This document shows, piece after piece, positions 1 to 37,021 of a stretch of DNA of 37,021 nucleotides. Source of the DNA: Acidiferrobacteraceae bacterium (GTDB lineage Bacteria > Pseudomonadota > Gammaproteobacteria > Acidiferrobacterales > Sulfurifustaceae); contig JAJPKH010000115.1 of NCBI GenBank assembly GCA_021323795.1, forward strand, positions 1 through 37,021, given 5' to 3'. Every line of letters begins with the position of its first letter. The stretch's first letter is position 1. A model generated the notes under the pieces. The model saw only the letters and a program-made list of their open reading frames with translations, did not search any database and was not told the DNA's origin. The position numbers were made by a program, and so were the translations under genes.

Positions 1-155
1 ACTTCGCCGGCGAATCGGCCGGCCTCGTCAATGATCGTCTGTACGACATCGGGAGACATCTCTTCCAGTCCCGGCAGCTTGGCAATTTCATCGAGCCCGG
101 CCAGCTCCTGCATTACAAAAAGCATGTCTTTCGCGGGAGCCACATACGTCGTCAT
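1..155 (-). CDS. Acyl-CoA dehydrogenase, N-terminal fragment (cut by window edge)
   Basis: Only the first 51 codons are in the window; the gene runs off the left end. It is missing from the ORF track because it is truncated. The minus-strand reading begins MTTYVAPAKDMLFVMQELAG and continues with LDEIAKLPGLEEMSPDVV. This strongly resembles the short alpha-helical N-terminal extension (AcylCoA_dh_N type) of large, roughly 590-residue acyl-CoA dehydrogenases such as the DmdC/AcdA-like group. These oxidise acyl-CoA thioesters to the 2,3-enoyl form using FAD. The start is supported by a GGAGG Shine-Dalgarno about 7 bases upstream on the minus strand. The substrate cannot be told from this fragment. 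The gene is divergent from the aldehyde dehydrogenase at 430, so the two may share a control region. Confidence 0.75.
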   Translation of the reverse strand, partial: MTTYVAPAKDMLFVMQELAGLDEIAKLPGLEEMSPDVVQTIIDEAGRFAGE

Positions 156-429
156 GCCACAAACCTCCGGAAGCAAATACCGCCCAATGTGTCGCTCATC
201 TTGCGCGCCGAGCGTCAGTTCCCCACCGCGAGCACCCGCGCTTGAAACGTCTGCCATAGCAACGCGCGGGGCGCCGCTAACGCCATTAATATGAGGCGAC
301 GACGTTCGCGCGTGACACACAACATGCTTTTCGCCATGCGGAACTGCATTTCGCGGCTTGAGTCAACATGGTATCGTCCACGAGCGGTTAATAAAATACC
401 TCTCCTGTATCGCTACGAATCGAGCTCCC
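156..429. other. Divergent intergenic region, acyl-CoA dehydrogenase / aldehyde dehydrogenase
   Basis: This 274-base gap lies between two divergent genes and so should hold both promoters. The only clear signal is the GGAGG ribosome site of the minus-strand gene. An AT-richer patch (GGTTAATAAAATACC, about 386-400) lies 30-45 bases before the aldehyde dehydrogenase start and could hold a -10 element. I could not pair it with a convincing -35. The ORF listed at 31-294 is an antisense shadow. Confidence 0.4.
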
Positions 430-1866
430 ATGATCACTCGCGACAAATTTTTCCTGGACGGCCGTTGGGTCGGACCGGCCGGCCGCGGTTTCATCGACGT
501 TCATTCCCCCGCCACCGAAGAAGTCATTGCGCGCATCCCGCAGGGAAACGCGACGGATGTGGAAGCGGCGGTTTCCGCCGCTCGCCGCGCCTTCGATGCC
601 TGGTCGACGACTCCTGTCTCAAAACGGGCCGAGTACGTGCAGAAGATCCACGACGGCTTGAAAGCCCGCGCCGCGGAAATCGCCGAAACGATTTCGCGCG
701 AGATGGGCATGCCGCTCAAGTTGTCCCAGCGCATTCAAGCCGGGTCGCCGGTCGCGGTGTTCGGTTACTACGCCAAAGCGATCGCCGAATTTCCCTTCGA
801 GGAGCGCGTCGGAAATTCGCTCGTGGTACGCGAGCCGATCGGCGTCGTGGCGGCGATCACGCCCTGGAATTACCCGCTGCATCAAATATCGCTCAAGGTG
901 GCTCCCGCGCTCGCGGCCGGCTGCACGGTGGTACTGAAACCGTCCGAAGTTGCGCCGCTCAACGCGTTCATTCTCGCGGAAGTCATCGAAGCGGCGGGCC
1001 TGCCCGCCGGCGTTTTCAATCTGGTGACCGGTTACGGCCCCGTCGTCGGCGAAGCCATGGTGGCGCATCCCCAAGTAGATATGGTGTCGTTCACCGGTTC
1101 GACCGCCGCCGGCAAACGCGTGTCCGAAATTGCGGCGAAGACCGTCAAACGCGTGGCGCTCGAGCTCGGCGGAAAATCGGCGGCGGTGATTCTGGACGAC
1201 GCCGATCTCGCAAGCGCCGTTAAAGGCGTCGTCACCAACTGCTATCTCAATTCCGGCCAGACGTGCACCGCGCATACGCGCATGCTGGTGCCGGAGTCGA
1301 AGTATCAGGAAGCGGCGAAGATCGCCGCGGAAGTCGCGAAGCACTTCCGCATCGGCGACCCGCTGACCGAGGGCACGACCCTCGGGCCGCTCGCGTCGGC
1401 GGCGCAGCGCGAGCGCGTGGTGAAATACATTCGCAAAGGCATCGAAGAAGGCGCGCAACTGCTCACGGGCGGCGCCGAACGTCCGGCGGGTCTCGCCAAG
1501 GGCTACTACGTACAGCCGACCGTATTCGGCGACGTGAAGCCCGGCAGCACTATCGAGCAGGAGGAGATCTTCGGCCCGGTGCTCGCCATCATTACTTATA
1601 AAGACGAAGACGAGGCCGTGCGCATCGCCAACGGCACGCCGTACGGCCTCGCCGGCGGCGTGTGGTCGGCGAGCGAAGAGCGGGCGCAGAAAGTTGCGCG
1701 GCGCCTGCGCACCGGCCAGGTGGATATCAACGGCGGACCGTTCAACATCCAGGCGCCGTTCGGCGGCTACAAGCAATCCGGCAACGGACGCGAGCTCGGA
1801 CGCTACGGTCTCGAGGAATTCCTCGAGTACAAGGCGATGCAGTTCAAGCCGGCGAAAACCGGCTGA
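430..1866 (+). CDS. Aldehyde dehydrogenase family protein (NAD(P)+-dependent)
   Basis: The 478-residue protein has the usual length of the ALDH superfamily, which oxidises aldehydes to carboxylic acids with NAD(P)+. Visible motifs are TPWNYPL with the oxyanion Asn at about 147, FTGSTAAGK of the cofactor-binding fold, ELGGKS with the general-base Glu at about 245, NSGQTC with the nucleophilic Cys at about 279, and EEIFGPVL near the C-terminus. The track extends the ORF to 358, but homologues begin close to the [13 protein letters not shown] segment, so I chose the ATG at 430. The substrate cannot be assigned. The neighbouring acyl-CoA dehydrogenase, on the opposite strand, hints at carboxylic acid or aldehyde catabolism, which is inference only. 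Confidence 0.93.
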
Positions 1867-1873
1867 TATCCAC

Positions 1874-1893
1874 GCGCGGCGCGAAAGCCGCGC
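1874..1893 (+). terminator. Hairpin after aldehyde dehydrogenase gene
   Basis: GCGCGGC and GCCGCGC form a perfect 7-bp stem around the loop GCGAAA, 7 bases after the stop codon. There is no T-run behind it, so intrinsic termination is uncertain. It may act as an RNA 3'-end stabiliser. The rest of the 173-base gap up to 2040 contains further imperfect CCGG-rich repeats and no gene. Confidence 0.4.
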
Positions 1894-2039
1894 CACGACG
1901 ACCGGACGAAAACCGGGAATAGCGGTTTTATCATCCGGTTTCTCTCTTCGTCCGCCGGGTATTATTAAGGAAGCACGCCCGCTGATTGTCGGGCGACATG
2001 CCGGTAGACTAGCGCGTTCCGACTCCACACGAGGCGTGT

Positions 2040-3140
2040 ATGCGTAAACACCGCCGGCTTTTTTTCGCGATCCTCTGTGTCGCCGCCCTTCCCTGCAACG
2101 CCGCCCCACGCCTCGGCGAGCTTCGGCTTCCGCCGGGATTCACCGTCTCCGTTTATGCCGATAAGGTGCCGAACGCGCGCTCGCTCGCGCTCGGCCCGGA
2201 CGGCACCGTGTACGTCGGCACCAACGCGGACAAGGTTTATGCCCTGGTGGGCCGTGGCGCCGGCCAACCCGCGGAGGTCGTGACGATCGCCGAGGGCCTG
2301 CGCGGACCGAACGGGGTCGCCGTACACGCCGGTGCGCTCTACGCGGCGGAAACTCAGCGCGTGATCCGGTTTCCCGATATCGCCCGCCATTTACGCGAGA
2401 AGCCGAAGTACGAGGTGATCTACGACCAGCTGCCGGCCACCCGCTCGCACGGCCGGCGTTTCGCGCGCTTCGGCCCCGACGGCAAGCTCTACGTCGGCGT
2501 CGGCGCGCCGTGCAACATCTGCGAGCCCGATCCTGAAAAGTTCGCCGTCATCCGCCGCCTCGACGCCGACGGCGGCGCCGCGGAAGTCTACGCGCGCGGA
2601 ATTCGCAATACCGTCGGCTTCGATTGGCACCCCCAAACGAAAGAACTATGGTTCACGGACAACGGGCGTGATTGGCTCGGCGACGACAGTCCGCCGGATG
2701 AGCTCAACCACGCGCCTAAGGCTGGTTTGCATTTCGGCTACCCGTACTGTCACGCCGGCGATATCCCCGATCCAGAATACGGCAAGAAAAAGTCGTGCGA
2801 GGCATTTACTCCGCCGGCGCTCAAGCTGGCGCCGCATGCGGCCGCCCTCGGGATGCGCTTTTATACGGGTGCGCGGTTCCCCGCGCGCTACCGCAACGGA
2901 ATTTTCATCGCCGAACACGGTTCCTGGAACCGGCGCAATCCGATCGGTTATCGCGTGATGTTCGTGCCATTTCAAAACGGAAAGCCGGCCGGCTATGACA
3001 TGTTCGCCGAAGGCTGGTTGCAACGCGGGCGTCCGTGGGGCAGGCCGGTCGATGTGCTCGTCACGCCGGATGGGGCGCTCCTCGTCTCGGATGATCACGC
3101 GGGAGTCGTTTATCGAATCACGTACAGCGAAAATAAGTGA
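2040..3140 (+). CDS. Secreted sorbosone/glucose dehydrogenase-like beta-propeller protein
   Basis: The 366-residue protein starts with a signal peptide (MRKHRR, hydrophobic FFAILCVAALP, likely cleavage after CNA-A near residue 21), so it should act in the periplasm. The rest reads as a six-bladed beta-propeller of the soluble PQQ glucose dehydrogenase / L-sorbosone dehydrogenase family. Supporting motifs are LRLPPGFTVSVYAD, a repeated GPDGTVYVG/GPDGKLYVGVG, RGIRNTVGFDWHP, LWFTDNGRDWLGDD, PPDELN, and FIAEHGSWNR near the end. Members of this family oxidise sugars or related aldehydes with PQQ, but many homologues have no proven substrate. Two Cys pairs (CNIC, and YC/SC) could form disulphides. 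It lies 173 bases after the aldehyde dehydrogenase on the same strand, so co-transcription is possible but not shown. Confidence 0.88.
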   Translation: MRKHRRLFFAILCVAALPCNAAPRLGELRLPPGFTVSVYADKVPNARSLALGPDGTVYVGTNADKVYALVGRGAGQPAEVVTIAEGLRGPNGVAVHAGALYAAETQRVIRFPDIARHLREKPKYEVIYDQLPATRSHGRRFARFGPDGKLYVGVGAPCNICEPDPEKFAVIRRLDADGGAAEVYARGIRNTVGFDWHPQTKELWFTDNGRDWLGDDSPPDELNHAPKAGLHFGYPYCHAGDIPDPEYGKKKSCEAFTPPALKLAPHAAALGMRFYTGARFPARYRNGIFIAEHGSWNRRNPIGYRVMFVPFQNGKPAGYDMFAEGWLQRGRPWGRPVDVLVTPDGALLVSDDHAGVVYRITYSENK

Positions 3141-3292
3141 GCGTTGCGGTCGGGAACTTATCGTCCGCTTGCGGACCGCATTGCAAAACGCCCGCCTGGG
3201 CTGCGGATTGCATCGTCTACGGGCCCAGTGTAGCGTACCCCGCGTTGGCAATGCGCAATCGAGAGTAATAACAATCCGCTTTTGCCATGTTG

Positions 3293-3310
3293 TTCTGCCG
3301 TACGGCAGAA
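3293..3310. promoter_or_regulatory. 18-bp perfect palindrome, candidate operator of the ABC transporter cluster
   Basis: TTCTGCCGTACGGCAGAA is identical to its own reverse complement and sits 66 bases before the binding-protein start. Its size and perfect dyad suit a dimeric repressor of TetR or GntR type, but no regulator gene is nearby to name. The remainder of the 236-base gap (3141-3376) holds a weak promoter-like TTGGCA (3245) with TAATAA or TAACAA 15-18 bases later, just upstream of the palindrome. That placement would suit repression. Confidence 0.5.
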
Positions 3311-3376
3311 TCGGTTACGTCGATCGTTGGGGTGCAGTTAACCGGTTCAACGTTAATAACCTGGAGGTTCACAAAA

Positions 3377-4651
3377 ATGCGACGCCGAATGCGGGCGGTC
3401 CTCGTTGCTGTGTCAGCCGCGGCCGCTTTGATGGTCACGACAACGCAAGCCGCCGAAAAACCCATAAAAATCGGAATCATCGGGCCGATGGCCTTTGTCC
3501 AGGGCGAAAACCATTGGGCGGGCGCCGAGCTTGCCAGGGACGAAATCAACAAAGCGGGCGGTATTAAGGTCGGAAGCCAAAAGCACCCGATCGAGATAGT
3601 CAAAGTGGATTCGAACGAAATACAAAGCGTGCCGGATGCGACCAACGCCATGGAACGCGCGCTGACGCAGGACAAGGTGGATTTCGTCATCGGCGGATTC
3701 CGTACCGAAGCCGTGCTCGCGATGCAAGACGTCGCCATGGACTACAAGAAGATCTTCCTCGGCGTCGGCGCGGCGCATGAGCAACTCGGGCTGCGCGTGC
3801 AGCAAAACTACGATCGCTACAAGTATTGGTTCCGCATCGCGCCGATCAAGTCCGGCGATCTCGGCAAAGTGCTTTTTGCGGGGCTCGGCGCCATCGCGGC
3901 ACAAATCCGCAACGACCTCGGCAAACCCGTCCCGAAAGTCGCGATCGTGGCGGAAAAGGCCGTATGGGTGGAAAGCATCGTCAAAGCGGCGCAGGACAAC
4001 CTGCCGAAAATGAAGATGGAGGTGGTCGGCGTGTGGCAGCCTTCGCCGGTCGCGACCGATGTCACGGCCGAGCTCTCCGCCATTCGCCGCGCCGGCGCGG
4101 ATCTGGTCTTCACCGCGATCTCGGGCCCGGTCGGCATCGTCATGGGCCGCCAGATGGGCGAGTTGCAAATCCCGGCGATTCCATTCGGCATCAACGTCGA
4201 AGCGCAGAAAGAAGGCTTCTGGCAGGCGACCGCCGGCAAGGGCAATTACGTCTCGACGCTCGATACGTACGGTGAGGGCGTGGAAATCACTCCACAGACG
4301 CTTCCGTTCGTAAACGCCTTCAAGAAACGCTTCGGCAAGCCGCCGACGTATACCGCCTCGACCTACGACGCGATGTATGCATTAAGAGCCGCCGTCGAAA
4401 CGGCCGGCACGATCGACGCCGACAAGCTCGTACCGGTACTCGAAAAGACGGATCTCGTCGGCGCCGCCGGGCGCTTGGTGTTCGATAAGCTGCACGATCC
4501 GGTGTTCGGCCCCGGCTACGTCACGGGGCTCGCCGTGCAATGGCAGGACGGAAAGAAAGTCGCCTTCTGGCCGAACAACTGGAACGGCGTCACGTACAAA
4601 GGCGTACAGACTTTCAAGATACCGCCGCAGATGATGCAAAAGAAAAACTGA
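3377..4651 (+). CDS. ABC transporter substrate-binding protein, branched-chain amino acid (LivJ/Leu-binding) family
   Basis: The 424-residue precursor has a signal peptide (MRRRMRAVLVAVSAAAALM, cleavage probably near TTQAA-EKP). The mature periplasmic-binding fold begins IKIGIIGPMAFVQGENHWAG, and the family core DEINKAGGIKV follows. It would bind a solute in the periplasm and hand it to the LivH-LivM channel encoded next. The start at 3377 is chosen over the track start (3287) because GGAGG lies about 9 bases before the ATG and the signal peptide begins there. Binding proteins of this family take branched-chain amino acids, amides, urea, aromatic acids and others, so the ligand is open. A long hairpin follows the gene, which probably sets its expression above that of the permeases. 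Confidence 0.92.
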   Translation: MRRRMRAVLVAVSAAAALMVTTTQAAEKPIKIGIIGPMAFVQGENHWAGAELARDEINKAGGIKVGSQKHPIEIVKVDSNEIQSVPDATNAMERALTQDKVDFVIGGFRTEAVLAMQDVAMDYKKIFLGVGAAHEQLGLRVQQNYDRYKYWFRIAPIKSGDLGKVLFAGLGAIAAQIRNDLGKPVPKVAIVAEKAVWVESIVKAAQDNLPKMKMEVVGVWQPSPVATDVTAELSAIRRAGADLVFTAISGPVGIVMGRQMGELQIPAIPFGINVEAQKEGFWQATAGKGNYVSTLDTYGEGVEITPQTLPFVNAFKKRFGKPPTYTASTYDAMYALRAAVETAGTIDADKLVPVLEKTDLVGAAGRLVFDKLHDPVFGPGYVTGLAVQWQDGKKVAFWPNNWNGVTYKGVQTFKIPPQMMQKKN

Positions 4652-4668
4652 AGCGCTGAGCGGCTCGG

Positions 4669-4699
4669 GCGCCCTTGGTCCCGCCGGGACCAAGGGCGC
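4669..4699 (+). terminator. Strong hairpin between binding-protein gene and livH
   Basis: GCGCCCTTGGTCCC pairs perfectly with GGGACCAAGGGCGC (14 bp) around a 3-base GCC loop, followed by ATTTGTGT. It begins 17 bases after the stop of the binding protein and ends 51 bases before livH. Placed inside an operon, such a structure usually causes partial termination and protects the upstream mRNA. That would give more binding protein than permease. Confidence 0.75.
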
Positions 4700-4750
4700 A
4701 TTTGTGTCCGGCCTGCTCACCGCCATCGTAATCGCCGCGAAGCGTTAATC

Positions 4751-5620
4751 ATGTTTCAAGACATCCTGATCACCGGGCTGGTAAATGGAGGCGTGTACGC
4801 GCTCCTGGCCGTAGGCTTCTCGCTCATCTTCGGCGTGGCGCGCATCGTCAACATCGCGCACACCGCGTTTTACATGCTCGCCGCTTACCTCGTGTATGCG
4901 TTTCTCAACATCGCCGGCCTGCCCCTGCTGGTTTCCGTCATCCTCGCCGTCGGATTGGTAACCGCCTTGAGCATGGTTTGTTACAAACTGGTCATCGAGC
5001 CGGTGCGCGAGTACGAGTCGGCCGTGCTGATCGCCACCATCGCGCTGGCGCTGATCTTTCAAGAATCCCTGCTGCTCACGTTCGGCGGAAACTTTCTCGG
5101 CAGCCCGACCTTGATCGCCGGCAACATGGACGTGGCCGGCGTGCGCGTCACCTACCAGCAGTTGTTGACGATCGTCGTCGTCGCGCTGGTGCTCGCCGGC
5201 ACGTGGTTCTTGCTGCACAAGACGCGCCTCGGGCTCGCGATTCGCGCCACCGCGAATGATCTCGAGGTCGCCAATTTGATGGGCATGAACGTCGGGCGCA
5301 TCGCCATGTACACGGTCGCCATTTCCGTCGCCTTGGCCGCGATCGCGGGCGTCGTCGTCGCGCCGCTCTTTGTCGTCGATCCGCTGATGTGGCTGGCGCC
5401 GCTGGTTACGATGTTGGCCATCGTCGTTCTCGGCGGGCTGGGCAGCCTGAAAGGCAGCCTCATCGGCGCTTTTATCATCGCTTACGTGGAGGCCATCACG
5501 GTATTCACCGTGCCGGCGGGATCGTTCTTAAAGGGGGCGGTGGCGTTGTCCATTATGGTCGTGGTTTTGCTCATCCGGCCCGAGGGTTTGTTCGGGGTCG
5601 CTTTCGAAGAAGAGAGATAA
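4751..5620 (+). CDS. livH: Branched-chain amino acid-type ABC permease LivH
   Basis: The 289-residue, very hydrophobic protein shows the LivH signature from its start (ITGLVNGGVYALLAVGFSLIFGVARIVNIAH) and roughly eight membrane segments. The loop that contacts the ATPase reads RLGLAIRATANDLEVANLMGMNV, and the C-terminal end GGLGSLKGSLIGAFIIAYVE is also typical. It forms half of the inner-membrane channel with LivM. Its TAA stop overlaps the livM start as TAATG, so the two are translationally coupled. No strong Shine-Dalgarno is seen before the ATG. The symbol denotes family, not proven substrate. Confidence 0.93.
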   Translation: MFQDILITGLVNGGVYALLAVGFSLIFGVARIVNIAHTAFYMLAAYLVYAFLNIAGLPLLVSVILAVGLVTALSMVCYKLVIEPVREYESAVLIATIALALIFQESLLLTFGGNFLGSPTLIAGNMDVAGVRVTYQQLLTIVVVALVLAGTWFLLHKTRLGLAIRATANDLEVANLMGMNVGRIAMYTVAISVALAAIAGVVVAPLFVVDPLMWLAPLVTMLAIVVLGGLGSLKGSLIGAFIIAYVEAITVFTVPAGSFLKGAVALSIMVVVLLIRPEGLFGVAFEEER

Positions 5621-6669
5621 TGCGCGCCCTCATTTATCCGATACGGCGCGCTTATATCCTGCTGCGCACCGAGGTCTTCGCGCTGCCGAGCCGGGCCGTG
5701 GTTTTTCTGTTCAGCCTCGCGCTGCTGCTGCTGCCGCTTTACTCGACCGATCCCTACGTGCTGCGCATCGTCATCATGACCTGCGTGTTCGCGATTTTCG
5801 CCGCCAGCTGGGATCTGCTCGCCGGCTACACCGGGCAGGTCAATTTCGGACACGCGCTGTTCTTCGGCATCGGCGCGTATGCCTCGTCGCTGCTTAACTA
5901 TCACTTTCAGTTGAGCCCCTGGATCACGATACCGATCGGCGCGATCTCCGCGATGCTCGGCGGTATTCTCGTCGGTATTCCGTGCCTGCGCCTGCGCGGA
6001 TCGTATTTGAGCCTGGCCACGCTCGCGTTTCCGCTGATTCTCATCGGCCTCCTGTTCGCGTTCCCCGGCTTCTCCGGCGGCGAGCTCGGCATTTCCGGAA
6101 TCCAGCGGCTCTTTACCTATCCGGTGCACAATTACTACGCCGCGGTGATCCTGATGCTGGTGCTGTGCTTCGCCATGTGGAAGATCGGCGATTCCAACAC
6201 CGGGCTGATCTTTCACGCGATCCGCGAAGATGAAGTCGCGGCGCGCGCGTCCGGCATCAACACCAAGCGCTACAAGCTGCTGGCGTTCGGCTTGAGCGGC
6301 TTGTTCGCCGGCATCGCGGGCGCCTTCTTCGCGCATTTCATCCGCATCGCCGGCCCGTCGACGCTGGAGGTGGCGCTGTCGTTCCAGGCGGTGATCTGGG
6401 GCATCTTCGGCGGCGTCGCGACGATCTACGGTCCCGTCGTCGCCGTCTTCATTCTCTATCCGCTGACGGAAGCCGTCGCGGTATTTCCCGCGCTGCGGGA
6501 ATACCGGCTGCTGATACTGGCGATCGTGGTATTGCTGGTGCTGCTCTTCATGCCGCAAGGATTGACGCCGTGGCTGCGCAACAAAATCGAAACCGTGTGC
6601 CGCCGCTGCAAGAACCGCAACGTGTTCTGGCGGCGCGAGTGCCGGGTGTGCGGCACGGAGTTGCACTAG
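5620..6669 (+). CDS. livM: Branched-chain amino acid-type ABC permease LivM with C-terminal zinc-ribbon-like tail
   Basis: The 349-residue protein carries LivM hallmarks: the run LLAGYTGQVNFGHALFFGIGAY, GIPCLRLRGSYLSLATLAF, and the ATPase-contact loop IREDEVAARASGINTKRYK. After the last membrane span (LLVLLFMPQGLTPWLRNK) there is an extra basic tail with two CxxC pairs: C327/C330 and C341/C344, separated by ten residues. This is the pattern of a small zinc ribbon. I know of no such module as a standard part of LivM. The start at 5620 overlaps the livH stop; the track start at 5389 is an artefact of an open frame. LivG and LivF ATPase genes do not follow and are not in the window, so the transporter must recruit ATPases encoded elsewhere. 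Confidence 0.92.
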   Translation: MRALIYPIRRAYILLRTEVFALPSRAVVFLFSLALLLLPLYSTDPYVLRIVIMTCVFAIFAASWDLLAGYTGQVNFGHALFFGIGAYASSLLNYHFQLSPWITIPIGAISAMLGGILVGIPCLRLRGSYLSLATLAFPLILIGLLFAFPGFSGGELGISGIQRLFTYPVHNYYAAVILMLVLCFAMWKIGDSNTGLIFHAIREDEVAARASGINTKRYKLLAFGLSGLFAGIAGAFFAHFIRIAGPSTLEVALSFQAVIWGIFGGVATIYGPVVAVFILYPLTEAVAVFPALREYRLLILAIVVLLVLLFMPQGLTPWLRNKIETVCRRCKNRNVFWRRECRVCGTELH

Positions 6670-6671
6670 CC

Positions 6672-6693
6672 GAACGCGCTCTTTCGCGCGTTC
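6672..6693 (+). terminator. Hairpin immediately after livM
   Basis: GAACGCGC and GCGCGTTC form a perfect 8-bp stem around TCTTTC, starting 3 bases after the livM stop and followed by TTCTC. It is a reasonable candidate terminator for the transporter operon, although the T-run is short and interrupted. Confidence 0.55.
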
Positions 6694-6713
6694 TTCTCGG
6701 CATTGGGACCCTT

Positions 6714-6745
6714 CGAGCCACAGGACTTCCTTGTCCGGTGGCTCG
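6714..6745 (+). repeat. Long inverted repeat (hairpin) between livM and cnoX
   Basis: CGAGCCAC-A-GGAC-ttcctt-GTCC-G-GTGGCTCG forms a 12-bp stem with a single A/G mismatch. It lies 20 bases behind the livM hairpin. It has no T-run, so it may be a second terminator, a Rho-site companion, or a REP-like element. It precedes the region where the cnoX promoter should lie. Confidence 0.5.
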
Positions 6746-6862
6746 GGAGCGACCCTGCGACGTGCGCGCCGAGCGGCGCTCGACCGTCAAGCGCAAAATC
6801 CAACCCTTCAAACCCCGTGGCGATACTTGATCGCCCGGAACCGAGCCCCCATAACATGGCAC

Positions 6863-7747
6863 ATGGCCGATTCACCCCACATTGCCGACGTCAGCCGTGC
6901 CGATTTCGCCGCGCGCGTCGTCGCGCGCTCGCATCAAGTACCGGTGCTCGTCGATTTCTGGGCGCCGTGGTGCGGCCCCTGCCGCATGCTCACTCCGGTT
7001 CTAACTCGGCTCGCCGACGAGTACGGCGGCAAGTTTTTCCTCGCCAAAGTAAATACCGACGACGAGCAGGAGCTCGCGATGGAGTACGGGATACGCGGTA
7101 TTCCCGCGGTCAAGCTCTTTCGCGACGGTAGAGTAGCGGGCGAATTCGTCGGCGTGCAGCCCGAATCCGCCGTGCGCGCCCTGATCGATCGCTTCGTTCC
7201 GCGCGAGGCCGACGCGGTTATCGAACGGGCGCAGGCGCTCGCGCGCGCGGGCAATATCACCGAAGCGATCGCGTTGCTGCGAGAAACGGCAAATCGCGAT
7301 CCGCGCCACGACAAAGTGAAAATCGAGCTTGCGCGGTTGCTGTCTTCGTCAGCCGACGGCAAGGACGTAAAGGCTCGGGTCGAAGAAGCCCAGCGCCTGC
7401 TCGATTCGCTCTCGGTCCGAACCGGCGCCGATCCCGACGTCGAGGCGCTGCGCGCGCGCCTCGATTTCCTGCGCATCGTCGCCGACGCGCCGCCTATCGA
7501 CGCGCTCAAGCGTTCCCTCCAGGCGAATTCGGGCGACCTCGATGCGCGCTATGCGCTGGCGGCGCGCCTGGCGCTCCAGGGGAAATATGAAGATGCGATG
7601 GAAGAGTTTCTCGAGCTGGTCCGGCGCGATCGCCGCTTCCGCGACGACGCCGGCCGTAAGGGGTTGCTTGCCGTTTTTAATCTCGTCGGCAGCCGCGACC
7701 CGCGCGTCGCGAAATACCGCGCCGTCCTGGCGCGCGCGCTGAATTAA
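6863..7747 (+). CDS. cnoX: Thioredoxin-TPR co-chaperone, CnoX/YbbN type
   Basis: The 294-residue protein has an N-terminal thioredoxin domain (about 1-110) with VDFWAPWCGPCRM, active-site Cys at about 37 and 40, and the cis-Pro segment GIRGIPAVKLF. A helical TPR-like C-terminal half follows, ending in the typical GDLDARYALAARLALQGKYEDAMEEFLELVRRD segment. This two-part layout is that of CnoX (YbbN), a cytoplasmic holdase that protects proteins from oxidation and passes them to GroEL or DnaK. Here the full CxxC is kept, so redox activity is likely; E. coli CnoX has lost one Cys. The start at 6863 (MADSPHI) is preferred to the track start at 6731, whose first 44 codons look non-coding and overlap the hairpin. 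Confidence 0.88.
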   Translation: MADSPHIADVSRADFAARVVARSHQVPVLVDFWAPWCGPCRMLTPVLTRLADEYGGKFFLAKVNTDDEQELAMEYGIRGIPAVKLFRDGRVAGEFVGVQPESAVRALIDRFVPREADAVIERAQALARAGNITEAIALLRETANRDPRHDKVKIELARLLSSSADGKDVKARVEEAQRLLDSLSVRTGADPDVEALRARLDFLRIVADAPPIDALKRSLQANSGDLDARYALAARLALQGKYEDAMEEFLELVRRDRRFRDDAGRKGLLAVFNLVGSRDPRVAKYRAVLARALN

Positions 7748-7949
7748 TCCGTCCCGCCACTGCCCGGCGCACTCGGCTTTGAGAGCCTGAGGCGCGCGGG
7801 TAAAAGCGCCGCGCTCGGCCAGCTAGCGCTGTCGCCGCGCGCATCCCGTGCCTCGATGTCGGCGTCGTTTTTCGATAAGCAACGGCGAAACAACCGGCGT
7901 AACCTTATCTTCAACCGAAACGGACGCCGAAACCCTCCTCTCGGATCGG
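7748..7949. other. Convergent intergenic region
   Basis: This 202-base gap separates the ends of cnoX and the minus-strand esterase gene, so it should contain terminators for both. I see GC-rich dyad fragments (GCGCGC and AGCGCCGCGC runs near 7790-7845) but no clean stem with a T-run. No gene is evident. Confidence 0.35.
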
Positions 7950-8633
7950 TCACCCGAGTACTTTGACGAGGAAACGGCCGATGTCCCTCATCTCTTCGAG
8001 ATTCACGCTGTGCTCCATACTATAGGCATGCCACTCGACCGAGCGATGGTGGGCAAGCAGTTGCGCGCGAGCGCGCTCGCCATAGGCGAAGGGCACCATC
8101 TGATCGTATAAGCCGTGGGCCAAAAATATCGGCAGAGCGGCATTCGCGGGCGCCGCTTCGCGCAGCAGCTCCTCTATATAAGGTGTAGGCGCGGATAGCG
8201 CGACTACGCCCGCCAACGGCTGCGCGAAACGAAGCGCTCCGTGCAGCGCAATCGCCCCTCCTTGGGAGAAGCCGGCAACCACGATGCGCGACGTCGCCAC
8301 CCCGCGCTCATGCTCGCGTGCAATCAATTCATGAAGGATCTCGACGGATTCGGCGATATGGCCCGGGTTCTGCGCGAATCCGCGCTCCGTATTCGCGATG
8401 TCGTACCACGCGCGCATGACATACCCGCCGTTGATCGTTACCGGCCGCATCGGCGCATGCGGAAATACGAACCGGACCGGCAATGTTCGAGGCAATCCAA
8501 GCTCGGGCACGATCGGGACAAAATCATTTCCGTCGGCGCCAAGCCCGTGCAGCCATATCACGACCGCCGAAGGATTCGGCGCGGTTTCAACGACCACGGG
8601 GACATCCGGCAAAGCGGCCATGCTATGGCTCAC
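7950..8633 (-). CDS. Phospholipase/carboxylesterase family alpha/beta hydrolase (YpfH/EstB-like)
   Basis: The 227-residue serine hydrolase opens with [15 protein letters not shown] (oxyanion region). It carries the nucleophile motif GFSQGG, a later [10 protein letters not shown] with the acid, and MEHSV with the likely catalytic His. Length and order match bacterial carboxylesterases that hydrolyse short acyl esters and thioesters in the cytoplasm. The physiological substrate is unknown. The start is ambiguous: the GTG at 8633 overlaps the queD stop by 11 bases, while an ATG at 8621 would give 223 residues; neither has a good Shine-Dalgarno. Tight packing with queD suggests a two-gene minus-strand operon. 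Confidence 0.88.
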
Positions 8634-8982
8634 CGCGGTAGGTACAGCCTGCCGTGCAGGTCTCGCGCACCGTTACCTCGGCGAGCGTGGGCAGGCGCGG
8701 GCGCAGGCGCTGCCAAACCCACGCGGCGAGATTCTCGCTGGTGGGGTTTTCGAGCCCCGGAATTTCGTTCAGGTAGTTGTGGTCGAGTTGCCGAAATAAC
8801 GGATCGAACGCCGCGCCGAGGTCGGCGAAATCCTGCACCCAGCCGCTCTGCGCGCCGACGGGGCCTCTTACCCGCACCTCGATCCGGAAGGAGTGGCCGT
8901 GAAGACGCCGGCACTTGTGTCCTTCCGGCACGTTCGGCAGACGATGCGCCGCTTCGATGGTGAAAACCTTGAATATTTCCAC
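8623..8982 (-). CDS. queD: 6-carboxy-5,6,7,8-tetrahydropterin synthase QueD
   Basis: The 119-residue protein is close to E. coli QueD along its whole length. It converts 7,8-dihydroneopterin triphosphate to 6-carboxytetrahydropterin, the second step of preQ0/queuosine synthesis. Zinc ligands are visible as EAAHRLP (His13) and RLHGHSF (His28, His30). The catalytic Cys24 sits in EGHKC, and the C-terminal [13 protein letters not shown] is diagnostic. No other queuosine gene (queC, queE, queF) is in the window, so the pathway is scattered. No preQ1 riboswitch was recognised in the 110-base upstream gap. Confidence 0.96.
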
Positions 8983-9092
8983 GCGCTACAGACTAGGACC
9001 GATCGGCGGTAGTTTACTCTTTTTTGGCGACGTCGCGAGTTTATCTTGTCACGGCGACGCGGCTACAATATGCGCTTTCGTAAGCACGAATC

Positions 9093-9908
9093 ATGACTTC
9101 GACGCCGCTAGCGTTACTCATCGAACCCGCCGACCTTGCCGCGCTCCTTGGCGCGCCTGATCTGCGCATCGTCGACCTGAACCAACCGCACGTGTATCTG
9201 CGCGCGCATATCCCGGGTGCGGTCTCGCTCGACTACGGCCGCATCGTGGCACCCCGGCCGCCGGCCGCCGCGGTGCTGCCCACCGCGGAGCATCTCGCGG
9301 ATGTTCTCGGTTCGATCGGCCTCGGCCCGAACCACCAGGTGGTCGCCTACGATGACGAGGGAAACGGCCGGGCCAGCCGCTTTCTCTGGACGCTCGCGGC
9401 CGTCGGGCACGCCAAGGCATCGCTCCTCAACGGCGGACTCCGGGGATGGATGAGCGAAAACCGGCCGACGGAAAGCGGAGCGCCCACGACTACGCGCACC
9501 AGCTATCCCGTGAGGATCGGCGGCGATGTTATCGCCGATAAGGAATACATTCTCGCGCACCTCAAGGATCCGGCCGTCGTGCTGGTCGATACGCGCTCGC
9601 CCGAGGAATACACCGGAACGATGGTGCGTGCCGAACGGGCCGGACATATTCCCGGCGCGGTGAACTTCAACTGGACCGATGCGATGGACCCGGCGCGGCT
9701 ATTGCGGTTAAAAGATGCCGCCGAGATCAAGAAGGCCTTGGAGGCGAAGGGCATCACGCCCGATAAGGAGATCATTACGTATTGCCAAACTCACCACCGC
9801 TCGGCTCACACGTACATGGTCCTGAAGATCCTCGGTTACCCGAGGGTAAAGTCCTACCCCGGCTCCTGGTCGGAGTGGGGTAACCTGCCCGATACGCCTA
9901 TCGAATAA
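9093..9908 (+). CDS. Tandem-rhodanese sulfurtransferase (thiosulfate/3-mercaptopyruvate type)
   Basis: The 271-residue protein consists of two rhodanese domains. The N-terminal domain (about 8-120) has DLNQPHVYLRAHIPGA and YDDEGNGRASR but no catalytic Cys. The C-terminal domain (about 145-268) has VDTRSPEEYTG, the spacer RAGHIPGAVNFNW, and the active-site loop CQTHHRSAH with Cys231. It transfers sulfane sulfur from thiosulfate or 3-mercaptopyruvate to a thiol or cyanide acceptor. The loop differs from the CGSGVTA loop of E. coli SseA and looks more like thiosulfate-using rhodaneses, so I give no symbol. The start is the ATG at 9093. A TACAAT lies at 9064-9069, but I found no matching -35 at proper spacing. 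Confidence 0.92.
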   Translation: MTSTPLALLIEPADLAALLGAPDLRIVDLNQPHVYLRAHIPGAVSLDYGRIVAPRPPAAAVLPTAEHLADVLGSIGLGPNHQVVAYDDEGNGRASRFLWTLAAVGHAKASLLNGGLRGWMSENRPTESGAPTTTRTSYPVRIGGDVIADKEYILAHLKDPAVVLVDTRSPEEYTGTMVRAERAGHIPGAVNFNWTDAMDPARLLRLKDAAEIKKALEAKGITPDKEIITYCQTHHRSAHTYMVLKILGYPRVKSYPGSWSEWGNLPDTPIE

Positions 9909-10119
9909 ACGGAGACACTCGGTCGTCCGTAGGCACTACATCCATTTCTGTTTGATCGCGGTTCAATGCTTCCCCGTGACAAACGTGCAGTGCGTAGACA
10001 TCTCCCACCAGCACCATCGCCGCGGCATCGCCGATTTCATCCGGATCGTTCGCCGCGCACTCGTTTTCGACCTCGCGTATCAGGGCTTTTGAAAAGTCGT
10101 CTAGAAAGTTATGGTTCAT
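9898..10119 (-). CDS. Small acidic hypothetical protein
   Basis: The 73-residue reading frame overlaps the end of the sulfurtransferase gene by 11 bases, tail to tail. The protein is acidic, with an amphipathic N-terminal half (NFLDDFSKALIREVENEC) and a second part (DAAAMVLVGDVYALHVCHG) that could form a short beta-alpha unit. It has three Cys (one in NEC, one in HVC) and no recognised domain. Its composition looks like real protein rather than a shadow, because it lacks the Arg/Pro/Ser-rich bias seen in antisense frames here. The Shine-Dalgarno is weak (AGGGTG, about 11 bases before the ATG). I cannot assign a function. Confidence 0.5.
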   Translation of the reverse strand: MNHNFLDDFSKALIREVENECAANDPDEIGDAAAMVLVGDVYALHVCHGEALNRDQTEMDVVPTDDRVSPFIR

Positions 10120-10250
10120 GGTACATGCACCCTGTTCTGTACACCCATACAGGGAGCAAGGAGCATGCCACGCGCCAAAAGCATGCCGCGCCGCCGGGCG
10201 AGGGACGCTGGTATCATGTATTTCGGCATTAGCACTTGAGGGAATGGACG

Positions 10251-10694
10251 ATGGCTAAAACGTGGATCCTGGTAGCGCACCGCAGCGGCGCCCGTCTCTT
10301 CGAGAACAGCGGCCCCGGCAAAGGCCTGGAATTGCTGCAAAACATCGATAACCCGGCCGGGAAATTGAAAAACCAAGAAATCAACAGCGACAAGCCCGGG
10401 CGCTCCTTCGATCGTCGCGGCGGCGGTCGCCACGCCTATTCCGCCGAGCAGGACCCAACCACCCACGTCGCCGAGCACTTCGCAAAGCAGTTGGGCGCGC
10501 TGCTCGAGGATGGGCGCACGGAACAACGCTATTCCCGGCTCGTGCTCGTCGCCGACCCGCGTTTTCTCGGCCTCTTGCGCGGTTCGCTCCCCGCGCAAAC
10601 GGCGGCGCTGGTCAGCGCGACATTGGACAAGGATTTGGGGGGAATCGAGCCGCGCGATCTGCCGCGACATCTGGAAAACGTCGTCTACGTATAG
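10251..10694 (+). CDS. Host-attachment-protein family (PF10116-like)
   Basis: The 147-residue protein begins MAKTWILVAHRSGARLFEN, the usual opening of the family annotated as protein required for attachment to host cells. It continues with DRRGGGRHAYSAEQDP, AEHFAKQLGALLEDG and LVLVADPRFLGLLRGSL, as in that family. The fold resembles the eRF1 domain-2/Rossmann-like group, and the true biochemical role is not established; the name comes from a plant-associated bacterium. The ATG at 10251 (five codons inside the track ORF) fits homologues and has GAGG about 10 bases upstream. It stands alone on plus, after the small minus-strand ORF. Confidence 0.8.
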   Translation: MAKTWILVAHRSGARLFENSGPGKGLELLQNIDNPAGKLKNQEINSDKPGRSFDRRGGGRHAYSAEQDPTTHVAEHFAKQLGALLEDGRTEQRYSRLVLVADPRFLGLLRGSLPAQTAALVSATLDKDLGGIEPRDLPRHLENVVYV

Positions 10695-10739
10695 CGCGCC
10701 GGAAAACCGCCGCGTGGCGGCGCGACTGACGAGAAACGG

Positions 10740-11891
10740 CTATCCGACCGCCGCCGCCAGGCGCCGCACGCCTTCCCCGAGCTTTTCCTGCGCCGTGGCA
10801 TAAGAGAAGCGCAGGTATTCCCCGCTTCGGTGACGGCCGAAGTCGATGCCCGGCGTCACGGCAACGCCCGCGCGCGTGAGCAAATCGAGCGCGAATGCGC
10901 GGCTGTCGGACGCAAACCGTCCGCAGCCCGCGTATATGTAGAACGCCCCGTCCGGTGTAATGGGAATATCGAAACCGAGTGCCCGCAGGGCGGGTAGCAG
11001 ATAATCCCGCCGGTCCTGGAACGTGCGCCGACGTCGTTCGAGCTCCGCGCGAACCTGGGGATCGAAGGCGACGAGCGCCGCGTACTGAGCCGGAGTGCTG
11101 GCGGCGATAAAAATATTCTGCGCCAGCTTTTCGATCGCCGACAGGTACTCATCGGGCACCACGAGCCAGCCGAGCCGCCAACCCGTCATACCATAATACT
11201 TAGAAAAGCTGTTCACGATGAAGACGTCGGGCGAATGCGCAAGCGCGCTTCTCGCTTCCACGCCATAAGTCAGGCCGTGATAGATTTCATCGACGATCAA
11301 CACACCGCCGAGCTCGGCCACGGTGTGAACGATGCGCGCCATTTCTTCGTCGGGCACCAGCGTCCCCGTCGGGTTGGATGGCGAGCTGAGCAAAACCGCG
11401 ACCGTGTTGCGCGTCCAATGGGCACGGATAAGGTCGGCGGTAAGCTGGAAGCGTGTTTGCGGACCGACGGGAATTGCAACCGGTTCGCCTTCGAACAAAC
11501 GCACGAAGTGGCGATTGCACGGGTAGCCGGGATCGGCCACGAGCACGCGCTCGCCCGGGTTGAGGATGGCCGCCAGCGCAAGCGTGAGGGCGCCCGACGC
11601 GCCGGGCGTGATCACCACGCGCGCGGGATCCGGCCGCTCGCCGCCCGGATAGCTCCCGGCGACAGCCCCGCGCAACGGATCGAGCCCGAGCGCCGGCAGA
11701 TAATGGGTGCGGCCGGCGGCAAGCGCCTCGGTGCCGGCCCGCACGATCGCCTCCGGCGTCGGAAAATCGGGCTCGCCGATCTCCATGTGAATAATCGAGC
11801 GGCCCTGCGTCTCGAGGGCGCGCGCCCGGGCGAGTACGTCCATGACGTGGAACGGTTCGATGCCCTGCAGGCGGCGCGCGAGGTGGGTCAT
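10740..11891 (-). CDS. Class I/II pyridoxal-phosphate aminotransferase
   Basis: The 383-residue protein is a fold-type I aminotransferase of the AspC/alanine-aminotransferase-like group, exchanging an amino group between an amino acid and a 2-oxo acid in the cytoplasm. Motifs are MEIGEPDFPTP near the start, TPGASGALTLAL, and SSPSNPTGT with the cofactor-contacting Asn (about 173). DEIYHGLTY follows with Asp201 and Tyr204, then NSFSKYYGMTGWRLGW with the Schiff-base Lys at about 231. The substrate cannot be fixed. I moved the start from the track position (11969) to the ATG at 11891 (MTHLARRLQ), because the first 26 residues are Gly/Ala-rich and absent from relatives. It is divergent from dksA. 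Confidence 0.92.
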   Translation of the reverse strand: MTHLARRLQGIEPFHVMDVLARARALETQGRSIIHMEIGEPDFPTPEAIVRAGTEALAAGRTHYLPALGLDPLRGAVAGSYPGGERPDPARVVITPGASGALTLALAAILNPGERVLVADPGYPCNRHFVRLFEGEPVAIPVGPQTRFQLTADLIRAHWTRNTVAVLLSSPSNPTGTLVPDEEMARIVHTVAELGGVLIVDEIYHGLTYGVEARSALAHSPDVFIVNSFSKYYGMTGWRLGWLVVPDEYLSAIEKLAQNIFIAASTPAQYAALVAFDPQVRAELERRRRTFQDRRDYLLPALRALGFDIPITPDGAFYIYAGCGRFASDSRAFALDLLTRAGVAVTPGIDFGRHRSGEYLRFSYATAQEKLGEGVRRLAAAVG

Positions 11892-12035
11892 GGCAAGGAC
11901 GGCAAAGCCGCCCGCCCTCCCCCCGCCTCCCCGCATAGCCGCGCCGCCGGGATGGGCCGAGGTTGCCACTGCGTCATAAGAACGTCATCTCCGGCACCGG
12001 CTGTCCGGCCGATCGCCCGGACCCCATATCCGCGG

Positions 12036-12064
12036 TTGCGACCCCAGACCCTTTCTGGTACAAA
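12036..12064 (+). promoter_or_regulatory. Candidate sigma70 promoter of dksA
   Basis: TTGCGA and TACAAA are separated by exactly 17 bases, each matching 4 of 6 consensus bases, and lie 62 bases before the dksA start. The spacer contains the small dyad CCAGA-ccctt-TCTGG. The rest of the 234-base divergent gap (11892-12125) shows no other clear signal apart from the AGGAG ribosome site before dksA. Confidence 0.45.
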
Positions 12065-12125
12065 TTCGCGCTCATTTTTACAGCCCCACCCGTTTCAGCC
12101 TTATTATTGCAGGAGTTAACAACGA

Positions 12126-12569
12126 ATGCCTGCCACTAGGAAAAGGAAAGATCTGTCGGTGCCCGCCGCCGGCATCAAGCCCTACGTCGTCAAGAAGGGC
12201 GAGAAGTACATGAACAAGAAGCAGCTCGAGCACTTCCGCGTGAAGCTGCTCGCATGGCGCGAGGAGCTGTTGGGGGAGCTGACGCGCACGGTGCACCAGA
12301 TGCGCGATGAGCCGGACAATCCCCCGGACCCGAACGACCGCGCGAGTCAGGAGACCGACATGTCGATCGAGCTGCGTAACCGCGATCGCGAACGCAAGTT
12401 GATCAAGAAAATCGACGAGGCGCTTGGCCGTATCGAGACCTCCGATTACGGCTATTGCGACGTGTGCGGCGTCGAGATCGGCCTGGAACGCCTCGAAGCA
12501 CGTCCGACCGCCGAGCTTTGCATCGACTGCAAGACGCTCGACGAGTTGCGCGAGAAACAGATGGGTTGA
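12126..12569 (+). CDS. dksA: RNA polymerase-binding transcription factor DksA
   Basis: This 147-residue DksA works with ppGpp at the RNA polymerase secondary channel to adjust transcription of rRNA and amino-acid genes. The coiled-coil region (about 30-105) carries the tip motif DPNDRA (Asp68, Asp71, Ala73), matching the DxxDxA needed for activity. The zinc finger CDVC...CIDC (Cys111, 114, 132, 135) is complete, unlike zinc-free DksA2 forms. The basic N-terminal tail MPATRKRKDL replaces the shorter E. coli start. AGGAG lies about 11 bases before the ATG. A candidate promoter is at 12036-12064. It heads a plus-strand gene run. Confidence 0.96.
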   Translation: MPATRKRKDLSVPAAGIKPYVVKKGEKYMNKKQLEHFRVKLLAWREELLGELTRTVHQMRDEPDNPPDPNDRASQETDMSIELRNRDRERKLIKKIDEALGRIETSDYGYCDVCGVEIGLERLEARPTAELCIDCKTLDELREKQMG

Positions 12570-12618
12570 TGTCCCGTCGCAAAGTAAAAAACGGTAAACC
12601 TTCCGTCCGCTAAACCGC

Positions 12619-13929
12619 TTGCCGACTCTCCTGATCCGCAACGCCCGTGTCGCCCGTGAGGACGGCACGGTATTCGGCGGAGACGTGTATTGCGAGAACG
12701 GTCTCATCGCGCGGATCGAGGGACAGCTCGATATCGAAGCCGACGAGTCGATCGACGCGAGCGGCTTGCTGCTGCTCCCCGGGGTTATCGATCCTCAAGT
12801 CCACTTCCGCGAGCCGGGCAAGGAATACAAGGAAGACCTCGGCTCCGGCTCGCGCGCGGCGGCCAAGGGCGGCGTCACCAGTTTTCTCGAAATGCCCAAC
12901 ACCGATCCGCCGACGACGAACCAGGCGGCGCTCGACGACAAGCTCGCGCGCGCCGCGCAAAAGTGCGTCGTCAACTACGGATTCTTCATCGGCGCGACGG
13001 CGGACAACCTCGCCGAGATCAACGGGTCGAGCCCGGCGTGCGGCATCAAGATTTTCATGGGCTCGAGCACCGGCAGCCTGCTGGTCGACCGCGAGGAGGA
13101 TCTCGAGCGAATTTTCGCCAATGGCACGCGGCTCATCGCCGTGCATGCCGAAGACGAGGCTCGCATTCGCGAGCGCCAGCGGAAATTCGCCGGACGCACC
13201 GACCCGCCGGTTCACTCCGAGATACGCGACAACGAATGCGCGCTTCGTGCCACCGAGCGCGCGCTCGCGCTTTCGCGAAAATACCGCCGGCGCCTGCATA
13301 TCCTGCATATGTCGACGCGCGAGGAGGTCGAGCTGCTTCGGCGCAATAAACCCGCCTGGGTAACGGCGGAAGTCGTTCCGAATCACCTCCTGCTGAACGT
13401 CGACGATTACCAAACGCTCGGCACGCTGGCGCAGATGAACCCGCCGATCCGCACGAGCGCGGATAACGAGGCGCTATGGCAGGGGCTGCACGACGGCGTC
13501 GTCGATTTGATCGCCACGGATCACGCGCCGCATACGTTGCAGGAGAAGCAGGCGGGCTATCCGAAGTCGCCCTCGGGCATGCCGGGCGTCGAGACGTCTT
13601 TGCCGCTCATGCTCACCGAAATGGTCAACGACCGCTGCACGCTCGCCGAGGTACAACGGTGGATGTGTCGCGGACCGGCCGAGGCGTATCGAATCGTCAA
13701 CAAAGGACGCCTCGTTAGCGGGTACGACGCCGACCTGACGCTCGTCGACATCGAGAGCTATCGCCCGGTACGGAACGAAGACATGGAGACCCGTGTACAC
13801 TGGTCTCCTTACGCCGGTAAACCATTGACCGGGTGGCCGCAGTACACCATCGTTGGCGGCCAAGTCGTCTACGAACGCGGGCGCATCCGCGAACACGTGC
13901 GCGGCAAGGCGCTTCGATACGCGGCGTAA
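12619..13929 (+). CDS. pyrC: Dihydroorotase, variant metal-site subgroup
   Basis: The 436-residue amidohydrolase cyclises carbamoyl-aspartate to dihydroorotate in pyrimidine synthesis. The family layout is clear: N-terminal LLIRNARV, LLLPGVIDPQVHFREPG, the EMPNTDPPTTN segment, GIKIFMGSSTG, VHAEDE, HILHMST, TDHAPH with the catalytic Asp, and a C-terminal ADLTLVD. The first metal-site motif reads Q-V-H (Gln60, His62) instead of H-x-H. I recall the same change in the dihydroorotase subgroup found in Bacteroidetes and some proteobacteria, so it is probably functional. The start is a TTG at 12619, with no ATG/GTG nearby and a poor Shine-Dalgarno. It lies 49 bases after dksA. Allantoinase or another cyclic amidohydrolase is a less likely alternative. 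Confidence 0.87.
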   Translation: MPTLLIRNARVAREDGTVFGGDVYCENGLIARIEGQLDIEADESIDASGLLLLPGVIDPQVHFREPGKEYKEDLGSGSRAAAKGGVTSFLEMPNTDPPTTNQAALDDKLARAAQKCVVNYGFFIGATADNLAEINGSSPACGIKIFMGSSTGSLLVDREEDLERIFANGTRLIAVHAEDEARIRERQRKFAGRTDPPVHSEIRDNECALRATERALALSRKYRRRLHILHMSTREEVELLRRNKPAWVTAEVVPNHLLLNVDDYQTLGTLAQMNPPIRTSADNEALWQGLHDGVVDLIATDHAPHTLQEKQAGYPKSPSGMPGVETSLPLMLTEMVNDRCTLAEVQRWMCRGPAEAYRIVNKGRLVSGYDADLTLVDIESYRPVRNEDMETRVHWSPYAGKPLTGWPQYTIVGGQVVYERGRIREHVRGKALRYAA

Positions 13930-13956
13930 TACCGAGAATTGGCATACTAAGACACA

Positions 13957-14784
13957 ATGGAATTAATGCTCTTAGTGAAAGCGGCCGTTCTCGGCGTTGT
14001 CGAAGGCCTCACCGAGTTCCTGCCGATCTCGAGTACCGGTCATCTCATCCTGGTCGGCGACCTGCTGAATTTCAACGACGCTAAAGGCAAGCTGTTTGAA
14101 ATCGTGATCCAGGCCGCCGCGATCCTGGCCGTGTGCTGGGAGTATCGCGGCAAAATCGCGAGCGTCGTCGGCGCATTACCCCGCGATCGGAACGCCTGGC
14201 GTTTCGTCCTCAATATCGGTATCGCGTTCGTGCCGCTCGCCGCGCTGGGCCTGAAGTTCGGCGAGCAGATCAAGGCGCATCTGTTCAATGCGCCCTTCGT
14301 CGCGACGACGTTCATCCTCGGCGGCCTCATCATCCTGTGGGCGGAGAAGCGCACGCACTCGGTTCGCGTCGAGTCCGTCGATGACGTGCGGCCGCTCGAT
14401 GCGCTGAAGCTCGGGATCGCACAGGCCTTTGCGCTGCTGCCGGGCACTTCCCGCGCCGGGGCGACCATTATCGGCGGCCTGCTGTTCGGCCTGTCGCGGC
14501 GCGCCGCTACCGAGTTTTCGTTCTTCCTCGCCATACCAACGTTGATCCTCGCGTCGGCATACCAGTTGTATAAGGAACGTGAGCTCCTCGCGCTGGACGA
14601 CATCGGCCTGTTCGCCGTCGGCGCCATCGCCGCCTTCATCAGCGCGTTTTGGGCGGTGCGCGGGCTGCTGCGCTACATCAGCACGCATGACTTCACGGTC
14701 TTCGCCTGGTACCGGATTTTTTTCGGCGTAATCGTCATCGTCACCTGGTATTGGGGCATCGTCGACTGGTCGGCCCCGGCATGA
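13957..14784 (+). CDS. uppP: Undecaprenyl-diphosphatase UppP (BacA)
   Basis: The 275-residue membrane enzyme removes a phosphate from undecaprenyl pyrophosphate at the outer face of the inner membrane, recycling the carrier lipid for peptidoglycan and other glycans. It confers bacitracin tolerance when abundant. Motifs are [17 protein letters not shown] (the ExxxE pair at about 16/20 and the PISSTGH loop) and [12 protein letters not shown] with the catalytic Arg. Around eight membrane segments are visible, and the length is normal. It follows the dihydroorotase by 27 bases. Its stop overlaps the dedA start as ATGA, giving tight translational coupling with that gene. Confidence 0.96.
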
Positions 14785-15395
14785 TCCAATCTCTCCTGTC
14801 GGCGCTGGCCGCCTTTGTCATCGGCACGATCTCGCGCATGGGCTACGGCGGCATCGTGCTGCTGATGGCGATCGAGAGCGCCTGCATTCCTCTGCCCTCG
14901 GAGATCATCATGCCGTTCTCCGGGTACCTCGTGCACCGCGGCCAGTTGAGCCTACAGCTGGTCGCGCTCGCGGGCTCCGTCGGCTGCGTGCTCGGCTCCG
15001 TTGTCGCCTATGGTGCCGGCGCGTGGGGCGGGCGGCCGCTGGTGGAGAAATACGGCAAGTACGTACTGATCTCGCATCATGATCTGGCCTTGGCGGACCG
15101 CTGGTTCGCGCGCCACGGTGACATCACGGTATTCGTCGGGCGCCTGCTGCCGGTAATTCGCACCTTCATCGCCTTTCCCGCGGGCGTCGCGCGCATGCCG
15201 CTCTGGCGCTTCAATTTATACACCTTCATCGGCTCGTATCTCTGGTGCCTCGGCCTCGCCTGGGTCGGCATGAAGCTCGGCGAGCACTGGAATACGCTGG
15301 GGGTATATTTTCACCGCTTCGACGCCGTCATCGCGCTGATCATTCTCGCCGCCGTTATTTGGTACGTGCACCGCCATTTGCGGCACAGCCGCTAG
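14781..15395 (+). CDS. DedA family membrane protein
   Basis: The 204-residue protein has four to five hydrophobic segments and the DedA/VTT hallmarks: a re-entrant segment with [17 protein letters not shown], and the later [20 protein letters not shown] with its conserved Arg and Pro. Family members act as lipid carriers or flippases. Some (UptA type) return undecaprenyl phosphate to the cytoplasmic leaflet, and others affect membrane potential and drug tolerance. The ATG at 14781 overlaps the uppP stop (ATGA) and is preferred to the upstream track start. The coupling to uppP suggests this copy serves undecaprenyl phosphate recycling, which is inference. Confidence 0.9.
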
Positions 15396-15471
15396 GCACA
15401 ATTCGTGCTTTGAATGTCCCCGAACCCTGGACTATCGTTTGGGGGAAACGGGTGCAATCCACGTACCAGGC

Positions 15472-16671
15472 ATGCAGCAGATGATCCCCAGCGACGTCGC
15501 ACCGGCGCCGCACGACGCTCCGAGCGCAAGCTCGGAAAAGCCGGTGATTCTCGTCATCGACGACTCGCGCGTGATCCGTCGCGCGATCACGAAAATACTC
15601 GCCAACGAGTTCACCCTGGTTGAGGCGGAAAACGGCGAGGCCGGCTGGCAACAGTTGGCGGCGGACGAGCGCGTGCAAGTCGTCATCACCGACGTCGAAA
15701 TGCCGAAACTCGACGGCTACGCGCTCATTTGTCGTATCCGCGCGGCGGACGTGCAACACCTGCGCGACATCCCCGTCATCGTGATCACCGGCGCCCAAGA
15801 CGATCAAACCCGCGAGCGCGCCTTCGCCTGCGGCGCCACCGACTTCGTGATCAAGCCGATCGATGGCGTGCAACTGCTGGCGCGCGCACGCGCGCACGCG
15901 CGTCTCGACCAGACGACGCGCAAGCTCAACGAAACGGCGAAGTCGCTCGAAGAGCAGACCGCGGTCGATCCCCTGACGGAATTGCACAGCCGCCGCTACT
16001 TCGCGCAACGCGCCGCGCAGGACATCGCCTTCGCCAAGCGCCACGGACAGGACCTCGGGGTTATTCGTATCGACTTCGACAACTTCCGCAATATCTACAA
16101 ACATTACGGCGACGACGCCTGCGATCAAATGTTCCTATGGCTGGCGAGCTTGATGCGCGCGAATACGCGCGCGGAGGATACGCCGGCGCGCATCCGCGGC
16201 GGCGAATTCGCCATCCTGGCTCCGTCGTCGGATGTTTCCGAAGCTTCGGTGGTATGCGAACGGCTGCGCGCCGCGGTCGCCGATGCCGTCTTTGAACACG
16301 ACGGCGCGCGCGTGCCGCTCACGGTGAGCGTCGGACTCGCCACCCTCAACGGCGATCGGCTCGACACCATCGAGGACTTGCTGGCGCGCGCGGAACAGCG
16401 GCTGACGCTCGCCAAAGCCGCGGGCGGCAACCAGCTCGGCGTGGGATACGAACAGGAAGTCCCTGCTCCTGAAGAGGCGATCATCGAGCAACCGGACATC
16501 GAGACGGCTTTGCGGATGCTCTCGAACGGCGAGGGCGGAAAGCTGGCGCCGTACTTGCCCGAATTGATCGCGCGCGTAGTGCCGTTGATCGAGCTGTGCG
16601 ACAAGCAACTCGAGCTCGACATCGGCGTCACGTTACAGAACCTTCGGGAGCGCCTCGGCATTGTGAAATAA
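15472..16671 (+). CDS. Response regulator with degenerate GGDEF domain
   Basis: The 399-residue protein has a receiver domain (about 25-145): acidic pocket VIDDSR, phospho-acceptor Asp74 in ITDVEMPKLDG, Thr106 and Lys128. A short linker helix leads to a GGDEF-like domain (about 165-315) starting VDPLTELHSRRYF. The active-site loop reads RGGEF where GGDEF is expected, and DFDNFR replaces the nucleotide/metal segment, so diguanylate cyclase activity is doubtful. A further 60 residues at the C-terminus (EQPDIETALRMLS to NLRERLGIVK) form a helical segment I do not recognise. The start is uncertain: ATG at 15472 or 15481, or the TTG at 15439 given by the track. No partner histidine kinase is nearby. 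It may act as a c-di-GMP/GTP-sensing or protein-binding module. Confidence 0.85.
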   Translation: MQQMIPSDVAPAPHDAPSASSEKPVILVIDDSRVIRRAITKILANEFTLVEAENGEAGWQQLAADERVQVVITDVEMPKLDGYALICRIRAADVQHLRDIPVIVITGAQDDQTRERAFACGATDFVIKPIDGVQLLARARAHARLDQTTRKLNETAKSLEEQTAVDPLTELHSRRYFAQRAAQDIAFAKRHGQDLGVIRIDFDNFRNIYKHYGDDACDQMFLWLASLMRANTRAEDTPARIRGGEFAILAPSSDVSEASVVCERLRAAVADAVFEHDGARVPLTVSVGLATLNGDRLDTIEDLLARAEQRLTLAKAAGGNQLGVGYEQEVPAPEEAIIEQPDIETALRMLSNGEGGKLAPYLPELIARVVPLIELCDKQLELDIGVTLQNLRERLGIVK

Positions 16672-16738
16672 TGGCGTCCATGGACGCCCTATTCCTCCGC
16701 TGCGCGCGACCGCGCGCCGCCGTGCGGGCGCGCATCGC

Positions 16739-17749
16739 ATGATCGCGCCGTTCACGCCCGCCTGGTGGTGCCGCAACCCCCACCTGCAGACGATTCTTCC
16801 CAATCGGCTGCGGCCCTCGCCCGCCGTACGGCTGCGACGCGAGCGCGTGGAACTGCCGGACGGCGACTTCGTCGATATCGACTGGACCCCGCGCGCGACC
16901 GGCCCGATCGTACTGCTGTTGCACGGCCTGCAAGGTTCATCGCGCTCGCGCTATGCGCGCGGGCTCGCCCGCGCCTTCGACCGCGCGGGCTGGCGCGGCG
17001 CGGTGATTCATTTTCGCGGATGCAGCGGCGAGCCGAACCGCCTGCCGCGCGGCTACCACTCGGGCGAAACCGGCGATATCGCTTATCTGGCACGGCTGCT
17101 GAAAGAGCGCGAGCCGGCGACGCCGCTCGCCGCGGTCGGCGTTTCTCTCGGTGGGAACGTCTTGCTCAAGTGGCTGGGAGAAAACGGAACCGCGTCACCG
17201 CTCGCCGCGGCGGTCGCCGTCTCCGTGCCGTTCCTGCTCGATCGCGCCGCCGATCGCCTGGAAACCGGTTTCGCACGCCTCTACCAATGGGAATTGTTGT
17301 ATTCGCTGCGCCGCGCCCTGGAAGTGAAACGCCGCGCCGTGCCATTGCCGATCGCCGCCGATCTCGGACGCTTCAAGCGCATGCGGGAATTCGACGATCA
17401 CGTCACCGCACCGCTGCACGGCTTTCGCGACTCGACGCATTATTACGCCGAGTGCAGCTCGCGCAAGTTCCTCGCTGGAATTCGCGTGCCGACGTTACTG
17501 ATACAGGCGCAAGACGATCCGTTCATGTCCGCGGACGTCATTCCGCGAGCGCACGAGCTGCCGGCCTGCGTCACGCTCGAGGTTCATCCGCACGGCGGAC
17601 ATGTCGGCTTCGTCGGCGGCGCGTGGCCGTGGCGCCCGCGCTATTATCTCGAAGAACGTGTGCCGGATTTCATCGGCGCGCAGTTGCGCCGCGGCGAGAC
17701 GTCCTGGCCGGACCGCGCGGCGAATCAAACGGCGGAGCAGGCGGGTTAG
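16739..17749 (+). CDS. YheT-type alpha/beta hydrolase
   Basis: The 336-residue protein starts with the family signature WWCRNPHLQTILPN, then ELPDGDFVDIDW and VLLLHGLQGSSRSRYARG. The nucleophile elbow is VGVSLGGN (Ser136). Later come LLIQAQDDPFM with the acid and HPHGGHVGFVGG with the His. This is the YheT / embryogenesis-associated EMB8-like group, presumed carboxylesterases whose substrate is not settled. The GTG/ATG choice is simple because an ATG sits at 16739. It ends tail to tail with hrpB; the two stop codons share bases 17747-17748, so there is no room for a terminator between them. Confidence 0.9.
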   Translation: MIAPFTPAWWCRNPHLQTILPNRLRPSPAVRLRRERVELPDGDFVDIDWTPRATGPIVLLLHGLQGSSRSRYARGLARAFDRAGWRGAVIHFRGCSGEPNRLPRGYHSGETGDIAYLARLLKEREPATPLAAVGVSLGGNVLLKWLGENGTASPLAAAVAVSVPFLLDRAADRLETGFARLYQWELLYSLRRALEVKRRAVPLPIAADLGRFKRMREFDDHVTAPLHGFRDSTHYYAECSSRKFLAGIRVPTLLIQAQDDPFMSADVIPRAHELPACVTLEVHPHGGHVGFVGGAWPWRPRYYLEERVPDFIGAQLRRGETSWPDRAANQTAEQAG

Positions 17750-20244
17750 ACGCGGCGCTTGCGCACGGTTCGCGCCGTGGCCGGCGCGGTCAGCGGATCA
17801 TCGGGCCAGGGGTGCTTCGGGTAGCGTCCCTTGAGTTCCTTGCGCACCTCCGGGTACGTGCGCTCCCAAAATCCGCGCAGGTCCTGCGTCACCTGAATCG
17901 GACGACGCGCCGGCGACAACAAATGCAACACCACGGGAATGCGCCCGAACCCGACCCGCGGCGTGTCCGTGCAACCGAACATCTCCTGCAACTTGACCGC
18001 GAGCACCGGCGGCTCGCCCGGGCGATACGCGAGCGGCAGCCGCGAACCGCTCGGCACCGCGAGATGCGGCGGCGCACCCTCGCGCAGGCGTTGCGACTGC
18101 GCGGGACTCAGCCGCAGTTGCAGTATCGCGAGCAGATCGAGCTTGGCGAGTTGATCGCGCCGCGTATAGCCGTCGAGATGCGGAGCGAGCCAATGCTCGA
18201 GCGTCGCGCCGAGCGCGGCGTCCGTCACGTCGGGCCACTCCTCTTCCGGAAACCAGGCGCGCATCGAAAGCACGCGCGCCCGCCACCCACGCGCCTCGTC
18301 CGTCCACGGAAGCGCCGCGACGCCCAGGCGACGCACGCCCTCCAGCATGGCCGCGCGCACCCGTTCCGCCGGCACTTCCGCCGAAGCCCCGGAACGCAGC
18401 AGCAGCTTTCCCAATCGCTCTTCGCGCCGCGTCACCACGGCGGCGCTTTGATCGTCCCAACGCACCACGTCCACGGTCTCGACGCGCGCCGCCAAAATAT
18501 CGCGGATATCGGCGAGCCCGACGGACGCCGCAAGATGGATCACGCCTTCCGCTTCGCCGGCGTCCACATTCGCCGCGACGAGGTACGGCGCGCGCAAATG
18601 AACGTCGTAGCTCGGCAGCCGCGCGCCACGGCCGTTGGCGAGGAGATAATGCGTGTCGTTCGGGCGTCGCTGCGCGGCCACGCGATCGGGATACGCGGCG
18701 GCGAGCAGCACGCCTGCCTCGACGGCCGGCGCGTCGAGCGTCGATGCCTTCAGCAGGCGGCGCCATTGGCGCGCCGCGCGATCGACGCGCGCGCACGCAT
18801 CCGGGTCGGCGCCGAGCGCTTGCGCGCCTGCCCGCCCGCTCCGGCGGAAGCCGACCAGCGCGTCCAAACGCGCCGCGATATCAACCGTCTGCCGCTCCGC
18901 GCCGGTGTAAAGATCGCGCTCGCTCAAAAGCGCCGCGATGTCGCACGCCGCGGCTCCCGCGCCGCGCGCCTCGCCGCAACGTATCAGGTGCGCGAGGCGC
19001 GGATGCAGCGGCAACGCCGCCATCTCGCGCCCGACGGGCGTGATGCGATTCGCCGCATCGAGCGCGCCGAGGTCGCGCAGCAGATCGCGCGCCTGGGCGA
19101 GCGCCGCTCTCGGAGGCGGGTCGAGCCACGTGAGCGCTTCGGCTTCCGTACCCCAGAGCGCCAGGTCGAGCGCGAGCCCGGCGAGGTCGGCCGTCTTGAT
19201 CTCCGGCAACGGCTGCGCGAGCAGGCCGCGATGCACGCTCTCCGTCCACAGCCGGTAACAAACGCCGGGGCCGAGCCGGCCGGCTCGACCGGCGCGTTGG
19301 TCGGCCGAGGCGCGCGCCACGCGCACCGTCGCCAGCCGCGTGAGCCCGGTGGCCGGGTCGAACTGAGGCACGCGCGTGTAACCCGCGTCCACGACGATGC
19401 GGACGCCTTCGATCGTGAGGCTCGTCTCCGCGATGGGCGTGGCCAATACGACTTTGCGCCGTGGGCCGGGTCGCAGCGCCCGGTCCTGCTGCTCCCAGCC
19501 GAGGTCGCCGTATAAAGGAAGAACATCCGCTTGCGGCGCAAGATCGGCGAGCAACGCTTGCGCGCGGCGGATTTCACCGCCGCCGGGAAGAAATACGAGC
19601 ACGTCCCCTTCGTGAGCGCTTAGCGCCGCGCGTACGGCGCTCACCGCGCTCGCGGCGAGCGGGCCCTCCGGCTCGCGCGCGGCGTAATGCGTCTGCACGG
19701 GAAACATGCGCCCTTCGCTGATTACGAGCGGTGCGTCCAAAAGCCGGGCGATGCCTTCGCCGTCGAGGGTCGCCGACATCACCAGGATCTTCAGGTCGGG
19801 GCGCAGCAGCCGCTGGGCGTCGCGCACCAAGGCGAGCGCGAGATCGGTTTCGAGGTGGCGCTCGTGAAATTCATCGAAGATCACCAACCCGACGCCCTCG
19901 AGCGCCGGATCGGACTGCAGGCGCCGCGTCAGTATCCCTTCGGTGACCACTTCAATGCGCGTGCGCGCCGAGACTTTTGAATCGAATCGCACGCGGTATC
20001 CGACGGTATCGCCGACCGCCTCGCCGTAACCGCGCGCCATGTAAGCGGCGGCCGCGCGGGCCGCCAACCGGCGCGGCTCGAGCATCAACACGCGCCGGCC
20101 GGCCAGCCACGGCGCATCGAGCAGCGCCGGTGGCACGCCGGTAGTTTTGCCGGCTCCCGGCGGCGCCTGCAACACGACGGCCGAATGCGCCGCCAGGTGC
20201 GCGCGCAACGCCGGCAATACCTCCGCGATCGGCAACCTATTCAA
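17746..20244 (-). CDS. hrpB: ATP-dependent RNA helicase HrpB (DEAH family)
   Basis: The 832-residue protein has the size and order of bacterial HrpB. Walker A is QAPPGAGKTTG (about residue 26), the DExH box reads FDEFHERHLETD, and SATLDG is motif III. VLVFLPGGGEIRRA leads the second RecA domain, with TPIAETSLTI and the arginine-finger region QRAGRAGRLGPG. The HrpB C-terminal domain follows (TRRPIQVTQDLRGFWERTYPEVRKELKGRYPKHPW pattern). It is an NTP-driven RNA helicase whose cellular role is poorly defined in most bacteria. The start is a TTG at 20244 (MNRLPIAEVLP matches relatives), with no clear Shine-Dalgarno. The 916-residue plus-strand ORF opposite it is an antisense shadow. Confidence 0.95.
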   Translation of the reverse strand: MNRLPIAEVLPALRAHLAAHSAVVLQAPPGAGKTTGVPPALLDAPWLAGRRVLMLEPRRLAARAAAAYMARGYGEAVGDTVGYRVRFDSKVSARTRIEVVTEGILTRRLQSDPALEGVGLVIFDEFHERHLETDLALALVRDAQRLLRPDLKILVMSATLDGEGIARLLDAPLVISEGRMFPVQTHYAAREPEGPLAASAVSAVRAALSAHEGDVLVFLPGGGEIRRAQALLADLAPQADVLPLYGDLGWEQQDRALRPGPRRKVVLATPIAETSLTIEGVRIVVDAGYTRVPQFDPATGLTRLATVRVARASADQRAGRAGRLGPGVCYRLWTESVHRGLLAQPLPEIKTADLAGLALDLALWGTEAEALTWLDPPPRAALAQARDLLRDLGALDAANRITPVGREMAALPLHPRLAHLIRCGEARGAGAAACDIAALLSERDLYTGAERQTVDIAARLDALVGFRRSGRAGAQALGADPDACARVDRAARQWRRLLKASTLDAPAVEAGVLLAAAYPDRVAAQRRPNDTHYLLANGRGARLPSYDVHLRAPYLVAANVDAGEAEGVIHLAASVGLADIRDILAARVETVDVVRWDDQSAAVVTRREERLGKLLLRSGASAEVPAERVRAAMLEGVRRLGVAALPWTDEARGWRARVLSMRAWFPEEEWPDVTDAALGATLEHWLAPHLDGYTRRDQLAKLDLLAILQLRLSPAQSQRLREGAPPHLAVPSGSRLPLAYRPGEPPVLAVKLQEMFGCTDTPRVGFGRIPVVLHLLSPARRPIQVTQDLRGFWERTYPEVRKELKGRYPKHPWPDDPLTAPATARTVRKRRV

Positions 20245-20471
20245 AAGGAACGCTCGATGAAGTGGCGAGCGAGCGGCTCAATCAGTAACATTGCGGGCGG
20301 ATCTCCTTTGGCGCCCGATTCTAACATCGCCCATCGGAAACGCATCGCACGTGCAAAAGCGTTGCGCTCGATTCGCACCTCGATTATCGCCGTCCGTTTT
20401 CCCGGCGCTCTATTCCGGGTGGACGGCCGTCGCAGACAAGATCCACTGCGCGCCTGAAAACCGATAGCGAC

Positions 20472-21380
20472 ATGCGCGCCGGTCCGATTGACGTCAAACC
20501 GATGGAAAAGTCGAAAATTCACCTCCTGCTCGACGGTACTCCGCTGCACTATTGCCTCTGGCGTGCCGAACGCCGGTCGCGCGGCATGATCGTCCTGCTC
20601 CACGGCATGGCGAGCAACCTCACGCGCTGGTCGGAATTCCTCGAGCACACCGCGCTGAAAGACGAGTGGGACATCTTGCGGCCGGACTTGCGCGGCCATG
20701 GCGAGTCGATGCTGCGCGGCAAGATCGGCATGCAGATATGGGCGGACGACCTGATTAATCTGCTCGACGCGGAAGGAGCCGAGCGCGCCGTCCTGGTCGG
20801 CCACAGTCTCGGCGCGCATCTGGCGCTGCATTTCGCCGCGCGTTACCCGGCGCGCACGCGAGGCATCGTGATGATCGACCCGGTGTTCCCGCAGGCGTTG
20901 CACGGCTACCGGCGTCTACTCAGCCGGATTTGGCCGCTGCTGTCGCTCGCCGCCGCGGCGGTGCGCCTGCTGAACGCGCTCGGCTTGCGCCGCCGTGCTT
21001 TTCCCCGCCGCGACCTGCGCGCCCTCGACGAGCAGGTGCGCGTCGAGCTGCTCGAGGCCGGCAACGCGAAGGAGTTCGTGCGCCGCTATTCCTCGCCGCT
21101 CGCCGACATGAAGTATTTTCCGGTGAGTCACTACATCCAGGAAATGGCCGAGATGCTCCGGCCGTTGCCCGCGCCGTCGCGCGTCGCGGTTCCGATGCTG
21201 GTGCTTTTGTCGCGCGGCCTCACGTACACCGACCCGATCGCGACGGCGCGCATTCTCGCCGAGGCCCCGGACGCGGTATGCGAGACGATCGACGCCTACC
21301 ACTGGCCGCTCACCGAACGTCCGGCCGAGGTCCGGCGGGCTATCGAGACGTGGATCGGCGAGCGCCTGTCCGAGCGTTAG
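20472..21380 (+). CDS. Alpha/beta hydrolase
   Basis: The 302-residue protein is of the alpha/beta hydrolase fold. It shows MIVLLHGMASNLTRW (oxyanion), LRPDLRGHGESM, the nucleophile elbow VGHSLGAHLALH with Ser112, and MIDPVFP. A helical cap follows (about 145-235), and a late DAYHWPLTERP supplies the likely catalytic His. It resembles esterases and C-C hydrolases generally, and no substrate can be assigned. The ATG at 20472 is used; a second ATG ten codons on (MEKSKIHLL) is possible. It stands alone between two minus-strand genes. The 227-base upstream gap (20245-20471) shows no clear promoter or gene. Confidence 0.87.
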   Translation: MRAGPIDVKPMEKSKIHLLLDGTPLHYCLWRAERRSRGMIVLLHGMASNLTRWSEFLEHTALKDEWDILRPDLRGHGESMLRGKIGMQIWADDLINLLDAEGAERAVLVGHSLGAHLALHFAARYPARTRGIVMIDPVFPQALHGYRRLLSRIWPLLSLAAAAVRLLNALGLRRRAFPRRDLRALDEQVRVELLEAGNAKEFVRRYSSPLADMKYFPVSHYIQEMAEMLRPLPAPSRVAVPMLVLLSRGLTYTDPIATARILAEAPDAVCETIDAYHWPLTERPAEVRRAIETWIGERLSER

Positions 21381-21383
21381 CCA

Positions 21384-23666
21384 TCAGCGCTTGCGCGCGG
21401 ATCGCACGAGCGGACCCGACGAGTTGACTTTGGACGATCCGGTGCGGGCGCGAAACCACCGGTGCGAGGCGAAGAACCCGGGGTCGGGCAGCGCCTCGGC
21501 GGGGCGGGCGATGGCGTGGCCTTGGGCGAAGCTGACGCCAAGCTCCGCGATGCGTTGCAACGTCTCCCGATCCTCCACCGACTCGGCCACGGTCTGCATG
21601 CCCAAGGCATTTGCGATCTGAACGATCGAGCGCACCATGACTTCGTCGAGCGCGTCGGACATCATGTTGTGCACGAAAGTGCCCGAAATTTTGATGAACG
21701 CGGCCGGCAGGTGCTTCAGGTAATTGAGCGAGCTGAAGCCCGAGCCGAAGTCGTCGAGCGCAAAACGGCAACCGAGCTTCCCTATTCCCTCGACGACGGC
21801 GCGTGCCCGATCCAACTGACGTATCGCCGCCTGCTCGGTGATTTCGAAAACGAGATGCTCGCCGGGCAGCTTGTGCCGTGCGAGTTCCTCGCCGACGATG
21901 CGCATGAGCACCTCGCCTTCCTCGAATACATGCCCGGAGAGATTCACGAAAAACGTCGCTGACCGCCCGCCGGCGCGCACGCGCGCAAGCTCTTCGCAGG
22001 CCCGCCGTATGACCCAATGATCCAGTTCCGCCAGCAGACCGAAACGATCGGCCACCGGAAGAAACGCGGTGGGCGAAACGAGCTCGCCGCCCGGCGCGAC
22101 CAGGCGCAACAGCAATTCATACATTTCGCCGGCGTCGTCGTGCAGGCCGAGTATCGGCTGGTACACGAACTTCAAGGCGTTGTCCTGGATCGCCGTCTGG
22201 ATATAACGCGACCAGGCGGGACTGTTCGAATCGGGCGAGAGCTTGGCCTCGTCGCCGTCATGCACCTGGTGCCGGTTGCCGCCCCGCGTTTTTGCCAGCG
22301 CGCAGGCGGCCGCCGCTTGCGCGAGCGCCACTTCCGCGGTCGGCTGCGACGCGTCGAGCATGGCGATGCCGATGCTGACGGTGACGGGAAAGCGCTCCTC
22401 GCCGGCGGCGAATTGAAACTCCTGCACGACGTGGTTGATCGAGCGCGCGACTTTCACCGCGCCGTCGCGATTCACGCCGCGGATCAGCGCGATGAATTCG
22501 TCGCCTTCGAAACGCGCGAGCAGGTCATTGTCGCGGATGCGCGCGCGCAACAGGCCGGCGACCTGGATGAGCAGCCGATCGCCGGCCGCGTCTCCGACGA
22601 CATCGTTCACGGCGCGAAAGCGGTCGAGGTCGATACACAACACCGCGCTGGTTTCGCCGTCGCGCTCGACGTGGCTGCGCTCCAGCGCCAGCTGGCGCTT
22701 GAAGTAGCGCTGGTTCACCAAGCCCGTGAGCGCGTCGCACTCGGCGCGGCGCAGGGCATCCGCGCGCTCCTTGAGCGCGGTAATCGTCACGTTGAGCGCT
22801 TCGCGGATCGCCGCGATCTCCCGGTCTCCGCCGCCTTTGCTCATATCGACGTCGATGTCGCCGCGCGCCAGCCGCGCGAGCGGCTCCTGCAACTCCGTGA
22901 GCGGCGCCATCGCCCGCCGTATCTTGCGCCGGCCGAGCACCACCGCGACGCCGAACACGAGCGCGAGCGCCAGGCTGCCGCCGATCAGGCTGCGTTCGAA
23001 CTGCGCCTGCTGCGCGCCGGCGTCGAAGACAAAATCGAGAAAACCGATGACTTTCATCGACTCCCGCGCCGGCCCGTGGGCAAGATCGAGCAGTGCGTCC
23101 GGCGCGAGCACGCGTACCTGCACCGGCGCGGTCACGCGCACGCGCGCGCCGTCGAGCTCGGCCAGTTGATAGGGGCGGTTGCCCGGCTTCGCCGGCGCCG
23201 TGGAAAGCGTTTCCGCCGTCAACGCGAGCCGCGGCTCGCGGGCGCGCGCGGTATATTCGCCGAGCACACGGCCGCCGGAAGCGTCGTAATAGCGTACATA
23301 GATGATCTCGGGAACGTTCTTAAGGCGGGCGCTCAAGGCGCGCATCGCCGGCTCGGGCCGGCGCGTGGCATAGATCGGCGTGCCGAGCTCATCGAGCTCG
23401 GCGAGCCACTGCACGGCCTGCTTGCGCGCGCTGTCCTCGATCAGGCGTCCGCCGCTCCACCAAAGACCGGCAACCGCAGCGACATAGATACACAAGCTGG
23501 TCACGACGAGCGCGGCGAGCAGGCGTCCGACCAGGCTGCGATTGCCGCCGCCCGGCGCGCGGGTGGCGAAGAGTTCTCCGCGACGCCAACGATGCTGCTG
23601 CGACGCCAGTCGATCGACACCGGCGCGGAGCCAGCGGTTCATCCGTTTGCCGAAATCAGAAGACAT
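21384..23666 (-). CDS. Membrane sensor protein with HAMP, GGDEF and EAL domains (c-di-GMP turnover)
   Basis: The 760-residue protein has a cytoplasmic N-tail, membrane span at about 44-70, periplasmic domain 71-225, second span 226-246, HAMP 246-299, GGDEF 311-470 and EAL 497-735. The GGDEF loop is EGDEF (387-391), keeping the metal Asp but changing the first Gly. The EAL domain keeps all catalytic residues I can place: Glu517 (in YELLLR), Asn575, Glu608, Asp638-Asp639, Lys659, Glu695 and Gln715. Phosphodiesterase activity is therefore likely, with cyclase activity weaker or regulatory. Its ATG lies inside the end of the upstream lipoprotein gene (11-base overlap). The periplasmic domain therefore probably responds to that binding protein. 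It faces the alpha/beta hydrolase gene with a 3-base gap. Confidence 0.92.
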   Translation of the reverse strand: MSSDFGKRMNRWLRAGVDRLASQQHRWRRGELFATRAPGGGNRSLVGRLLAALVVTSLCIYVAAVAGLWWSGGRLIEDSARKQAVQWLAELDELGTPIYATRRPEPAMRALSARLKNVPEIIYVRYYDASGGRVLGEYTARAREPRLALTAETLSTAPAKPGNRPYQLAELDGARVRVTAPVQVRVLAPDALLDLAHGPARESMKVIGFLDFVFDAGAQQAQFERSLIGGSLALALVFGVAVVLGRRKIRRAMAPLTELQEPLARLARGDIDVDMSKGGGDREIAAIREALNVTITALKERADALRRAECDALTGLVNQRYFKRQLALERSHVERDGETSAVLCIDLDRFRAVNDVVGDAAGDRLLIQVAGLLRARIRDNDLLARFEGDEFIALIRGVNRDGAVKVARSINHVVQEFQFAAGEERFPVTVSIGIAMLDASQPTAEVALAQAAAACALAKTRGGNRHQVHDGDEAKLSPDSNSPAWSRYIQTAIQDNALKFVYQPILGLHDDAGEMYELLLRLVAPGGELVSPTAFLPVADRFGLLAELDHWVIRRACEELARVRAGGRSATFFVNLSGHVFEEGEVLMRIVGEELARHKLPGEHLVFEITEQAAIRQLDRARAVVEGIGKLGCRFALDDFGSGFSSLNYLKHLPAAFIKISGTFVHNMMSDALDEVMVRSIVQIANALGMQTVAESVEDRETLQRIAELGVSFAQGHAIARPAEALPDPGFFASHRWFRARTGSSKVNSSGPLVRSARKR

Positions 23667-24588
23667 AGGTCCCCGCTTGCATCGGCGGGGGAACGACGAG
23701 CCCCAGCTGTTTGGCCACTTCGATATTTATGCTGGCGCGCGCCCGCTGCAACGGAGCCAAGACCGGCGCGCCGCCGGCCGGATGCAATTGCTCGATGACG
23801 CGCGCGGCAACGTCGTGCGGATCGCCCTCCACGCTGAGCAGAGCGCCGAGACCGAGCAACTGCGCGCTGAACACCAGCGTCTGCTTGCCCTGGCGCACGT
23901 TGTAGGCAAGCACCTCGCGCAGGACCTCCGTGCTCAACACGCGGTTATCGGGAGTAAACCACACGCCCTGCACGTCGGCGTCGGTTCGCTTCGCCGCGTA
24001 CAACAGTTCCCGGTCCGACTGAACCTCGACATGCTGGAGGCGAATCCCGAGTTGACGCGCACCCGCGGCCGCTTCGCGGGCGAATTCCCCCATGCCCGCC
24101 CCGCTGATCATGGTGACGCGTTTCAGGCGCGGATCGAGCGTTTTCCACGCCTGCAATTGCTTGAGCGCCGCCGGCATCGCGCGCACGCCCCGGACCGCGA
24201 CGCGTGCGGCACGGATATCCTCGGGGTTGAAATCCTGGCAGAAAACGATCGGTCGCCCGGAAGCCTTGATGGCGATACGCGTAGCGAGCGAGCCGACGGC
24301 GATGACCGCGCCCGCCTCCTCGTCACGCAACTTCACCATCACCGCCTGGGCCTTGCGCGGATCGCCGTCGAGCTCGTAAATGCGGGCGCGCGGCAAACGC
24401 GCGCGCAACGCGTCGGCGACTTGCTGATAAGCCGCCAGGCGATCGCTGACGAGAATGGCGACGGGCGTTGAACCAGCATCAAACGTCGCACAACTGGCGA
24501 GAAAACCGCTAATGACAACGAGGAAAATAAAGCGGACAACAAAGACGCGGCGACTTGTGTCGCCCCCCCACTGACAGTTTTTCCCCAA
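23656..24588 (-). CDS. Periplasmic-binding-like lipoprotein (ABC_sub_bind / TrpX-like)
   Basis: The 310-residue precursor has a hydrophobic leader (VVRFIFLVVISGFLASC) ending in the lipobox LASC, so it should be lipid-anchored. The mature part (VAILVSDRLAAYQQVADALRARL, IVAVGSLATRIA-like GAVIAVGSLATR, RVTMISGAGMGEFAREAA, VWFTPDNRVLSTEVL) is a two-lobed periplasmic-binding fold of the PF04392-type group. The start is a TTG at 24588 with a strong GGAGGGGAAGGA before it; no ATG or GTG lies between it and the leader. No permease or ATPase accompanies it. Instead, its end overlaps the GGDEF-EAL gene by 11 bases, which points to a sensory rather than transport role. The ligand is unknown. Confidence 0.85.
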   Translation of the reverse strand: MGKNCQWGGDTSRRVFVVRFIFLVVISGFLASCATFDAGSTPVAILVSDRLAAYQQVADALRARLPRARIYELDGDPRKAQAVMVKLRDEEAGAVIAVGSLATRIAIKASGRPIVFCQDFNPEDIRAARVAVRGVRAMPAALKQLQAWKTLDPRLKRVTMISGAGMGEFAREAAAGARQLGIRLQHVEVQSDRELLYAAKRTDADVQGVWFTPDNRVLSTEVLREVLAYNVRQGKQTLVFSAQLLGLGALLSVEGDPHDVAARVIEQLHPAGGAPVLAPLQRARASINIEVAKQLGLVVPPPMQAGTYVF

Positions 24589-24701
24589 GTTCCTTCCCCT
24601 CCCGTAATTCCTGCGGCGTCCTGCCGCTCGGGACCAAGGTGCGCCCCGTCAGCTGCTAAGTCTAAACCGAAGGCGGCCCTTGGCAACCGCCATGCCCGCG
24701 C

Positions 24702-25385
24702 TTATCGCGCGGCTAAATCGCGTAACCCGTTGAGATCAGCGACAAACAATGCGTATTCCCGCGTGCGCTCCGGTTCGCGTAAGCGCACGACGGCGGACGG
24801 GTGAATGGTAACAAATGTATTGGGCGAGAGCGGGGTCGCGGTGAGTTTTCCTCTATGGTCCTTCAGCCGTACCGAATGCCCGAACGCCGCGCGCGCCGCC
24901 GTGACGCCGAGACAAACAAGGAACCGTGGTTCGATCAGACGAAGCTCCGCGGCCAGCCAGGGAGTGCACGCGTCGATCTCGCCTTCGCGCGGACGCTGAT
25001 GAAGCCGGCGCTTGCCGCGCGCGACCCACTTGAAATGCTTCACGGCATTCGTGATATACACGGCGTGGCGCGGTATCCCCGCTTCCGTCAGCGCGCGCTC
25101 GAGCACGCGACCCGCCGGACCGACAAAGGGATGGCCGCTTCGATCTTCCTGGTCGCCGGGCTGCTCTCCGACCAACACGATCGTCGCGTTGCTGGGGCCT
25201 TCGCCGAACACCGTCTGCGTCGCTCGCTTATAAAGGTCGCAACCGGTACATCCGGCGGCGGCGGTGCGCAGCGATTTTATACTGAGTCGCGCCGGCACAA
25301 AATCCGCCGCCGATCGTGCGGGCGATTCGCCGCCGCCCCGCTTCGGCGCTCTTTTTTCGGTGTCGATTCGCGCGCGTTCATTCAT
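24702..25385 (-). CDS. UdgX-type uracil-DNA glycosylase (iron-sulfur, self-crosslinking family)
   Basis: The 227-residue protein belongs to the family 4/5-like uracil-DNA glycosylases. Four Cys at about 46, 49, 140 and 158 fit the 4Fe-4S site. Motif A is GEQPGDQED (73-81), followed by HPFVGPAGRVL, and motif B is HPSAVVR (195-201). The loop KRRLHQRP (125-132) matches the KRRIH loop that defines UdgX, in which the His (here His129) attacks the abasic site and leaves the protein covalently bound to DNA. The ATG at 25385 is preferred to the track start because GAAGGA sits about 8 bases before it. A variable, charged N-tail precedes the domain. It is divergent from a methyltransferase gene and otherwise alone. 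Confidence 0.9.
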   Translation of the reverse strand: MNERARIDTEKRAPKRGGGESPARSAADFVPARLSIKSLRTAAAGCTGCDLYKRATQTVFGEGPSNATIVLVGEQPGDQEDRSGHPFVGPAGRVLERALTEAGIPRHAVYITNAVKHFKWVARGKRRLHQRPREGEIDACTPWLAAELRLIEPRFLVCLGVTAARAAFGHSVRLKDHRGKLTATPLSPNTFVTIHPSAVVRLREPERTREYALFVADLNGLRDLAAR

Positions 25386-25475
25386 GACGTTTCCTTCGTA
25401 CCCCGGTGACGCGCACAAGCCAATCGTGGAAACACCTGTTTGCATTTCTTCCGGAGCCGACGGTTAAATACCGCG

Positions 25476-26246
25476 ATGCGGCTTGCCTCCCCCGAATTGC
25501 GCCTCCCGGCGCACGAGTTCCAGGTGCTGTTGGACCAACTCGGTCCGTCGCTCGGCGTCTGGCGGGCGGCGGAAATTGCCGCGCTCCGTACCGAGATATA
25601 CGAACCGCCGATTCTGGATCTCGGCTGCGGCGACGGCTTGGTCGCGTCGTTTGTCCTGCCGCGCGTGGATATCGGGGTGGATCCGTCCCCGCTCGCCATC
25701 CGGCGCGCCGCGCAGAGCCGGCTCTACGCGCGGCTCGAAGCCAGGCCCATCGAGGCCGTCGCGCTCGAGGCGAGGAGCGTCGGCACCGTCCTCAGCAATT
25801 CCGTGCTCGAGCATGTGGCAAATCTGCGCTCGGCATTGGACGCCACCGCGCGCCTGCTGCGCCCCGGCGGCCGCCTGATCTTCACCGTTCCGACCGAAGC
25901 CTTCAGCCGTTGGCTGGCGCTGCCGAGCGCCGGTTATCGCAACTGGCGTAATCGTCACTATGAGCACCGGAACTTATGGCCTATCGAACGCTGGCAGCAG
26001 GAGCTCGAGCGTAGCGGATTTGCTATCGTGGCGGTCCGCCCCTATCTGCGCCGCGAAATCGTCACGTTGTGGGACGCGGTCGAGTTGCTGCAACGCGTGT
26101 GGATCGGGCGCCATCGGCTCTTCAGCGCGTGCTGGCGCCGCTTACCCCGCTTCGTGCTGGCGCGCCTCGCGCGAGGCGCGTCGCGCCTCGACCTCTCCGC
26201 CCCGGCGCCGGGCGGCGGCCGGCTCGTGGTCGCGGTTCGGCGTTAA
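25476..26246 (+). CDS. Class I SAM-dependent methyltransferase
   Basis: The 256-residue protein has a Rossmann methyltransferase core: ILDLGCGDGLVASF (SAM-binding motif I), VDIGVDPSPLAIRRA (motif II), VGTVLSNSVLEHV (motif IV region) and LLRPGGRLIFTVPTEAF (motif V). The N-terminal 60 residues and the Trp/Arg-rich C-terminal part (NWRNRHYEHRNLWPIERW) probably shape the substrate site. The substrate is unknown; the arrangement resembles methyltransferases near glycan or lipid genes. The track start is a TTG at 25440; I prefer the ATG at 25476 (MRLASPELRLP). A 20-base palindrome overlaps its stop codon. Confidence 0.85.
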   Translation: MRLASPELRLPAHEFQVLLDQLGPSLGVWRAAEIAALRTEIYEPPILDLGCGDGLVASFVLPRVDIGVDPSPLAIRRAAQSRLYARLEARPIEAVALEARSVGTVLSNSVLEHVANLRSALDATARLLRPGGRLIFTVPTEAFSRWLALPSAGYRNWRNRHYEHRNLWPIERWQQELERSGFAIVAVRPYLRREIVTLWDAVELLQRVWIGRHRLFSACWRRLPRFVLARLARGASRLDLSAPAPGGGRLVVAVRR

Positions 26247-26254
26247 CGCCGAAC
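26235..26254. terminator. 20-bp perfect palindrome at a convergent gene end
   Basis: GTTCGGCGTTAACGCCGAAC is a perfect dyad overlapping the TAA of the plus-strand methyltransferase gene (26244-26246). It can form an 8-bp stem with a TTAA loop in RNA from either strand. It probably serves as a bidirectional transcript end, though no T-run follows on either side. The minus-strand PmtA-like gene ends about 100 bases to the right. Confidence 0.5.
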
Positions 26255-26352
26255 GCGCGCGTCATCGCGATGAGCGCCGGCGACGCGGCAGCTCGAACTG
26301 CGATGCGATCGCTTCGCGTTGCGCTCGCACGGAAGGTTGTTGGAATCGCCGA

Positions 26353-27009
26353 TCAGGCGGTGGCGTTGAAGGAAAGCGGTTCGGCCGCCTCTTTGTTATT
26401 GCGCGCGCGCAGCATGCTCCAGTAACCGAAAAGGTTCACCGGCTGCTTGTCCACGACCTCCAACTTGGTGTCGCGTACGAAAGTTTCGAGGCAAAAATCG
26501 GGGTGAAAGCCGACGAGACGCGACAGCGGCGCGAGCAGGCTCTCGGCGGTGCCGACGATCGGATTCGGACTGTGGAAGTGATTGACGATGAAAATTTCGC
26601 CGTTGGGCTTGCAGACGCGGCGCATTTCATCGACCAGTCGTTTGGGGTGAGGAACGACCGACACCACGTACATGGCGACGACTTTATCGAAACTGTCGGA
26701 AGGAAACGACGTGCGCTCCGCGTCCATGACGTGAAGCTCGATCCTGCGATCGATGCTCTCGCGCGCCAGCCGGGCGCGGGCGCGGTCCAGCATTTCCGGC
26801 GAGATGTCGATGCCGGTGACGCGTACGCCGTCGGGATAGAGAGGGAGCGAAAGACCGGTCCCGACGCCGACTTCGAGCACGCGCTGCCCGGCCCGACAGT
26901 CCATGCGCTGGATGACGGCCTTGCGCCCCGGCTGAAATACGGCGCCGAAATAGAGATCGTACAGTCGCGCGTACCGCCGGTAAGCCTTTTTTATTGCTTC
27001 GAGTTCCAT
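26353..27009 (-). CDS. SAM-dependent methyltransferase, phosphatidylethanolamine N-methyltransferase (PmtA)-like
   Basis: The 218-residue protein reads MELEAIKKAYRRYARLYDLYFG, then VLEVGVGTGLSLPLYP (SAM motif I), VTGIDISPEMLDRAR, FPSDSFDKVVAMYVVSVVPHP and NGEIFIVNHFHS. The YARLYDLYFG start and overall length match the Rhodobacter-type PmtA family. Those enzymes methylate phosphatidylethanolamine stepwise to phosphatidylcholine at the cytoplasmic face of the membrane. Ubiquinone or other small-molecule methyltransferases are an alternative. The ATG at 27009 has GGAGA about 7 bases upstream. The track extends further, but that part is Arg/Pro-rich and unlike relatives. Confidence 0.8.
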   Translation of the reverse strand: MELEAIKKAYRRYARLYDLYFGAVFQPGRKAVIQRMDCRAGQRVLEVGVGTGLSLPLYPDGVRVTGIDISPEMLDRARARLARESIDRRIELHVMDAERTSFPSDSFDKVVAMYVVSVVPHPKRLVDEMRRVCKPNGEIFIVNHFHSPNPIVGTAESLLAPLSRLVGFHPDFCLETFVRDTKLEVVDKQPVNLFGYWSMLRARNNKEAAEPLSFNATA

Positions 27010-27074
27010 CCTTCGTCTCCCATTACGGACGCCCGCCGGCCGAACAGCGACCGGGACATGCCGGTTGGCGTGGA

Positions 27075-27103
27075 AAAATAACGCATCGTCGGCTCCGGCG
27101 CAA
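27075..27103 (-). promoter_or_regulatory. Weak candidate promoter of the PmtA-like gene
   Basis: On the minus strand TTGCGC and TATTTT are spaced by 17 bases, with 3 and 4 of 6 consensus matches, and lie 66 bases before the ATG. This is the only AT-containing patch with acceptable spacing in the 138-base gap 27010-27147. Confidence 0.3.
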
Positions 27104-27147
27104 AGGTACAATTATCGTTGTGGCCGGCAACCTTCTAAGGTCTTCGC

Positions 27148-27477
27148 CTAGTCCGCGTCGCAGGAGGGCGGCGGCGGCGAAAAGTAGCGGCGCAAGCGTG
27201 CGTGCAGCTCGGTTTCCGATAGTCCTTCCACTTCGATGACCTTGCGCGCATGGGTTTCCCCGTTCACCAGGCGGACATTCTCCCGCGGTAACTGCAGAGC
27301 GAAGGCCACCGTTTTCAACGCCGCTTCATTGGCTTTACCTCGTTCCGGAGGTGCGGTCACGCGAACTTTGAGCGCGGCGCCGATCCAGCCGGCGATTTCG
27401 TTCTTCGACGCCTTGGGAATGACCTTGAGCTGCAATCGAAGGCTCACAGCTTTTCTGGTCGGCACCGCTATGCGCAA
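27148..27477 (-). CDS. DUF167 / YggU family protein
   Basis: The 109-residue protein carries the DUF167 signature: LQLKVIPKASKNEIAGW, LKVRVTAPPERGKANEAALKTVA, LPRENVRLVNGETHARKVIEVEG. The family is a small alpha/beta fold present from bacteria to humans, and its molecular role is unknown. The C-terminus ends in a Pro-rich PPPPSCDAD tail. It lies 46 bases downstream of degQ on the same strand, separated by a strong hairpin, so it may be expressed as a low-level read-through product of the protease transcript. Confidence 0.88.
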   Translation of the reverse strand: MRIAVPTRKAVSLRLQLKVIPKASKNEIAGWIGAALKVRVTAPPERGKANEAALKTVAFALQLPRENVRLVNGETHARKVIEVEGLSETELHARLRRYFSPPPPSCDAD

Positions 27478-27486
27478 GCGTGCGGC

Positions 27487-27516
27487 CGGGCGGCGCCATC
27501 ACCACGGCGCCGCCCG
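27487..27516 (-). terminator. GC-rich hairpin after degQ-like gene
   Basis: CGGGCGGCGCC pairs with GGCGCCGCCCG (11 bp) around an 8-base loop, starting 7 bases after the protease stop on the minus strand. The stem is very stable but has no T-run, so it may pause or stabilise RNA rather than terminate fully. Confidence 0.5.
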
Positions 27517-27523
27517 ATCGGGC

Positions 27524-29038
27524 TTAAGGTTTAATCGCGAGGAATAACTTACCGCCGCGACGGTTAATGAGCAGCAGCGCGCCGTCTTTCTTCGAAAGCT
27601 TGCTGCTGATGCGCCTGAGATCCGCCACCGAGCGAACCGGCTGACGATTGATTTCGAGGATAACGTCGCCCGGTTCCACTCCCGCGGACGCCGCCGAGCT
27701 ATCGGGGGCGAGACCCGTGACCACGACCCCCTTGGTTCCGGGGTTAAGACCGAGTTGACGGGCGGTGTCGGGCGTAAGATTGCGCACTTCAAGACCGCCC
27801 AACACGGATTTCGCGCCGCTCTCATCCTGCTCGCTCCCGAGCGTTTCCTCCTCGCCGGCGCGCGCGATGTCCTTCGGCTGCTCGGCGATCTTCACGCTGA
27901 TCGTTTGGCGTTTGTTCTCGCGCAGCACTTCCACTTTCGCGGTCTTTCCAACGGCCGTTTGCGCCACCATGTTGCGCAAGATAGCGGGGCTCTCGACCGG
28001 TTTGCCGTCGAAGCTGATGATGACGTCACCCGACTTGACCCCCGCCGCGGCCGCCGGACTGTCCGGAAGCACTTCGCTGACCAGCGCTCCCTTGGTCTCG
28101 CTCAGCCCGAACTGCTTCGCCAGGTCTTGGTTGACTTCCTGGATGGAAACACCGAGCCAGCCGCGCGTGACCTTGCCGGTCTTCACCAGGCTGTCCATCA
28201 CCGCGCGCGTCATGTTCGCCGGTACCGCGAAACCGATGCCCATGTAACCTCCGCTGCGCGAGAAAATCGCCGTGTTGATGCCGACCAGCTCGCCGCGCGA
28301 ATTGACCAGCGCGCCGCCGGAATTTCCCGGGTTGATCGCCGCGTCGGTTTGAATGAAATCCTCGTAGTCGGCGATACCGACATTGGCGCGGCCGACGGCG
28401 CTCACGATGCCCATCGTAACCGTCGAGTTCAGCGCGAACGGATTGCCGATGGCGAGGATGAATTCACCCACCTCGAGCTTGTCGGAGTCGCCCCACGGGA
28501 TGGTCGGCAGATCCTTGGCGTTGATCTTGACGACCGCGACGTCGGTTTTCGGATCGGTGCCGACGACTTTGCCGGTGAATTCGCGCTTATCATTGAGCAG
28601 CACTTTGATCTCGTCCGCCTTGGCGATGACATGATTGTTGGTGACGATATAACCGTCGCTCGTGACGATCACGCCGCTGCCGAGGCTGCTCTCTTTGCGC
28701 TCGCGCGGCGCCTGGAAACGGCGGAAAAACTCGTCGCCGAAGAATTGGCGGAAAAACGGATCGTCCATGAACGGCGCCATTTGTTCGCCGCCGCCGGGGG
28801 AGCGCACCACGCGCGTCGTGGAGATGTTCACCACCGCAGGGGTGGCGGCTTTGACGATCGGGACGAAATTCGGCGGGCCGACGTTGGTCGACAGCGGAAG
28901 TCTTGGCTGGTTTTCGGCGCTTCCGGCGACCGGCATCCAGCCGAGGCGCGAGCTCAACACGACGCCTCCGATGACACCCGCAAAGAGGAACAGCCCGGCC
29001 ACGAGACCGGCCCGGAACGAACGACGATCAATAGTCAT
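27524..29038 (-). CDS. degQ: Periplasmic serine protease, DegP/DegQ (HtrA) family
   Basis: The 504-residue protein has an N-terminal hydrophobic segment (AGLVAGLFLFAGVIGGVVL) that exports or anchors it. A trypsin-like domain carries His136 (TNNHVI), Asp166 (KTDVAVV) and Ser240 (NPGNSGG). Two PDZ domains follow, each with its GDVI core (SGDVIISFDGKPV and PGDVILEINRQPV). Two PDZ domains and the PFFRQFFGDEFFRRF LA-loop fit DegP/DegQ rather than DegS. It degrades or refolds damaged envelope proteins. The ATG at 29038 has GGGAG about 9 bases upstream and replaces the track start 9 codons earlier. The choice between degP and degQ is not certain. It follows clpB by 75 bases on the same strand. Confidence 0.93.
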   Translation of the reverse strand: MTIDRRSFRAGLVAGLFLFAGVIGGVVLSSRLGWMPVAGSAENQPRLPLSTNVGPPNFVPIVKAATPAVVNISTTRVVRSPGGGEQMAPFMDDPFFRQFFGDEFFRRFQAPRERKESSLGSGVIVTSDGYIVTNNHVIAKADEIKVLLNDKREFTGKVVGTDPKTDVAVVKINAKDLPTIPWGDSDKLEVGEFILAIGNPFALNSTVTMGIVSAVGRANVGIADYEDFIQTDAAINPGNSGGALVNSRGELVGINTAIFSRSGGYMGIGFAVPANMTRAVMDSLVKTGKVTRGWLGVSIQEVNQDLAKQFGLSETKGALVSEVLPDSPAAAAGVKSGDVIISFDGKPVESPAILRNMVAQTAVGKTAKVEVLRENKRQTISVKIAEQPKDIARAGEEETLGSEQDESGAKSVLGGLEVRNLTPDTARQLGLNPGTKGVVVTGLAPDSSAASAGVEPGDVILEINRQPVRSVADLRRISSKLSKKDGALLLINRRGGKLFLAIKP

Positions 29039-29073
29039 TTTTATGAACTCCCAATCGCGAAGCACGATAGTCC

Positions 29074-29102
29074 CATGGATCGGTAAAACCCGGAAAAGTT
29101 TC
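29074..29102 (-). promoter_or_regulatory. Tentative sigmaE-like promoter of the HtrA protease gene
   Basis: On the minus strand GAAACTT resembles the sigmaE -35 (GGAACTT). After 16 bases TCCATG stands where a TCTAA/TCAAA-type -10 is expected, which is only a partial match. The position, 36 bases before the ATG, is reasonable, and degP is sigmaE-controlled in E. coli. The call is weak. Confidence 0.25.
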
Positions 29103-29113
29103 GAGGCTACCGG

Positions 29114-31723
<2,610 letters not shown>

Positions 31724-31757
31724 AAGAGATCTTTCCTGAGCAGGTCGCTTTGGCTTT

Positions 31758-31786
31758 AAATTGGGTTAATCCGGACCTTTTTCAAG
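31758..31786 (-). promoter_or_regulatory. Sigma32 (RpoH) heat-shock promoter of clpB
   Basis: On the minus strand CTTGAAA matches the sigma32 -35 completely. CCCAATTT, 14 bases later, matches 7 of 8 bases of the CCCCATNT -10. It lies in the 76-base gap between the cupin gene and clpB, and the -10 ends about 35 bases before the clpB ATG. Confidence 0.8.
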
Positions 31787-31799
31787 GAGAACGCGCCAT

Positions 31800-32141
31800 T
31801 CATTTCCTCCCGCGCGGCAACGGATCGCCGTTCTTTTTATAGGCGGGAGGCGCGTAGAAATTCACGGTTCGGAGCGGGACGCGGCCGTTGTTACGTATCT
31901 CGTGTTGGTCGCCGCGCTCGATGAGCATCAGCGTGCCGGGACGCAGCCGGTAGGACTGCTTGCCGACGCGGGCTTGCCCGGTCCCTTCCACCACGTAGAG
32001 CCATTGGTCGCTCCCGCGATGGCGGTTCTTGGGCCCGCCCTCGCTGTCGCCGGGCGGAATCACCATTTCCGCCGCCTGCGCGCGGCGATTGCCGAATACC
32101 ACGCGAAAGCCCTTACCGAGCCCGAGTCTCTTGCGCTTCAT
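31800..32141 (-). CDS. Single-domain cupin protein
   Basis: The 113-residue protein is a small beta-barrel cupin. It shows the first motif as HRGSDQWLYVVEGTGQARVG and the second as PGTLMLIERGDQHEIRN, followed by VPLRTVNFYAPPAY. His and Gln residues could hold a metal, but the usual third and fourth ligands are only partly kept (HxGSDQ rather than HxHxxxE). Such proteins may be sugar or acid isomerases, dioxygenases or ligand sensors. No function can be assigned. It lies 76 bases before clpB on the same strand, with the heat-shock promoter in between, so clpB has its own promoter. Confidence 0.82.
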   Translation of the reverse strand: MKRKRLGLGKGFRVVFGNRRAQAAEMVIPPGDSEGGPKNRHRGSDQWLYVVEGTGQARVGKQSYRLRPGTLMLIERGDQHEIRNNGRVPLRTVNFYAPPAYKKNGDPLPRGRK

Positions 32142-32278
32142 CGGCCTGCTCCATGGCCCGAAAAATCAAGCGTACCACGCTCTCGCTTCCGCCCGCAGCC
32201 ACAGCGCAGGGGTCGCAAAGCTATTGCGAAAACGGGATACCGCTGTTCCCGTCAGGGAACCTCTCGAAATTGCTTCTC

Positions 32279-32414
32279 ATGTAGGTTGGTCAAGCCGCGC
32301 AAGCGCGCGGACCGACAAAATCATATGGTTCGGCGGCATCGCTCCGCCCATCCGTGTGCTCACGCGAAATTGGCACATCCTGTGCGGCATCGCGGCGCTC
32401 AACCCACCCTACAT
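32279..32414. repeat. 136-bp element with imperfect inverted ends (MITE- or interspersed-repeat-like)
   Basis: The left end reads ATGTAGGTTGG and the right end, reverse-complemented, ATGTAGGGTGG: 10 of 11 bases agree. Inside are a hairpin (CCGCGC-AAGC-GCGCGG, 32295-32310) and a direct repeat of GCGGCATCGC (about 32332 and 32392). Similar TGTAGGGTGGG...CCCACCCTACA sequences are, from memory, widespread short interspersed repeats in proteobacterial genomes. It fills half of the 298-base gap 32142-32439 between the cupin gene and a hypothetical gene. The other half shows no gene. Confidence 0.6.
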
Positions 32415-32439
32415 TTGAATTATTGGAGGTTCCCATTAG

Positions 32440-32931
32440 TTAGTCCGCCGTGCGCTCGTGGTGCGTGGCGAGCGCCTGGATATACCGGACGAACTCGGGG
32501 TCTTCCCCTTTCAGGAGCTGCGGTAGGGCGGTGCGGAAATCTTCCCGGCTGCACCACTCGTGCATGTAATCTTCCCACGAACGCCAGCGACGCAGCTCGT
32601 TCTTCGACATCGTATGATCGTGCAGCAGCAGGTACGCGCGCTCGAACAGCGACACGAGCATGCCGAAGATCACCATCATGCGCTCGCGCTGCTCGTCCGA
32701 GAGGTTCGGCGTGCTCGGCGTGGAAAACAGGCGCAAGTCGGGATTCTCCAGCACGACTTTGAGGAACTCCTGGTAGTTGTCGGACAATGCCTGATAGACC
32801 TCGTTCTCTTCGTTGGCGCGCTCTTTGCGCTGTTCGAAAAGAAACACGAAGATGGCAACGGGCAGACCGATGACCGTGACGACGTAACTCAACATCTCCC
32901 ATATCTCAAGCACCGTCATGCCTCCGTCCAC
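32440..32931 (-). CDS. Membrane-anchored protein of unknown function
   Basis: The 163-residue protein has one N-terminal membrane span (about 12-33, MLSYVVTVIGLPVAIFVFLF). A basic stop-transfer (EQRKER) and a soluble helical domain follow, with NDNYQEFLKVV-like DNYQEFLKVVLENPDLRLF, ERMMVIFGMLVSLFERAYLLLHD and LRRWRSWEDYMHEWC. Similar single-span proteins with a NPDLRL motif are common unnamed families (DUF4760-like appearance); I do not assign a role. The GTG at 32931 has GGGAGA about 8 bases upstream; an ATG four codons later is possible but sits too close to GGAGG. It is the third gene, 15 bases after the acyltransferase, so the operon is likely. The 32420-32902 ORF is its shadow. Confidence 0.78.
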   Translation of the reverse strand: MDGGMTVLEIWEMLSYVVTVIGLPVAIFVFLFEQRKERANEENEVYQALSDNYQEFLKVVLENPDLRLFSTPSTPNLSDEQRERMMVIFGMLVSLFERAYLLLHDHTMSKNELRRWRSWEDYMHEWCSREDFRTALPQLLKGEDPEFVRYIQALATHHERTAD

Positions 32932-32946
32932 CGCGATGTCTCCCTC

Positions 32947-33627
32947 TTACGAATGCAGCGCGCGACTCAACTCTTCCAAACACCATTCGGCCGTACGATT
33001 TTCGCAGATCAGCGGCGGGCGCGCCTCAAGCCGCGCGGCGCTGCGCATGAACACCGCGGCGACGGTGAAGCCCTGCCCGCGCACCCCGCGGATGCGCACG
33101 GGAATAATCGGCGCGCCGGTCATTTGCGACAGCAGCACGATGCCGCGGCGCAGCGGAGCCGGCGGCTCGTGGTCGAGGCGAATGCGGCCTTGGGGAAACA
33201 ATGCCACCACTTCTCCGGCGGCCAAGGCGCGGCGCGCGGCGTAAAGGGCCGTGCGCGGATCGCGTTCACGGTCGATCGGTATGCAGCCGATGGCCCGGAA
33301 CAACCACTTGAGGTACCAGCGCTCGTACTGTTCGCGCGCGATGATGAAGCGCAGCGGCCGCTTCATCGCGGCGATCAGTAACAGCGGATCGAGACCCGAA
33401 ACGTGATTGCTCGCCACCAGCGCCGGCCCGCTGCGCGGGAGGCGCAGCCGATCGTGCGCGAGCCCGTGAAACCGCCGGCAGAAGAGCCGGTTCAGGCCAT
33501 CGAGGCGGTTCAGCCACGGACCGCCCCAATCCGCTTCGTTCGCCGCCTCACATATGCGAACAAACCGGCGCAGGAACCACCCCGCCAGCACGATCAACAA
33601 GATCAAGCCGAGCCACGCGCCGTTCAT
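32947..33627 (-). CDS. PlsC-type 1-acylglycerol-3-phosphate acyltransferase family protein
   Basis: The 226-residue protein has an N-terminal hydrophobic helix (GLILLIVLAGWFL) and an acyltransferase domain. Motif I is NHVSGLD (His75, Asp80, fitting HX4D), then a GCIPIDRE segment (motif II region), and motif III as LFPQGRI (144-150), where most PlsC proteins have FPEGTR. The Glu to Gln change touches the glycerophosphate-binding motif and may shift the acceptor. The later IIPVRIRG is motif IV-like. It transfers an acyl chain to a lysophospholipid or related acceptor at the membrane. Its ATG overlaps the stop of the upstream MFS gene (ATGA), so the two are coupled. Confidence 0.88.
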   Translation of the reverse strand: MNGAWLGLILLIVLAGWFLRRFVRICEAANEADWGGPWLNRLDGLNRLFCRRFHGLAHDRLRLPRSGPALVASNHVSGLDPLLLIAAMKRPLRFIIAREQYERWYLKWLFRAIGCIPIDRERDPRTALYAARRALAAGEVVALFPQGRIRLDHEPPAPLRRGIVLLSQMTGAPIIPVRIRGVRGQGFTVAAVFMRSAARLEARPPLICENRTAEWCLEELSRALHS

Positions 33628-34967
33628 GGCGCCGCCAGCGCGGCGGCGCGGCCGCGACGTTCATCGACGGTCAAGAGCAGCAGCAGGCCGAGCACGAAGT
33701 ACGCGGACGTCGCGAGCAGCGCCAGCCGATGATTTCCGTGCGAGACATAGCCGACCACGCCGTAGGTGAGAGGACCGACGACGGCGGCGAGCTTGCCGAA
33801 CAGGCCCCACAGTCCGAAAAATTCGGCGGTACGTTCGCGCGGCGAAAACTGTCCGACCAGGGCCCGCCCGGCCGACTGGCACGAACCGAGCGCCAGCCCG
33901 ACGAGGTTGGCCACCACCCAAAAACCGGCGCGGCTTTCGGTGAAGTACGCCAATACCAGGGCGGCGATCCAAACGACCAGCGTGACGGCGAGCGTACGCA
34001 CCGATCCCAACCGGTCCTGCACCACCCCGAAACCGAAGGCGCCGACGGCGGCGGTAATATTCACCACGAGAATGAGCACGATGTTCTCGCTCATGCCGAA
34101 ACTCATTTCTTCCGTCGCATAAACCGCCGCGAGGACGACCACCGTGTTTACGCCGCAGTAATAAACCGCGAGCGTCACCAGAAACCGAAATAGATCCCGA
34201 TAGTGTCGCGCGTGCACCAGCGTATGGCGCACGCGCGCGAAGCCGGCGCTGACATAGCGCGCTTTCGACGCCGCCGCCCGCGGCACGGCGCGTTCCCGCA
34301 GCCACAGGAACGTCGGCAAGGCCGCAATGCCGAAGAGCGCCGCCGTGATCCACATCGTCACGGGGACGTACTGCGCGGCGCCGGCCCCGTGGGCCTGCGC
34401 CCACTGGATGTAGGCGAGACACAGTCCGAGCACGAACACCCCGCCCACATAGCCGAGCGACCATCCGTAACCCGAGATGCGCCCGATGTTCTTCTCGGTG
34501 GCGATTTCCGTCAGGAAAGCGGCGATGAAGTTTTCACCGCTCGCGAACATGAAGTACGAGAACATGATGAGCAGCATGCCGAGCATCACGTCTCCCGGGC
34601 CGACCCAGCCGAGCGCGGCGGTGAACAGCACGCAACCGACGGTGGTAAACGCGAGAAAGCGCTTCTTGTGCGCTCCATGATCGGCGATGGCGCCGAGCAC
34701 CGGCGCGCTCGCGAGCACGAAGACGTTGGCGATCGCGGTCGCGAGCGTCCAGAGCAAGGTCGCCGTCCCTTTGGCGCCGGTGTCGGCGGCGACGACGGCG
34801 ACGAAGTAAGCGTTGAAGATCGCGGTCAGAACGACCGTGGTGTAGCCGGAATTGGCGAAGTCGTACATCGCCCACGCGAGGATCTCGCGCCGCGTGACCG
34901 GGGGCGTCGCGGCCGTGGACTTAGTCACACATTCGTTCCGCGTTACCCGACCGCGCGTGCACGTCAT
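33624..34967 (-). CDS. MFS transporter, UMF1/Atg22-like family
   Basis: The 447-residue protein has about twelve membrane spans. Its opening is REILAWAMYDFANSGYTTVVLTAIFNAYF, the signature of the UMF1 (Atg22-like, PF11700) branch of the major facilitator superfamily. Further family segments are SAPVLGAIADHGAHKKRFL, SYFMFASGENFIAAFLTEI and GRISGYGWSLGYVGG. The substrate of bacterial members is unknown; the fungal relative exports amino acids from the vacuole. The start is uncertain: ATG at 34967 or the GTG at 34928 (VTKSTAATPPV). The gene overlaps the PlsC-type gene by ATGA and heads a three-gene minus-strand operon. That layout recalls the LplT-Aas lysophospholipid uptake pair of E. coli, which also joins an MFS carrier to an acyltransferase. 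Confidence 0.88.
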   Translation of the reverse strand: MTCTRGRVTRNECVTKSTAATPPVTRREILAWAMYDFANSGYTTVVLTAIFNAYFVAVVAADTGAKGTATLLWTLATAIANVFVLASAPVLGAIADHGAHKKRFLAFTTVGCVLFTAALGWVGPGDVMLGMLLIMFSYFMFASGENFIAAFLTEIATEKNIGRISGYGWSLGYVGGVFVLGLCLAYIQWAQAHGAGAAQYVPVTMWITAALFGIAALPTFLWLRERAVPRAAASKARYVSAGFARVRHTLVHARHYRDLFRFLVTLAVYYCGVNTVVVLAAVYATEEMSFGMSENIVLILVVNITAAVGAFGFGVVQDRLGSVRTLAVTLVVWIAALVLAYFTESRAGFWVVANLVGLALGSCQSAGRALVGQFSPRERTAEFFGLWGLFGKLAAVVGPLTYGVVGYVSHGNHRLALLATSAYFVLGLLLLLTVDERRGRAAALAAP

Positions 34968-35159
34968 ATCGAGGCACGCCGCTCGACATTTTACGCGTAG
35001 GCCGTATCCGCGTTACCCGCACGATGCTCACGCTAAATCGTTGCACGCGCGCGCAGAATAGCGGGGATGACCGGCAAGTCAATACGAGGTGACGAAAAAG
35101 AGCGACACGTGGTGCACAACGCCACACGCTCTGGTTAAATCGTCCTGCCATTCAGCCCG

Positions 35160-36389
35160 GTGGAGCGCGTGGAAGCACATACCTTCTTTTTGATTCTGCT
35201 CACGATACTGCTGGCGGCGCGCCTCTTGGGAGAGCTGGCCGCCCGCTTGGGCGCGCCCGCCGTCATCGGCGAGCTGCTCGCCGGCGTGCTGATCGGCCCG
35301 AGCGCGCTCGGTTGGGTCGAGCCGACGCAAACCATTCTGCTGCTCGCCGAAATCGGCATCATTCTGCTGTTGTTCGAGGTCGGACTCGAAACCGATGTGA
35401 TGCGCCTGGTGCGCACGGGAATGAAGCCGATCCTCGTCGCGATAGCGGGCGTGGTGTTGCCGTTCCTGCTCGGGTTCGCCGCGAGCCGGTATCTCTTCGG
35501 CCAGACGCTGCTGACCGCGCTCTTTGTCGGCGGTACGCTGACCGCGACCAGCATCGGCATCACCGTGCGCGTGCTGACCGATCTCGGCCGGAGCCAATCG
35601 AGCGAAGCGCGCATCGTGCTCGGCGCGGCGGTGCTCGATGACGTGATCGGCGTGGTGCTGCTCGCGCTGCTGTACGAGTTTTCGACCGGCGGCGGCATCA
35701 ACCTCGCCAACACCGGAAGGGTCGGCCTGTTCATAGCGCTTTTCATGCTGCTCGCGCCGTTCGCCGCCAAGATCATCGCCGAACAGATCGAGCGGCTGGA
35801 TCGCACGAGCAAAATCCCCGGCCTTCTTCCGACCACGGTGGTGTCGCTCGTCCTGTTCTTCGCCTGGCTTGCGCATGTCGTCGGCGCCCCGGAATTGCTC
35901 GGCGGGTTCGCCGCCGGCCTTGCGTTGTCGCGCTGTCTATACGTCCCTTTCGGCTTCACCATTCGCACGGACCCCGACTTTTCTCACCGCATCGAAGCGC
36001 AATTGCGCCCTGTCGTTCACCTGTTCACGCCGATCTTCTTCGTCGCGGTCGGATTGATGCTCAACTTCCGGACGATCGACTGGAGCTCGCCCTTCATATG
36101 GATGTTCTCCGTTTCGCTCCTGCTGCTCGCCGTTATCGGCAAGCTCGCGAGCGGCTTCATGGCCACTGCGGAGAATCGCCATGCCCGAATGCTTATCGGC
36201 CTTGCGATGGTGCCGCGCGGCGAAGTGGGACTGATCTTTGCGCAGCTCGGGCAGTCCTCCGGAATCTTCAATAACGAGGTATATGCAGCCATGGTTATCG
36301 TGATTGCGGCGACGACGTTGTTGCCGCCGTTCGCCCTGAAATGGTATTACCATAAATTCGGCGGGCGACTCGCCGGGCCCCAGGAGTAA
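35160..36389 (+). CDS. Cation:proton antiporter, CPA2 (KefB/YbaL/GerN-like) family, membrane domain only
   Basis: The 409-residue protein contains the Na+/H+ exchanger membrane domain with about 12-13 spans. Motifs are [50 protein letters not shown] and the ion-binding pair in [20 protein letters not shown] and [14 protein letters not shown] also fit. It exchanges K+ or Na+ for protons across the inner membrane. The RCK/TrkA-N regulatory domain of the longer KefB/KefC proteins is absent, so glutathione-type gating is not expected. The start is a GTG at 35160; a GTG three codons on is also possible. nadC begins 5 bases after its stop, with its ribosome site inside the antiporter's last codons. 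The 192-base divergent upstream gap shows no clear promoter. Confidence 0.92.
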
Positions 36390-36394
36390 TCATC

Positions 36395-37021
36395 ATGCCG
36401 GACACACCAGCTCTTCCAGCGGAAATCATTGCGGACAGCGTGCGCCGCGCGCTCGCCGAAGACGTCGGCCCCGGTGATCTCACGGCCGCGCTCGTCCCCG
36501 CCACCGAGCCGGCGCAGGCGCGCGTTATCACGCGCGAAGACGCGGTGATATGCGGAACCGCCTGGTTCAGCGAGACGTTCCGGCAGGTCGACGCGCGTAT
36601 CCACGTCGAATGGAAAGTCCGTGACGGCGATTCCGTCCGCGGCGGCCAGGAGCTGTGCCGGATTCGCGGACTCGCGCGCGGCATCTTGACCGCGGAGCGC
36701 ACCGCGCTCAATTTCCTGCAAACGCTGTCGGGCACCGCGACGGCGGCGCGGCGCTATGTCGACGCCGCACGCGGCACCCGCGCCGTGATCCTCGACACGC
36801 GCAAAACCGTGCCGGGGTTGCGTCTCGAGCAGAAGTACGCCGTCCTTTGCGGCGGCGCGCAGAACCACCGCATCGGCCTGTATGACGGCATCCTGATAAA
36901 GGAAAACCACATCGCGGCGGCCAAATCGATCGAAGCGGCCGTGCGCGCGGCCAAGGCGACGGCGCCCGCGGGCGTCTTCGTCGAGATCGAGGTGGAGAAC
37001 CTGGCGCAGCTGCGCGAGGCC
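36395..37021 (+). CDS. nadC: Nicotinate-nucleotide pyrophosphorylase (carboxylating) NadC, 3'-truncated by window
   Basis: The window holds the first 209 codons; relatives have about 280. The enzyme converts quinolinate and PRPP to nicotinate mononucleotide, CO2 and pyrophosphate in de novo NAD synthesis. Motifs are [15 protein letters not shown] near the start, [18 protein letters not shown], the PRPP/quinolinate loop [11 protein letters not shown], and [21 protein letters not shown] with the conserved His-Arg and Lys. The frame is open to the last base. AGGAG lies about 7 bases before the ATG, overlapping the end of the antiporter gene, so the two are probably co-transcribed. The gene does not appear in the ORF track because it has no stop within the window; the ORFs listed opposite it are shadows. 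Confidence 0.96.

Follow-up and report, generated by a model that had tools for sequence, protein, structure and literature searches.

The LivM permease encoded in a 37,021-nucleotide contig from an Acidiferrobacteraceae genome (this whole stretch is the window) ends in two closely spaced pairs of cysteines, raising the question of whether they form a genuine domain and, if so, what such a domain would do on an importer of the branched-chain amino acid type.

A conserved four-cysteine tail at the C terminus of LivM

The livM reading frame, which shares its first base with the end of the livH stop codon, closes with CRRC-x10-CRVC-GTELH (C327, 6598-6600; C330, 6607-6609; C341, 6640-6642; C344, 6649-6651). 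The initial annotation had recognized this CxxC-x10-CxxC ending, and its coordinates, 6598-6669, are correct; the tail comprises 23 residues plus the stop codon, not 24 residues (Table 1). The protein is a PF02653 permease (BPD_transp_2; 160 bits, cut-off 26.8, residues 47-308), and its alignment to the NCBIfam LivM model stops at residue 324, that is, before the tail. All four cysteines and the gap of exactly 10 residues between the pairs are kept in 26 of 26 sequences (the window and 25 relatives), as are E324, R329, K331, R342 and L348, and conservation is only slightly lower at R338 (25/26) and N334 (24/26). This conservation is a stronger argument for a real tail than the finding that the motif occurred in none of 20,000 random 33-residue tails drawn from the composition of the LivM body. 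Residue 328 is Arg in the window alone and Pro in 24 of the 26 sequences. Within the linker joining the last membrane helix to the cysteines, a segment predicted as a short helix in both the full-length LivM model and the tail model, W318 is kept in 25 of 26 sequences and Asp occupies position 321 in the same number, the window having Asn. Pooled pN/pS was 0.49 for the tail versus 0.39 for the LivM body and tail changes between close sequence pairs are mostly synonymous, so the tail evolves as a protein sequence.

Table 1 Features of the importer locus and of its counterpart on a second contig of the same genome
Feature	Position	Strand	Basis
Aldehyde dehydrogenase; start codon uncertain	358-1866	+	Domain match
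GSDH-like protein of the glucose/sorbosone dehydrogenase family, encoded upstream of the SBP	2040-3140		
Substrate-binding protein (SBP), PF13458 (Peripla_BP_6); start codon uncertain	3377-4651	+	Pfam
livH, PF02653 permease without tail	4751-5620	+	Pfam
livM, PF02653 permease carrying the tail	5620-6669	+	ORF, 349 aa plus stop; Pfam E 6.7e-47
Linker WLRNKIETV, LivM residues 318-326, between last membrane helix and predicted zinc knuckle	6571-6597	+	
Four-cysteine tail of LivM, residues 327-349, CRRCKNRNVFWRRECRVCGTELH	6598-6666	+	26/26 conservation; tail model
Thioredoxin-TPR repeat fusion protein, encoded downstream of livM	6731-7747		
Ligase, livG and livF in a row on G000:C30 (L060)	Ligase 4143-5843; livG 5840-6619; livF 6600-7355		

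The tail is predicted to form a cytoplasmic zinc-finger-like fold

AlphaFold2 modelling of the 36-residue tail from six sequences gave a short helix and short strands (pLDDT 79.6). A Foldseek search of the PDB with this model returned the RanBP2/NZF fingers 5af6, 3gj5, 4s1z and 3g9y, archaeal eL40 and RadD, many superposing at 0.5-0.9 Å over ~25 residues; the E-values, none better than 0.27, are in line with the very small size of the domain. The RanBP2/NZF fold consists of two β-hairpin knuckles crossed around a single zinc ion. With its C-x2-C-x3-N-x6-C-x2-C spacing the tail matches, in the core, the RanBP2 consensus R/K-X-G-D-W-X-C-X(2,4)-C-X(3)-N-X(6)-C-X(2)-C-X(3)-R/K (PMC7154859), and fingers of this type mediate protein or RNA contacts (PMC8034646). 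The Trp of W-x-C is absent (residue 325 is Thr in the window and Thr, Asn, Ser, Ala, Lys or Glu among the relatives), the tail scores at best 18.9 bits with PF00641 (cut-off 27), and every other Pfam zinc-family score is likewise below its cut-off; the tail is therefore best described as looking like a RanBP2/NZF finger rather than being one. The zinc-ribbon-like character proposed in the initial annotation thus has a counterpart in both conservation and model, and the four cysteines probably bind zinc. All six tails scanned also gave a sub-threshold FYVE match spanning W-x-x-D and R-x-x-C-R-x-C; assignment to FYVE (PF01363) was rejected because that domain needs eight zinc ligands for two zinc ions, the tail has four cysteines and the match covers half the profile. 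No PDB sequence matched LivM, searches with the tail or its profile found weak ribosomal and RanBP2 zinc proteins only, and the literature collection searched contained nothing relevant on a LivM with a zinc ribbon.

Two features suggest that the tail faces the cytoplasm, as first proposed. Residues 314-349 contain nine Lys or Arg versus three Asp or Glu, consistent with the positive-inside pattern, and the full-length LivM model (six sequences; pLDDT 54, poor) places four helices after the REDE coupling region, an even number that would return the C terminus to the REDE side, the cytoplasm.

Tail-bearing LivMs form a single clade

The 25 relatives, ~49-75% identical to the window LivM, come from Gamma/Betaproteobacteria-type and ‘Deltaproteobacteria’ metagenome-assembled genomes (MAGs) and from Thermus plasmids; this homologue search for a C-terminal extension recovered no close relative without it. 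Five at 64-72% identity came from a scan of genome contigs, with the tail in 5/5, and a plasmid search added Thermus thermophilus copies at 53% identity, again with the tail. Whole-genome searches supplied the others, from G464, G673, G900 and 16 fetched genomes of one family; the gene is present in 17 of 98 genomes of that family, the seventeenth (L012) having already been recovered. Elsewhere the group is rare: it occurs in one of 57 genomes of the window’s own order, in 2/195 genomes of the phylum of G459 and, among 399 genomes sampled from the window’s phylum, in the window’s own genome alone. In the G673 locus (L074, G673:C2), livM (8775-9790) and the ligase gene (9977-11594) both appear frameshifted, through sequencing error or decay, and the features of LivG and LivF described below are intact, as is the tail.

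The nearest tail-less LivMs (G470, G345, G657, G658, G659 and G612) end soon after their final membrane helix and form a separate, more distant set, with 33-38% identity in the five of the six compared. No search score fell between tail-bearers and tail-less LivMs apart from that of the frameshifted G673 copy, which carries the tail, and no tail was found on other LivM or LivH paralogues of the same family in the loci scanned. In a tree from alignments excluding the tail, a single branch (support 98/92) separated all 26 tail-bearers from the rest, and 96% of bootstrap trees needed a single tail change. The tail is thus best read as gained once.

Genes of the importer travel with an acyl-CoA ligase

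The ATPases, considered missing in the initial annotation, are indeed absent from the window operon and are present elsewhere in the same genome. The ligase of a related locus (L010) finds a 64% match on another contig (G000:C30:4146-5819), and livG and livF were found behind this acyl-CoA ligase gene, so an importer lacking ATPases was rejected; the window instead holds one of two separated units. With LivH, the binding protein and two ATPases, the Liv/HAAT set is complete in the genome (window 3377-6669 plus G000:C30:4143-7355). With 21 PF02653 matches, this 3.35-Mb MAG is rich in Liv-type permeases.

Most relatives have SBP-livH-livM next to ligase-livG-livF in convergent orientation, and in Thermus all six genes lie in one run. 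The suggested link between the tail and missing livG/livF is not supported by this arrangement, in which both genes adjoin, together with the CoA ligase, in most tail loci. The ligase, by sequence an AMP-forming enzyme of the FadD/4-coumarate type, adjoins the transporter in 22 of 26 loci and lies elsewhere in the genome in two more, that of the window and G900, where the two halves are ~15 kb apart on the same contig. None was found at the threshold used in the genomes of L103 and L106, where the contig ends before the site. The converse rule, that any ligase-linked Liv cluster has the tail, was rejected: paralogous clusters with other AMP-ligase-like genes (L117, L118 and others) lack it, so ligase linkage alone is not predictive. 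A relative of the ligase on a Thermomicrobium plasmid was also set aside, as its neighbourhood contains no genes for a Liv permease or ATPase.

In L098 and L099, the aldehyde dehydrogenase next to the transporter is 70-72% identical to that of the window, which suggests a shared pathway to which the window enzyme possibly belongs. Neither the GSDH-like gene nor the thioredoxin-TPR gene has a similar gene in the flanking sequence fetched for the other tail loci, and the latter is for this reason probably unrelated.

Both ATPases of the tail group carry insertions. LivG has a near-invariant eight-residue insertion, HKGGRFGRLHSEG, before the H-loop strand, and LivF has one of ~13 (13-14) residues that follows the Walker-A helix. 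Each of 25 tail-linked copies carries both, versus 0/20 controls, which include the nearest tail-less clusters; the G900 copies, additional to these 25, carry them too. Cytoplasmic additions are thus found in three of the four core subunits and, among the loci compared, are unique to the tail group. Since this group is one clade, their co-occurrence is not independent evidence of contact: tail, insertions and ligase linkage were inherited together, and co-occurrence alone cannot show that the parts touch.

What the tail may do

We tentatively favour, at somewhat less than even confidence, a structural zinc knuckle that docks ATPase loops or the ligase, with import coupled to CoA activation. 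A Zn(Cys)4 knuckle of RanBP2/NZF-like geometry, cytoplasmic and directly after the last membrane helix, would characterize one Liv-type (HAAT) subfamily consisting of SBP, LivH, LivM, LivG, LivF and an AMP-forming acyl-CoA ligase. It would serve as a small docking element keeping a cytoplasmic partner at the permease, the partner being either the extra LivG/LivF loops or the ligase, and the imported carboxylate would be converted to its CoA ester on arrival. A carboxylate is the natural guess for the substrate, given the FadD/4-coumarate type of the ligase and the aldehyde dehydrogenase beside the cluster. Docking of the ATPases gains interest from the insertions specific to LivG and LivF of tail clusters. 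Several points weigh against docking: inheritance within one orthologous transporter could explain all the common features, ligase-linked Liv clusters without the tail exist, and the structural figures are modest (a tail model from six sequences, Foldseek E-values of at least 0.27, Pfam scores all sub-threshold and a full-length pLDDT of 54). A more elaborate form, which we regard as unlikely, would have the LivM finger, the LivG loop GGRFGRLHSEG and the LivF insertion together make a docking platform from which a Liv-type importer hands its substrate to the CoA ligase, an ABC-type vectorial-acylation complex found across phyla. The gene content points to a putative, uncharacterised transporter-enzyme module.

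The knuckle could instead be purely structural, capping or stabilizing the LivM C terminus in folding, insertion or protection from proteolysis with no particular partner. This reading, rather unlikely but the best of the alternatives, accords with a small element of single origin next to the last membrane helix whose non-cysteine residues are partly variable; the five non-cysteine residues invariant in 26/26, together with R338 in 25/26, across Thermus and Proteobacteria seemingly exceed what a cap would need. Less probable again is a regulatory switch in which cysteine oxidation or zinc loss alters importer activity. Two CxxC pairs and a thioredoxin-TPR gene downstream in the window would suit such a switch, but no similar gene was found in the flanks fetched around the other tail loci, and Zn(Cys)4 knuckles of this kind are usually structural.

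Binding of RNA or DNA (for example, membrane-localized mRNA) or of anionic lipid headgroups is slightly more doubtful than a switch. The tail is strongly basic, its fold matches include the ssRNA-binding ZRANB2 (3g9y) and ribosomal eL40, and the sub-threshold FYVE match recurs in all six scanned tails; however, most RNA-recognition residues of RanBP2-type fingers seem not to be conserved in the tail (our mapping of the residue numbers in PMC6384913), and four cysteines fall short of the eight ligands of FYVE. A frameshift, misassembly or chance extension has a negligible likelihood and was rejected as the origin of the tail: the MAG that contains the window is fragmented (317 contigs), but the tail is in frame in all 25 relatives and the window ClpB (29117-31723) is 87% identical to that of a same-genus genome, which places the contig in this genome.

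If the docking reading is right, a zinc finger on the permease, loops on the ATPases and a travelling CoA ligase would constitute a new coupling of import to metabolism. The known cytoplasmic accessory domains of ABC importers sit mainly on ATPase subunits. Docking is directly testable because related versions occur on plasmids of the cultivable Thermus thermophilus. Two simple sequence markers, the near-invariant LivG loop and the tail of LivM, are also available with which to find and correctly name a transporter group now labelled merely ‘branched-chain amino acid’.

Comparison with known systems

The tail shares with RanBP2/NZF fingers (PF00641) the C-x2-C-x3-N-x6-C-x2-C core and a predicted backbone within ~0.6 Å over 25 residues, and differs in lacking W-x-C, in its sub-threshold score and in its attachment to a membrane permease. 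With Double zinc ribbon and Zn_ribbon_3 (PF12773 and PF13248) it shares the CPxC-x10-CxxC layout and a Leu three residues on at the end; its scores are under the cut-offs, and these modules usually carry Gly right after the first cysteine pair, where the tail group has a conserved Lys. As in vectorial acylation, in which FadL/FadD-type uptake is joined to an acyl-CoA synthetase, transport genes are linked to an AMP-forming acyl-CoA ligase; the tail-group importer is by contrast an ABC system, the evidence for its putative coupling to the ligase being gene linkage. The closest relatives are the LivHMGF/HAAT importers, which likewise combine two PF02653 permeases with a PF13458 binding protein and a pair of ATPases. 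The window LivM is weakly similar to the curated Escherichia coli LivM model (NF008450; 131 bits, cut-off 366) and scores 111 bits with UrtC (TIGR03408; cut-off 296), placing it below the threshold of both families. To this common importer plan the tail group adds a zinc-finger-like tail, insertions in both ATPases and an orthologous CoA ligase.
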